The notes under the pieces: model-generated
Seen by the model: the letters and a program-made list of their open reading frames with translations, nothing else
The model's database searches: none
Told to the model about the DNA's origin: nothing
Made by a program: the position numbers and the translations under genes
DNA from: Anaerolineae bacterium
GTDB lineage: Bacteria > Chloroflexota > Anaerolineae > J102
Assembly: GCA_026991225.1 (NCBI GenBank)
Contig: JALXCB010000139.1
Span: 1-43,550 of the forward strand
DNA: 43,550 bases
Direction of reading: 5' to 3'
In this document: positions 1 to 43,550 of the stretch, piece by piece
Layout: the number at the start of each line of letters is the position of its first letter
Numbering within the stretch: the stretch's first letter is position 1

Positions 1-1343
1 GCCGTGGGGGTGGGCGTGGGCGTGGCCGTGGCCGTGGGGGTGGCCGTCGGCGTCGGCGTGGGCGTGGCCAGCGCCTCCAGGATGACGGCCTTCAACGCCA
101 GGGCGTTCTTTTTGTCCCGACATGTCTGCTCGATCTCCAACGCCCGATTCACCTGCTCCAGAGCGACTTCATACAGCCCGGCATCCACATTCTTTTCGGC
201 CAGACGCACGTAACTCTGATAGAGATAGCAGGCGGCCCGGCCTCCGGCATAATCGGGATTGACCTCGTACACTTTTTCCAGATCGTCCACGACGCTCCGC
301 CAATCCTCCCGTTGAATGGCCAGCAGGGCGTCCAGATAAAGGCTGGCCAGCCTGCGATTTTGCGAGGCCCGTTGATTGTCAGGATGGATGGTGAGGGCGG
401 CGTTGAAATGTTGCAAGGCTTCGCGCACGCGGTCCGGGTCGTCGCCCTCTTCCTCCATCAACCGCTCTCCCTCTTCCAGATAGCTGATGAAAAGGGATTC
501 CTTCACCGCGTCGGCCCGAAATGTGTCGTCGCGAGCCTGGATGCCCTGGAACAGGGCGATGGCTTCCGCCCAGCGATTGGCGTTGTAGGCCGCCACCGCC
601 TGGTTGAACAGCTTGTCCAATTCCTGCTGACGTCTCACATAGTCGAGCAGTTCACTGGCATCCTCATAGGTGGGATATTGGGCCACGATGACTTCCAGGT
701 TCTCGCGCGCGGCGTCCCAATCCTCCGCGGCGATGGCCTCCTGGGCCGCTTTGTAGCGCTGGGCCATCTCCTTGAGCAGTTTGGCCTGCTTGAGGCCCGT
801 TTGCGCGGCGATGTCGTTGGGATCGCGCTCAAGGATGCTCTCGAACGCGGCGATGGCTCCGTCGTAATTGCCAATGGCGAGCTGAGACTGCCCTTCGTTG
901 TAAAGCTCCACCAGACCGGGATCGGGCTGGCGGCCCGGAAAACCAAACAACCTGTCTCCCGCCACCAGCACAATCACCAGCGCCGCGGTGACGAGGATGA
1001 TGAGGGAGATGACCCAGGGCAGCCAGCGCAAACGGGTGGTCGCTGTCGGGCTGGCCTGATTCTGCGCCTGCCCCGAATCCATCTCCTCCAGCTCGATGAA
1101 CCAGTTGATCTCGTCGATGAGGGCGGCGATGCCAGGGCGCTGAGGCTGCAATTCCTGCAGGCGCGAGAACGCGGCCAGGGCCTGACGCCACTGGCGCTGC
1201 TGGTAATAGGCCATGCCTTCGGCGTAGAGGTTTTCCGCGAATTCCGCCTCGGAGACGACTTCGTCGGGGTCGGGCTCCAGCAGAAATTCCTCATCGTCCG
1301 TCGCAGGCTGGGGTTCGACGGGCAGGGGTTTTTCAGTGGCCAT
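1..1343 (-). CDS. Membrane-anchored TPR protein, C-terminus beyond window
   Basis: Starts with MATEKPLPVEPQPATDDEEF and stays open to the window edge, giving at least 447 residues; the 3' end is missing. An acidic N-terminal part with a first TPR-like unit (about residues 36-80) is followed by one transmembrane helix (about 107-128, WLPWVISLIILVTAALVILV). Several TPR-like helical pairs follow (for example around NEGQSQLAIGNYDGAIAAFE). The open end is a Thr-Pro linker (TPTPTATPT...) coded by an imperfect GGCGTG repeat at 1-69. TPR proteins of this shape are usually scaffolds for protein-protein contacts; the exact role is unknown. The large C-terminal part probably lies outside the cell membrane, and the Thr-Pro linker suggests a further exported domain beyond the edge. 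No strong ribosome-binding site is visible. It is the last of a run of minus-strand genes for surface proteins. Confidence 0.8.
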   Translation of the reverse strand, partial: MATEKPLPVEPQPATDDEEFLLEPDPDEVVSEAEFAENLYAEGMAYYQQRQWRQALAAFSRLQELQPQRPGIAALIDEINWFIELEEMDSGQAQNQASPTATTRLRWLPWVISLIILVTAALVIVLVAGDRLFGFPGRQPDPGLVELYNEGQSQLAIGNYDGAIAAFESILERDPNDIAAQTGLKQAKLLKEMAQRYKAAQEAIAAEDWDAARENLEVIVAQYPTYEDASELLDYVRRQQELDKLFNQAVAAYNANRWAEAIALFQGIQARDDTFRADAVKESLFISYLEEGERLMEEEGDDPDRVREALQHFNAALTIHPDNQRASQNRRLASLYLDALLAIQREDWRSVVDDLEKVYEVNPDYAGGRAACYLYQSYVRLAEKNVDAGLYEVALEQVNRALEIEQTCRDKKNALALKAVILEALATPTPTPTATPTATATPTPTPT

Positions 1344-1379
1344 GAAATGACAGTTTTTGGGGCGGGCGGCATGAACAGC

Positions 1380-1517
1380 GGCTCGCCGATACGGATGACA
1401 ATGAGAACGCTGATAACGCGGATGCGACGCTGATTTTCGCAGATGATTTTCACAGATTTTTATCTGCGTTCATCCGTTTCAATCTGCGTCATCTGCGTTC
1501 CCTAATCCTATTTTCGG
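1380..1517. repeat. Single unit of modular intergenic repeat family C
   Basis: This gap between the TPR gene and the Ig-repeat gene begins with GGCTCGCCGATACGGATGA and ends with CCTAATCCTATTTTC. The same fixed ends bound units at 7688-8002 and 39727-39996. The core is a run of short related words (GCAGAT, TCTGCG, ATCCG) that fold back on each other. Function unknown; no protein is coded here. Confidence 0.7.
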
Positions 1518-1523
1518 AACAGC

Positions 1524-4500
1524 TCAGCGAGGGAGGTGGCGGGCGGCCCGGAATCGTGAGCGGAACGCCTCGACATCTTCTTTCTGAGCGGCGCTGACGC
1601 CGCCTCCGCCCGCGATCTGGGGCAGGAACACCTGATAAGGCTCCCACACGCGCACATCGGTGACCTGCGACCAGGTGTTGAACCAGCCATCGTTGCGATT
1701 CCAGTTCTCGATGCTGATGCCGATGGTCTCATCGATCATGTTGCGGGGGATGGGGATGATGGCCCATCGCCAGCCGAGATCGGCCAGTTCCTTGCCTTCG
1801 GTCTCCAGCCATTGATCATAGGGCTGGCCATCGCGAAACACGAGATGCAGATCGCCGCCGAACTTCAATTGCACGTCCAGAGTATCGTAAAGCTTCTGAT
1901 AGCGTTCGCTGAAGACCGTATCATAGGTGCGAATACGATACCAGAAGGTGAGGGTGGGCCGGTCGAGCGCGTCGGGGCCGGGGATGCGCAGGGTTTGCGT
2001 GATGGCGGCGGAGCCAATGGGCACCCGGCCCGGTTGGGTGAGATCATTGTTGGGGCCGTAGTCAGGCGATCCCAATTGTGCGACGTTGATCACATCGCCT
2101 TCGGGACCGGGCGCGCGGATGACGTCGGCATAGAGCGGGCCGCCGTAATCCCAGACGCCAAACTCGCCTCCGGCGAAATCGCCATCCTGCAGCCGATCCA
2201 CATACACCCCCCAGGGCATCTCCACCCAGTCGGAGATGTTGCCCGCCCGGTCGTAGGCGCGAATGCGGAAGAAATAGCGATGTCCGTAGGAGCCAGTGAA
2301 AAAGCGGGAGGTCTCGGTGGTCTGTGACGAGCCCCAGAACACCCAGGCGCCATTGCGACCATCCCGATATTGCAGATCGAAGCTCTTCAGCCCGCTGCCG
2401 TTTTCCTGATCAAAGCCCTCCCAGGAAACCAGGAAATTAGGCTGGCGCTGATAACGGTCGGCGGCCAGGAAGCGGGGCGTGGGCGGGGTGATGTCGATCT
2501 TGAATCGGGCGGTCTTCACCTCTTCCCGATTACCCGCGACATCGACAGCCTGATAGGCCAGTTCGATCTCGCCGGTGATATCGATGAGAATGACAGCTTC
2601 GTGCTCGGCGTACTGCCAGGGCCCGTCGTTGATGCGGTAACGCACGCCCGCAGGGCCCGAGCCATCGTCGCTTGGGCTGATGAGCACTTTGACAGGCGAC
2701 ACATACCATCCGCCAGCGCCCAACGTTCCCTCCAGAATGGTCAGCACGGAGGAGGGCGGCGTCACGTCGTAGCGCAGGGCTTTGTGCAGGACCACGCCAT
2801 GGCTCTCATCCACATTGCCCGCCCGGTCCTCCAGCCACAGATACACATCCCATGCGCCTTCGCCAGGCACAGCAATGCCGGAAGCCAGTTCATCCGGGGG
2901 AATGGGCGAGCCGTCGCGCGGGCCTTCGGGCGGGGAGCCGATGCGATAGTAGGCCTTGACCACGCCCGACAGGTCGGAAGGATTCGTCCAGGTGAGGGTG
3001 AACGCGTTGGTCGGAGTCCAGTCATAAGGTTGCACCGCCACATTCTGCGGCTCGCCCGGCGCTTCGAAATCGAGGCGAATGGTCGCCAGGCGGACGTCTT
3101 CCAGATTCCCCGCCCGGTCGCGACTGAAGTAACGCAGCACGTGTTTTCCCTGTTCATCCAGATACAGCGTCGTTGCCGTGATGAGCTCGCCGCCATCGAC
3201 GCTCACCCTGGTCAGGTCCGGGCCCGAAAGCGCGTCATCTGGGGTGAAGGTAATGGTCACCGGCGATGTGTACCAGCCATTTTTGCCCGCGTCGCCTGCG
3301 ATGGCAAGCTGCGTCACGGGCGGCGTGGCGTCGTATTTCAGGCTCAATTCATCTGTCCACACGGCGTAATTGCCATGATCCACATTCCCCGCGTTGTCCT
3401 GCAGCCACACGTAAGCGTTGAACTCGCCTTCGTCAGGCGCTTGCAGGCCCTCGATGGTGCTGTTGGCGCCCGGATGCCACTGGCCATCGGTGGGCGAAAG
3501 GGGCGGTTGACCGATCTTCACATACGCGCCCGCGATGCCGCTGAGGTCGTTGGGAGGCAGAGCCATGACCAAGCTGAACTCATTGGTGTTCGTCCAATCG
3601 CGAGGGCTTATATCCCAAGGAATGGGAGATTGTGGCGGCAGCGTGTCGATATGCACGCCGCCAGGGATGCTGGCGATGGTTTCCTGATGCCCCAGAAGAT
3701 CCATCGAGTAGAATTCAATCTCATAATTGCCGCTTTCCGACAACTGGAACGAATTGCCCGTCTGCCAATCGCCGCCATTGATGCGATAGAAAGTCTTGTC
3801 CACGCCGATGCCCGCGTCCACCGCCACCAGGGTGATGGTCACAGGTTGATTGTACCAGCCATTGACAGGGCTTTCGGGCGAAATCACGGCGTAAGATGTG
3901 GTGGGAGGGAACTGATCGACCCAGACAGCCGCCTCTTGTTCCGCCTCCTTGTTCCCGGCCTCATCGGCGCTGAAATAGCGAAACGCGTGTTTGCCATCCT
4001 CCTGGATGACGGTCTGGCTCCCTTCCTGCCATGCGTCATCGTCCAGACGCCAAGAAGTGGACGCCACGCCCGAGGTCGCATCCTGGGCCTGGAGGGTGAG
4101 CGTCACCGGGGTCTCATACCACCCCTGGGCATTGGGCGCCCCCTCGACAGTCAGCGTCGTGATGGGCGGCGTGGCGTCCCGCTTGAAGGATTGCGTCTCG
4201 GTTGCGCTATTCCCGGCCACATCCTCCGCCCGGGCGCGCAAGATGTGCTCCCCGTCCTCATCGATCTCGAGCGAGGTCGTTTCGACCCACCCCTGGTCGT
4301 CCAGATTGGCATAGGTCGCGGCGACGCCCGAGGCGGCGTCACCGGAGGTGATCATCGCCAGGATGGTGTCGGTATACCAGTCATTTTCGCCAATGGCGCC
4401 AAAAAGGTCGATGATCACCGTCGGCGGGGTTTTGTCCCACTGCACGCCATCCGTGATGACGCTGCGGGTGGCGATATCGCTGTTGCCTGCGGAGTCCTGC

Positions 4501-5171
4501 AGCCACAGATGGAAATCGAAGCTGCCCTCGCTCGCGGGCTGAATTCCCTCGATGCGATCGATGCCATCGCCGAAGACGCACGTCCCGTCGTTTTCGTCCG
4601 CGGGCGGGCCTCCCAATTTGTAGCAGGCTGCGGCCACGCCGCTCACATCGGCCGGATTCGTCCAGGTTGCAGTCCAGGAAGAATCGGTCGCCGTCTGCCA
4701 GCCGGTGGGCGCGAGCTGGAGGTTTTGGGGCGAGTCGGGAGCCTGGGCGTCTACATTCACCGTCTGGATCGGGCTCTCCTCGCGGGTTCCCAGCGCGTCC
4801 GTAATGGCGTATCGGATATAATTTGCGCCTTCGTCCAGGGTGATGGCGGTGATGGTGAGCGTGCGCCGGGTGGCGATATCCCCTCCCACCAGCAGGTTCC
4901 GGGTCATCCATGTGCTCCAGACGACGCCGTCGGTGGAGTATTGATAGGCGGCGTCATCGGTTAACCCATCGTCATCGGTGACCGTCACCGACGCGAGCAC
5001 GGTCTGAGTGGTCTGCCAGACGTCCTCGGGCGGTTGGAAATCGCTCCAGACAGCCGTGGCGTCACCGATGGCGGCGTAAGCGAACAAGCCGATGGGCAAC
5101 AGCATCGCCAGCATAGCGGCTGTGACCAGGGCCAGAAAAAGTCGGCGAAGGGACTGAAATTGGTCGTTCAT
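1524..5171 (-). CDS. Large secreted Ig-like (OmpL47-type) repeat protein
   Basis: A 1215-residue protein starting MNDQFQSLRRLFLALV; a reading frame 22 codons longer has no better support. Residues 1 to about 36 form a signal peptide or anchor. The body is built of repeated modules of about 85-110 residues, with the recurring words DxTPPxTxL, GWYxxPVTITL, DxxSGVxxTxYRLDxGxW and G.H.LRYFSxDxAGNxE. This is the OmpL47/bacterial Ig-like pattern, interspersed with modules carrying WTNPxDxSGVxxAYYKIGxPP and WLQDxAGNxD. Near the C-terminus lie an FN3-like unit and a jelly-roll-like region (DGDFAGGEFGVWDYGG). YQVFLPQIAGGG lies 38 residues from the end. Such proteins act outside the cell in adhesion or wall architecture, and no catalytic motif is visible. 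It follows the response regulator on the same strand with a possible attenuator between them. Confidence 0.85.
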   Translation of the reverse strand: MNDQFQSLRRLFLALVTAAMLAMLLPIGLFAYAAIGDATAVWSDFQPPEDVWQTTQTVLASVTVTDDDGLTDDAAYQYSTDGVVWSTWMTRNLLVGGDIATRRTLTITAITLDEGANYIRYAITDALGTREESPIQTVNVDAQAPDSPQNLQLAPTGWQTATDSSWTATWTNPADVSGVAAACYKLGGPPADENDGTCVFGDGIDRIEGIQPASEGSFDFHLWLQDSAGNSDIATRSVITDGVQWDKTPPTVIIDLFGAIGENDWYTDTILAMITSGDAASGVAATYANLDDQGWVETTSLEIDEDGEHILRARAEDVAGNSATETQSFKRDATPPITTLTVEGAPNAQGWYETPVTLTLQAQDATSGVASTSWRLDDDAWQEGSQTVIQEDGKHAFRYFSADEAGNKEAEQEAAVWVDQFPPTTSYAVISPESPVNGWYNQPVTITLVAVDAGIGVDKTFYRINGGDWQTGNSFQLSESGNYEIEFYSMDLLGHQETIASIPGGVHIDTLPPQSPIPWDISPRDWTNTNEFSLVMALPPNDLSGIAGAYVKIGQPPLSPTDGQWHPGANSTIEGLQAPDEGEFNAYVWLQDNAGNVDHGNYAVWTDELSLKYDATPPVTQLAIAGDAGKNGWYTSPVTITFTPDDALSGPDLTRVSVDGGELITATTLYLDEQGKHVLRYFSRDRAGNLEDVRLATIRLDFEAPGEPQNVAVQPYDWTPTNAFTLTWTNPSDLSGVVKAYYRIGSPPEGPRDGSPIPPDELASGIAVPGEGAWDVYLWLEDRAGNVDESHGVVLHKALRYDVTPPSSVLTILEGTLGAGGWYVSPVKVLISPSDDGSGPAGVRYRINDGPWQYAEHEAVILIDITGEIELAYQAVDVAGNREEVKTARFKIDITPPTPRFLAADRYQRQPNFLVSWEGFDQENGSGLKSFDLQYRDGRNGAWVFWGSSQTTETSRFFTGSYGHRYFFRIRAYDRAGNISDWVEMPWGVYVDRLQDGDFAGGEFGVWDYGGPLYADVIRAPGPEGDVINVAQLGSPDYGPNNDLTQPGRVPIGSAAITQTLRIPGPDALDRPTLTFWYRIRTYDTVFSERYQKLYDTLDVQLKFGGDLHLVFRDGQPYDQWLETEGKELADLGWRWAIIPIPRNMIDETIGISIENWNRNDGWFNTWSQVTDVRVWEPYQVFLPQIAGGGGVSAAQKEDVEAFRSRFRAARHLPR

Positions 5172-5180
5172 AGGACTCAC

Positions 5181-5231
5181 AGAAAGAAAAAGGGACACGG
5201 ACGTGCGGCCAGCGCGGCCCATCCAGGTCCC
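5181..5231 (-). terminator. Possible terminator or attenuator ahead of the Ig-repeat gene
   Basis: On the minus strand, a GGGAC...GTCCC outer stem with an inner GGCCGCGCTGGCC stem is followed by TTTTTCTTTCT. It sits 37 bases after the response regulator stop codon and just before the ATG of the Ig-repeat gene. It could end the regulator transcript or attenuate read-through. The stem is interrupted, so support is moderate. Confidence 0.45.
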
Positions 5232-5267
5232 TGACAAAGATGCTGGGAAGAGATGGATGACGGGGAA

Positions 5268-5951
5268 TCAAACCTCGAACCGATAACCCACGCCCCGAAC
5301 GGTGGTGAGGTATCTGGGATCGTCGGGGTTCTCCTCGATCTTGGTGCGCAGACGCCGCACATACACCGCGATCTGGTTGGGATACCCCCCGTAGTTCTCG
5401 CCCCAAACGCTGTTCAGGAGCTGATCGTGGGTGAGCACCCGTCCCGCGTTGCGCATCAGCGTGTGCAGCAGCCGGGTTTCGATGGGGGTCAGCTCCACCA
5501 CCCGGCCATCGGGCAACTCCGCCCGGTTGGTGAGGGGGTCCAGACGGATGCCGCCGCTCTCGATGCGGTCGGAGGGTTCGCCCAGGGCGTACGCTTCGGT
5601 GCGACGTAACACGGCCTTCACGCGGGCCAGCAGTTCGGAGGGCTCGAAGGGCTTGGCCAGATAGTCGTCCGCGCCCATCTCCAGGCCCGCCACCCGGTCG
5701 GAAGTCTCTCCCTTGGCGGAGAGGAAAATCACCGGGATGGCGTGGCGGGACCGAATCTGGCGCAGGGTTTCGAACCCATCCAGACCGGGCATCATCACGT
5801 CCAGCAGGATGAGATCGGGGCGTTCCTGCTCGATGAGTGCGAGCGCATCCCGACCATTGTTCGCGGCCAGCACGTCATAGCCTTCTTCTCGCAGGAGAAA
5901 GGCTGTCATTTTGACGCTGGGAGGATCGTCATCAACGACCAAAATTCGCAT
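5268..5951 (-). CDS. OmpR/PhoB-family response regulator (orphan)
   Basis: A 227-residue two-domain regulator. The receiver domain (1 to about 115) has the acidic pocket D7-D9, phospho-acceptor D51 (LILLDVMMPG), switch S78 and conserved K100 (LAKPF). The C-terminal winged-helix domain (about 130-227) has the family signatures LTPIETRLLHTLMRNAG, LLNSVWG and VYVRRLRTKIE, and ends GVGYRFEV. The start was placed at MRILVVDDD because this is the normal beginning of the family; a longer open frame upstream has no matching protein features. No histidine kinase gene is adjacent, so its partner and signal are unknown. It is flanked on the same strand by genes for exported repeat proteins, which are plausible targets by position only. 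Confidence 0.93.
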   Translation of the reverse strand: MRILVVDDDPPSVKMTAFLLREEGYDVLAANNGRDALALIEQERPDLILLDVMMPGLDGFETLRQIRSRHAIPVIFLSAKGETSDRVAGLEMGADDYLAKPFEPSELLARVKAVLRRTEAYALGEPSDRIESGGIRLDPLTNRAELPDGRVVELTPIETRLLHTLMRNAGRVLTHDQLLNSVWGENYGGYPNQIAVYVRRLRTKIEENPDDPRYLTTVRGVGYRFEV

Positions 5952-6070
5952 GGCGTTTTCTAAGGTTGGGGAATAGGTTGACATAGCACGTGGAGTTTCA
6001 TTATACCATCGGGCCATACTGCGAGCAAGGAAATGCGGAATTTTTGGCGGATGGTAAGGGTGGAGGGTGG

Positions 6071-7504
6071 TCATGGTTGCGGAGATCGAAGATAGACAGG
6101 AAGGTAGAGATAGGATTGGGTGGAGGCGAAGCCCAGCAGAGCGTCCACCTGCACGCCCCTTTCGAGATGCACCGCCACCGGATACCCCGTGGTGGGGAAG
6201 TAGCCCAGGGGTTGGGTCAGGGCCCACAGGGTGTAATCGCCCGGATCCATGTTCTCGAAGATGACATACCCATCCCGGTCCGTAGGCGCGACCCCCCGGG
6301 TGATGTTCTGGGCGTCCTTCAGAGTGACGACCATGTTGCTGATGGCGGTGTCCTTCCCATCGAAAACGCCATTCTGGTTGGCGTCGAAGAAGACGAACAA
6401 GGAGATGCGACTGGGCGCGGGCGTGGGCGTCGGCGTGATGGTCGGCGTGGGGGTGGGCGTATGAGTGGGCGTGGGCGTGATGGTCGGGGTCGGCGTGGAC
6501 GTCGGTCTGGGGTCCTGCCAGCGCACGATGGTTCCGGCGTCGCCCGCCACCCAGGCATGTCGCGGCGCGGGCGCGGACGCGGCCAGCAGGTCAAACCCCA
6601 CGCCAGGGTTATCCTGCAGCCAGGTGACGCCGCCATCCCCAGTGTAAAGGGCGACCCCGGCGTCCCCCACCGCCCAACCGGTGAACCGATCGGCCATGGA
6701 GACGCCGCGCAGCGTCTGGGAGACGCCGCTGGTTTGCAGCCGCCAGTTCATGCCGCCATCGGTGGTGGCGAGAATGACGCCGCCTGTGCCCACAGCCCAG
6801 CCATACCGGTCACCGGCGAAATCCAGGCTGTAGAACGCGTCCGCGCCGCCCAGGGTCTGGATCGTCCAATTGGCGCCGCCGTTGGTCGTGCGCAGGATGA
6901 TGCCTTCATCGCCCGCAGCCCACCCGGTCTGATCATTGGCGAAAACGATGGCGTAGATGTCGTAAGATGCGGGCAGGGTTTGCTGACGCCAGGCGCTGCC
7001 GTCGAAATGGTAGACCTGCCCGTTCTCACCCGCCACCCAGCCCTGATCGGGAGCGAGGAAGCTAAGGGCATGGAAAGCGCCAGGGAAAAGCAGATTTTGC
7101 GCACTCCAGCTCTGGCCGCCATCCGCTGTGGTGCGCAACATGCCCTCCGCCCCCGCGATCCATCCCCGCTGTGCGTCGAAGAAATGGATGGCGAGGATGT
7201 CGGCGTCCACGCCCGAGTTCAAGGCGGCCCAGGTGGCGCCGCCGTCGAAGGTGCGCAGCAGGACGCCGCCATCGCCCGCGGCGAAGCCCAGGTGATCATC
7301 CAGGAATTGAATGGCGCGCAAGGGCTGGCCTGTGTGAGACGCCTGCTTCGTCCACTCCCCCAGGCCCATGGGGGCGAGGATGGAGACGGGCTGCGCAGGC
7401 GACTCAGGCGCGGGGGAAGGGGGCGCGGCCAGCATGGGCGCGGCGAGAGCCGCAGCGATGAGGACAAGCGTCAAAAAAGATAGGATGAGAAGAATGCGGC
7501 GCAT
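6071..7504 (-). CDS. Secreted Ycf48-like beta-propeller with Thr-Pro linker and SdrD_B-like domain
   Basis: A 477-residue protein. Residues 1 to about 26 are a signal peptide (LLILSFLTLVLIAAALAAPML). About 50-328 is a propeller built from Ycf48/BNR-type blades (GWAVGDxGxILxTTDGGxNW and variants, about seven copies). About 329-362 is a Thr-Pro linker. About 363-455 is a small domain starting FVFFDANQNGVFDGKDT, whose Asp/Asn-rich EF-hand-like loop and YTL..T end resemble SdrD B-type domains. The last residues are YLYLPVYLRSPQP. Ycf48 proper is a photosystem II assembly factor, but bacterial relatives are widespread and mostly uncharacterised, so a photosynthetic role should not be assumed. Probably exported and displayed outside the membrane. 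Confidence 0.85.
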   Translation of the reverse strand: MRRILLILSFLTLVLIAAALAAPMLAAPPSPAPESPAQPVSILAPMGLGEWTKQASHTGQPLRAIQFLDDHLGFAAGDGGVLLRTFDGGATWAALNSGVDADILAIHFFDAQRGWIAGAEGMLRTTADGGQSWSAQNLLFPGAFHALSFLAPDQGWVAGENGQVYHFDGSAWRQQTLPASYDIYAIVFANDQTGWAAGDEGIILRTTNGGANWTIQTLGGADAFYSLDFAGDRYGWAVGTGGVILATTDGGMNWRLQTSGVSQTLRGVSMADRFTGWAVGDAGVALYTGDGGVTWLQDNPGVGFDLLAASAPAPRHAWVAGDAGTIVRWQDPRPTSTPTPTITPTPTHTPTPTPTITPTPTPAPSRISLFVFFDANQNGVFDGKDTAISNMVVTLKDAQNITRGVAPTDRDGYVIFENMDPGDYTLWALTQPLGYFPTTGYPVAVHLERGVQVDALLGFASTQSYLYLPVYLRSPQP

Positions 7505-7649
7505 GTCTTTCAGGGAAAGTAATCAGTGATCAGTTTTCAGTCATCAGTGAGAGCAAAGCTTACACCTCAGTATACCTTTTTCAGGTGAAAAGCGGATGAA
7601 GGCGTTTGCGGGAATTGATGACAGTTTTTTCATGCGCGTTCCGTTTTCG

Positions 7650-7658
7650 TGCTATACT
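7650..7658 (+). promoter_or_regulatory. Possible extended -10 promoter upstream of npdG
   Basis: TGCTATACT is an extended -10 element (TG, one base, TATACT). No good -35 is seen. It lies about 350 bases before npdG, with repeat family C in between, so the link to npdG is tentative. Confidence 0.35.
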
Positions 7659-7687
7659 TGCCCGATTCATTCTTACCAACATGGAAG

Positions 7688-8002
7688 GCGCCACGCTCGG
7701 CAGCGCGCCGATACCGATGAAAATGGGAACGCAGATACCCGCAGATGCTTCGCAGATTTCCACTGATTACTGATAACTGATCACTGATTACTTTATTTTC
7801 ATAGCAGGCGACACGAGCGATAGCTCGCCGATACCGATGAAAACGCCTCGCGGCCAGGCTGGCGGGCCGTGAAACGTAATGCGTGATGCGTAACGATCTC
7901 ACGTTTCACGTTTTCACGCATCACGCCCGTTGCAGACTCGCTCAATGTTGTCCTGACGATCCTCAATCCTAATCCTGATCCGAATCCTATTTCCATAGCA
8001 GG
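7688..8002 (+). repeat. Two tandem units of modular repeat family C
   Basis: Unit 1 (7688-7808) and unit 2 (7809-8002) each start with a short hairpin followed by CGCCGATACCGATGAAAA, and each end with TATTTTCATAGCAGG or TATTTCCATAGCAGG. Their cores are unrelated. Unit 1 holds CGCAGAT-type words and a run of ACTGATTACTGATAACTGATCACTG. Unit 2 holds a palindromic CGTGAAACG/CGTTTCACG block (about 7868-7930, family D). The right end of unit 2 contains AGGAG, which serves as ribosome-binding site for npdG. The rest of the 7505-7687 gap holds more ATCAGTGATCAGT-type words and nothing coding. Confidence 0.75.
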
Positions 8003-8011
8003 AGACAAAAA

Positions 8012-8686
8012 ATGACCGACAACACAACTTTAGGCGTCGTGGCCGTCATTGGCGGCACGGGCGCGGAAGGCTCTGGATTCGCCATGCGTTGGGCCCGAGC
8101 GGGCCTGGACGTGGTCATCGGCTCCCGGTCGGCGGAGAAGGGCGCGCGCGTCGCCGCGGCATTGCGAGAAAAGCTGGGCGATGTGAAACTGCGCGGGACC
8201 AGCAATCTGGAGGCCGCGCAGATGGCCGATGTGGTCGTGCTCTCCGTGCCCTACGAATCCCAGTCCGCCATTCTGGAGGATATCAAGCCGGGACTGGCGG
8301 GCAAGGTGCTGGTGACGGTGGTGGCCCCTCTGCTGGGCGAAAAGAAAGGGCGCTACGCGCCCCCGCCCGGCGGTTCGGCTGCGATGGAGGCCCAGGCCCA
8401 GGTGGGGCCTGAGACCCGGGTCGTGGCCGCGTTCCAGAATGTGAGCGCCCACCACCTCGTTGACCCCGATCATGTCGTCGATTGCGATGTGCTGGTGTGC
8501 GGCAACAAGCGCGCGGACCGGGAGATCGCCATTGCTTTGGCCCGGGCCGCGGGCATGAGGGGCGTCCACGCGGGCGCGTTGCAGAATAGCGCCGTCACCG
8601 AGGGCATGACCGCGGTGCTCATCGCCATCAACGCCATCTACAAGACCCGCAACGCGGGCATCCGCATCACGGGTATCGAAGCGTGA
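8012..8686 (+). CDS. npdG: NADPH-dependent F420 reductase
   Basis: A 224-residue protein of the F420H2:NADP oxidoreductase type, which moves hydride between NADP(H) and the deazaflavin coenzyme F420. A Rossmann fold opens the protein (VVAVIGGTGAEGSGFAMRWA, about residues 9-28), with the NADP-binding stretch VVIGSRSAEKG after it, as in the NpdG family. The middle matches the family words VVVLSVPYES, VAAFQNVSAHHL and DVLVCGNKRADRE. The start is supported by AGGAG at 8000-8004 with 7-base spacing. The end overlaps cofE by four bases (GTGA), indicating translational coupling. Cytoplasmic. Length is normal for the family. Confidence 0.92.
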   Translation: MTDNTTLGVVAVIGGTGAEGSGFAMRWARAGLDVVIGSRSAEKGARVAAALREKLGDVKLRGTSNLEAAQMADVVVLSVPYESQSAILEDIKPGLAGKVLVTVVAPLLGEKKGRYAPPPGGSAAMEAQAQVGPETRVVAAFQNVSAHHLVDPDHVVDCDVLVCGNKRADREIAIALARAAGMRGVHAGALQNSAVTEGMTAVLIAINAIYKTRNAGIRITGIEA

Positions 8687-9438
8687 ACCGTCTCACCCTG
8701 ACTGCGCTTCCCGGTATTCCTCTCATCCGGCCCGGAGATGACCTGACGGCCATCACGCTGGAGGGGCTGGAACGGGCCGGAATCCAGTTGGCCGATGGGG
8801 ATGTGCTGGTCGTCGCCTCGAAGATCATCTCCAAGGCCGAAGGACGGCTGGTTCCCCTGGCCGATGTGACGCCCACGCCCGAGGCCGAAGCCCTGGCCCC
8901 CTATCTGGACAAAGACCCCCGGCTGATCACCCTCATCCTGGCGGAGTCTGCGGCCGTGCTGCGCACCCGTCCCGGCCTCATCATCGTGGAGCATCGACTG
9001 GGGTTCGTTTGCGCCAACGCAGGCATCGATCAATCGAATGTCGAAGGCGAGGATGCGGCGCTGCTACTACCCGAGGACCCGGATGCGTCGGCCCGGCGGT
9101 TGCGGGAGGGATTGCGAGCGGCCACGGGAGCGGACGTAGCCGTGGTGATCAACGACAGCCACGGGCGGGCGTGGCGGCAGGGCACGGTGGGCGCGGCCAT
9201 CGGCGTGGCGGGCCTGCTGCCCCTTACCGATCGCCGGGGGGACGCGGATCTGTTCGGGCGGGCGATGCGGGTGACGGTGTTGGGAACCGCGGATGAGATC
9301 GCGGCTGCGGCCTCGCTGCTGCAAGGGGGCGTGGACGAGGCCCGGCCCATCATCCACATGCGCGGCGTCCCCTATCGCCGCGGAGAAGGCTCGATTCGCG
9401 AGCTCCTACGGCCCAAGGAGATGGACTTGTTCCGTTAA
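8683..9438 (+). CDS. cofE: Coenzyme F420-0:L-glutamate ligase
   Basis: A 251-residue CofE/FbiB-type ligase that adds L-glutamate to F420-0 using GTP, building the polyglutamate tail. The N-terminus LPGIPLIRPGDDL and the words VLVVASKIISKAEGR, RLGFVCANAGIDQSN, VVINDSHGRAWRQGTVGAAIG and GRAMRVTVLGTADEIAAAA match the family through the known active-site regions. The start is GTG at 8683, inside the npdG stop codon, so it is probably co-translated with npdG. There is no fused C-terminal nitroreductase domain as in actinobacterial FbiB; length fits the stand-alone archaeal/Chloroflexi form. The other F420 genes (cofC, cofD, cofGH) are not in this window. Confidence 0.93.
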   Translation: MNRLTLTALPGIPLIRPGDDLTAITLEGLERAGIQLADGDVLVVASKIISKAEGRLVPLADVTPTPEAEALAPYLDKDPRLITLILAESAAVLRTRPGLIIVEHRLGFVCANAGIDQSNVEGEDAALLLPEDPDASARRLREGLRAATGADVAVVINDSHGRAWRQGTVGAAIGVAGLLPLTDRRGDADLFGRAMRVTVLGTADEIAAAASLLQGGVDEARPIIHMRGVPYRRGEGSIRELLRPKEMDLFR

Positions 9439-9451
9439 TCTCGATGGGGCA

Positions 9452-9515
9452 AGACGCGGATAAGAAGAAACACGAATGAACTAAATTTTCTTATCTGTGT
9501 CCCCTCATCTGTGTG
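9452..9515. repeat. Fold-back intergenic repeat between cofE and nudL-like gene
   Basis: GCGGATAAGAAGAAACACGAATGA is partly complementary to the following TTTTCTTATCTGTGTCC. It belongs to the CGGATAA/TTATCCG word family also seen in the core at 21750-21840 and at 26960-26990. It lies between two converging genes and might help end transcription. Confidence 0.45.
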
Positions 9516-9531
9516 ATCAGTGAAAGGGTTA

Positions 9532-10233
9532 TCAGTGAAAGGCGTCGACGGGATGCACCAGGATCGGGGGATGATGAAAAGGCGGGCGGGTTTTCTCGGG
9601 GAAGGCTTCCCGCAACATGGTGACGAATTCCCCCAGGGCCATGGCGGTCGCGCCCCACACCTTATGTCCGTCAAGGTCGAAGTAGGGCACGGCCCAGGTT
9701 TTTCCATCCCGTTCCACCTGGGCGACCTGACGGGTGGCGGGATCGAGAAAGCGGGAGATGGGGACTTCGATCAGGCTTTCCACTTCCGCGGGATTGGGCC
9801 GCCAGGCCGGGGGTTCGGGCGTGTAGCCCACGACGATCTGAATGCAAAAGTGGCTGGGAGGGATGTAAATGTGCGTGAGGCGTCCCAACACCTCCACGCG
9901 GTCGGGATCCACCCCCACCTCCTCCTGGGCTTCGCGCAACGCGGTTTGGGCCACAGTCTCCTGGCCGTCCCGCGAGCCGCCCGGAAACGCGATCTGCCCC
10001 GGATGATCGGGCAGATCGTGGCGGCGCTCGGTGAGCACGGTGTAGAGTTGATCCCCGCGCGGATAGAGTAGAAGCAGCACCGCGGCGCGGCGGCAGGTCT
10101 TGGAGCCCTCGTCGTAACTCTTCTGATCCAGCGGGCGATAGCCGGGGGCCATGAGCTGCTGGCCCCGCAGGCCGGGCTTTAGACCCTGAACAGCTACTGA
10201 AATATCGTCAAGCGTCAGCACGAATCCGGTCAC
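9532..10233 (-). CDS. Nudix hydrolase, CoA pyrophosphatase type
   Basis: A 233-residue protein. The Nudix box GX5EX7REUXEEXGU is complete at about residues 86-108 (GSRDGQETVAQTALREAQEEVGV). Just before it, LTERRHDLPDHPGQIAFPGG matches the extra motif (LLTKR..L..H.GQ.AFPGG) of the NUDT7/NUDT8/NudL group, which splits coenzyme A and its esters into 3',5'-ADP and phosphopantetheine with Mg or Mn. The C-terminal part has no recognised extra domain. Convergent with cofE. Cytoplasmic. The substrate is inferred from the motif only. Confidence 0.88.
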   Translation of the reverse strand: MTGFVLTLDDISVAVQGLKPGLRGQQLMAPGYRPLDQKSYDEGSKTCRRAAVLLLLYPRGDQLYTVLTERRHDLPDHPGQIAFPGGSRDGQETVAQTALREAQEEVGVDPDRVEVLGRLTHIYIPPSHFCIQIVVGYTPEPPAWRPNPAEVESLIEVPISRFLDPATRQVAQVERDGKTWAVPYFDLDGHKVWGATAMALGEFVTMLREAFPEKTRPPFHHPPILVHPVDAFH

Positions 10234-10254
10234 AAGAGCAGTTGATGCTTCGCA

Positions 10255-10473
10255 CTACAATCGTTCGCTTGCCCCATGTTGACTCTTCTTTTCTTTTGAG
10301 AAAAATCGTATCATTATCTTGGATATGGGTTTTTCATAAAATGGCCAAAAAAGAAACACAACCCATGCTTTAAGCAAATTATTTTCTTTTTCGTTAGATA
10401 CCGTCACGAAATACAGACCTGCAATCAAATAAAAAATGAAAAAATTCAGAATAATGATTTCAAAAATTTCCAT
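10255..10473 (-). CDS. Small membrane protein, unknown
   Basis: A 72-residue protein starting MEIFEIIILNFFIFYLIAGLYFV, with one clear hydrophobic segment (about 3-24) and a second shorter one (about 36-46, AWVVFLFWPFY), then a basic tail. Its start lies inside the end of the upstream membrane-protein gene (28-base overlap), so the two are probably one operon. AT-rich like its partner and unlike the flanking genes. No family recognised. Confidence 0.55.
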   Translation of the reverse strand: MEIFEIIILNFFIFYLIAGLYFVTVSNEKENNLLKAWVVFLFWPFYEKPISKIMIRFFSKEKKSQHGASERL

Positions 10474-11696
10474 ATCGACCTCGTTGTGTTGGGAGAAGAA
10501 ACATGAAGAGATTTGGTTTGTTGAGAGAAAAGTTTGACTACATAAAGCTCTATGTTGATCATATCGTCGATAGCATTACGCCTATTCACAAAAAGTACAA
10601 GCAACAATAATAAAAAAGTTGAAAACGTAGTAAAAAACGGCCAGTCGATAATATGTTTCTGTATGTGCATTACTGCGCTCTCATGAAGGCCGTTGTGAAT
10701 TGCCTGAAAAAAGAAAGCAGAGAGCAAAATAACAAATGCATGCACAATCCAATTACCCAGTCTACATGCCTTCTTTCGAGGAGACGAAGCTGTTAAAGAA
10801 ATAAGCGAAGAATTCCATGTAATGATAATAATGCCAATAAAGACTATCTTCAAAATAAGGCCAAGATTAATTTCTACGCCAAAAATCGCTGTTGTATAAG
10901 TTGAAAATGCAGGATTTAGAAAAATGTTCAGTGTCCATAATGTAAAAACGATTTGCAAGGGGATATGAGCAAAACAAACAAGACCATTCGAAACACAAAG
11001 ATTACACTGAATTGGTTCAGTTTGTGGGGAACCCTTTTGGGGATATTCATGATACAACAGATAAAGAAATGCTATAGTAAGAATAAGAGAAAAAAAGACA
11101 TAAATAAAAGGGGGTAATGTATGTTCGTAGTAAACTCTTACTATTGTATACACAAAAAATGCAAGAACAATCGCCGCTATACTCGCTCCCAGCGTATGAA
11201 TGACCTCATACAGATATCGGTGTCTCTCATAAAAACCTGGCCCTTGAGTTCTATTGTCGATATATTGGCATGCTTGCAAGAAAAAAGTTTCTTTGTATCT
11301 ATGGAGCGATCGAGCATCTCCCGTATAACTCGCGAGCACGGAGCTGCGCCAATGCTCTTCCAGGATAAAATCGCTTTCATCGATTTCCCACTGTGGATAG
11401 TTAAACATTTTTTCTCCCCGAAGCGAAGCAGCATAGCCTCGGAACGGCGAATTCCAGCGGATAAAAAAGTACAATTGGTATATCAAAAATCCAAGGGGGA
11501 TGCCGGCTAACGCGACGACGATCGAAGTTAACAAGGGGCCAAATTGGTTTAGGAATTGTCGAATTTGTTTTTCAAACTGTTCCCATCCTGGATATTGAAA
11601 AGATAAATCGATGGTGATAAATATTGCAACCGTAAGAAAAAATGTCCACCCAGGAATAAGCCACCTGGTGAATCGTGTTAAGTCTTCGGCCTTCAT
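10446..11696 (-). CDS. Polytopic membrane protein, unknown
   Basis: A 416-residue protein starting MKAEDLTRFTRWLIPGWTFF. Hydrophobic segments lie near 12-32, 52-75, 168-190, 195-213, 240-262, 275-298, 318-338 and 360-378. A soluble loop of about 90 residues (about 77-166) sits after the second segment and contains EEHWRSSVLASYTGD and RHRYLYEVIHTLGAS. No catalytic motif or known family is recognised. Base composition is much more AT-rich than in the neighbouring dnaE and Nudix genes, and the codons end mostly in A or T, suggesting transfer from another source. Overlaps the small membrane gene downstream. Confidence 0.7.
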   Translation of the reverse strand: MKAEDLTRFTRWLIPGWTFFLTVAIFITIDLSFQYPGWEQFEKQIRQFLNQFGPLLTSIVVALAGIPLGFLIYQLYFFIRWNSPFRGYAASLRGEKMFNYPQWEIDESDFILEEHWRSSVLASYTGDARSLHRYKETFFLQACQYIDNRTQGPGFYERHRYLYEVIHTLGASIAAIVLAFFVYTIVRVYYEHTLPPFIYVFFSLILTIAFLYLLYHEYPQKGSPQTEPIQCNLCVSNGLVCFAHIPLQIVFTLWTLNIFLNPAFSTYTTAIFGVEINLGLILKIVFIGIIIITWNSSLISLTASSPRKKACRLGNWIVHAFVILLSAFFFQAIHNGLHESAVMHIQKHIIDWPFFTTFSTFLLLLLVLFVNRRNAIDDMINIELYVVKLFSQQTKSLHVSSPNTTRSIWKFLKSLF

Positions 11697-11800
11697 TGGA
11701 TTTTATGTCGGCGATAGCAAAACCAAAACATGCAAAACAAACAAAATAATCTTAACATTAAGACAAGAAGCAATCTCTTGTCCCGAATAATCTTTCGTAA

Positions 11801-11809
11801 ATTATATCA
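11801..11809 (-). promoter_or_regulatory. Extended -10 promoter for the AT-rich membrane cassette
   Basis: On the minus strand this reads TGATATAAT, an extended -10 element. A TTGACA (11834-11829) overlaps the dnaE stop codon but is 22 bases away, too far for a standard -35, so recognition probably rests on the extended -10. Start of transcription would be near 11795, about 100 bases before the 416-residue protein gene. Confidence 0.5.
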
Positions 11810-11830
11810 TACAAAAAACTTTTTTGCTTG

Positions 11831-14800
11831 TCAATTCCTTTGGCGACGCTCCACCTCTAAAGAGTCCTCGCCCAAAAGCTGCCGCACATCCGCGACGAGC
11901 TCAGGGCAGTAGCGGGTTTTGCGGTCGGGAAAGTCGATGCGCAGGGTTTCGCCCGCGCGGGCGATTTGCAAGTAGAAGGGCTCGTCACCCGCGTAGCTAT
12001 CCAACAGTCGCATGAGCGCATCCAGACGGCGCAGGTCATCCGCGCTATCGTCGGAGAGCTGGAAATGGATGCACAGGGTGCGCAGGGGACGGTCGGGCGT
12101 GGGAGGCATGGGGGGCTCCTCGGTGTGATGGCCGTTGTCGCGGGCGGCCGCAGGCGGAGGATCGGGCGGAGGCGTAAGCAAGTCGGCGGCATACGTGGGC
12201 GTCCACGTTTCCCTCAGCGCGCTTTCATCGTCCAAAGGGAACGCTTCTTCCTCATCTTCTGCGAAATCAGACTGAGCGGAGCGGAGCAGGGCGTTGATAT
12301 CCTCATCGGGCTCATCCAACGAAGGCAATGCATCCGCCCGCACGGGGATATCCTTCATGATGTCATCGGCCAGAATGCCCGCTCGCTCGTTCCGCACGTC
12401 CACCTTGCCCCGCACCAGCACGATGCGCCCCTCCACCAGCAGGTCCCGGGCCTTTTCGTACAGCTTGGGGAAGACGGTGACGTCGCAAAAACCCTCCATG
12501 TCCTCCAAAGTGACGAAGGCCATGCGGTCGCCTTTTTTGGTGAGGATGGTGCGCACGCCCGCGATCATGCCCAGCACAGAGACGAAGCGCCCCTGACGGG
12601 CGGGGGTGATGTCGATGCAGGTGGCGTTGACCGCGTGGGCGTAATCCACCGAAAGCTCCATGAGAGGATGGGAGGAAACGTAAACGCCCAGCAACTCCTT
12701 CTCCCAGGCCAGTTTCTCTTTGGATGGCACGCGCTCGTAATTGATGGGCAGACGCAGTTCGCTGCGCATCCCGCCCATGTCCATGTCCCCGAACATATCG
12801 AACAGGCTGACCTGTCCCACGTCCTTCGCTTCCCAAACGCTCTTGGAAAGGGCCTGCATCTGATCGATGGCCGCCAGCAATTGCTCCCGCTCGCCCCAGG
12901 CGTCCAGCGCCCCCACCTTGATCAGGGCCTCCAGCGCCCGGCGGTTGACCTTGCGCAGGTCCACCCGTTCGCAGAAATCGGTGAGGGACTGGAAGGGGCC
13001 GCCCTCGCTGCGGGCGCGGATGATCTCCTCCACCGGGCCTTCGCCCACGTTCTTGATGGCGGCCAGGCCGAAGCGGATGGCGGAGCCGGGCGGCACGCGG
13101 AAATCAAAGCGGGTGCGGCCAAAGGTCTTGACCTCGGCGGCCTCGGGCGATTCCACGATGGTGAACCCCGCGTCGGACTGATTGATATCGGGCGGGAGCA
13201 CCTGGATGCCCATGTGGCGGCATTCTTTGATGAAGTTGGTCACCTTGTCCAGGTTGTCCCGCTCCACCGTCAGCAGCGCAGCCATGTATTCCACCGGGTA
13301 GTGGGCCTTGAGATAGGCCGTCTGCACGGTGATGACCGCGTAGTCCGCGGCATGACTGTTGTGCACCAGGATGTCGTTGGCGATGAAGTTGTGGGTTTCG
13401 GGGATTTCGAGGTCATACGTCTGTTTTTCGCCCACGAAATCAATCGCCGCGATCTTGTCCCAATAGATGTCGTTTTGGGCGTAGCGGCGGAGATCGTCGT
13501 CATCGAAGAATTCCGCCAGGCGTTGGATGGTCTGCCGCCGGAAACCGGTTTTGTTGGGATTGTCGGCCGGATAGAATTCCCGCTGCGCCACGCCCGTGCG
13601 CTGGTTGATCTCCTTCCAGCTCATGCCCGACCGATCTTTGGCCTCCCGAACGAATGCCTTGACCGCCAAGGGCACGATATCCTTGCTGGATTGATCCTGT
13701 TTGACGTCAGTCAGCAAACCATTCAGGGCGGCGCGGCATTTTGAGCTGACAAAATAGACGCCTATCTGAGCGGCAAAGGCCCAGATATGCTCATCGCCCG
13801 TGATGAAAAGCTGGTAGCCTGTACGCCCTTCTTTGTAGGGGAATTCGACCGTGCGCAATCGGGAGAGAATGCCGAACCGCAGCAGCAGGTGCTGGAGTTG
13901 GCGGGCGAGTTTTTCCGAGGCAGTGGCGTAGAACAGGCTGCGTCCGCCCACGTTGATGTGGCCGTCCCCCTCCCACATGCGGCTGATGAGAAGCGCGATC
14001 TGGCGGTTGGTGAGCTCGAATGCGTCGGGGGGAATGGTCTTCTCCGCGGCCTTCTTCCCCCAGATGCCGATGGCTTTGGCCCAGGTCACGATGCCCGCTT
14101 CCCGGCTGCGGTCGATGCGCTTCGCATACGCCGAATGCGTCCCCTTGTGGAGGGTCACCCGGCATTGGGTGTTGTCGAATGCTTCGGCCGCCCGGCAATA
14201 GTCCGCCAGCAGGGCGTCGTCCTGAGTGTAGAAATAGACGGATGCAGGATGACGCAGGTTGCCCTCGGCCAGCAGGTGGCCCAGGGCGATGACCTCATGG
14301 TCGGGCCATTGCTTTTGGCCCTGGATGGGGATAACGCGCGGGGTGGCGATGAGATCGCCGGGTCGCAGGTCGGCCAGGAGTCGCCAGCCATGAAAGGTGT
14401 AGAAAGGATGGTTGGCCGTGGCCTCGATGACCCGCCCCGATGCGGTTTTCAGGCGGAATACAGGCTTGACGCCGTTGTCCATGACGCGGGCCACGGGCTG
14501 CGCGCGCAAGGTGAGCGTGTCGACGTCGCAGCTCACGGTGCGAGTGAGCCGCGCCCGGCCATGATAGAGGTCTTCGATGCGCACCAGGCGTCCGGTTTCG
14601 GCGTCCAGCACCTCGACGTCGCCCGGCAAACATTTGTTGAAGCCGTAGTTGGCGAAGAAGACGATATCTTCGTAGATTTTCGTGGCCGCGTCCGGCGGGA
14701 TGCCGTTGGCCACCGCGCCCTCGATGAATTTCACCTTGTGCGCGGCCATCTCCTTTTCCTTCTTCTTGGCCACGGCCCGCCGCATGAGATCGGCCTCGCC

Positions 14801-16906
14801 CGGGGTGTAGCCTGCAAGCTGGGACGCGATCTGGATGATCTGCTCCTGATAGACGATGATGCCGTAGGTTTCGGCCAGGATGGGCTCCAGCGCGGGATGG
14901 ACGTATTTCACCGGCTTGCGGCCATGCATGCGGTCGATGTAGAGGGGGATGTATTGCATGGGGCCGGGGCGGTAGAGGGAGATGGTGGCCACGATGTGCT
15001 CGAATTTCGTGGGCTTCATGCTGCGCAGCACGCCCCGCATCCCCTCCGATTCCACCTGGAAGACGCCGGTGACCTCGCCCGAGGCCAGGAGTTCGTAGGC
15101 GCGGGGATCGTCGGTGGGGATGTTGTTCAAATCGTATTCGACGCCATGCCGTTCCTTGATCAGCTCTGCGGCCACGCGCATGATGGTGAGGGTGGCCAGG
15201 CCCAGAAAGTCCATCTTCAGCAGGCCCAGGCTTTCCAGCACGGGGTACGTGAATTGGGTGATGTAGTCGCGCACGGCCTTGCTGGGCGCGCGCACCAGGG
15301 GCGTGTAGTTGATGAGAGGCTTGTCGGCGATGATGACCGCGGCGGGGTGGATGCTGATATGCCGGGCCACGCCTTCCAGTTTTTTGGCGTTGTCCAACAA
15401 CTTTCGCACCTGCTCATCCCGATCATAGAGCTGCTTCAGCTCCTTGACCTCTTCCAGGGCTTTCTTCAGGGTGACTTTAGGGCCGGCCGGGATCAGTTTG
15501 GCGATCTGATCCACTTCATCCAGGGGGATGTTCATGGCCCGGGCCACGTCGCGCACGCTGGCCCGGGCTTTCATCGTGCCGAAGACCACGATCTGCGCCA
15601 CCCGATCATCCCCATATTTCTCCAACGTGTATTCGATCATCTGGTCCCGCTGGTCGTCGGGGTAGTCGAGATCGAAGTCGGGCATGGAGACGCGGCCGGG
15701 GTTGAGGAAGCGCTCGAAGATGAGGTTGTTGGGCAGGGGATCCAGGTTGGTGATGCCGATGGCGTAGGCCACCAGGGACCCTGCGCCCGACCCGCGCACA
15801 TTCCACCAGATGTTTCGCTTCCGCGCGTACTCGCACAAGTCCCACACGATGAGGTAATAGACGTCGAATCCCATGTCGTGGATGATCTTGAGTTCGTGCT
15901 CCTTGCGCTTCTGAATCTCCGGGTCTTTGGCCCGCTTGCCGTAGCGCCGTTTCAGGCCCTGTTCGGTGAGGTGGCGCAGGTAGGCCTCGGCGCTGTCGAA
16001 GCCGGGGGGCAGGTCGAAGTGGGGCAGGTGATAGCCGGTGGGGCTCAGGTCCACCTCGGCCATCTCGGCGATGCGCAGGGTATTGGTGAAGGCGCTTTCG
16101 GGCAGGTCGATGTAGGGCCGGAATGCGTCTTCCAGCTCACGCCGCGACTTCAGGTAGTACCCGAAGTCGGACATACGCATCCGGTTTTCGTCGTCCAGGG
16201 TGCTGCTGGTCTGCACGCAGAGAAGGATGTCGTGGGATGGACCGTCGTCGGGATAGACGTAGTGGACGTCGTTGGTGACGATCATGTCCAGATCGTATTC
16301 CTTGGCCCACTGGATCAAGGTGCGATTCACCTTATGCAGCGCGGGGATGTCGTGCATCTGAAGCTCGACGAAGAAGCGATCGCGGCCGAATACGTCGAGA
16401 TACCACTCCAGGCGCTGGCGGGCCAGTTTTTCGTCGGGCGGGCCGTCCTCGTCGCTGAGATAGGTGGGCACTTCGCCCGCCAGGCAGCCGGTGGTGGTGA
16501 CGATTCCTTCGTTGTAGCGGGCCAGCAGATCCGCGTCGATGCGGGGTTTGTAGTAGTAGCCGCGGGTGTTGGCCTCGGAGACCAGTTTCAGCAGGTTGAG
16601 GTAGCCGGTCTGGTTGATGGCCAGCAGGAGGATGTGATGGCGGAAGCTGTCCTTTTGCGGGTCGCGGCCCGTCATGGGGCGGCCCCAGCGGGTGATGTAG
16701 CCCTCGACGCCGATGATGGGCTTGACGCCCGCTTTCGTGGCCGCGTTGAAGAAATCGATGGCCCCGTGCATGTTGCCGTGGTCGGTAAGCGCGACCGCGG
16801 GCTGGCCTAACTCTTTGGCCCGTTCGACCAGATCATCGATTTTGCTGAGGCCGTCGAGCAAGGAGTATTGGCTGTGGACGTGGAGATGGACGAAGTCGTC
16901 GGGCAT
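11831..16906 (-). CDS. dnaE: DNA polymerase III alpha subunit, intein-containing precursor
   Basis: A 1691-residue precursor of the replicative polymerase; removal of the intein leaves 1266 residues, normal for DnaE. The N-terminal PHP domain starts [13 protein letters not shown] and keeps [14 protein letters not shown]. Palm residues D410 and D412 lie in [11 protein letters not shown], matching the catalytic pair D401/D403 of E. coli DnaE. Next come the PolC thumb/fingers words ([31 protein letters not shown]). After the intein comes [21 protein letters not shown], then the helix-hairpin-helix region and an OB fold ([27 protein letters not shown]). The start at [12 protein letters not shown] is the family start; the frame is open further upstream but without conserved sequence. 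A Pro-rich insert near the C-terminus (about [15 protein letters not shown]) joins a last small domain. Confidence 0.96.
13358..14632 (-). other. Intein with LAGLIDADG homing endonuclease inside DnaE
   Basis: A 425-residue class 1 intein (precursor residues 759-1183) between extein residues ...YGFNK and SHAADYAV.... Splicing residues are all visible: Cys1 in [12 protein letters not shown] (block A), TxxH in ATANHPFYT (block B), block [24 protein letters not shown], and the terminal His-Asn in ILVHN, followed by Ser+1. Two LAGLIDADG-type helices, LGHLLAEGN and [11 protein letters not shown], keep their acidic residues, so the endonuclease is probably active. The insertion point is a highly conserved DnaE segment, three residues downstream of where the cyanobacterial split DnaE intein sits (before CFNKSH). 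Confidence 0.93.
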
Positions 16907-17010
16907 GGGGAATCGGCATTCAGTAATAAAGCTTTGTCTCACGCAAAGTCGCCAAGGCGCCAAGGGAAATGTCCCAGATTCGGCCTTTTTCGCTTCCGCG
17001 CTCTCGGTTT

Positions 17011-17259
17011 CTAAACTGAAATCATTTTGAAACTCGGTATTTTTTGGGGCCACGCCCGCCCGGCGCTGAAGCCGCCGGGCTACGGAACGACGCCGGGTAA
17101 ACCCGGCTTGATTGCGGCCACGGCAGAAAAGCCCCATTCATGGGGCGTCGTTCTTAGCCCGCAGGTTCACCTGCGGGTGGCTGCATAGCCTTTAGAACAG
17201 CGTCATTTTCGCATGGAAGTCGAGCCAAAAACCTGGTTTTCATTTTGCTTCCAGTTTGG
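17011..17259 (+). repeat. Hairpin-chain repeat, family B copy 1
   Basis: Ends CTAAACTGAAA... and ...CTTCCAGTTTGG are inverted copies of each other. Between them is a row of hairpins: GCCGGGTAAACCCGGC, GCCCCATTCATGGGGC and CCCGCAGGTTCACCTGCGGG. The same row with small changes occurs at 26546-26951 and 33689-34282. No target duplication could be found for this copy. The rest of the gap (16907-17010 and 17260-17330) shows nothing further. Confidence 0.75.
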
Positions 17260-17330
17260 GGTGGGTATCTTCAGGGAAGCCAGAATTACATGCTAACAAA
17301 AGAAGGGGGATCGGGCAAAGCGGGGGGAGA

Positions 17331-17364
17331 TGAAAGCGAAACGCGCTCGGCAATGCGAGCGCGT
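17331..17364 (-). terminator. Probable terminator after the 313-residue membrane protein gene
   Basis: On the minus strand, ACGCGCTCG...CGAGCGCGT forms a perfect 9-bp stem with a six-base loop, followed by TTCGCTTTC, 23 bases after the stop codon. The T-tract is broken, so it is a moderate candidate. Confidence 0.5.
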
Positions 17365-17386
17365 CGGGTGCTCTACTTAACGCAAG

Positions 17387-18328
17387 TTATTTGCCTGCCT
17401 CTGCATATTCATTCAGAACGCGTTTGTCCCCTTCCTGTTCCGCTTTTCTTTCTTCCTTCTTCTTCATGTATATGTAGGTCAACGTAATTGCACTCATTTC
17501 CGCGTATTGGAGCACAAGTAATGTATCCGCGAGAAAGTCCGTTCGTTCATCGCCTCCTTCTGTAAAAGGATTATCTGAAAATTCTCGCCCGAATGCAATA
17601 TGTCTAAATCTCTGAAACAAACTCAAGGGACTCGCCGTAGGGGCAGTCTCTTCGTCATTGGGTATACGCACGGGAAATCTGAGCGCAATCCAATCGAGAT
17701 TGCCATCACGGGTATAACCAAAATCCCAGACAAATCCACCATACAAAAATGTCTTTTCGCCATGGTCAACAGCGGCCGTAAGAAAAACGCCCAGCCCCTT
17801 CAGGTCTATGTTCTTTGTGATGTCTTCTTCAATTCCCCACAATTCCCTTGTGACTTTGGGGAACTCAAGGATTTCCCCACTCAACAAATAAAACCATAGA
17901 TCATCAGGCCGAAATATTTCATACCGCTTATCCAATCGTAGCCGACGAACAATTCCATGCGCAAGTGTGCCCAATATAGCCGATAGAAGGTAGAGAGATA
18001 ACAGATAAACCGCTATGCCAAAGAGATGATCGGCGATGATCTCAACCTGATTTTCTTTGATTTGTTGCCCTCCCATCAAGAGTTTCAGGAGAACGTTCCA
18101 TCGAACATTCCAGGGAAACAGACGCTGGACCGCCCAAGAGAAGAAGATTCCCCAAACGGCATTCAAGATCAACGCATAAATGGTGGCATGCACCAGATAC
18201 TCGCTGTATCTTTTTATGGCCACGGGCCCATCGCGACGCCCCAGCCCACGCAAATATGCATAATTGAAAATGACACCAGGAAGTAAAAGCAAGAAAACCG
18301 CCAGTGCGGAAAAAGCAAATTCCATCAT
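17387..18328 (-). CDS. Membrane protein with soluble C-terminal domain, unknown
   Basis: A 313-residue protein. Hydrophobic segments lie near 2-25 (FAFSALAVFLLLLPGVIFNYAYL), 47-70 and 103-126. A cytosolic or exterior part of about 180 residues follows, containing a beta-rich stretch with FLYGGFVWDFGYTRDGNLDWIALRFPVR, which recalls the small SH3-like part of DUF6338-type membrane proteins; that assignment is weak. The N-terminal LLLPGVIFNYAYLRGL also fits that kind of family. A short charged tail ends the protein. Codon use is more AT-rich than in dnaE or glgC next door. It probably shares a transcript with the 67-residue gene 127 bases upstream. Confidence 0.6.
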   Translation of the reverse strand: MMEFAFSALAVFLLLLPGVIFNYAYLRGLGRRDGPVAIKRYSEYLVHATIYALILNAVWGIFFSWAVQRLFPWNVRWNVLLKLLMGGQQIKENQVEIIADHLFGIAVYLLSLYLLSAILGTLAHGIVRRLRLDKRYEIFRPDDLWFYLLSGEILEFPKVTRELWGIEEDITKNIDLKGLGVFLTAAVDHGEKTFLYGGFVWDFGYTRDGNLDWIALRFPVRIPNDEETAPTASPLSLFQRFRHIAFGREFSDNPFTEGGDERTDFLADTLLVLQYAEMSAITLTYIYMKKKEERKAEQEGDKRVLNEYAEAGK

Positions 18329-18455
18329 TCACCCTCTTTGGCTTGTAAATCAAACCCGAAACGCTTCTCCGTCACCGCTAACGTCCTGGTCGCCGAGACC
18401 GGGAAAAGCTGAATGGGTTAGGTTATCTGTCACCCAAATTTCTGAACCCAATGCG

Positions 18456-18659
18456 CTATCTGGTTGGCGCCGATTTTGACTTTGCCTCTAATAAGTCTTT
18501 GTTTTGTTTGCCGTTTATATGTCCAACCACGGCGATCTCGTATTCTTCCTCATCGATTTTCACTTCAGCATGACCGGTGGTCAGCGCTTCATAAATTATT
18601 TTGCGCCCCTTTTCATCTTGAAGCAACTTGACCAGGACTGGAGAGAGGTTGCCACGCAT
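18456..18659 (-). CDS. Small conserved-looking protein, unknown
   Basis: A 67-residue soluble protein starting MRGNLSPVLVKLLQDEKGRK. It looks like a helix followed by a short beta region (AEVKIDEEEYEIAVVGHING) and a basic tail. Its start is well supported: AGGAGG at 18670-18665 with good spacing and a TTGACA-17-TAAACT promoter just upstream. No family recognised. Same strand as, and upstream of, the 313-residue membrane protein. Confidence 0.6.
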   Translation of the reverse strand: MRGNLSPVLVKLLQDEKGRKIIYEALTTGHAEVKIDEEEYEIAVVGHINGKQNKDLLEAKSKSAPTR

Positions 18660-18704
18660 ATCATCCTCCTAGGTGAAGAAAATTCGTTGCAAGTAGAGAA
18701 GTCA

Positions 18705-18733
18705 AGTTTATCCACAAAAGAATTTCTTGTCAA
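18705..18733 (-). promoter_or_regulatory. Promoter for the 67-residue gene, abutting a mobile element
   Basis: Minus strand TTGACA (18733-18728), 17-base spacer, TAAACT (18710-18705); predicted transcript start near 18698. The TTG of the -35 box lies in the 8-bp target duplication CAAACAGC of the element at 18739-18892, so the insertion hit the -35 itself and the duplication kept the box intact. Confidence 0.65.
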
Positions 18734-18738
18734 ACAGC

Positions 18739-18892
18739 GTAACTGCTAAGGTATCGCCACCACTTTTTGCCACGAAGACACGAAGAAAAGCCAAGGCACG
18801 ACGTATTTTTCTTGATTTTTCCTTCGTGTCTTCGAAAAACTTCGAGCCTTCGTGGCTTTTGGCGGCCTAAAGTCAAGTACGTTAGCAGTTAC
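18739..18892 (+). mobile_element. 154-bp palindromic mobile element, copy A1
   Basis: Starts GTAACTGCTAAG and ends CGTTAGCAGTTAC, forming inverted terminal repeats. It is flanked on both sides by CAAACAGC (18731-18738 and 18893-18900), a perfect 8-bp target duplication. The interior is an imperfect long palindrome (GCCACGAAGACACGAAG against CTTCGAGCCTTCGTGGC) with no coding capacity. It differs from copy A2 at about five positions over its length, so both moved recently. Behaves as a MITE, a non-autonomous element moved by a transposase coded elsewhere. Confidence 0.9.
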
Positions 18893-18951
18893 CAAACAGC
18901 GTTGAAAGAGATGAATATTCTTATCCTTTGTGGCTTTGTCCGGCCATCATT

Positions 18952-20226
18952 TCAGAATTCCGGCCAGGCGATGTTCACGCCCGAGGGGACTTCCAGGCCG
19001 TCAAAGGCTGCGAAATCATCCTCCGCGACGCCCACGCCGACCACCACATTGCGGCCCAGCTTCGCGCCCTCGGGGATGCGGCTCTTCTGGCCCACCAGGG
19101 TGATGCCGGTGTTGAGGATGTCGGGGCGGACAGGGTTGGGACGGTCGTTTTCCCCCACGCCCACCTGCGCCCGCGCGCCCACGACCACATCCTCATCCAG
19201 GATGGCTCGGTCCACCACCGCGCCCTCATGGATGATCGCGTCGTGCATGATGATGCTGTCGCGCACCACCGCGCCCGCTTCGATGACCACGCCCGGACCG
19301 ATGATGGAGCGGATCACCTGGCCTTCGATGCGAGCGCCATCGCTGAGCAGATTGTTTCGCACCCGGGCCTCTTCACTGAACCACACGGGCGGATACTGCT
19401 CCGACCGGGTGTGGATGGTCCAGCGGCGATCGTTCAGCTCCAATGCGGGGATGTCGGCCAGCAGGGCCATGTTGGCCTCGTAGAAGGCGGGAACCGCGCC
19501 CACGTTGGCCCAATAACCCTCGAATTCGTAGGCGTACACGCGTTTGGCCTTGACCAGGGCTGGAATGACTTCGCCGCCCAGGTCATTGGCTTCTGCGCCC
19601 GGCCCGCGCAGCCAGTCGACCAGGGTGGCCGCGTTGAAGACGTAGATGCCCATGCTGGCCAGGGTGGCGCGGGTGCGCCGGGGCTTTTCCTCGAAGCGGA
19701 TGATGCGGTTGTCCACATCGGTGGTGACCATGCCGAAGCGCGAAGTTTGGTGGGGGCTGACCGGGCGCACGGCGATAGTGACGTCGGCCCGGCGGGACAG
19801 ATGGAATTCCAGCAGGGGCTGGTAGTTCATCTTGTAAACGTGATTGCCCGACAGCACCAACACCAAATCCGCCCCGCTTTCTTCGATGACATCGAGATTG
19901 AAGCGCAGCGCATCCGCGGAGCCCTTCTCCCACAAGCCCTCGCCCGGTCGGGTCTGGTAGGGCTGAAGCAACCGCACGCCGCCCGTGGCCCGGTCCAGGT
20001 CCCAGGGCTTGCCCGAGCGGATGTGCTCGTTCAGGGGGCGGGGCATGTATTGGGTGAGCACGGCGACATTGTAGATGTCGGAGTTGACGCAATTGGAGAG
20101 GGGGAAATCGATGACGCGGTATTTCCCGGCAAAAGGCACGGCCGACGCGGGCCGCCGGGCGGTGAGCACGGCCAGTCCGGGGCCCGCGCCCCCGGCCAGG
20201 ATCATGGCGATGACGGATGGGGACAT
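18952..20226 (-). CDS. GlgC paralogue with degenerate active site
   Basis: A 424-residue protein of the glucose-1-phosphate adenylyltransferase family: nucleotidyltransferase fold, then a left-handed beta-helix (hexapeptide units such as IIGPGVVIEAGAVV) at the C-terminus. The residues that bind and act on ATP are altered. The canonical GGEGSRL is GGAGPGL (Arg to Gly17), AKPSVP is PASAVP (Lys to Ala27), and the metal-binding Asp in [10 protein letters not shown] is Asn128 (SGNHVYKMNY, with Asn134 too). E. coli GlgC needs the matching Asp142. It therefore probably has little catalysis and may be a regulatory or structural partner of the GlgC coded just upstream, comparable in principle to GlgD in Firmicutes. 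Start supported by GAGGTGA ahead of ATG. 115 bases separate it from glgC. Confidence 0.85.
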   Translation of the reverse strand: MSPSVIAMILAGGAGPGLAVLTARRPASAVPFAGKYRVIDFPLSNCVNSDIYNVAVLTQYMPRPLNEHIRSGKPWDLDRATGGVRLLQPYQTRPGEGLWEKGSADALRFNLDVIEESGADLVLVLSGNHVYKMNYQPLLEFHLSRRADVTIAVRPVSPHQTSRFGMVTTDVDNRIIRFEEKPRRTRATLASMGIYVFNAATLVDWLRGPGAEANDLGGEVIPALVKAKRVYAYEFEGYWANVGAVPAFYEANMALLADIPALELNDRRWTIHTRSEQYPPVWFSEEARVRNNLLSDGARIEGQVIRSIIGPGVVIEAGAVVRDSIIMHDAIIHEGAVVDRAILDEDVVVGARAQVGVGENDRPNPVRPDILNTGITLVGQKSRIPEGAKLGRNVVVGVGVAEDDFAAFDGLEVPSGVNIAWPEF

Positions 20227-20296
20227 GGGGAAGTCACCTCGGTGGATGAGTCGCTCTTGGATGGCATTCAGAAAGATACGTTTCGCGCGAGCGGCC

Positions 20297-20362
20297 GAGT
20301 GCGTGAAACGTGAAAACGTGATGCGTGAAATTTCGACGTTTTACGTTTCACGTTTTACGTCG
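20297..20362. repeat. Palindromic CGTGAAACG/CGTTTCACG repeat (family D)
   Basis: A run of GCGTGAAACGTGAAAACGTG words faces ACGTTTTACGTTTCACG, making a long imperfect hairpin. It lies between glgC and its paralogue and extends into glgC, coding that protein's last residues (VKRET) and stop. Related blocks lie at 7868-7930 and 36213-36270. Confidence 0.7.
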
Positions 20363-21699
20363 CTGGCGGCCTCGTCCGGGGCGGGGCGTTCGTCTTCCAG
20401 TTCCGACGCGGACGCCTCTGATTCGGGCAGGATCATGCCGCCGGGATGAACGGATGCGCCCGAGGGAATATCAGTTCGCTCCTCGAAGTCGTCCAGGTCC
20501 ACGCCTGCATCGATGAGCACATTGCGGCCAATGCTGACGTTTTCGGGAATGTACGCGCCTTTGCCCACCACGGTAATGCCGGTATTGAGTTTGTCGGGCA
20601 TTTCGGCGTTGGGGACGGTCAAATCCTCGCCCACGCCCAGGCGCACGCCCGCACTGACGACGACGTTTTTATCGACAACAACCTTGTCGAGCATGGCGCC
20701 AGGACCGATGAAGGTGTCGTTCATCACGACGGATTCCCGCACGACCGCGCCCGGGGAGACGAACACGCCCGGCGAGAGCACAGAGCGATAGACTTCGCCC
20801 TGGATGACGCAACCATTGCTGACCAGGGAGCGGGCGCTTTTGCCCAGCACGCTGGTCTTGACCGGCGGGCGTTCCTGGCTGCGGGTGCGTATCTGCCAGG
20901 TCGAGTCCCACAGATCCAGGGGATGGTTCGGATCGCACAGCTCCATAGAGGTGCTCCAATAGGCGTCGATGGTGCCCACGTCCACCCAATAGCCTTCGAA
21001 CGGGAAGGCGTAGACCTTGTCCCGATCGATCATATGGGGGATGACGTGTTTGCCGAAGTCGAGATCGGGATGCTCGGGGTGGAGTTCGGTCAGCCGGGCC
21101 TCCAGCACGTCGGTGTTGAAGAGATAGATGCCCATGCTGGCCAGGGTGCCTCGGTCTTCTTTGGGTTTTTCGTAGAAGGCGGTGATGCGCCCATTGCGAT
21201 TCGTGGTCATGATGCCGAAGCGATGGGCCTCCTCTTTGGGCACGTGCATGACCGCGATGGTGACGTCCGCTCCCTTCTCCTGATGAAAACGGATCATTTC
21301 CCGATAATCCATCTTGTAAATGTGATCGCCCGAGAGGATGAGCGCGCCGTCCGCGTCCCGATTCTGGATGAAATCCAGGTTCTGGAAGACCGCATCCGCG
21401 GTGCCCGCATACCAGCTTCGGCCCTCTCGGGCCTGATAGGGTTGCAGCAGGCGGATGCCGCCATGAATGCGGTCCAGGTCCCACGGTTTACCGATGCCGA
21501 TATGTTCGTTGAGGGAATGGGGGCGATACTGCGTCAGCACGGCGATGTCGTAGATTTCGGAATTGACGCAGTTGGAGATGGTGAAATCGATGATGCGATA
21601 TTTGCCGGCGAAGGGGACGGAGGGTTTGGCCCGGTGCGCGGAAAGCACCGTGAGCCGGGACCCCTCGCCGCCCGCCAGGATGAGAGCCACCACGCGCAT
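20341..21699 (-). CDS. glgC: Glucose-1-phosphate adenylyltransferase
   Basis: A 452-residue ADP-glucose pyrophosphorylase: ATP plus glucose-1-phosphate gives ADP-glucose for glycogen synthesis. All key motifs are present: [10 protein letters not shown] (Arg15), [12 protein letters not shown] (Lys25), [16 protein letters not shown] (Asp125), ASMGIYLFN and [10 protein letters not shown], then a beta-helix C-terminal domain with hexapeptide repeats. Start supported by CCGGAGA ahead of ATG. The C-terminal tail after about residue 420 is Glu/Ala-rich and non-conserved, and its last residues and stop codon come from a palindromic repeat. A 141-bp mobile element sits 25 bases upstream of the start codon, inside the leader or promoter. 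Confidence 0.95.
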
Positions 21700-21723
21700 G
21701 GGACGTCTCCGGAGAGTGGGAAT

Positions 21724-21864
21724 GCAACTGCTAAGACGCCATCCTCATTCAACACGGATAATAAGGAAACACGGATAAAAATCATTGGAAATGAAGACTT
21801 CGTTCGATGATTATCCGTGTTTTTTCTATCCGTGTTGGGAAAACAATGGAACGTTAGCAGTAAT
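21724..21864. mobile_element. 141-bp mobile element with the same ends but a different core, copy A4
   Basis: Starts GCAACTGCTAAG and ends CGTTAGCAGTAAT, related to the ends of the 154-bp elements. It is flanked by a perfect 8-bp duplication GTGGGAAT (21716-21723 and 21865-21872). The core is a palindrome of ACACGGATAA/TTATCCGTGT words, unlike the CGAAGACACGAAG core of the other copies. It separates the glgC start codon and ribosome-binding site from everything upstream. Confidence 0.85.
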
Positions 21865-21958
21865 GTGGGAATCCAGCAAAATAATCGGATGGAGGACGCA
21901 GGTTCCACCGTTAAGATTAACAAAGATAGGGCGGTTGGGCAAACGGCCACATCTTGAT

Positions 21959-22148
21959 GGGTGCGTCCCAGAAATTTGGCGTCATCCAGCCGACTGAAGT
22001 CGAACTCTTCAGGCCTGCGGCCAGTGGACGGCCTCCGCCGTCCAAAATCATGCCAACAAATGGTCGCCGGAGGGCGACCACCGGCGCGAAGCGCCTTAAG
22101 GGCACGAGTTTACTTGGCAAGTGCTTGCCAAGAAATTGGGACGCACCC
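21959..22148. mobile_element. 190-bp hairpin-chain mobile element G
   Basis: The ends are a perfect 12-bp inverted repeat (GGGTGCGTCCCA / TGGGACGCACCC), flanked by the perfect 9-bp duplication CATCTTGAT (21950-21958 and 22149-22157). Inside is a row of separate hairpins: GACTGAAGTC, GGCCTGCGGCC, GGACGGCCTCCGCCGTCC, GGTCGCCGGAGGGCGACC, GGCGCGAAGCGCC and CTTGGCAAGTGCTTGCCAAG. No coding capacity. Part of the same interior occurs at 26491-26535, and one end recurs after the maoC-like gene at 42534. The flanking stretches 21873-21949 and 22158-22308 hold nothing I can support. Confidence 0.88.
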
Positions 22149-22308
22149 CATCTTGATTTCGACGCGCGGAAAGCTGGCGATCTCCGCCCAACGCTTCCCC
22201 TTGCTGCAGGTGGCCAAAACCCCTGGCAATGACGCCACAATCGATCACTCGGGATTCGTTGGCAGCCGGAAAAACGCTTCAGAGAGGGGTGTAATGGGCA
22301 GAAAAATA

Positions 22309-22462
22309 GTAACTACTAAGGTGTCGCCACCACTTTTTGCCACGAAGACACGAAGAAAAGCGAAGGCACGACGTATTTTTCTTCATTTTTCCTTCGTGTC
22401 TTCGAAAAACTTCGAGCCTTCGTGGCTTTTGGCGGCCTTAAGTCAAGTACGTTAGCAGTTAC
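22309..22462 (+). mobile_element. 154-bp palindromic mobile element, copy A2
   Basis: Starts GTAACTACTAAG, ends CGTTAGCAGTTAC, and is flanked by a perfect 8-bp duplication GAAAAATA (22301-22308 and 22463-22470). Same length and almost the same sequence as A1. It sits directly next to the -35 position of the ppdK promoter. Confidence 0.9.
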
Positions 22463-22490
22463 GAAAAATATCGGAAACGGACGGGAGCTG

Positions 22491-22499
22491 TGCTATAAT
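22491..22499 (+). promoter_or_regulatory. Extended -10 promoter of ppdK
   Basis: TGCTATAAT is a perfect extended -10 element. The -35 position (22471-22476, TCGGAA) is poor and begins right after the target duplication of element A2. The leader to the ppdK start is about 120 bases. Confidence 0.7.
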
Positions 22500-22624
22500 G
22501 GCTCGTTGAATGGTCGGTTTTCAGCCATTCTCCGCGCCTGAAACTGCGAAATGTGAGACGCGGAAAACATACGCCGCTTATCATCAAAACACAAATTCAA
22601 AACTCCAAAGGAGGCATTGTTGAA

Positions 22625-25327
22625 ATGACCAAAAAATGGGTCTATTTATTTGAAGAGGTCGAAGAGGCCGAGAAGTATGCGGGTAGCTGGGACGGCGTGC
22701 GTGGTCTGCTGGGTGGCAAGGGCGCCAACCTGGCGGAAATGACGCGCATCGGCGTGCCCGTGCCTCCCGGTTTTACCGTGACCACCGAAGCCTGCAATGC
22801 GTACCTGGCCGCGGGAGAGAAGTTCCCCGAGGGCATGTGGGAACAGGAAATCGAGGCCCTACATGTCATCGAGGAAAAGACGGGCAAGAAGTTCGGCGAT
22901 CCCAGCAATCCCTTGCTGGTGTCCTGCCGTTCGGGCGCGAAGTTTTCCATGCCCGGTATGATGGACACGGTCCTGAACATCGGCCTCACCGATGAGACGG
23001 CCAAGGGCATGGTGGAACTGACCCAGGATGAGCGCTTCGTTTATGACGCGTACCGTCGCCTGGTGCAGATGTTCGGCAGCGTGGTGTTGGGCATCGAGGA
23101 TGATGCGTTCGAGCATGCGCTGGATGCCTACAAGAAGGAAAAGGGCTATGAAAGCGATACGGACATGACCGCGGAGGACTGGAAGGTCATGACCGAGACC
23201 TTCAAGCAGGTGGTGAAGGATCACGGCAAGGAATTCCCCCAGGACCCCATCGAACAATTGCGCCTGGCCACGGAAGCGGTGTTCAAGTCCTGGAACAGCA
23301 AGCGGGCCATCGATTACCGCAAGGCCGCGGGCATTCCCGATGATCTGGGCACCGCGGTGAATATCGTGACCATGGTCTTCGGCAACATGGGCTGGGACAG
23401 CGGCACCGGCGTCGCGTTTACCCGCAATCCCTCCACGGGCGAAAAGGAGCTCTTCGGCGAGTATCTGCTCAACGCCCAGGGCGAGGATGTGGTCGCGGGC
23501 ATCCGCAACACCAAGCCCATCAGCCAGATGAAGGAGGACCTGCCCCAGGCCTACGCCGAGTTCGTGGAGATCGCGGAGAAGCTGGAACGGCATTACCGCG
23601 ATATGCAGGATGTGGAGTTCACCATTGAGCGGGGCAAGCTGTGGATGCTGCAGACCCGCACCGGCAAGCGCACGGCCCGCGCGGCCATCAAGATCGCGGT
23701 GGACATGGCCAACGAGGGCCTGATCACCAAGGAAGAAGCGGTTATGCGCGTGACCCCCGAGCAGGTGGACACGCTGCTGCACCCGCAGTTCGATGAGGAG
23801 ACCAAGAAGCAAGCCATCGCCGAGGGCAAGCTCTTTGCCAAGGGCGTCAACGCCTCGCCCGGCGCCGCGGTAGGTCGCGTCTACTTCGACGCGGACACCG
23901 CGGAACGCATGGCCAAGGAAGAGGGCCAGGATGTGATCATGGTGCGGCCCTTCACCAGGCCCGATGACGTGCACGGCATGCTGGCGGCCAAGGGCATTCT
24001 TACCAGCGAGGGCGGCGCCACCAGCCACGCGGCCGTGGTCGCCCGTCAGTTCGGCATCCCCGCGGTGGTGGGCGCCTCCGACGTGGTCATCGACCTGGAG
24101 AATCGCACCGCGACCGCGCATGGCATCACCATCCACGAGGGCGACTGGCTGTCGGTGGATGGCGGCAGCGGTGAGGTGTTTGTGGGGCAGCTGCCCACCA
24201 CCTATCCCAAGTTCGAGGAGCAGACCGACCTCATCACCCTGCTGAGCTGGGCGGATGAGTTCCGCCGCCTGCAGGTGTGGGCCAACGCGGATTATCCCGC
24301 GGACGCGAAGCGGGCCCGGGACTTCGGCGCGCAGGGCATCGGCCTCACCCGCACCGAGCACATGTTCTTCGAGGAGGAGCGCCTGCCCATCGTGCAGCGC
24401 ATGATCCTGGCCAAGACGCCGGAGGAGCGCAAGGCCGCGCTGGATGAACTGCTGCCCTTCCAGCGCAGTGATTTCGAGGGTCTGTTCGAGGTGATGGACG
24501 GCCTGCCCGTGATCATCCGCCTCATCGACCCGCCGCTGCACGAGTTCCTGCCCGATATGTACGAGCTGGTGGCCGAGGTGGCCGAGATGCGGGCCAGGGG
24601 CGAGACGGAAGGTCTGGCCGAGAAGGAATCGCTGCTTCAGGCCGTGGAAAGCCTGCACGAGAGCAATCCCATGATGGGTATGCGCGGCGTGCGCCTGAGC
24701 ATCGTCATGCCCGAGATCGTGGAGATGCAGGTGCGGGCCATCTTCGAGGCCGCGGCCAACCAGGCCCTGAAGGGCGTGACAGTGAAGCCCGAGGTGATGA
24801 TCCCCCTGGTCAGCCATGTGAACGAGCTGAAGGTGATCCAGCCTCGCCTGCAGCGCATCGCCAAAGAGGTGATGGAGGAGAAGGGCGTCGAGTTCGATTA
24901 CAAGTTCGGCACCATGATTGAGATCCCGCGTGCGGCCCTGACCGCGGCCGAGATCGCGGAGGTGGCCGAGTTCTTCTCCTTCGGCACCAACGACCTCACC
25001 CAGATGACCTTTGGCTACAGCCGCGATGACGCGGAAGCCCGCTTCCTGCTCACCTATGTGGAGACGGGCATTCTGCCCAAGAACCCCTTCCAGACCATCG
25101 ATGTGGACGGCGTGGGTCGGCTGATGAAGATGGCCATCGACGAGGGCCGGGCTACCCGCCCCGACCTGGAGGTGGGCATCTGCGGCGAGCATGGCGGCGA
25201 TCCCGAATCCATCGAGTTCTGCCACCATGCGGGCAACAACTACGTGAGCTGCTCCCCCTTCCGCGTGCCCATCGCCCGACTGGCTGCGGCCCAGGCCGCG
25301 CTGAAGGAGAAGGGCGTGAAGGGGTAA
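22625..25327 (+). CDS. ppdK: Pyruvate, phosphate dikinase
   Basis: A 900-residue enzyme that interconverts pyruvate, ATP and phosphate with phosphoenolpyruvate, AMP and pyrophosphate, cytoplasmic. The start MTKKWVYLFEEV is chosen for AAAGGAGG ten bases upstream. The N-terminal ATP-grasp domain has GGKGANLAEM and SCRSGAKFSMPGMMDTVLNIG. The phosphohistidine domain carries the phosphorylated His468 in GGATSHAAVVARQFGIPAVVG. The C-terminal TIM barrel ends with FGTNDLTQM and catalytic Cys853 in GICGEHGGDP. Length is normal for the family. A clear terminator follows. It may serve gluconeogenesis or pyrophosphate-linked glycolysis, next to glycogen genes. Confidence 0.97.
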   Translation: MTKKWVYLFEEVEEAEKYAGSWDGVRGLLGGKGANLAEMTRIGVPVPPGFTVTTEACNAYLAAGEKFPEGMWEQEIEALHVIEEKTGKKFGDPSNPLLVSCRSGAKFSMPGMMDTVLNIGLTDETAKGMVELTQDERFVYDAYRRLVQMFGSVVLGIEDDAFEHALDAYKKEKGYESDTDMTAEDWKVMTETFKQVVKDHGKEFPQDPIEQLRLATEAVFKSWNSKRAIDYRKAAGIPDDLGTAVNIVTMVFGNMGWDSGTGVAFTRNPSTGEKELFGEYLLNAQGEDVVAGIRNTKPISQMKEDLPQAYAEFVEIAEKLERHYRDMQDVEFTIERGKLWMLQTRTGKRTARAAIKIAVDMANEGLITKEEAVMRVTPEQVDTLLHPQFDEETKKQAIAEGKLFAKGVNASPGAAVGRVYFDADTAERMAKEEGQDVIMVRPFTRPDDVHGMLAAKGILTSEGGATSHAAVVARQFGIPAVVGASDVVIDLENRTATAHGITIHEGDWLSVDGGSGEVFVGQLPTTYPKFEEQTDLITLLSWADEFRRLQVWANADYPADAKRARDFGAQGIGLTRTEHMFFEEERLPIVQRMILAKTPEERKAALDELLPFQRSDFEGLFEVMDGLPVIIRLIDPPLHEFLPDMYELVAEVAEMRARGETEGLAEKESLLQAVESLHESNPMMGMRGVRLSIVMPEIVEMQVRAIFEAAANQALKGVTVKPEVMIPLVSHVNELKVIQPRLQRIAKEVMEEKGVEFDYKFGTMIEIPRAALTAAEIAEVAEFFSFGTNDLTQMTFGYSRDDAEARFLLTYVETGILPKNPFQTIDVDGVGRLMKMAIDEGRATRPDLEVGICGEHGGDPESIEFCHHAGNNYVSCSPFRVPIARLAAAQAALKEKGVKG

Positions 25328-25338
25328 TCGGCCCCAGA

Positions 25339-25371
25339 AGACCTCCGAAGTCTGCGAGACCTCGGAGGTCT
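25339..25371. repeat. Inverted repeat after ppdK
   Basis: AGACCTCCGA (25339-25348) and TCGGAGGTCT (25362-25371) are a perfect 10-bp inverted repeat directly after the ppdK stop. A similar pair with different bases, AGACCTCGCAGG / CCTGCGAGGTCT, lies at 25427-25459, on the other side of the terminator. Both share the AGACCTC...GAGGTCT frame. Confidence 0.6.
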
Positions 25372-25379
25372 TGCGACAA

Positions 25380-25413
25380 CGCCCGGTGTGCAGGACGCGC
25401 GCCGGGCGTTTTT
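25380..25413 (+). terminator. Rho-independent terminator of ppdK
   Basis: The stem CGCCCGG / CCGGGCG (25380-25386 and 25402-25408) is followed by TTTTT. Confidence 0.75.
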
Positions 25414-25426
25414 CGCGTGCACGGAA

Positions 25427-25459
25427 AGACCTCGCAGGTCTGCCAGGCCTGCGAGGTCT
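25427..25459. repeat. Second AGACCTC inverted repeat
   Basis: AGACCTCGCAGG and CCTGCGAGGTCT, a perfect 12-bp inverted repeat, end exactly at the stop codon of the decayed fragment on the minus strand. Confidence 0.55.
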
Positions 25460-25602
25460 CAGCGATCCAGCGACGCGATGAACGCGTCATCCAGTCCGGC
25501 GATATGCTCCATGATCATACGGTGGATGAAGATCCACCCGCCGCCCACCCGGCGCAGGAGGATGCGCTGGGCCGCGTCGTCGAGGAACGACGGCGCTTGC
25601 GA
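25459..25602 (-). pseudogene. Remnant of a NACHT/STAND-type protein C-terminus
   Basis: The minus strand codes a 47-residue open segment after an in-frame stop and without a usable start: SFLDDAAQRILLRRVGGGW then IFIHRMIMEHIAGLDDAFI, ending ASLDR and a stop. The word FLDxAAxRxxLRRVGGGxIFIHRxxxEHxA is, from memory, like the C-terminal helix region of large NACHT/STAND NTPases common in Chloroflexi. All upstream parts are missing, so this is a decayed end of a former gene. The rest of 25603-25675 holds nothing. Confidence 0.5.
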
Positions 25603-25675
25603 TCACGCCCGCTTTGCCCTATCATTTTGTCAATCACCCATTCACCTGATTACCAGATAGTCCCCTTAGGGCAGA

Positions 25676-26455
25676 ATGCAAATGACCGAGGATTTCCTGG
25701 CCAACTATCCCAACTCCGAAAACTTCATCCCGGGCATCTACAACTATTGCGACCGCTGGTGCGAGCGCTGTCCTTTCACCGACCGCTGTATGAATTACGC
25801 CATGGAAAAACGACGCTGGGGCGATAATCCCCCGCGAGATATTCAGGACCCTGAATTTGGGGACGCGTTCACCGAGATCATGGAAGAAACGCTGACCCTT
25901 TTGGCCCGTATGGCCGAGGAAATGGGCATTGACCTGGATGACGTGGACGAAGAGGCCCTGGCCGAAGAAAATCGGCGATTCGAGGAATCCTGGCAACATG
26001 ATCTAATGCAGGCAGCCAACGCCTATGCAGAGATGGTGGATCAGTGGTTCGATGACGCGGAGGGGGACTTCCGGGATAAGGTGGAAACCCTGAACATGCT
26101 GTTGCGGGTGAATGCGCCGGGAGTGGACCCTCAGGCCGAGGCGGCCGCGCTCATCGATGCGGTGGAGGTGATCCGCTGGTATCAGTTCTTCATTTCAGCC
26201 AAGTTGCATCGGGCGTTGATGGGGCGAGATGATCCCGAGACAGGCTACCCCAAAGACGCGGACGGCTCCGCCAAAATCGCCTTGATCGCGATGGATCGCT
26301 CCATGGCAGCCTGGGAGCGGTTGTTGTACGCCTTCCCGGCGCGTGAAACGGAAACGCTGACCATTCTGGCTCGTCTGCAGCGGCTACGCGCCCAAACCGA
26401 AGCGCTCTTCCCCAACGCCCGCGCCTTCATCCGTCCCGGATTCGATGAAACATAA
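25676..26455 (+). CDS. Unknown protein with N-terminal four-cysteine motif
   Basis: A 259-residue soluble protein, mostly helical and acidic. Near its start is YNYCDRWCERCPFTDRC, a C-x3-C-x2-C-x5-C cluster that could bind zinc or an iron-sulphur cluster. It resembles radical-SAM spacing in its first three Cys but has no radical-SAM fold behind it. Later parts carry DAVEVIRWYQFFISAKLHRAL and IALIAMDRSMAAWERLLYAFP. The start may be 25676 or 25682; AGGG at 25667-25670 fits either. It seems to be a conserved type of protein of unknown role, and the neighbours give no hint. Confidence 0.7.
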   Translation: MQMTEDFLANYPNSENFIPGIYNYCDRWCERCPFTDRCMNYAMEKRRWGDNPPRDIQDPEFGDAFTEIMEETLTLLARMAEEMGIDLDDVDEEALAEENRRFEESWQHDLMQAANAYAEMVDQWFDDAEGDFRDKVETLNMLLRVNAPGVDPQAEAAALIDAVEVIRWYQFFISAKLHRALMGRDDPETGYPKDADGSAKIALIAMDRSMAAWERLLYAFPARETETLTILARLQRLRAQTEALFPNARAFIRPGFDET

Positions 26456-26545
26456 AGCACGCTAAACAGAAGTCCTTTTGGAATCCGGCTGGTTCACCGA
26501 CTGAAGTCAGTCTCTCCAGGCCTGCGGCCAGTGAGCTTATTTAAG

Positions 26546-26951
26546 CTAAACGCATTTTGAAATCAGGTGTTTTCGGCCTCGGCCACCCGGAGCTGAAGCT
26601 CCGGGCTACGAAACGACGCCGGGTGAACCCGGCTTCCCGCGGCGCGCGACATGCGCCATAGCCCCATTTATGGGGCGTCGTTTTTAGCCCGCAGGTTCAC
26701 CTGCGGGCGGCGGCGCGGCCAGAGAATCGCCGTAACTGCTAACGTACTTGACTTTAGACCACCAAAAGCCACGAAGGCTCGAAGTTTTTCGAAGACACGA
26801 AGGAAAAATAATGAAAAATACGTCGTGCCTTCGCTTTTCTTCGTGTCTTCGTGGCAAAAAGTGGTCGGGATACCTTAGTAGTTACGAATCGCCTTTCATT
26901 GATGATCTAATGCGAACCAAAAGCCTTGGTTTCAATTTGCTTTCAGTTTAG
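26546..26951 (+). repeat. Hairpin-chain repeat, family B copy 2, interrupted by element A3
   Basis: Ends CTAAACGCATTTTGAAATC and GCTTTCAGTTTAG. Hairpins: CCGGAGCTGAAGCTCCGG, GCCGGGTGAACCCGGC, GCCCCATTTATGGGGC and CCCGCAGGTTCACCTGCGGG. Its right part is split by the 154-bp element A3. Just before it (26491-26535) lies a fragment sharing GACTGAAGTC and GGCCTGCGGCC with element G. The gap 26456-27014 contains only these repeats. Confidence 0.8.
26732..26885 (-). mobile_element. 154-bp palindromic mobile element, copy A3, inside repeat B2
   Basis: Inverse orientation to A1 and A2: starts GTAACTGCTAACG, ends CCTTAGTAGTTAC. Flanked by a perfect 8-bp duplication GAATCGCC (26724-26731 and 26886-26893). 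Family B copy 3 at about 33756 has GAATCGCC only once at the matching place (read on the minus strand, AGAGAATCGCCTTTCAT), so it shows the empty site. Confidence 0.92.
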
Positions 26952-27014
26952 AACACTCCAAAGATTTTATCCGTGTCCCCCTCATCCGTGTTGCTTGAAC
27001 AAACCAAAAAAACA

Positions 27015-27044
27015 CTTGCAAGCATCCCTGCCTTTCCCCTATAA
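27015..27044 (+). promoter_or_regulatory. Promoter of the antitoxin-like gene and pcp
   Basis: TTGCAA (27015-27020), 18-base spacer, perfect TATAAT (27039-27044). Predicted transcript start near 27051, about 45 bases before the first start codon. Confidence 0.75.
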
Positions 27045-27094
27045 TTCCCTTCGCAATATCCTATCTCCCTGTCTCCTTCCAGCATCCTAGCATC

Positions 27095-27334
27095 ATGCTT
27101 CCTACGACGATTTCTCCCCAATTGGCAAAGGTGATCGAAGAAAGTGAACGACTCACCGCCAGTGAACGTTTACTCCTTGCGCGTTCGTTATTAGATAGTC
27201 TCCTTTCCGAGGATGCATTGGAGGAGATAACCTGGATGCGTCTGGGCTTGCAAGCATCTGAAAAGGATTGGGACAACGAAGAAGACGCGATTTATGATGA
27301 GTGGAGAAAGCATGATGGCGTTTCGGAGGGGTGA
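27095..27334 (+). CDS. Antitoxin-like small protein (addiction-module type)
   Basis: A 79-residue helical acidic protein. SERLTASERLLLARSLLDSLL is typical of the short putative addiction-module component proteins that usually precede a RelE/ParE-type toxin. Here no toxin follows; instead the end overlaps the pcp start by 23 bases. The start has no clear ribosome-binding site, but a strong promoter lies just upstream. Probably an orphan antitoxin-like gene, or a small protein co-expressed with pcp. Confidence 0.6.
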   Translation: MLPTTISPQLAKVIEESERLTASERLLLARSLLDSLLSEDALEEITWMRLGLQASEKDWDNEEDAIYDEWRKHDGVSEG

Positions 27335-27986
27335 TACCGACGTCCACTTTCCTTACGCCCGCGTCCTCCTCACCGGCTTCACGCCCTACGACGGCGCGGC
27401 CATCAATCCCACCGAACGCCTCATGCGCCTGGCGTCCGAGGCCCTGGCCGACATCCCCGGCATCCGCCTGCGCTCCGTCGTCCTCGACACCGACTACGTC
27501 CTGTGTGAACAGCAATTCGCCCGGGCCTTGGACGACTTCGCCCCGGATATCGTCCTTGCCTTCGGCCTCAGCCGCCGCATCGACGCCATCCGCCTGGAGC
27601 GCATCGCCATCAACGTGGACGACGCGGCCATCGCGGACAACAGCGGCCGGGTGCGCCGCGGCTCGAAAATCGCGCCCGATGGCCCGGTGGGCTATTGGAC
27701 GACGCTACCCATCGACGCCATCCGTCGGGCCCTGGAGGATGCGGGGATACCCGTGCGCATCTCCAACCACGCGGGAACCTACGTATGCAACCATCTCACC
27801 TATGCCGGGCTGCATCGCATCGCCACGCAGGGGCTGAGCACGCGTATGGGGTTCATCCATGTGCCGCCCCTGCCGGAAATGCTGGGGGAAAAAGACGCAG
27901 GTCGGACGGGGATGGACATGGCGACGCTGCTTCGCGCGGCCCGCGTCATCATCTCCGTCGCTGTCGGGCATCTGAGCGCATACTGA
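27312..27986 (+). CDS. pcp: Pyroglutamyl peptidase I (pyrrolidone-carboxylate peptidase)
   Basis: A 224-residue cysteine peptidase (family C15) that removes N-terminal pyroglutamate from peptides, cytoplasmic. The catalytic triad is visible as Glu96 (LERIAIN), Cys159 (SNHAGTYVCNHLTY) and His183 (GFIHVPPLPE). The N-terminus has the family word VLLTGFTPYDG.AINPTE. The first Gly-rich region is GLSRRIDAI instead of the usual GQAGGR, so the fit is slightly divergent. The start is chosen at ATGATG 27312 for GGAG just upstream. It overlaps the antitoxin-like gene, sharing its promoter. Confidence 0.88.
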   Translation: MMAFRRGDTDVHFPYARVLLTGFTPYDGAAINPTERLMRLASEALADIPGIRLRSVVLDTDYVLCEQQFARALDDFAPDIVLAFGLSRRIDAIRLERIAINVDDAAIADNSGRVRRGSKIAPDGPVGYWTTLPIDAIRRALEDAGIPVRISNHAGTYVCNHLTYAGLHRIATQGLSTRMGFIHVPPLPEMLGEKDAGRTGMDMATLLRAARVIISVAVGHLSAY

Positions 27987-28028
27987 AGAAGCTCATCCCC
28001 CGGGCTGACGGCAATGCAAGTCAGTAAT

Positions 28029-28199
28029 TCACGACTCCCGCCAACCCGCCGATTAAAATCAGGGCTGAGGGCCTATGGCCGCCTGTCTGCCTACGCAGGC
28101 AGGTCGAAACGGGCGGCAAATGTCCCCGAAGGGGGACATGCGGCGGAACAGCCCATAGAACCGAATTCATTCGGCCAGTGTCTGCGCACCAAGTCGTGA
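28029..28199 (+). repeat. Hairpin-chain repeat, family E copy 1
   Basis: Bounded by a perfect 8-bp inverted repeat TCACGACT / AGTCGTGA. Inside are hairpins GCCTGTCTGCCTACGCAGGC, ATGTCCCCGAAGGGGGACAT and CCGAATTCATTCGG. A close relative lies at 33905-34100, inside the family B composite. Confidence 0.65.
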
Positions 28200-28213
28200 T
28201 CTCCTGAAAGTGA

Positions 28214-28287
28214 TAACCCCGGAAACCGGTTGACCGAGGAAACCCGACAAGGCGCGGATTCCCCTGGCGCACCGATTTCCGGGGTTA
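28214..28287. repeat. Inverted repeat between pcp and the BNR protein gene
   Basis: TAACCCCGGAAACCGGT and ACCGATTTCCGGGGTTA are a 17-bp inverted repeat with one mismatch and a 40-base spacer. It lies between converging genes and could stop both transcripts; no T-tract follows. Confidence 0.5.
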
Positions 28288-28318
28288 CAAATGCTATTGA
28301 TTTGCGCGAATAGAACGA

Positions 28319-30244
28319 TTATTTTCGCAACTGGGGTAGATACAATCGCCGGGAAAGCGCCCGGCCTTCATACAAGCCATTGACGCCCGCTCCAGCATAG
28401 ATCAGGTTCGGATCGTAGGGATCGGGCAGCACGGTGACGACCTCCTGGCCCTTGCCCAGTCCCAGCCGCCGCCAGTGCTCTCCGCCGTCGGTGGATTGAA
28501 ACAGGCCGGTGTAGGTGGCGGCATAGAGCGTCTTTGGGCTGCGGGCGTCGAAAACCAGGTCGTTGAAGGAGTTCGTTCCCAGAACGTCATCCCCAACAAT
28601 TCGCCAGCTTTCCCCCGCATCCTCACTTTTGAAAAGCAAACTCCCGCCCAAGCTTCCTGCATACAGCACCGAAGCGTCATCGGGGTCCATCGCCAGGGTC
28701 GTCACAGTTGAGGTGGTGATCCCGCGATTGATGACCCGCCAGGAGGCCCCGCCATCCTCGCTCTTGTACATCTTGTCATCGCCCCACGTGCCCACATAGA
28801 CCACCTGAGGATCATTGGGATCGATGAGGATGTCTCCCACGATCACATCGGTCAGCCCGGTCTCCTCCCAGGTGACGCCTCCATCCCGGCTCTTGTAAAG
28901 CCTGCTCCAGGTGCCGACATACAGAATCTGATCGTCTTGCGGATGAACCGCCAGCACGCGATTCCTGCCCAGATCGGCCACGGATTGCCACGTAGCTCCG
29001 CTATCCTCACTTTTGTAGATATGAAAACAGGATGCAGCGTAAAGGACGGATGGCGAGGGCGATTGGACGATGGCCATAACCGGATCGGTCACGGCGGTCC
29101 TTTGCCATGTATCCCGAGCCCTGTCCCACATCCACAGGCCGCTGTCCGTCCCCACCAAAAAACCGTTCTTCTCGCCCGGCACAGGCGCGATCGCATGCAC
29201 CACCGAATTCGTCAATCCGCGGATGCGGGGCGTCCAACTCTCCCCTGCGTCCTCGCTTCGCATCACGCCGAGATGATTCAGGCCCGCATACAGAATCCGT
29301 GCATCCCCTGGCGACATGGACAGCGACAACGTTTTACTATCCAGCGTCCGTCGCCAGGTGGCGGCGCCATCCTCGCTTTTGAACACGCCCTGATCCGTTC
29401 CCGCATAGAGGGTGGTTGGCGTTTGGGGATCGATAGCGAGGGTGTAAACGAAGCTGTTTTCGATCCCCTGGTTGCTGGGAGTCCAGGTCAGGCCGTCATC
29501 CACGCTTTTGTAAACCCCGCCGCCCCATGTGCCCGCATAGAGGGTGCTGGGCGTTTGAGGGTCGATGACCAGGGATTGAATATCCAGCTCCTCGGGAATG
29601 CCCGCGCCGATGCTCGCCCAGCGATCCCCGTAATCGAAACTCTTGTACAAGCCTGCATTCGTGCCCAGGTAAAGCACCCACCATTGCCTGGGATGAATCG
29701 CAATCGTATTGACGAAGTTGAAATCACCCTGCCGTTGCCAGGTGACCCCGCGGTTGAGACTGCGCAAGAGGCTGGAAGCCGTGCCGACATAGACCACGGT
29801 CGGGCCGTCTGAAGCCGCAGGGGGTATGATGGCCAGGCTTTTGATGGTGGGCGAGGTGTGTTCACCGGTATCCAGGCGTTGCCAGGTTTGCCCGGCGTCT
29901 TCGCTTTTGAAAACGCCATCCACATACGTTCCCGCATAGATCTCATTGGGCCTGTCTGGATCGATGGCCAATGCCTGAACCCAGTCAGTGAAATCCTCTG
30001 ATGCCAGCCGCCAATGCGCACCTGCATCATCACTGCGATAGACGCCGCCCCCCGTGCCCGCATAGATGATGTCGGGATGCACAGGATCGATGGCAATGGC
30101 GGACACATGGCCGCCGAAAGGCCCCTTGGGCGACCATGCCACCGGCCCATCCACGGCGAAGCTTCGTTGCCAGGGAACCAGCATGACGACGAGCACAGCC
30201 AATACGGCCCCAATCCACCTTCGGTGAGTTCCTCTAAGACTCAT
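28319..30244 (-). CDS. Secreted BNR/sortilin-type beta-propeller repeat protein
   Basis: A 641-residue exported protein. The start MSLRGTHRRW is supported by AAAGGAG seven bases upstream. A signal peptide covers about residues 1-31 (WIGAVLAVLVVMLVPWQRSFA). The rest is about a dozen copies of a BNR/Asp-box unit (AIDPxxPxxxYAGTxxGVYKSxDGGxTW), as in sortilin-like and Ycf48-like ten-bladed or double propellers. No hydrolase residues are recognised, so a binding or structural surface role is likely. The C-terminus is SRRLYLPQLRK, which resembles the end of the other propeller at 6071-7504. A terminator separates it from the upstream peptidase gene. Confidence 0.85.
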   Translation of the reverse strand: MSLRGTHRRWIGAVLAVLVVMLVPWQRSFAVDGPVAWSPKGPFGGHVSAIAIDPVHPDIIYAGTGGGVYRSDDAGAHWRLASEDFTDWVQALAIDPDRPNEIYAGTYVDGVFKSEDAGQTWQRLDTGEHTSPTIKSLAIIPPAASDGPTVVYVGTASSLLRSLNRGVTWQRQGDFNFVNTIAIHPRQWWVLYLGTNAGLYKSFDYGDRWASIGAGIPEELDIQSLVIDPQTPSTLYAGTWGGGVYKSVDDGLTWTPSNQGIENSFVYTLAIDPQTPTTLYAGTDQGVFKSEDGAATWRRTLDSKTLSLSMSPGDARILYAGLNHLGVMRSEDAGESWTPRIRGLTNSVVHAIAPVPGEKNGFLVGTDSGLWMWDRARDTWQRTAVTDPVMAIVQSPSPSVLYAASCFHIYKSEDSGATWQSVADLGRNRVLAVHPQDDQILYVGTWSRLYKSRDGGVTWEETGLTDVIVGDILIDPNDPQVVYVGTWGDDKMYKSEDGGASWRVINRGITTSTVTTLAMDPDDASVLYAGSLGGSLLFKSEDAGESWRIVGDDVLGTNSFNDLVFDARSPKTLYAATYTGLFQSTDGGEHWRRLGLGKGQEVVTVLPDPYDPNLIYAGAGVNGLYEGRALSRRLYLPQLRK

Positions 30245-30261
30245 TGTTAGCTCCTTTATGA

Positions 30262-30301
30262 GAGAAAAAGACAACGCCCCCGCTCGGTTTCGGGGGCGTT
30301 G
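30262..30301 (-). terminator. Rho-independent terminator of the M16C peptidase gene
   Basis: Minus strand CAACGCCCCCG ... CGGGGGCGTTG, a perfect 11-bp stem with an eight-base loop, followed by TCTTTTTCTC. It begins 8 bases after the peptidase stop codon. Confidence 0.85.
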
Positions 30302-30308
30302 GGTTGCC

Positions 30309-33209
30309 TCAAAGCACGTTCGTTTTGGTCAAGGGCGGGTCGAGTTCGGCGTTGGCCTCGTCCACCTTCTCCTCCGAGCCCATGGCCACGATATGGGCTG
30401 TGCGGTTGAGCTCGGTCAGCACATCGGCAAAGGCCCGAAAATCGGCTTCGCTCGTCTCCAGAAGCTGGTCGTGCAGCCGCTGGCGGAAGGCGTCATCCTC
30501 GCCCGTGAGATGGCGCTGCATGGAGGTCCAGCCCCTGGCGTCGGGCAGCAGATAGGGGTCCTTGCGGCTGACCGCGCCGATGATGCTCTTGGTGATTTCG
30601 TCCGCGGGCAGTTCCACCTGGCGCAGAAAGGCCGCTGTCTGGTCGTAGACGCGCAGGGTGTTGAGCAGGTTCGGGTCGCGGTAGGAGAGATAATCGAACA
30701 GCCCGGTGCGATGGTCGAAGAGGCAGAAGCCGCCATACGCGCCGCCCTTCATCCGCACCTGCTCCCATAACCAGGTGGTGCGCAGGAAGGCGTTGATGGC
30801 GAAGACGGAGCCGTCCAGCGTGTAGCCCAGGTCATAGAGGGAGCCGCCTTTGCCCACGTAATTGACCTGTGCGGGGATGAGCAGCGCCTCGCGCGGGGGC
30901 AGTGGGGGCGCAAGCCGGGACGCGGCCGCGGTTTCGCCCGCGGGCAACGCTGCGGCCAGGTCGGACACCGCGGACCGGGCCTCCCGCCAGTTGGCTTCAT
31001 CCAGAGTGACGTTCCACACCATGCGCGTTCGATTCACCAGCAGATCGTTTACGCGCTGGAGATCGGCCAGCACCTGCGGCCAGTCCTTTTCCAGGCGCTC
31101 GGCCAAATCCCGCAGGAAGAAGAGATAGCTCACGCCCGACATCTGTTCTCCAACCCAGCCCGCCTGGCTGAAATGCGCCCGCAGGCGGTTGTGCACCACC
31201 ATGTGCCCCATGGGCACCAGCGACGCCTCCTGCCGAGCCTTCTCTTCCAGCACGATCTGGCGGAAGCGGTCGAAATCATCGAACTGGGTCTTGGTGAGAA
31301 TGTCGCGCACGATGGCGGTCAAGTCCCCCACCTGATGCATCATGGCCTTGCCCCGCACGAACAGCCAGGTCACGGGCCGCCCGTCCAGTGCGGTGACCAG
31401 CAGGGGCTCGGTGGTGACGCCGCCCGTCTTGGCCCCGATGCGCTGCCGCAGGGACACGAAGTCCTCGTCCACGTTGCCCATGTCCACCAGAGCGCGGGCG
31501 TAGAGGGGTGCGTAAGGGATGAGTTCCGCGGGAAGGACGCTCAAATCCAGGCCCGCATCCAGGTAAAGAATGCCGTTGGTGGCGATATCGTGATAAAGCA
31601 ACCGCCCGTCGGCCAGTTCGCCCACGTCGATGGGGATGGTGGGGACGGTTTTGTCCAGGTCTTTCAGCTTGAGGCGAGGGATGGCGGCCAGGGCGTCTGG
31701 GTCGTCCGGGCTTTCTTGCAGCGCGTGCAGAGCTTCCATCTCTTCACGGATGCGCTGAAGCTCCCGTTCGGTGAGGCGGGCCTTCTCCCGTTCCAACCGC
31801 TCCCGCTCCTGCTGTTCCCAGGCATCCTTGAGCTGAGGATCGGGATACAGGGTAAGGCGCACGCGGTGGGGGTTCTCCAGCAGGTGGCGCCGAATGAGCC
31901 CCTCGAAGTAGCCGTCCCCCTTCAGCGCCTTTTCCTTGACCGCGTCCAGAGGCTTTTCGAAGGCGATGGGCGCGAAGGGATCATGATCGTAGAGCCAGAA
32001 GGGCAGGGTGCGGATATAGAGGAAGAGGCCGCGCGGGAAGCGCCCGGTGTTCATTTCCCGCAGGCGGAATTCCACCGTGTTCAACGAGGCTTCCACGGTC
32101 TTGGGGTCAATGCCCTCCTCCGCCAGTTGGTTGAGGGTGTCGAAGATGACTTTCTCGATGGCGTCGGCCTTATCCTCCTCGGTTCCCTTCAGGCCCGCGG
32201 CGAAGAATGCCTGTCGCAAATCATCCTCCAACCCGCCGCCGACCACATCCTCACCCAGGCCCGAATCGATGAGGGCCTTGCGCAAGGGCGAGGCGGGCGT
32301 GCCCATGAGAATGTGATCCAACACCTCCTGGGCCAGCGCTTCCTCCGGATCGGCGGTCTCATCCCAAAGCCAGTTCACCGTCACAAACGCCTTCGCATCC
32401 TCGCCCGCCATGAAGGCCTTGCGCTGCACCCGCGGCTCGCTCCAGCGGGGCTGCAAAGGCACGTGCGAGTCCACCTTCTCCGGCCCGAAATCCCGCAGCC
32501 ATTTGTCCATGATCTTCAGCCGCTTTTTGGGCTTGTCGTTGCCATAGAAGAAGATCCAGGCGTTGGCCGGATGGTAGTAGGCGTCGTGGAAGGACTTGAA
32601 CTGCTCGTAGGTGAGGTCGGGGATGTGGAGGGGATGCCCGCCCGAGTCGAGACCGTAGGTGGTGTCGGGGAAGAGGCTTTGCTGGATGGCCTCGTAGAGA
32701 ACGCTGTCGGGCGAGGCGTAAACGCCCTTCATCTCGTTGAAGACGACGCCTTTGTAACTGAGGTTGCCCTCGTCGTCGATCTCGTAATGCCAGCCTTCCT
32801 GGCGGAAAGTGAGGGGGCGCAGCAGGGGATAGAAGACCGCATCCAGATAGACATCCACCAGGTTGTAGAAATCCCTGTCATTGGTGCTGGCCACAGGATA
32901 GATGGTGCGGTCGGGATAGGTCATGGCGTTGAGGAAGGTGTTGAGGGAACCCTTGATCAGCTCCACGAAGGGCTCTTTCACCCGATATTTCCGGGACCCG
33001 GCCAACACGACATGCTCCAAAATGTGGGCGACGCCCGTGTTGTCTTTGGGCGGCGTGCGGAAACCGATGCCGAAGACCTTGTTCTCGTCGTCGTTTTCTA
33101 CAGAAATCAGCCGGGCGCCTGTCTTGATATGCCGGAACAGACGCACGCGGCTGTTGATTTCGGGGATATCGCGGGCCTCGATGAGTTCGAAGCCGTGATA
33201 TTTGCTCAT
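30309..33209 (-). CDS. M16C presequence-protease-like metallopeptidase
   Basis: A 966-residue single-chain zinc peptidase of the insulinase/PreP family, which degrades short peptides in a closed chamber. The inverted zinc motif HXXEH is His62-Ile-Leu-Glu65-His66 (GVAHILEHVVLAGSRKY), preceded by FGIGFRTPPKDNTG. The following EPFVELIKGSLNTFLNAMTYPDRTIYPVAS and WHYE match PreP. A coiled linker of Glu/Arg (about 500-545, QERERLEREKARLTERELQ) joins the two halves. The start MSKYHGFEL is supported by AAGGAG upstream and an extended -10 promoter. No signal peptide, so likely cytoplasmic. Confidence 0.93.
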   Translation of the reverse strand: MSKYHGFELIEARDIPEINSRVRLFRHIKTGARLISVENDDENKVFGIGFRTPPKDNTGVAHILEHVVLAGSRKYRVKEPFVELIKGSLNTFLNAMTYPDRTIYPVASTNDRDFYNLVDVYLDAVFYPLLRPLTFRQEGWHYEIDDEGNLSYKGVVFNEMKGVYASPDSVLYEAIQQSLFPDTTYGLDSGGHPLHIPDLTYEQFKSFHDAYYHPANAWIFFYGNDKPKKRLKIMDKWLRDFGPEKVDSHVPLQPRWSEPRVQRKAFMAGEDAKAFVTVNWLWDETADPEEALAQEVLDHILMGTPASPLRKALIDSGLGEDVVGGGLEDDLRQAFFAAGLKGTEEDKADAIEKVIFDTLNQLAEEGIDPKTVEASLNTVEFRLREMNTGRFPRGLFLYIRTLPFWLYDHDPFAPIAFEKPLDAVKEKALKGDGYFEGLIRRHLLENPHRVRLTLYPDPQLKDAWEQQERERLEREKARLTERELQRIREEMEALHALQESPDDPDALAAIPRLKLKDLDKTVPTIPIDVGELADGRLLYHDIATNGILYLDAGLDLSVLPAELIPYAPLYARALVDMGNVDEDFVSLRQRIGAKTGGVTTEPLLVTALDGRPVTWLFVRGKAMMHQVGDLTAIVRDILTKTQFDDFDRFRQIVLEEKARQEASLVPMGHMVVHNRLRAHFSQAGWVGEQMSGVSYLFFLRDLAERLEKDWPQVLADLQRVNDLLVNRTRMVWNVTLDEANWREARSAVSDLAAALPAGETAAASRLAPPLPPREALLIPAQVNYVGKGGSLYDLGYTLDGSVFAINAFLRTTWLWEQVRMKGGAYGGFCLFDHRTGLFDYLSYRDPNLLNTLRVYDQTAAFLRQVELPADEITKSIIGAVSRKDPYLLPDARGWTSMQRHLTGEDDAFRQRLHDQLLETSEADFRAFADVLTELNRTAHIVAMGSEEKVDEANAELDPPLTKTNVL

Positions 33210-33246
33210 TGCTGTCTCCTTGTAAAAAGGTTGTAATTTGCCATTC

Positions 33247-33255
33247 ATTATACCA
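33247..33255 (-). promoter_or_regulatory. Extended -10 promoter of the M16C peptidase gene
   Basis: On the minus strand TGGTATAAT, an extended -10 with perfect TATAAT. Transcript start near 33240 gives a leader of about 31 bases. It is back to back with the promoter at 33277-33304. Confidence 0.7.
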
Positions 33256-33276
33256 TTGGGAGGCGCTTTGGGGAGT

Positions 33277-33304
33277 TTGAAATCCACGGAGTTTACGTTA
33301 TACT
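33277..33304 (+). promoter_or_regulatory. Promoter of the toxin-antitoxin operon
   Basis: TTGAAA (33277-33282), 16-base spacer, TATACT (33299-33304). Leader to the antitoxin start is about 30 bases. Confidence 0.65.
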
Positions 33305-33339
33305 AACATAACCATATTCCCCTGTTCCAAGGCTCAATC

Positions 33340-33576
33340 ATGAACGATACCGCGCTTTTTCGACAAATTTTGCAACTGGCAAAATCATTGCCTGCCAGGG
33401 AAAAAGTGCGCTTGATTGAACAATTGGCGCCGGATATCGAAAAGGAACTCGCTGAAAACCAGGTTTCTGTCCGGCGATCCTTACGCGGGCTTTGGCGGGG
33501 CGTCGAGACGACAGAAGAGGAGATCAATTCCGTTCGGGAAGAATTATGGAAGAGCTTTCCGCGCGACCTGCCATGA
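33340..33576 (+). CDS. Antitoxin of a VapBC-like pair
   Basis: A 78-residue helical protein (MNDTALFRQILQLAKSLPAREKVRLIEQLAPDIEKEL). The SLPAREKVRLIEQLAPDIE word resembles the small antitoxins that precede PIN-domain toxins. Its stop overlaps the next start codon as ATGA, the usual layout for toxin-antitoxin operons, and it has its own promoter. The partner toxin is truncated, so the antitoxin is probably left without a function here. Confidence 0.65.
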   Translation: MNDTALFRQILQLAKSLPAREKVRLIEQLAPDIEKELAENQVSVRRSLRGLWRGVETTEEEINSVREELWKSFPRDLP

Positions 33577-33692
33577 GCCATTTTGTAACAGACACACATG
33601 GGCTGATCTGGTATTTGGAAGACAGCCCTCGGTTGGGACGAGAAGCCAGCAGGATATTCGATGCCTGTGACCTAGGGGAATATCTCATCTAA
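33573..33692 (+). pseudogene. PIN-domain toxin (VapC-like), truncated by a repeat
   Basis: Only 39 residues remain: MSHFVTDTHGLIWYLEDSPR, then LGREASRIFDACDLGEYLI. This is the N-terminus of a PIN-domain ribonuclease, with its first acidic residue in VTDTHGLIWYL. The other acidic active-site residues, and about 90 further residues normal for the family, are gone. The stop codon TAA is part of the CTAAACTG end of the family B repeat that begins at 33689. No downstream piece of the toxin is seen after the repeats, so its 3' part was lost. Confidence 0.75.
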
Positions 33693-34282
33693 ACTGAAAG
33701 CAAATTGAAACCAAGGATTTTGGTTTGCATTGGATCATCCATGAAAGGCGATTCTCTGGCCGCGCTGCCGCCCGCAGGTGAACCTGCGGGCTAAAAACGA
33801 CGCCCCATAAATGGGGCTACGGCGCAGGTCGCGCGCCGCAAGAAGCCGGGTTCACCCGGCGTCGTTTCGTAGCCCGGAGCTTCAGGATACTGTTGGCAAA
33901 CCTCAAACCGGTTGCATGGGGGCCTTGCCCCCGCCGACTTGAAGTCGGGGCTAGGGGCCCTTGGCCGCCTGTCTGCCTGCGCAGACAGGTCCAACCGGGC
34001 GAAAACATGTCCCCGCAGGGGGACATGCGGCGGAACGCCCTCAGACCTGAATTCATTCGGCGTACTCGCGAGAGAAGCCGAGAGGGAGCATCCTCGACGC
34101 ACCGCAGTAAACCAACAATATCGTGAACCTGCGGGCTAAAAACGACGCCCCATGAATGGGGCTACGGTGCATGTCGCGCGCCGCAAGAAGCCGGGTTCAC
34201 CCGGCGTCGTTTCGTAGCCCGGAGCTTCAGCTCCGGGTGGCCGAGGCCGAAAACACCTGATTTCAAAATACGTTTAGTTTAG
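33689..34282 (-). repeat. Composite repeat: family B copies 3 and 4 with family E copy 2 between
   Basis: Starts CTAAACTGAAAGC and ends ACGTTTAGTTTAG. Two direct copies of a block of about 108 bases (33778-33885 and 34122-34230, differing at about five positions) flank a family E hairpin chain (about 33905-34100, with GCCTGTCTGCGCAGACAGGT, ATGTCCCCGCAGGGGGACAT and GAATTCATTCGG). Hairpins in the B blocks are CCGGAGCTTCAGCTCCGG, GCCGGGTTCACCCGGC and GCCCCATGAATGGGGC. Both outer ends overlap stop codons of neighbouring genes. It fills the whole gap and codes nothing. Confidence 0.8.
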
Positions 34283-35298
34283 CCCCCAATCTGGTTCATC
34301 AACCGGGAGGTGGGGATGACGCCGTCGGGCAGGCCGTGGCCCCAGGGTTTGTAGTAGGCCGCGTCGAGAATGGCCCGCTTGATCTCCTCGACCGGCTGGC
34401 CCGCGCGCAAAGGCGTGAGAATATCGAATTCGCCGTCCCGCAGCAGGCAAAGCCGCAGCTTGCCCTCCGCGGTCAGACGCAGGCGGTTGCAGGATTCGCA
34501 GAAGGGTTCGGAGACGGAGCTAATGAAGCCAATCGTACCGCGAGCGCCCGCCAGGCGGTAGGGACGAGCGGGATCGCGCGGGTCGTGGCCCGGAATCGGG
34601 TGCAGCGGCCCCAACGCCGCCTCGATACGCGCCTTCGTCTCCTGCGAGCGCACGACCACCGATTGGGCAAAGTCCGCCTCGCTGCCAAAGGGCATGACCT
34701 CGATGAAGCGAATGTCCCACGCCCGCTCCAGGGTGAGGCGGGCCAGATCGACCACGTCCTCCTCGTTGAAGCCGCGAGTGACCACGGCGTTGAGTTTGAT
34801 GGGCTTCAGGCCCGCGGCCTCCGCGGCCTCGATGCCCGCCAGCACTTTGTCCAGGTCGCCCCAGCGGGTGATGAATTTGAACTTGCGGGGGTTGAGGGTG
34901 TCCAGGGAGATGTTGACGCGCTTGAGCCCGGCCCGGGCCAGGGGCTCGGCCAGTTGCGGCAGGAGGATGGCGTTGGTGGTCATGGCGATATCACGAATGC
35001 CGGGGATGCGGGCGATCTGCCGCACGATCTCCACCACATGAGGCCGCACCGTAGGCTCGCCCCCGGTCAGCCGGATTTTGTATATCCCCAACGCCGCCAT
35101 CATCCGCACGATGGTGATGATCTCCTCATCGGACATGAGCTCCGCGCGCGGGCGGAAGGTCATGTCCTCGGGCATGCAGTAGATGCAGCGCAGGTTGCAG
35201 ACGTCGGTGAGGGAGACGCGCAGGTAGGTGAGCCGCCGACCGAATTGGTCGATGATGCCGGCAGGGGATGAAGCGGGAGGAAGGGGCGTTGAGGCCAT
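34279..35298 (-). CDS. moaA: GTP 3',8-cyclase (molybdenum cofactor synthesis)
   Basis: A 339-residue radical-SAM enzyme that starts molybdenum cofactor synthesis by converting GTP to 3',8-cyclo-GTP. The SAM iron-sulphur cluster binds at Cys34, Cys38 and Cys41 (CNLRCIYC). The second cluster binds at the C-terminal C-x2-C-x13-C (CESCNRLRLTAEGKLRLC). The protein ends in the essential Gly-Gly (NQIGG). Other family words are LTGGEPTVR, ISLDTLNPRKF and RFIEVMPFG. ATG at 35298 is preferred; an in-frame TTG at 35334 would add 12 residues. No other Moco gene is in the window. The stop codon lies in the end of a family B repeat. Confidence 0.95.
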   Translation of the reverse strand: MASTPLPPASSPAGIIDQFGRRLTYLRVSLTDVCNLRCIYCMPEDMTFRPRAELMSDEEIITIVRMMAALGIYKIRLTGGEPTVRPHVVEIVRQIARIPGIRDIAMTTNAILLPQLAEPLARAGLKRVNISLDTLNPRKFKFITRWGDLDKVLAGIEAAEAAGLKPIKLNAVVTRGFNEEDVVDLARLTLERAWDIRFIEVMPFGSEADFAQSVVVRSQETKARIEAALGPLHPIPGHDPRDPARPYRLAGARGTIGFISSVSEPFCESCNRLRLTAEGKLRLCLLRDGEFDILTPLRAGQPVEEIKRAILDAAYYKPWGHGLPDGVIPTSRLMNQIGG

Positions 35299-35369
35299 GA
35301 TCGTAAATCCGTGGTGGAAACTGGAGTCTGGCAAATATCATTTGGGTCGCTTTTCACGCCATTTTTCGA

Positions 35370-35438
35370 CACGAATTAAGCGAATTCGGCGAATTTTTCT
35401 TATCTTTTTTCGTGAAATTCGTGTTCATTCGTGTCAAG
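35370..35438. repeat. Fold-back repeat of GACACGAAT/ATTCGTGTC words
   Basis: Begins GACACGAATTAAGCGAATTC and ends GTTCATTCGTGTC; the outer 9 bases are a perfect inverted repeat and inner words also pair. It lies between the SufR-like gene and moaA. No clear target duplication. Same style as the cores of the mobile elements elsewhere. Confidence 0.6.
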
Positions 35439-35489
35439 ATCAAAAAACGCCAGTGTCCAGGTGGAAGGTAAAGCCAGGAAACCGGGAAT

Positions 35490-36158
35490 TCAAGCCTCGA
35501 CAGGGGCGGAGAGCGAGTCCGCGGCCATGGGTGAGGCCTCTTCGGACGGGATGAGGCGGTAGGTGCAACGAGTTCCGCCACCGACGATTTTGGTCACGCG
35601 CAAGGGCGTCATGCCCGTTAATCGTCGCACCAAAATATCGTCGATCTGGCAGATCTCAGGATACTGGCGGGCCAAGTCCTTGTAAGGACAATGACAGGTG
35701 TGCAGAACACACTGATCATCCTGGCATTCGCGGAAAGCCATATAGCCTTCGCTATTCAGAAACGCGATGGCCGCCTGCATACGCTCCTCCGGGCTGAGGG
35801 CGTCCAGGCCGCCGGGGGCGCGTTGCAAGATGTCCTCCGCCATCTCCTCCATCACCCGCTGCAAATCCTCGGACGTCAGAATGCGTTTGAGAATGCCCAA
35901 ACTGATCTCCGCCAGGCGCTGATACTGGTCGGGAAAGAAGGCGTCCGCCTGAGGAGTGAGGGCGTAAAGCCGTTTGGGACGCCCGGCGCCTCCCTTTCGG
36001 CGCACGCGCGACGCTTCCACCAGGTTATCGCCGATGAGCAGGTCGAGGTGATGGCGCACGGAGACGGACGCCATGTCCAGATGGGCAGCCAGCTCGTCGA
36101 TGGTGGCCTGGCCGTGGCGTTTGAGATATTCGAGGATCTTCTGTCGGGCGGGATGCAA
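35490..36158 (-). CDS. Winged-helix regulator with iron-sulphur-type Cys cluster (SufR-like)
   Basis: A 222-residue DNA-binding protein. The N-terminal winged helix has ATIDELAAHLDMASVSVRHHLDLLIGDNL and the wing RRKGGAGRPKRLYALT. The C-terminal half carries Cys145, Cys150, Cys155, Cys157 and Cys170 in FRECQDDQCVLHTCHCPYKD...PEIC. This matches the region that binds a [4Fe-4S] cluster in SufR-type repressors (NCP...C). It probably senses iron-sulphur or redox state. It reads in the same direction as moaA, itself a double iron-sulphur enzyme. The start must be TTG at 36158, because an in-frame stop lies just upstream; no good ribosome-binding site is seen. Confidence 0.8.
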   Translation of the reverse strand: MHPARQKILEYLKRHGQATIDELAAHLDMASVSVRHHLDLLIGDNLVEASRVRRKGGAGRPKRLYALTPQADAFFPDQYQRLAEISLGILKRILTSEDLQRVMEEMAEDILQRAPGGLDALSPEERMQAAIAFLNSEGYMAFRECQDDQCVLHTCHCPYKDLARQYPEICQIDDILVRRLTGMTPLRVTKIVGGGTRCTYRLIPSEEASPMAADSLSAPVEA

Positions 36159-36212
36159 GGTGAGTTGCCAGTGTCAGTATTCTGTATGTGGGACGTGGGA
36201 AGCCGAGTTCGT

Positions 36213-36270
36213 CAATCGTCAAACGTCATGCGTCATGTTTTGACGTTTTACGCTTGACGTTTGACGCCCG
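36213..36270. repeat. Palindromic GTCAAACGTCA/TGACGTTTGAC repeat (family D-like)
   Basis: GTCAATCGTCAAACGTCATGC faces TTTACGCTTGACGTTTGAC, forming a long hairpin followed by GCCCGTTGC, as in the block at 7868-7936. It lies upstream of the SufR-like gene. The rest of 36271-36430 is AT-rich with nothing else supported. Confidence 0.6.
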
Positions 36271-36434
36271 TTGCCGCCTCGGCCAACGCAGGCTTCGAGT
36301 TACTTTTGCAAACGAACGCAACGCTAATTTCAAAATCAGCGTTATTCTAGCACGGCACAACGTCCTCGTCAATTTTTATCAAAACTTTCATAGAAATTAA
36401 AGTCGCCATGTGATTGGATTTTGATAAACAGTGA

Positions 36435-36443
36435 TGTTATAAT
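36435..36443 (+). promoter_or_regulatory. Extended -10 promoter of the ATPase operon
   Basis: TGTTATAAT, an extended -10 with perfect TATAAT; a weak -35 TTGGAT lies 18 bases upstream (36414-36419). Transcript start near 36450, about 45 bases before the ATPase start. Confidence 0.7.
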
Positions 36444-36495
36444 TGAATGCTTATGATGAGCAATGCATCCCTTTCAACAACTTTCAGGATTCAAA

Positions 36496-37692
36496 ATGAG
36501 TAATTATTTAACAGGCTTGCACATTCGTAATTTCCGTTCACTGGAAAATGTCGCGACGAATCCCAAGCCTCTGAATGTCCTTTTTGGCCCCAATGGCGCC
36601 GGGAAATCGACTTTTCTGGATACCCTCTGGTTTTTGCGCGGCTGCGCCAAGCTGGGCGTGGACATTGCCGCCAGTGAACGGAGCCACGGCATTGGGGTGT
36701 TGTGGGACGGCGCTCCTCAAAACGCGCCCATCATCATTAGCGTCGAAACGGAGACGGCCCGCTATACAGTCACCTTCGGATTCTCCTCGGGGCGTATCGA
36801 ACCCTTCGTGGGTGAAAAGCTGGAGGAGAAGACAACTGGTCGGGTGTTGATCCATCGCAGGGTGGGCAGCGACAAAGTCAATTTTTACCACACGTCATTG
36901 CAACAGACAGTGCAAGTGCAATTGAGAGAACCCGAGAAACTGGCTTTAACCCGGTATCTTGATCTGGAAGAACGCTCGCCCACAGCGGCGTTCGATCTGG
37001 ATAGGTTGCTTCACTATCTCCATTTTTATCGTTCTCGCGAGGTCAATCTGTACGGCATTCGCAAATTCGGCTCTGAATCGAGCTATCAGACATTTCTGTG
37101 GGAGCGAGGCGAAAATCTGTGGTCGGTGTTGCGCAACTTACATGATCGACGCGTGGTCGATGACCGGTACGATACGATCATCGACTTCATGCGTCGCAGT
37201 TTTCCTTCTTTTGACGATCTCCTGCTTGAACAAACGGGCCCCAGCAGCGTGTATGGGCATTTCATCGAAAGGGAGCGGAAGCATCCCATTCAAGCATCCG
37301 GCGTGTCGGATGGGCATTTGCAAATGCTCATTCATCTGACAGCGTTGTTCTCGGAGGGGTCTGATCGGGATTCTCTTATTCTATTCGATGAACCCGAAGC
37401 GTCGCTGCATCCTTACGCCATTTCGGTTTTTGCCGAAGCTGTCCGGTTGGCGGTCGAAAAGTGGAACAAGCAGGTGTTTGTCGCCACCCATTCTCCCGTT
37501 TTGCTCAGTCAATTCCCTCCCTCCGATATCCTGGCGGTGGAGATCGGGCCACGCGGAGAGACGCTGATGCAGTGGTTGGATGAAGTCGAAGGCATCCAGG
37601 ACCTGCTTGAGGAGTACGCGGCCGGATCGCTGTACATGGCGGAATTGATTGCGCCTCAAAGCAAAGCGTTTCAGGCGGAGCCAATGGCATGA
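36496..37692 (+). CDS. AAA/ABC-like ATPase (AAA_21 type), probable defence component
   Basis: A 398-residue ATPase starting MSNYLTGLHIRNFRSLENV (AGGA seven bases upstream; a start 11 codons earlier is possible). Walker A is GPNGAGKST (31-39). An ABC-like signature region is ASGVSDGHLQMLIHL. Walker B is LILFDEPEASLHP (Asp298-Glu299), and the switch His332 lies in FVATHSPVLLSQF. This is the RecF/SMC-like AAA_21 group found in OLD, RloA, Gabija-type and other defence modules. The middle helical insert (about 100-260) is variable. Its stop overlaps the next start (ATGA). Codon use is less GC-rich than in the RumA-like gene downstream, which suggests transfer. Confidence 0.85.
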   Translation: MSNYLTGLHIRNFRSLENVATNPKPLNVLFGPNGAGKSTFLDTLWFLRGCAKLGVDIAASERSHGIGVLWDGAPQNAPIIISVETETARYTVTFGFSSGRIEPFVGEKLEEKTTGRVLIHRRVGSDKVNFYHTSLQQTVQVQLREPEKLALTRYLDLEERSPTAAFDLDRLLHYLHFYRSREVNLYGIRKFGSESSYQTFLWERGENLWSVLRNLHDRRVVDDRYDTIIDFMRRSFPSFDDLLLEQTGPSSVYGHFIERERKHPIQASGVSDGHLQMLIHLTALFSEGSDRDSLILFDEPEASLHPYAISVFAEAVRLAVEKWNKQVFVATHSPVLLSQFPPSDILAVEIGPRGETLMQWLDEVEGIQDLLEEYAAGSLYMAELIAPQSKAFQAEPMA

Positions 37693-38495
37693 CGAAGGAT
37701 GACGTCTCGTCCTGTACGTATCTTTATTTCGGCCTTCTTGTCACAGGAGAAGGGGAGCGAAAGTATTTACACCGTTTATTTCGAGAATTGACGGCTACGG
37801 GCGTGGGTCATTTTGAGGTCATTCGCAAGATAGAGCAGTTAACTCCTCGAACTTCTCGCCAGCGAAGGATTGAGGTTGTGGGAACGAACCAGCGCATTCC
37901 CACCAAAGACGAAGAACGCATTAGCCTGCCCGCCCGGAATTTTCTACAAGAAAAAGGACCGTGCAGTTTTGCACTGCTCATCGACGATTTGGAACATGAT
38001 CGTCGAGATCAGGTGCAGGCCGTATTCGAGCGGTACAGGGATGCCCTGGAACAAGCGTTGGATGAGGAACAAAAACGACGGGTCGCCGTGCATTTTTTGG
38101 TGACGATGCTGGAAGCTTATTTCTTCGCCGATGCTCAGGCTGTCAATCAGGTGCTGGATTGCACGCCTCCGTTGGAAGATTATCCGGGCGATGTCGAGCA
38201 AATCCGGCATCCCAAAGGGGAGCTGAAAAGGCGCTGTCGAGGTTATTCCGAGACGGAAACCATGGGAGCCATCCTTTCGCTCCTGGATGTGAGCCACGTG
38301 CTTGCTCGTCCCGATACATGCGCCGCGTTGCGGGCACTGTTCGATTGGTGTGTCTGCCAGATGCAAACCCATACGGCGGATATCCTTCATATCTCTTTTG
38401 ATGAACTGCGTCAGCGCCTGCATCTTGATGATGGCGTCCTGCATCCTGTCACCAAACACCAGTGTCGCCATCGCGCGTTGTCTCCAACATCGTGA
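37689..38495 (+). CDS. DUF4276/TOPRIM-like partner of the ATPase
   Basis: A 268-residue soluble protein. The N-terminus YLYFGLLVTGEGERKYLHRLF has the conserved Glu (Glu21, Glu23) that in DUF4276/RloB-type proteins heads a TOPRIM-like fold. FALLIDDLEHDRRDQ (Asp99, Asp100, Glu102) supplies the acidic motif expected of its metal site. EAYFFADAQAV is also typical of the family. Such proteins are coded next to AAA_21 ATPases and are thought to be the nuclease-like half; the activity is not proven. It overlaps the ATPase stop by ATGA and the next gene by GTGA, so all three are probably translated together. Confidence 0.75.
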   Translation: MTKDDVSSCTYLYFGLLVTGEGERKYLHRLFRELTATGVGHFEVIRKIEQLTPRTSRQRRIEVVGTNQRIPTKDEERISLPARNFLQEKGPCSFALLIDDLEHDRRDQVQAVFERYRDALEQALDEEQKRRVAVHFLVTMLEAYFFADAQAVNQVLDCTPPLEDYPGDVEQIRHPKGELKRRCRGYSETETMGAILSLLDVSHVLARPDTCAALRALFDWCVCQMQTHTADILHISFDELRQRLHLDDGVLHPVTKHQCRHRALSPTS

Positions 38496-39721
38496 AAAAC
38501 ACCCTCGACCTCAAGCTCACCGGCGTCGCCCACGGCGGCGAGGCCCTGGGCAAGGCCGATGGCCGCACGATCTTCGTGGCCTACGCCCTGCCCGGCGAGC
38601 GCGTGCGCGTCGAACTGACCGAAGTGCACAAACGCTGGGCCCGGGCCCGCCTGCTCGACGTGCTGGAGCCCAGTCCCAACCGCATCGCGCCCGCCTGCCC
38701 GCACTTCGGGCCCGAGGGCTGCGGCGGCTGCCAGTGGCAGCATATCGCCCGCGACGCCCAAACCGATTACAAGGCCCGCATCCTGCGGGATCAGCTCCAG
38801 CGTTTGGGCGGCCTGAAGAAGCCGCGCATCCTGCCCACCCGCGCCACGGACGAGCCCTGGCGCTATCGCAGCCAGATGGTCTTCTATCCCGCGGGCGAGG
38901 TCCTGGGCCTGCGCAAGACGGGCAGTTACGACGTTCTGCCCATCGACGCCTGCCCCATCCTCCATCCCGACCTGGAGGCGTTGTTCCAGGATTTCAACGT
39001 GGCCTGGGATGGGCTGCGCAGTGTGGACCTGGCCGTGAGTCGCAGCACGGGCGAGAAGCTGGCGGCCCTGCGCACCCGCGGGGATGAATCGCCCATGATC
39101 GAGGTCGATTTTCCTGTCTCCATCGCACTGGAGCGCAGTGACGGCAGCGTGGAACCCCTTGTGGGCGAACCCTGGTATTTTGAGACCATCGCCGGACGCA
39201 CCTATCGCTTCAGCGCCGGCGCCCGTCGCCCATTCAACATCCCGGCCACAGCCATCCTCATCGAAACGGTGGGAGAATTGCTTGGGGTCGGGCCCGGCTA
39301 CGCGGTGATGGATGTGTACGCGGGGCAGGGGCTCTTCACCCTGGCCCTGGCCGAACGCGTCAGCCTGGTCATCGGCGTCGAAGAAAACCCTTACGCCATT
39401 GAGGACGCCGCGTTCAGCTGCGGGCATCTGGACAACGTCGTCTTGCACGAAGGCCCGCCCGCCAAAGTCCTGCGCAAGCTGAAGGACCCCATCGATCTGG
39501 CCGTGGTCACGCCGCCCGAGACGGGCCTGGGGCATCGCGTCGCCCAGAATCTGGCCCGGCTGGGCACGCGTCGCCTGGCCTATGTGGCTCACAACCCGGC
39601 CACGCTGGCCCGCGATATTGAACAGATGCGGGCTGCGAACTATCGCTTTGTCGAAGCGGTGGCGGTGGATATCGCACCGCAAACCTACTATTTCACCACC
39701 GTGGCGATCTTTGCGAGATAA
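38492..39721 (+). CDS. TrmA/RumA-like RNA methyltransferase homologue lacking catalytic residues
   Basis: A 409-residue protein starting GTG inside the stop codon of the DUF4276 gene. An N-terminal TRAM domain (LDLKLTGVAHGGEALGKADGRTIFV) is followed by an iron-sulphur site (CPHFGPEGCGGCQWQH plus Cys in IDACPILHP). The SAM-binding core is VMDVYAGQGLFTLALAERV. RumA/TrmA-type uracil-5 methyltransferases need a Cys in YVSCNPATLARD and a Glu in FPxTxHxE. Here these read YVAHNPATLARD (His367) and APQTYYFT (Thr402). The DPPR motif is TPPE. It therefore should not methylate uracil by the usual route and may be an RNA-binding or otherwise changed protein. Length is normal for the family. Confidence 0.82.
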   Translation: MKNTLDLKLTGVAHGGEALGKADGRTIFVAYALPGERVRVELTEVHKRWARARLLDVLEPSPNRIAPACPHFGPEGCGGCQWQHIARDAQTDYKARILRDQLQRLGGLKKPRILPTRATDEPWRYRSQMVFYPAGEVLGLRKTGSYDVLPIDACPILHPDLEALFQDFNVAWDGLRSVDLAVSRSTGEKLAALRTRGDESPMIEVDFPVSIALERSDGSVEPLVGEPWYFETIAGRTYRFSAGARRPFNIPATAILIETVGELLGVGPGYAVMDVYAGQGLFTLALAERVSLVIGVEENPYAIEDAAFSCGHLDNVVLHEGPPAKVLRKLKDPIDLAVVTPPETGLGHRVAQNLARLGTRRLAYVAHNPATLARDIEQMRAANYRFVEAVAVDIAPQTYYFTTVAIFAR

Positions 39722-39726
39722 AGACC

Positions 39727-39996
39727 TGCTATGAAAATAAAGTAATCAGTGGAAATCTGCGAAGCATCTGCGAAAATCTGCGTTCTCATTTCCATCGGTA
39801 TCGGCGCGGGCTTGCCCGCCGTGGGACTGCTATGAAAATAAGATTAGGGAACGCAGATGACGCAGATTGAAACGGATGAACGCAGATAAAAAGAAAAAAA
39901 TCTGTAAAAATCATCTGCGGAAATCTGCGATGCGAAGCATCCATGTCATCTGCGTTCTCATTTTCGTCCGTATCGGCGAGCTATCGCTCGGGCCGC
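39727..39996 (-). repeat. Two tandem units of modular repeat family C
   Basis: Unit 1 (39727-39824) and unit 2 (39825-39996) each begin CTGCTATGAAAATAA and end with CTGCGTTCTCATTT...GTATCGGCG plus a short hairpin (CGGGCTTGCCCG or GAGCTATCGCTC). The cores differ in length and sequence but use the same GCAGAT/ATCTGC words. The inverse of the 7688-8002 arrangement. It also provides an open frame running into rnj that is probably not translated. Confidence 0.75.
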
Positions 39997-40055
39997 CTGA
40001 CCACGGTTTTCATCATCAAGTCAATCCCCTAACCTTTTTCACAAAACCAACCATC

Positions 40056-41711
40056 ATGGCAAAAAATACACTAAAATTCATCCCCCTCGGCGGCCTGGGC
40101 GAAATCGGCCGCAATATGAACGTCTTCGAATACGGCAAGAATATCCTCATCGTCGACGCGGGCGTCATGTTCCCCGAACAGGACATGCTCGGCGTGGACC
40201 TGGTCATCCCCAATTTCGATTACCTGCGCGACAAAAAGGACTGGATTCGCGGCATCGTCATCACCCACGGCCACGAAGACCACACGGGCGCGCTGCCCTT
40301 CCTGCTGGACGAAATCCAGGCGCCCATCTATTCCACCAAACTCGTGCTGGCCCTGGTGGAGCGCAAGCTGAAGGAGCACTTCGGCAAGGGCTACAAGCCC
40401 GACCTGCATGAGATGACGCCCGGCGATCCGGTGCGGCTGGGCCCCTTCACCGTGCACAGCGTCTTCCTCAGCCACTCCATCCCCGACAGCATGGCCCTGG
40501 CCATCGACACGCCCGTGGGGCGACTCATCCACAGCGGCGATTTCAAGATCGACCTCACCCCGGCCGCGGGTGAAGGTCCCGACCTGGCCCGGCTGGCCGC
40601 GCTGGCGGAGCCGGGCGTGCTGGCCCTGTTCGCGGACTCCACCGGCGCGGAGCGGGCGGGCTTCACCCCTTCGGAAAAGACCCTCGAGCCCGTGTTCGAT
40701 CAGATCATGCGGGAAGCGCCGGGCCGGGTGCTGGTGGCGTCCTTCGCCTCCCAGCTTCAGCGCTTGCAGATGATCATCGACATCTCCCATCGGCATGGGC
40801 GTAAGATCGCCATCGCCGGGCGCTCCATGATTCAGAATTTCGAAACCGCCCGGCGTCTGGGCTATCTCAAGGTGCCCAAAGGCGTCTATGTAAAGCTGGA
40901 AACCGCGCGCAAGCTGCCTCCCAAACAGGTGACCATCATGATCACGGGCAGTCAGGGGCAGCCCGAAGCCGCGCTGGCGCGCATCGCCACCGACCGCCAT
41001 CGCGATATCCAGCTTCGCAAGGAAGACACAGTCGTCATCTCGGCTTCGCCCATTCCGGGCAACGAGGAAGAAGTGGCCAAGATGATCAACCAGCTCGTGG
41101 CCAAAGGCGCGGAGGTCATCTACCCGCCCCTGGCCCATGTGCACGTCTCGGGCCACGCCAGCCAGGAGGAGATGAAGCTCCTCCTCTCCCTGGTGCACCC
41201 CCAATACTTCATCCCCGTGCATGGCGAGTTGCGCCATCTGCACCTGCACGCCCGTCTGGCCGAAAGCATGGGCATCCCCAAAAATCGCATCTTCCAGATC
41301 CGCAATGGCGATGTGCTGGAGATCATGCCGGAAGGCTGCCGGGTGGTGGAGCAGATCCCCAGCAGCTATATCTTTGTGGATGGTTCGGGCGTGGGCGATG
41401 TGGGGCCCAAAGTGCTGCATGAACGGGATGCGCTGGCCCGCGGCGGCTTTGTGGTCGCTATCATCCCCCTCAAGAAAGGCTCCCGCGAATTGGCGGGCAA
41501 GCCCCAACTGGTCACCCGCGGCGCGGTCTACACCCTGCAGGCGGAGGAGATGATGGCCCGGGCCCAGGAAGTGCTGGAGAGAACCATCAAGAAGCACAAA
41601 AACAAAAAGCGGCAGGCCATGCTGGTAGCCGTGCAACAGGCGCTCAGCCGTTACTTCTACCAGACGACCCGCCGCAATCCGGTCATCGTGCCGGTGGTGC
41701 AGGAGTGCTAG
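40056..41711 (+). CDS. rnj: Ribonuclease J
   Basis: A 551-residue metallo-beta-lactamase/beta-CASP ribonuclease with 5'-3' exo- and endonuclease activity in RNA decay and maturation. The start MAKNTLKFIPLGGLGEIGRNM is the usual family start; upstream in-frame codons come from repeat C. The zinc motif HxHxDH is His71-Gly-His73-Glu-Asp75-His76. Later motifs are HSIPDSMALAI, IHSGDFKID, the beta-CASP words LFADSTGAERAGFTPSE and VLVASFASQLQRLQ, and HVSGHASQEEMKLLLSL. The C-terminal domain is present to the usual length. The stop codon shares the palindrome CTAG with the dodecin stop on the other strand. Confidence 0.96.
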   Translation: MAKNTLKFIPLGGLGEIGRNMNVFEYGKNILIVDAGVMFPEQDMLGVDLVIPNFDYLRDKKDWIRGIVITHGHEDHTGALPFLLDEIQAPIYSTKLVLALVERKLKEHFGKGYKPDLHEMTPGDPVRLGPFTVHSVFLSHSIPDSMALAIDTPVGRLIHSGDFKIDLTPAAGEGPDLARLAALAEPGVLALFADSTGAERAGFTPSEKTLEPVFDQIMREAPGRVLVASFASQLQRLQMIIDISHRHGRKIAIAGRSMIQNFETARRLGYLKVPKGVYVKLETARKLPPKQVTIMITGSQGQPEAALARIATDRHRDIQLRKEDTVVISASPIPGNEEEVAKMINQLVAKGAEVIYPPLAHVHVSGHASQEEMKLLLSLVHPQYFIPVHGELRHLHLHARLAESMGIPKNRIFQIRNGDVLEIMPEGCRVVEQIPSSYIFVDGSGVGDVGPKVLHERDALARGGFVVAIIPLKKGSRELAGKPQLVTRGAVYTLQAEEMMARAQEVLERTIKKHKNKKRQAMLVAVQQALSRYFYQTTRRNPVIVPVVQEC

Positions 41712-41914
41712 GTTTCCACCGCGAACGCGAGCTTGATGGTGGTCTTGTATTCGACGATCTTGCCATCCTCGACTTTGGCCGTCATGCTGACGACCTCGAT
41801 GCCCGAGATGCCGTGCAGGGTCCGGGCCGCGGTCTTGACCGCGTTCGCGGCGGCATCCTCCCAGCCTTTGTCGGATTTCCCGACCAATTCGATCACTTTC
41901 GCAACGTTCGACAT
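41708..41914 (-). CDS. Dodecin family flavin-binding protein
   Basis: A 68-residue protein matching dodecin, which forms a hollow twelve-subunit shell that stores flavin. SNVAKVIELVGKSDKGWEDAAANAV contains the conserved Trp, and GIEVVSMTAKVEDGKIVEYKTTIKLAFAVE is the family core. The start is chosen at 41914, with AGAGG upstream, over an earlier ATG that would add a non-conserved extension across the promoter. It converges on rnj with a four-base overlap. Confidence 0.93.
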   Translation of the reverse strand: MSNVAKVIELVGKSDKGWEDAAANAVKTAARTLHGISGIEVVSMTAKVEDGKIVEYKTTIKLAFAVET

Positions 41915-41953
41915 GATAAGCCTCTTGAGTGTGAATGGGATGTTTCTATTCCC

Positions 41954-41962
41954 ATTATAGCA
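41954..41962 (-). promoter_or_regulatory. Extended -10 promoter of the dodecin gene
   Basis: Minus strand TGCTATAAT, extended -10 with perfect TATAAT; leader of about 35 bases. It is back to back with the maoC-like promoter. Confidence 0.7.
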
Positions 41963-41989
41963 CACTCGGGCCATCGCGTTTCCGCCCCA

Positions 41990-42018
41990 TTGACACAACC
42001 AACCCGCCCGAATACAAT
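41990..42018 (+). promoter_or_regulatory. Promoter of the MaoC-like gene
   Basis: Perfect TTGACA (41990-41995), 17-base spacer, TACAAT (42013-42018). Leader of about 33 bases containing AAGGAG. The best standard-type promoter in the window. Confidence 0.82.
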
Positions 42019-42057
42019 CTCCGAAACCATTCCCCTGCCTGATAAAGGAGTTCGACC

Positions 42058-42531
42058 ATGACCAAACTCACCCCGCCCAAGGGCCTCTACTTCGAGGATT
42101 TTCAGATCGGCGACAGCGTGGAAAGCGTGGGCCGCACCATCACCGAGACTGACGTGGTGCAGTTCGCCATGCTCTCGGGCGACTGGAACCTGATCCACAC
42201 CAACGCAGAATACGCCAAGGAGCAGCTCGCGGGCGAACGCATCGCTCACGGCCTGCTGGTGCTGGCCATCGCCTCGGGCCTGGCTGTGCGCCTGGGGTTC
42301 ATGGAGGAGACGGTGATGGCCTTCATGGAGCTGGAATGGCAATTCCGCAAGTTCGTTCGCATCGGCGACACCATTCGCCTGCGCGCGACCGTGGCGGAGA
42401 AGAAGGAAGTGAAGCGGTTGAGCGGCGGTTATGTGTGGTTCAAGATGGAGATTTTGAATCAGCGGGATGAGAAGGTGCAGAGAGGGACCTGGAAGGCGCT
42501 GATGAAGAGCCGCGCGGGCGAAGCTTCCTGA
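42058..42531 (+). CDS. MaoC-like hot-dog-fold dehydratase
   Basis: A 157-residue protein of the MaoC/(R)-specific enoyl-CoA hydratase group, which hydrates or dehydrates acyl-CoA thioesters. The N-terminus YFEDFQIGDSVESVGRTITETDVVQFAMLSGDWNLIHTNAEYA contains the catalytic Asp and His (GDxNxxH, here GDWNLIH). IAHGLLVLAIASGL is the helix that follows in the family. Start supported by AAGGAG. Single-gene unit with its own strong promoter. The substrate is unknown. Confidence 0.9.
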   Translation: MTKLTPPKGLYFEDFQIGDSVESVGRTITETDVVQFAMLSGDWNLIHTNAEYAKEQLAGERIAHGLLVLAIASGLAVRLGFMEETVMAFMELEWQFRKFVRIGDTIRLRATVAEKKEVKRLSGGYVWFKMEILNQRDEKVQRGTWKALMKSRAGEAS

Positions 42532-42533
42532 GG

Positions 42534-42621
42534 GTGCGTCCCCAATTTTTGGCAAGACCTCCGGGAGGTGGCGCCAAACGCTTCATTTTAGCCAAAACTC
42601 TGCTGCCACCTCCCGGAGGTC
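42534..42621. repeat. Inverted repeat between converging genes, with one end of element G
   Basis: GGGTGCGTCCCCAATTTTTGG right after the maoC-like stop matches an end of the mobile element at 21959-22148. Then GACCTCCGGGAGGTGGC (42556-42572) and GCCACCTCCCGGAGGTC (42605-42621) form a perfect 17-bp inverted repeat around 32 bases. Its last bases overlap the stop codon of the propeller gene. It may end transcription from both sides. The second end of element G is missing. Confidence 0.65.
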
Positions 42622-43550
42622 AATTGCGGCACCCGGCCACTTCGAACACATCCACCACGCCCGCATCGAACGCGGGAACATAGACCCGGGAGCCATCGGA
42701 GGAGAGGGCCAGGAACTGGCCGCCATGCCTGGCGTTTTGGGCGTTGACTGGGGTGCGGGCGATGATTTCGCCCGTTTCGGCGTCAATCGATAGAAGCCTG
42801 TTGGCCTCAGCATCGACAGCGAAAAGCAATCCTGTTTGGGGGCTGAACGCCAGGGCGTAGGGAACGCTGGGTGCGACGTCCAGTTGGCGTATGACCTCAC
42901 CCGAACGACTGTCCAGAACCAGGACCTTCTTCGTACGCCGATTGCTGACGAAGAGCTGGTTCCGGGCCTCGTCCAGGGCGACGCCGAAGGCTTCTCCGCC
43001 TGGCAGTGGCCCGAAGGTCCCGCGCAATGCGCCATCGTTCCCGATAACGCTGACATAGCCATCCAGATGGGTGATGTAGCCGGCCTGAGCGCCCGCGGCG
43101 GCCAGGGCGGGCATGCCATGGATGGCCGTCGTGGCGATGGGTTGATTTGTGGTCAGATCGACGATGGTGGCTGTGTTGTCGGCGAAGTTCGCCACGAAGA
43201 GCCGCGAGTCGTTCGCCGCCGCGCCCCAGGGCAGTTCGCCCACGGAAATCACGGCTTCAACCTGCCCGCGGGCCGGGTCGACCACGCTGACGTTGGCGCT
43301 GTTCCGGTGAATCAGGTACGCCCGGCCATGGCGATAGGCCACATCGTTCGCCCCCTGGTCTGATGTCGCCACGCGGGAGACGTTGTCTCCATCGAAGACG
43401 GCCAGGGAACCGTCGTCGAAGAGGCCGGTGAGGAAGCCTTTGGGCCAGGCGGCCACGCCCTTGGGATGCGGCCCCACGGCGATGTTTTGCCGCAGCGTGA
43501 TGGTGCATTCGGCGGGCGGGGTGGGTGTGGCCGTGGGGCCGCATCCCAAG
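42620..43550 (-). CDS. YVTN-type beta-propeller lipoprotein, N-terminus beyond window
   Basis: At least 309 residues, open to the right edge. The first visible residues LGCGPTATPTPP look like the end of a lipoprotein signal (L-G-C lipobox) followed by a Thr-Pro linker, so the true start and signal peptide lie beyond the edge and the mature protein would begin at that Cys. The rest is a seven-bladed YVTN/YncE-like propeller: repeated units such as NQLFVSNRRTKKVLVLDSRSGEVIRQLDV and LFAVDAEANRLLSIDAETGEIIARTPV. Outer-surface location is likely. Role unknown; such propellers mostly bind ligands or proteins. Confidence 0.85.
   Translation of the reverse strand, partial: LGCGPTATPTPPAECTITLRQNIAVGPHPKGVAAWPKGFLTGLFDDGSLAVFDGDNVSRVATSDQGANDVAYRHGRAYLIHRNSANVSVVDPARGQVEAVISVGELPWGAAANDSRLFVANFADNTATIVDLTTNQPIATTAIHGMPALAAAGAQAGYITHLDGYVSVIGNDGALRGTFGPLPGGEAFGVALDEARNQLFVSNRRTKKVLVLDSRSGEVIRQLDVAPSVPYALAFSPQTGLLFAVDAEANRLLSIDAETGEIIARTPVNAQNARHGGQFLALSSDGSRVYVPAFDAGVVDVFEVAGCRN

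Follow-up and report, generated by a model that had tools for sequence, protein, structure and literature searches.

Introduction

Bacterial MITEs are short, gene-less elements with inverted ends and a target duplication that form stable hairpins and move by means of an IS enzyme acting in trans (accessible parts of PMC10969869 and, for MITEPsy1, PMC3189936). Those parts do not describe a single shell that holds many alternative fold-back cores, IS66-derived MITEs are described neither in them nor in the accessible part of PMC9769881, and "IS66" occurs 0 times in the text of the MITE review PMC10969869. ISDge4, an autonomous element of the ISBst12 group of the IS66 family, has the ends GTGACTACTCAGCA / GTAACTGCTCAGCA, a single gene for a 449-aa transposase and a witnessed insertion with an 8-bp direct repeat (PMC12898284, available sections). 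TIMEs are Tn3-derived miniature elements whose gene-less ends mobilise different cores and give mosaic elements; they have 38-bp Tn3 ends and 5-6 bp duplications, and plasmid segments are mobilised in the manner of a composite transposon (available portion of PMC4133298). REP/BIME sequences are small intergenic palindromes in many copies, tagged by GTAG/CGTC and tied to RAYT transposases (PMC3733652, in part). Literature searches on Anaerolineae repeats, and on IS66 with tnpC and an 8-bp duplication, found none.

The element analyzed here, A4, lies in a window of 43,550 nucleotides that is contig C139 in the 3.87-Mb metagenome-assembled genome (MAG) of an uncultured Anaerolineae bacterium. Like the bacterial MITEs it is short and gene-less, with inverted ends, a target duplication and a hairpin. 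It resembles ISDge4 in end type and duplication length, but it has a hairpin core and no gene. The ends that A4 has in common with other elements, here called the shell, are like those of TIMEs in that they are gene-less, surround different cores and give mosaics, but here they are a single short IS66 pair that encloses a palindrome. A4 was rejected as a TIME, since its ends are about 11-13 bp and its duplication 8 bp, versus 38-bp Tn3-type ends and 5-6 bp. The cores that occur without shells ("naked" cores) are, like REP/BIME, small intergenic palindromes in many copies, but cores here are longer arrays of words, and those within a shell are accompanied by IS-type ends and duplications. REP/RAYT palindromes are short and have neither IS-type ends nor a target duplication; A4 has both and was therefore rejected as one of them.

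Results

Structure and position of A4

Positions 21716-21872 of the window comprise exactly duplication, element and duplication (Table 1). The element itself (21724-21864) is 141 bp long and contains no gene; its inverted ends, of 11 bp, are imperfect, whereas the 8-bp duplication, GTGGGAAT, is perfect. The right end reads ATTACTGCTAACG inward, and the two ends are 1 and 2 mismatches from GTAACTGCTAA, the end of elements A1, A2 and A3 in the same window. The core is made of the words ACACGGAT(AA)/(TT)ATCCGTGT and not of the CGAAG words of A1-A3, and with the ends included the element folds at z = -8.6. The related ends, the true duplication and the different core words that the first-pass annotation had read here are all confirmed.

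Table 1. A4, its parts and neighboring features in the window
Feature	Position	Strand	Remark
A1: same shell as A4, CGAAG-word core	18739..18892	+	duplication CAAACAGC
Nucleotidyl-transferase gene (glgC-like)	20341..21699	-	A4 24 bp upstream of start codon
A4 left copy of 8-bp target duplication GTGGGAAT	21716..21723		8/8 identical to 21865-21872
A4 left terminal inverted repeat GCAACTGCTAAG ("AAG" end)	21724..21735	+	1 mismatch to GTAACTGCTAA
A4 left arm, end to core	21736..21751		common to C199, not to naked core C184 (0.92 of shuffles as high)
A4 fold-back core, ACACGGAT/ATCCGTGT words	21752..21837		71/86 columns identical to shell-less C184 core; folds
A4 right arm	21838..21851		absent from C184 (0.44 of shuffles as high)
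A4 right terminal inverted repeat CGTTAGCAGTAAT ("ACG" end)	21852..21864	-	2 mismatches to GTAACTGCTAA consensus
A4 right copy of 8-bp target duplication GTGGGAAT	21865..21872		perfect match to left copy
A2: same shell as A4, CGAAG-word core	22309..22462	+	duplication GAAAAATA
A3: same shell as A4, CGAAG-word core	26732..26885	-	duplication GAATCGCC; within another repeat

Chance pairing of ends was evaluated as follows: the window contains four facing end pairs (no more than 2 mismatches per end, 100-200 bp apart), all four with a perfect 8-bp duplication, while in 400 resamplings of the window under a first-order Markov model there were on average 0.005 end pairs, and 0 with a duplication, so that chance is excluded as the source of A4's paired ends and duplication. 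Rfam gave 0 matches in the window at gathering scores. The only close relative of A4, at C199:21974-22094 (89% identity over query 11-132), is a partial copy: one of its ends is the canonical GTAACTGCTAAGACG, and the opposite end is absent. Of the two doubts that the first-pass annotation had attached to its proposal, that A4 might be unique and that its ends might be no more alike than random sequence, the second falls, and the first stands in large part, A4 having almost no counterpart as a full element. Evidence that A4 itself moved later is weak, because this sole relative is partial.

The glgC start region was located in seven of the eight genus relatives, and in all seven an A4-like sequence is absent upstream of glgC (for two of them, G007 and G008, only about 130 bases were available for comparison), so A4 is best read as an insertion. 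A conserved block upstream of glgC (ATCTNTGNTA) is recognizable in six of these seven. With 24 bp between A4 and the start codon of glgC downstream of it, A4 probably lies in the glgC leader. A3 has an empty site within the window, as the paralogous repeat at 33688-33885 holds a single GAATCGCC.

Several other features of these regions were observed. Two glgC-like nucleotidyl-transferase paralogues are adjacent (18952-20226 and 20341-21699, both on the - strand), with A1 just downstream and A4 just upstream of the pair. In the relative G005 (L338), near the place of A4 upstream of glgC, there is a different fold-back with CACGGAG/CTCCGTG words, in which IS66-type ends were not noticed by eye. 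A larger repeat with CTAAACT-type ends is present at 26540-26952 and 33688-34281, where A3 interrupts one of the copies; the shelled MITEs L019, L024 and L075 also contain insertions of related sequence. The DNA polymerase III alpha gene of the window (11831-17137, - strand) contains an intein (Intein_splicing and LAGLIDADG_3 domains).

Ends and candidate mobilizing enzyme

The shell's consensus end is like the terminal inverted repeats of ISBst12-group IS66 elements (GTAACTRCTMAG), and A4's own ends differ from that consensus by 1 and 2 bases; the 8-bp target duplication is identical at 8/8 positions, and the element, at 141 bp, is below 500 bp and has no transposase gene inside. By these features A4 would be classified as a gene-less miniature element (MITE) with IS66-family ends of the ISBst12 group.

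The same genome has a decayed IS66 tnpC (PF03050 and zf-IS66 domains). A terminal GTAACTACTAAGGTAGC, which includes the "AAGG" end of the MITEs, lies 60 bp before the start of this remnant; its 3' part is disrupted and its other end is missing. Close relatives of this tnpC are present in 31 of 396 genomes of the class, its own genome counted. The nearest intact IS66 elements (L182, L183 and L187, in other Anaerolineae genera) have GTAACTACTAAGCC at both ends, and their 8-bp duplications are perfect at L182 and L187 and 7/8 at L183. An intact transposase with exactly these ends was not found in this MAG or its eight genus relatives, nor was an intact IS66 with exact GTAACTRCTAAGG ends found among 61 relatives and 396 class genomes. 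A long end pair at C38:19331-21802 resembled a full transposon in its coordinates but was rejected as an autonomous copy, since it consists of two distinct elements that flank an ABC-transporter-like gene. Because the ends of the tnpC remnant, the intact elements and ISDge4 agree, and the duplication is 8 bp, we infer that an IS66-family enzyme likely moved these MITEs.

The shell and its cores in the genome and genus

The consensus end of the shell is GTAACTRCTAASG. Strict end pairs number 145 in the genome versus 0 in the control (places are given for 100 of the 145), and single ends (13-mer, no more than 2 mismatches) number 325 and 320 versus 86 and 107 in the reversed control; these copy numbers are lower bounds, since MAGs lose repeats. 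Among 118 candidate pairs 100-200 bp long in the fetched stretches, the 8-bp duplication is perfect in 84 and 7/8 in a further 13; 82 different sequences are represented among the 84 perfect ones. When the ends are limited to one mismatch each, 95 of 111 pairs have a duplication with at most one mismatch, versus 1.1% with shuffled flanks. A4's shell is confined to its genus: it was found in 6 of 61 genomes, every one in genus g1.

Clustering of 101 sampled elements (from 137 candidate pairs, with at most 2 mismatches in the duplication and a length of 200 bp or less) gave five core families of 61, 27, 9, 3 and 1 members, the single member being A4, whose best identity to any other is 70%. When 58 elements of the relatives were added (155 in all, 97 of them from this genome; at most 1 mismatch in the duplication, 110-175 bp), a further core with AACCTGACAGGTT words appeared in 6 relatives' elements. 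The annotation's suggestion that the ends define a mobile shell with different fold-back cores is therefore upheld within the genus.

The families also have halves in common. With the ends removed, the 144-bp family has one half similar to the A1-type half (z 19.8) and a second half similar to the left half of A4 (z 16.5), and two further cross-family half pairs gave 17.6 and 12.1. The 144-bp family is thus a hybrid of a CGAAG half and a ACACGGAT half. In the 155-element set three half-clusters are partners of the A1-type half, one in 82 elements, one in 28 and one in 1.

Cores without shells, in a second shell and in nested copies

At the C184 locus the A4 core is present without a shell: 71 of 86 columns are identical, the flanking arms are unrelated and the boundary is sharp. 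In this genome 13 naked ACACGGAT fold-backs were examined; none of them has an end-like sequence (no more than 3 mismatches in 11) within 100 bp, and five of the 13 belong to a different, 49-bp repeat. This shell-less repeat, ACACGGATAATTCAAAAAATCTGTGACCGAAGGCCGTGTGAATCCGTGT, is seen at C21:6343, C86:60314, C98:3375, C112:5265 and C123:42452 of this genome (G000) and at other places, with close versions in G001, G002, G006 and G008. Fold-backs with ACACGGAT words occur in 25 of 100 genomes (17 of 70 genera) and those with CGAAG words in 18 of 100 (9 of 70 genera), with 0 control matches for either; the naked copies keep the words and differ in their loops. Two genomes, G015 and G084, have 45 and 46 ACACGGAT fold-backs, yet no IS66-type shell of 120-150 bp. 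A census of naked and shelled copies in about 357 kb from six other genomes, a small sample, gave five fold-backs, of which two have both ends, one has one end and two have none.

This genome also has a second IS66-type shell with the ends GTWACCATACA / GTAACTATACAGC, near those of the IS66 element L194, GTAACTATACAGG. Two copies of it have a CGAAG/CAAAG core and perfect 8-bp duplications (AAAGATTT and CTTTCCAA), so a core does occur inside another shell. Nine long shelled elements (253-497 bp) were inspected, and all of them, as judged by eye, have foreign sequence inside. In L024 the center of a 144-bp-type element contains a complete MITE of the second shell, flanked by a duplication of its own, and L038 has an F3 element within an F2 element with an inner duplication of 6/8. 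L066 and L024:737 are different sites with the same composite core, two extra hairpins in an F4 shell, so this composite core appears to have moved as a unit.

IS66-type shells in the class

A relaxed shell pattern (GTRACTRYTNAG...CTNARYAGTYAC, elements of about 120-150 bp) is present in 48 of the 396 class genomes, which represent 41 of 222 genera; the control has 0 matches among the genomes listed. The pattern misses A4's own genus, one of whose ends is AACG. Thirty loci were sampled from the matches in the 48 genomes. The duplication is at least 7/8 in 22 of them (18 perfect), versus 2.4% with shuffled flanks, and the other eight have no duplication of that quality. The 30 copies fall into 27 core clusters, so that the range of cores is broader than the first-pass annotation had supposed. 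Without their ends, 24 of the 30 cores fold at z < -3 (median of the 30, -5.3) and six fold no better than z = -3. Their words include GTCATTGCGAG/GAAGCAATC, GTCATTCCCGC/GCGGGAATC, GTCATTTCGA/GAGAAATCT, CGCAGATTT, ACAGGATTAACAGGATT and CCACGAAGGACACAAAG, the last in G278, which is another family. Several of these words are presumably well-known intergenic palindromes of other bacteria. A search for the core words as letters in literature text gave no repeat paper, going by titles.

Conservation and folding of the cores

The A1-type alignment consisted of 27 elements chosen by hand from 29 that had been thinned at 97% identity. Both-sides (compensatory) change was seen in 0 of 40 predicted stem pairs, which is a weak test as most pairs hardly vary. 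Conservation is 0.92-0.98 in the word regions versus 0.86-0.87 in the arms and center, a pattern that would also be expected from recent copying. With the ends removed, the hybrid family folds less strongly than the others (-32 versus -39 to -60 kcal/mol). The annotation's idea that the cores serve the host structurally found no support in these measurements.

Discussion

The MITE with IS66-type ends is a known kind of element, of which A4 is a member. One end pair with interchangeable fold-back cores is real and extends beyond this genome, and for IS66 this is not described in the literature searched, as far as its accessible text goes. The reading that we consider quite probable is that A4 has an IS66-type non-autonomous shell in which any fold-back core can ride, and that cores are acquired or exchanged by insertion into the loop. 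A4's ends would have been recognized in trans by an IS66-family transposase, and A4 would have inserted with its 8-bp duplication just upstream of glgC. Between the shell ends, any fold-back of about 100-130 bp could ride. The central loop of a shelled copy may receive other hairpin elements, and cores may in this way be acquired or exchanged; these steps we infer from the nested copies. The product would be a composite, or a recombinant with one half in common, that then moves as a unit; movement or loss of parts may follow the loop insertion. A4 would be the branch with a ACACGGAT-word palindrome as passenger, a palindrome that is also found shell-less in this and other genomes. The exchangeability proposed in the first-pass annotation is in accord with the half-cores common to several families and with the sharp boundary of the shell-less A4 core.

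These could be ordinary MITE families, in which each long inverted repeat arose independently from one duplicated transposon end, so that cores are private and are neither exchanged nor captured. Many MITEs are long hairpins by origin, and most class-wide cores are indeed unlike each other (27 clusters in 30), as independent origins predict. This explanation, already weakened, is unlikely: core words recur in unrelated genera and without shells, halves are common to several families, the CGAAG core is present in a second shell, and the A4 core is homologous to a naked core with sharp edges.

It is improbable, too, that there is only one kind of repeat, with the core native to the shell and the naked cores being shelled elements that have lost their ends. 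C199 is just such an A4-type copy minus one end, the L382 copy of G279 retains a shell-like trace, and some of the naked cores could be old shelled copies without their ends. Against end loss as the general explanation, end-like sequence is lacking within 100 bp of all 13 naked ACACGGAT fold-backs examined, the fold-back is in 17 of 70 genera versus a shell of this genus found in the genus only, and G015 and G084 combine their 45 and 46 fold-backs with the lack of any IS66-type shell of 120-150 bp. Least probable of all is that the host selects the cores as structures (RNA hairpins or protein-binding sites) and that the shell only distributes them, as the near-equal conservation of word regions and ends and the position of A4 in the presumed glgC leader might suggest; against this stand the lack of compensatory change, on its weak test, and the weaker fold of a hybrid family that joins two unlike halves.

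The interchangeable-core reading may be part of something wider, which we offer tentatively: IS66-type shells would be a general vehicle, in Anaerolineae at least, for the dispersal of intergenic fold-back word repeats, in a system of two layers. Hairpin modules would enter each other's loops, become cores and swap halves, and any short-ended shell that comes to surround a core would carry it, so that the same core would be found in different shells and the same shell with many cores. Such a system, if true, would explain hairpins with the same words and different loops in unrelated genera.

The intergenic palindromes scattered through bacterial genomes are mostly without a known means of spread. 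If short IS66-type ends take up arbitrary fold-back cores, the origin and dispersal of many such repeats could be tested as a matter of a single transposase group, and the classification of MITEs should follow their ends and not their interiors. The shelled cores would also form a natural library of roughly 100-bp passengers, from which it may be learned what a transposon end pair tolerates between its ends.

Follow-up and report, generated by a model that had tools for sequence, protein, structure and literature searches.

A mini-transposon with ISKra4-type ends in an Anaerolineae genome and a hairpin cassette carried under several end types

Bacterial MITEs have inverted ends and a target duplication. 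The element described here resembles Correia/NEMIS, RUP and ERIC (PMC2229807) in being short, non-autonomous and multi-copy with a structured interior; unlike them, it carries an ordered cassette that spans MITE types differing in their ends and in duplication length. It likewise resembles the ISKra4 family of insertion sequences (ISs) (p-MULT 4, with the ISKra4, ISMich2 and ISAzba1 groups; PMC3942029), having ~22-bp ends that start with GGGTGCG and a duplication of 8-9 bp; Guerillot et al. (2014; PMC3942029) report this transposase group from Chloroflexi, with 8-9-bp duplications. The full ISs with matching ends, however, encode NF033572 transposases in two overlapping ORFs, whereas our element is gene-free and has the ends alone in common with them. 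The highly conserved domains of SINEs, such as the V domain (PMC6887750), are also common to otherwise different non-autonomous elements, although SINEs are animal retroposons and the hairpin-cassette elements are bacterial DNA transposons. REP, REPIN and BIME sequences (PMC2817692, PMC3116915 and PMC3733652) are similar in their palindromes, high copy number and intergenic position, but lack duplication-making DDE ends and belong with another transposase class. A MITE served by an ISKra4-type transposase is a known kind of element; the unusual part is that ends and hairpin cassettes combine in a many-to-many fashion, for which no bacterial precedent is described in the open-licence literature searched.

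The element comes from an Anaerolineae (Chloroflexota) draft genome of 3.87 Mb in 201 contigs; "the window" denotes the whole stretch of DNA that was analysed (43,550 nucleotides, contig JALXCB010000139.1). Perfect 12-bp inverted ends GGGTGCGTCCCA bound an element of 190 bp at window positions 21959-22148, and the perfect inverted repeat, the row of at least six hairpins and the flanking 9-bp duplication reported by the first-pass annotation proved exact to the base. Short, without a transposase gene and with terminal inverted repeats, the element is a MITE. Its features are as follows (strand given where assigned).

21950..21958: left target-site duplication CATCTTGAT, read from the sequence
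21959..22148, plus strand: 190-bp MITE with ISKra4-type ends, family F1, assigned from ends, copies and duplications
21959-21970: 12-bp left end GGGTGCGTCCCA, read from the sequence
21959..21980, plus strand: left end GGGTGCGTCCCAGAAATTTGGC, 21/22 identical to the left end of the ISKra4-family IS L090
21990..22003, plus strand: hairpin 1, CCGACTGAAGTCGA
22012..22022, plus strand: hairpin 2, GGCCTGCGGCC
22026..22043, plus strand: hairpin 3, GGACGGCCTCCGCCGTCC
22062..22079, plus strand: hairpin 4, GGTCGCCGGAGGGCGACC; one stem pair goes from C-G to A-T among copies
22083..22095, plus strand: hairpin 5, GGCGCGAAGCGCC; its loop is the site of a second hairpin insert in other copies
22105..22116, plus strand: hairpin 6, CGAGTTTACTTG
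22113..22132, plus strand: alternative hairpin of the window copy, CTTGGCAAGTGCTTGCCAAG, overlapping hairpin 6
22127..22148, minus strand: right end, inward reading GGGTGCGTCCCAATTTCTTGGC
22137-22148: 12-bp right end TGGGACGCACCC, read from the sequence
22149..22157: right target-site duplication CATCTTGAT, read from the sequence

The hairpins thus listed number six, or seven with the overlapping alternative. When single-stranded DNA of the region is folded, its stability exceeds that of dinucleotide shuffles by 5.4 SD, and none of the 200 shuffles equalled it. Elsewhere in the window, positions 11831-17137 (minus strand) encode a DNA polymerase III alpha subunit with an intein that bears a LAGLIDADG domain.

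The intergenic region that separates a glgC-like gene from ppdK is also present in the congener G004, there without the element. Its flanks join gap-free as CTCACCCCTCGATTTCGATGCGCGG, the window counterpart being CCACATCTTGAT-element-CATCTTGATTTCGACGCGCGG, and at the orthologous point it has a single 9-mer, CCCCTCGAT, where the window has two; the 9-mers of the two species differ at three positions. Since this empty site holds one 9-mer instead of two, the window copy inserted as a unit with a 9-bp duplication. In G004 the insertion point falls in the final codons of a DUF309 gene; in the window, that gene is reduced to its tail. In G005, the closest congener by ppdK, the intergenic region is unalignable and hence unusable as an empty site.

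A genome-wide search for end pairs checked for duplications, as the first-pass annotation had proposed, returned many copies with 8-9-bp duplications of their own. Allowing up to one mismatch, the genome has 232 occurrences of the end motif and 25 of a reversed control, and about 20 related, near-full copies of the window element align within this draft. Many independent copies are flanked by exact 8-9-bp duplications: for F1/F1b copies the duplication is exact over 9 bp in 9/21 and over 8 bp in a further 3/21, and for F2/F2b copies (families defined below) it is exact over 9 bp in 8/10, whereas cross-paired flanks, the control, match in 6/5112. End pairs of 119-121, 181-191, 214, 218-219, 226-227 and 349 bp have 8-9-bp duplications, exact or with one mismatch; thus several subfamilies use ends of the F1 type. 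Within an element, left and right ends usually represent different variants, one typically continuing GGCG and its partner GGCA. The excess of the motif over its control, the ~20 copies, the exact duplications and the empty site in a relative together exclude chance, and the many copies and the empty site bear out the earlier proposal that a hairpin chain can form a mobile unit of its own and duplicate 9 bp at its target. Searches of plasmid and phage collections gave no match. A single F1-type end, GGGTGCGTCCCC, lies at window positions 42532-42556, partnerless within the window.

The duplications also bear on whether the element could belong to the single-strand class of REP/REPIN or IS200/IS605 type, which an HUH (Y1) transposase moves. 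Such an element would explain why the locus is palindrome-rich, high in copy number and intergenic in the window. To our knowledge, however, this class makes no such target duplications, and the true inverted ends with exact 9-bp duplications refute it; ISs with matching ends, moreover, encode a DDE transposase of the ISKra4 family. We regard this reading as scarcely credible. The window also holds repeats with GTAACTRCTAA ends (26732-26886, about 22310-22466 and about 18739-18896), flanked by three perfect 8-bp duplications, GAATCGCC, GAAAAATA and CAAACAGC, one of them in the intergenic region of the hairpin element. These are probably the A family of the first-pass annotation, from which the hairpin element was said to differ in its ends and duplication length; with 8-bp duplications and GTAACTRCTAA ends, the presumed A family does differ in both.

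That annotation had further deduced a transposase system separate from that of the A family, and a search of congeners with extended ends brought ISKra4-family ISs with matching ends to light. In the congener Anaerolineae HyVt-591 (G002), positions 40-1502 of contig C106 (DRQW01000106.1) form a 1463-bp ISKra4-family IS, L090, whose ends are GGGTGCGTCCCAGATATTTGGC and GGGTGCGTCCCAAATTATTGGC and which contains a pair of overlapping ORFs. Of these, ORFB reaches 256 bits with the NCBIfam model NF033572 (ISKra4 transposase; cut-off 205). Over the roughly 22-bp ends, window-type MITEs and L090 agree at 21-22/22 bases, and some copies match its ends letter for letter (L049 the first end; L016 and L032 the second). 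L090 has no target duplication of its own, and it and the MITE have only their ends in common, so the MITE did not arise from this IS by simple deletion. At the terminal motif the window element also agrees with two further ISs: L118, a 1449-bp ISKra4 IS of a cyanobacterium (Leptolyngbyaceae), whose transposase (234 bits) is 55% identical to that of G002, whose ends are GGGTGCGTCCCA and GGGTGCGTCTCA and whose 9-bp duplication, CAAGAGAAG, is exact; and L136, an ISKra4-type IS of the congener G003 with the GGGTGCGTTTCA end type of the F2 MITEs, scoring 172 bits against NF033572, below the cut-off, with a stop interrupting the frame. The IS with F1 ends is present in one congener. The comparison with full ISs therefore yields ISKra4 matches, over the ends in a congener and at the terminal motif in a cyanobacterium; against the outcome that the annotation had named as fatal to its claim, neither further copies nor an IS with matching ends, stand many copies and these ISs, and the deduced second transposase system is borne out.

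Candidates that we set aside include IS1, IS1595 and DDE_Tnp_1, guessed as movers from the ends, whose domains (PF03400, PF12762 and PF01609) are absent from the genome, and a 1479-bp end pair in G001 (contig C5, L091), in which no transposase was recognised and one end is that of a chain-bearing MITE. As an observation on the ISs themselves, the run TTTTTCCCCC, or one nearly identical, lies at the ORFA/ORFB overlap in L090, L118, L119, L122, L123, L124 and L136, from several phyla, and ORFB reads there as +1 (or -2) of ORFA, versus the -1 shift described for the ISMich2 group (PMC3942029).

Taken as a whole, positions 21959-22148 are very probably a non-autonomous MITE of ISKra4 (Mutator-like) type with a conserved hairpin cassette inside, most likely mobilised in trans by an ISKra4 transposase. 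An ISKra4-family DDE transposase (prokaryotic Mutator-like group 4) would recognise the roughly 22-bp ends in trans, mobilise the element and join it to a 9-bp staggered cut in the target, here the 3' end of the DUF309 gene between the glgC-like gene and ppdK; repair of the cut would then leave the 9-bp duplication. That this transposase is the most likely mover is suggested by the match of the ends. The assembly of the genome itself, a 201-contig draft, contains no ISKra4, IS1, IS1595 or DDE_Tnp_1 transposase; its own ISKra4 IS was either lost or, being a repeat, dropped from the assembly. With no such transposase in the assembly, the copies speak for past activity, though a draft of this kind may have lost repeats.

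The interior of the element is a conserved six-hairpin cassette common to MITEs with unrelated ends. With hairpins 2-3 (AGGCCTGCGGCCAGTGGACGGC) as bait and up to three mismatches, 118 places were found in the genome, versus none for the control, and 93 distinct copies were read out of these roughly 118. Most of the 93 contain these six hairpins in unchanged order, within host elements whose ends differ; the hairpins, earlier called unrelated, do differ in sequence from one another, but do not form a random series. The end families are as follows.

F1: ends GGGTGCGTCCCA
F1b: ends GGGTGCGTCCTTTTTC with CATTTRGGACGCACCC
F2: ends GGGTGCGTTTCA
F2b: ends GGGTGCGATTCA
F3: ends TRCRCGTCCAGAAATTAG; 5-bp duplications, mostly of the form CTNRG, exact in 6/9
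F4: ends CTGRTTGACTGACAAA; 9-bp duplications, exact in 25/31

Hence the hairpin chain travels inside a transposon and, because several end types carry it, chain and ends are modules that can be separated. Another set of hairpins in the window (17056-17177, 26583-26707, 33771-33885 and 34123-34240) is likewise found inside F1-ended elements with exact duplications. GGGTGCG opens the ends of F1, F1b, F2 and F2b, all of which could be of ISKra4 type; judged by their ends, F3 and F4 do not look so. The CTG ends and 9-bp duplications of F4 presumably recall IS4-family elements, and a search for an autonomous element or transposase with F4 ends found none. F4 copies (L206, L215, L228, L229, L231, L233 and L236) often lie in simple repeat tracts rich in CGT...ACG, for example CGTTTGACGTTTGACG, which suggests a target preference.

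A single ancestral MITE whose ends had drifted would account for the common cassette without any exchange of interiors, and the GGGTGCG start of F1, F1b, F2 and F2b could indeed be a drifted ISKra4-type end. The ends of F3 (TRCRCGTCCAGAAATTAG, 5-bp duplication) and F4 (CTGRTTGACTGACAAA, 9-bp duplication), however, are unlike drift from GGGTGCG, and this reading is further weakened by mosaics. As a rule, each end family has its own type of spacer between hairpins 3 and 4, with exceptions in elements whose duplications are intact: L229 has the F2 spacer within F4 ends (duplication CGTTTGACG), L237 has F1b ends, an exact duplication AAACTATTT and the F4 spacer, and L022 and L049 have F1 ends, exact duplications and the short spacer typical of F1b. 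L229 and L237 thus combine the ends and duplication of one family with the spacer of another. Moreover, an F4 element lies ~330 bp from the L237 element, and the near-identity of this adjacent pair, of different families, is confined to the middle, as gene conversion would leave it. We consider descent from one such MITE decidedly unlikely.

In L155 and L192, half elements of two families are joined and the duplications do not match; these may be recombinants or assembly chimeras. At L154/L155 (contig C59), the right flank of the half-F2, half-F4 element repeats the left flank of the adjacent F4 element, as if the region had been rearranged by recombination through the cassette, or by an assembly error. 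That the repeats or mosaics are at large artefacts of a draft assembly would fit the 201 contigs, the several copies at contig ends and the mismatched flanks of L154/L155, which could be a chimera. Chimeras, however, would destroy the match between left and right duplications that dozens of copies show, and the families recur in congeners assembled separately, making a general artefact very improbable.

Members of F1, F2, F3 and F4 (L043, L044, L046, L153, L154, L155, L157, L164, L204, L209 and L240) have a second, longer hairpin element (CATCGAATCCTCCTTCCTTAT...GGAGGGGGCTT; about 70 bp), always at one and the same position of the hairpin 5 loop; either it inserted repeatedly or it was carried by cassette exchange. 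The patterns of ends, spacers and duplications indicate that interiors have been exchanged between end types, among at least three kinds of mini-transposon in one bacterium. The likely route would be gene conversion or recombination between cassettes, with conversion a likely mechanism.

Within the hairpins, constraint was gauged on 76 distinct cores from this and related genomes. Stem cells pair in 97.7% of cases, versus 23-50% with partners slid. The minor base has a mean frequency of 0.039 in stems, compared with 0.085 in loops and 0.25 overall outside stems. The stem figures are partly biased, hairpins 2 and 3 having served as bait and hairpin 5 as filter; hairpins 1, 4 and 6 are free of this bias. 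In hairpin 4 one pair changes from A-T to C-G on both sides (47 versus 26 copies, these being related copies and not independent events); the outer pair of hairpin 1 varies between C-G and T-A, with many unpaired cases.

The low variability of the stems relative to sequence outside them, with the clean covariation of the hairpin 4 pair, would suit a former transposon now used by the host as a functional element, such as a transcription attenuator or an RNA or protein-binding array. A search of Rfam, however, gave no family, only chance matches below threshold; G004 lacks the element at the window site and flanks vary among copies; and, beyond the bias in the stem figures, repeated conversion between copies could likewise keep stems similar. 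Such a host function therefore seems unlikely to us, if less so than descent from one drifted MITE. The mobile cassette itself may be a passenger kept alike by conversion, may help transposition, or may influence the transcription of adjacent genes. A tentative reading, to which we give somewhat less than even weight, is that the six-hairpin chain is a semi-independent module that spreads by sequence exchange among MITEs of unrelated transposases, is kept for its folded shape and not for its spacers, and parasitises or serves several transposon systems.

A class of repeat usually dismissed as filler gains a named transposase family, and with ~100 copies in one genome it provides a bacterial example of transposons whose ends and interiors evolve as modules that can be separated. 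With one cassette under several end types, selection on the interior of a MITE becomes testable. The mosaics indicate that a common cassette lets different transposon families exchange sequence.
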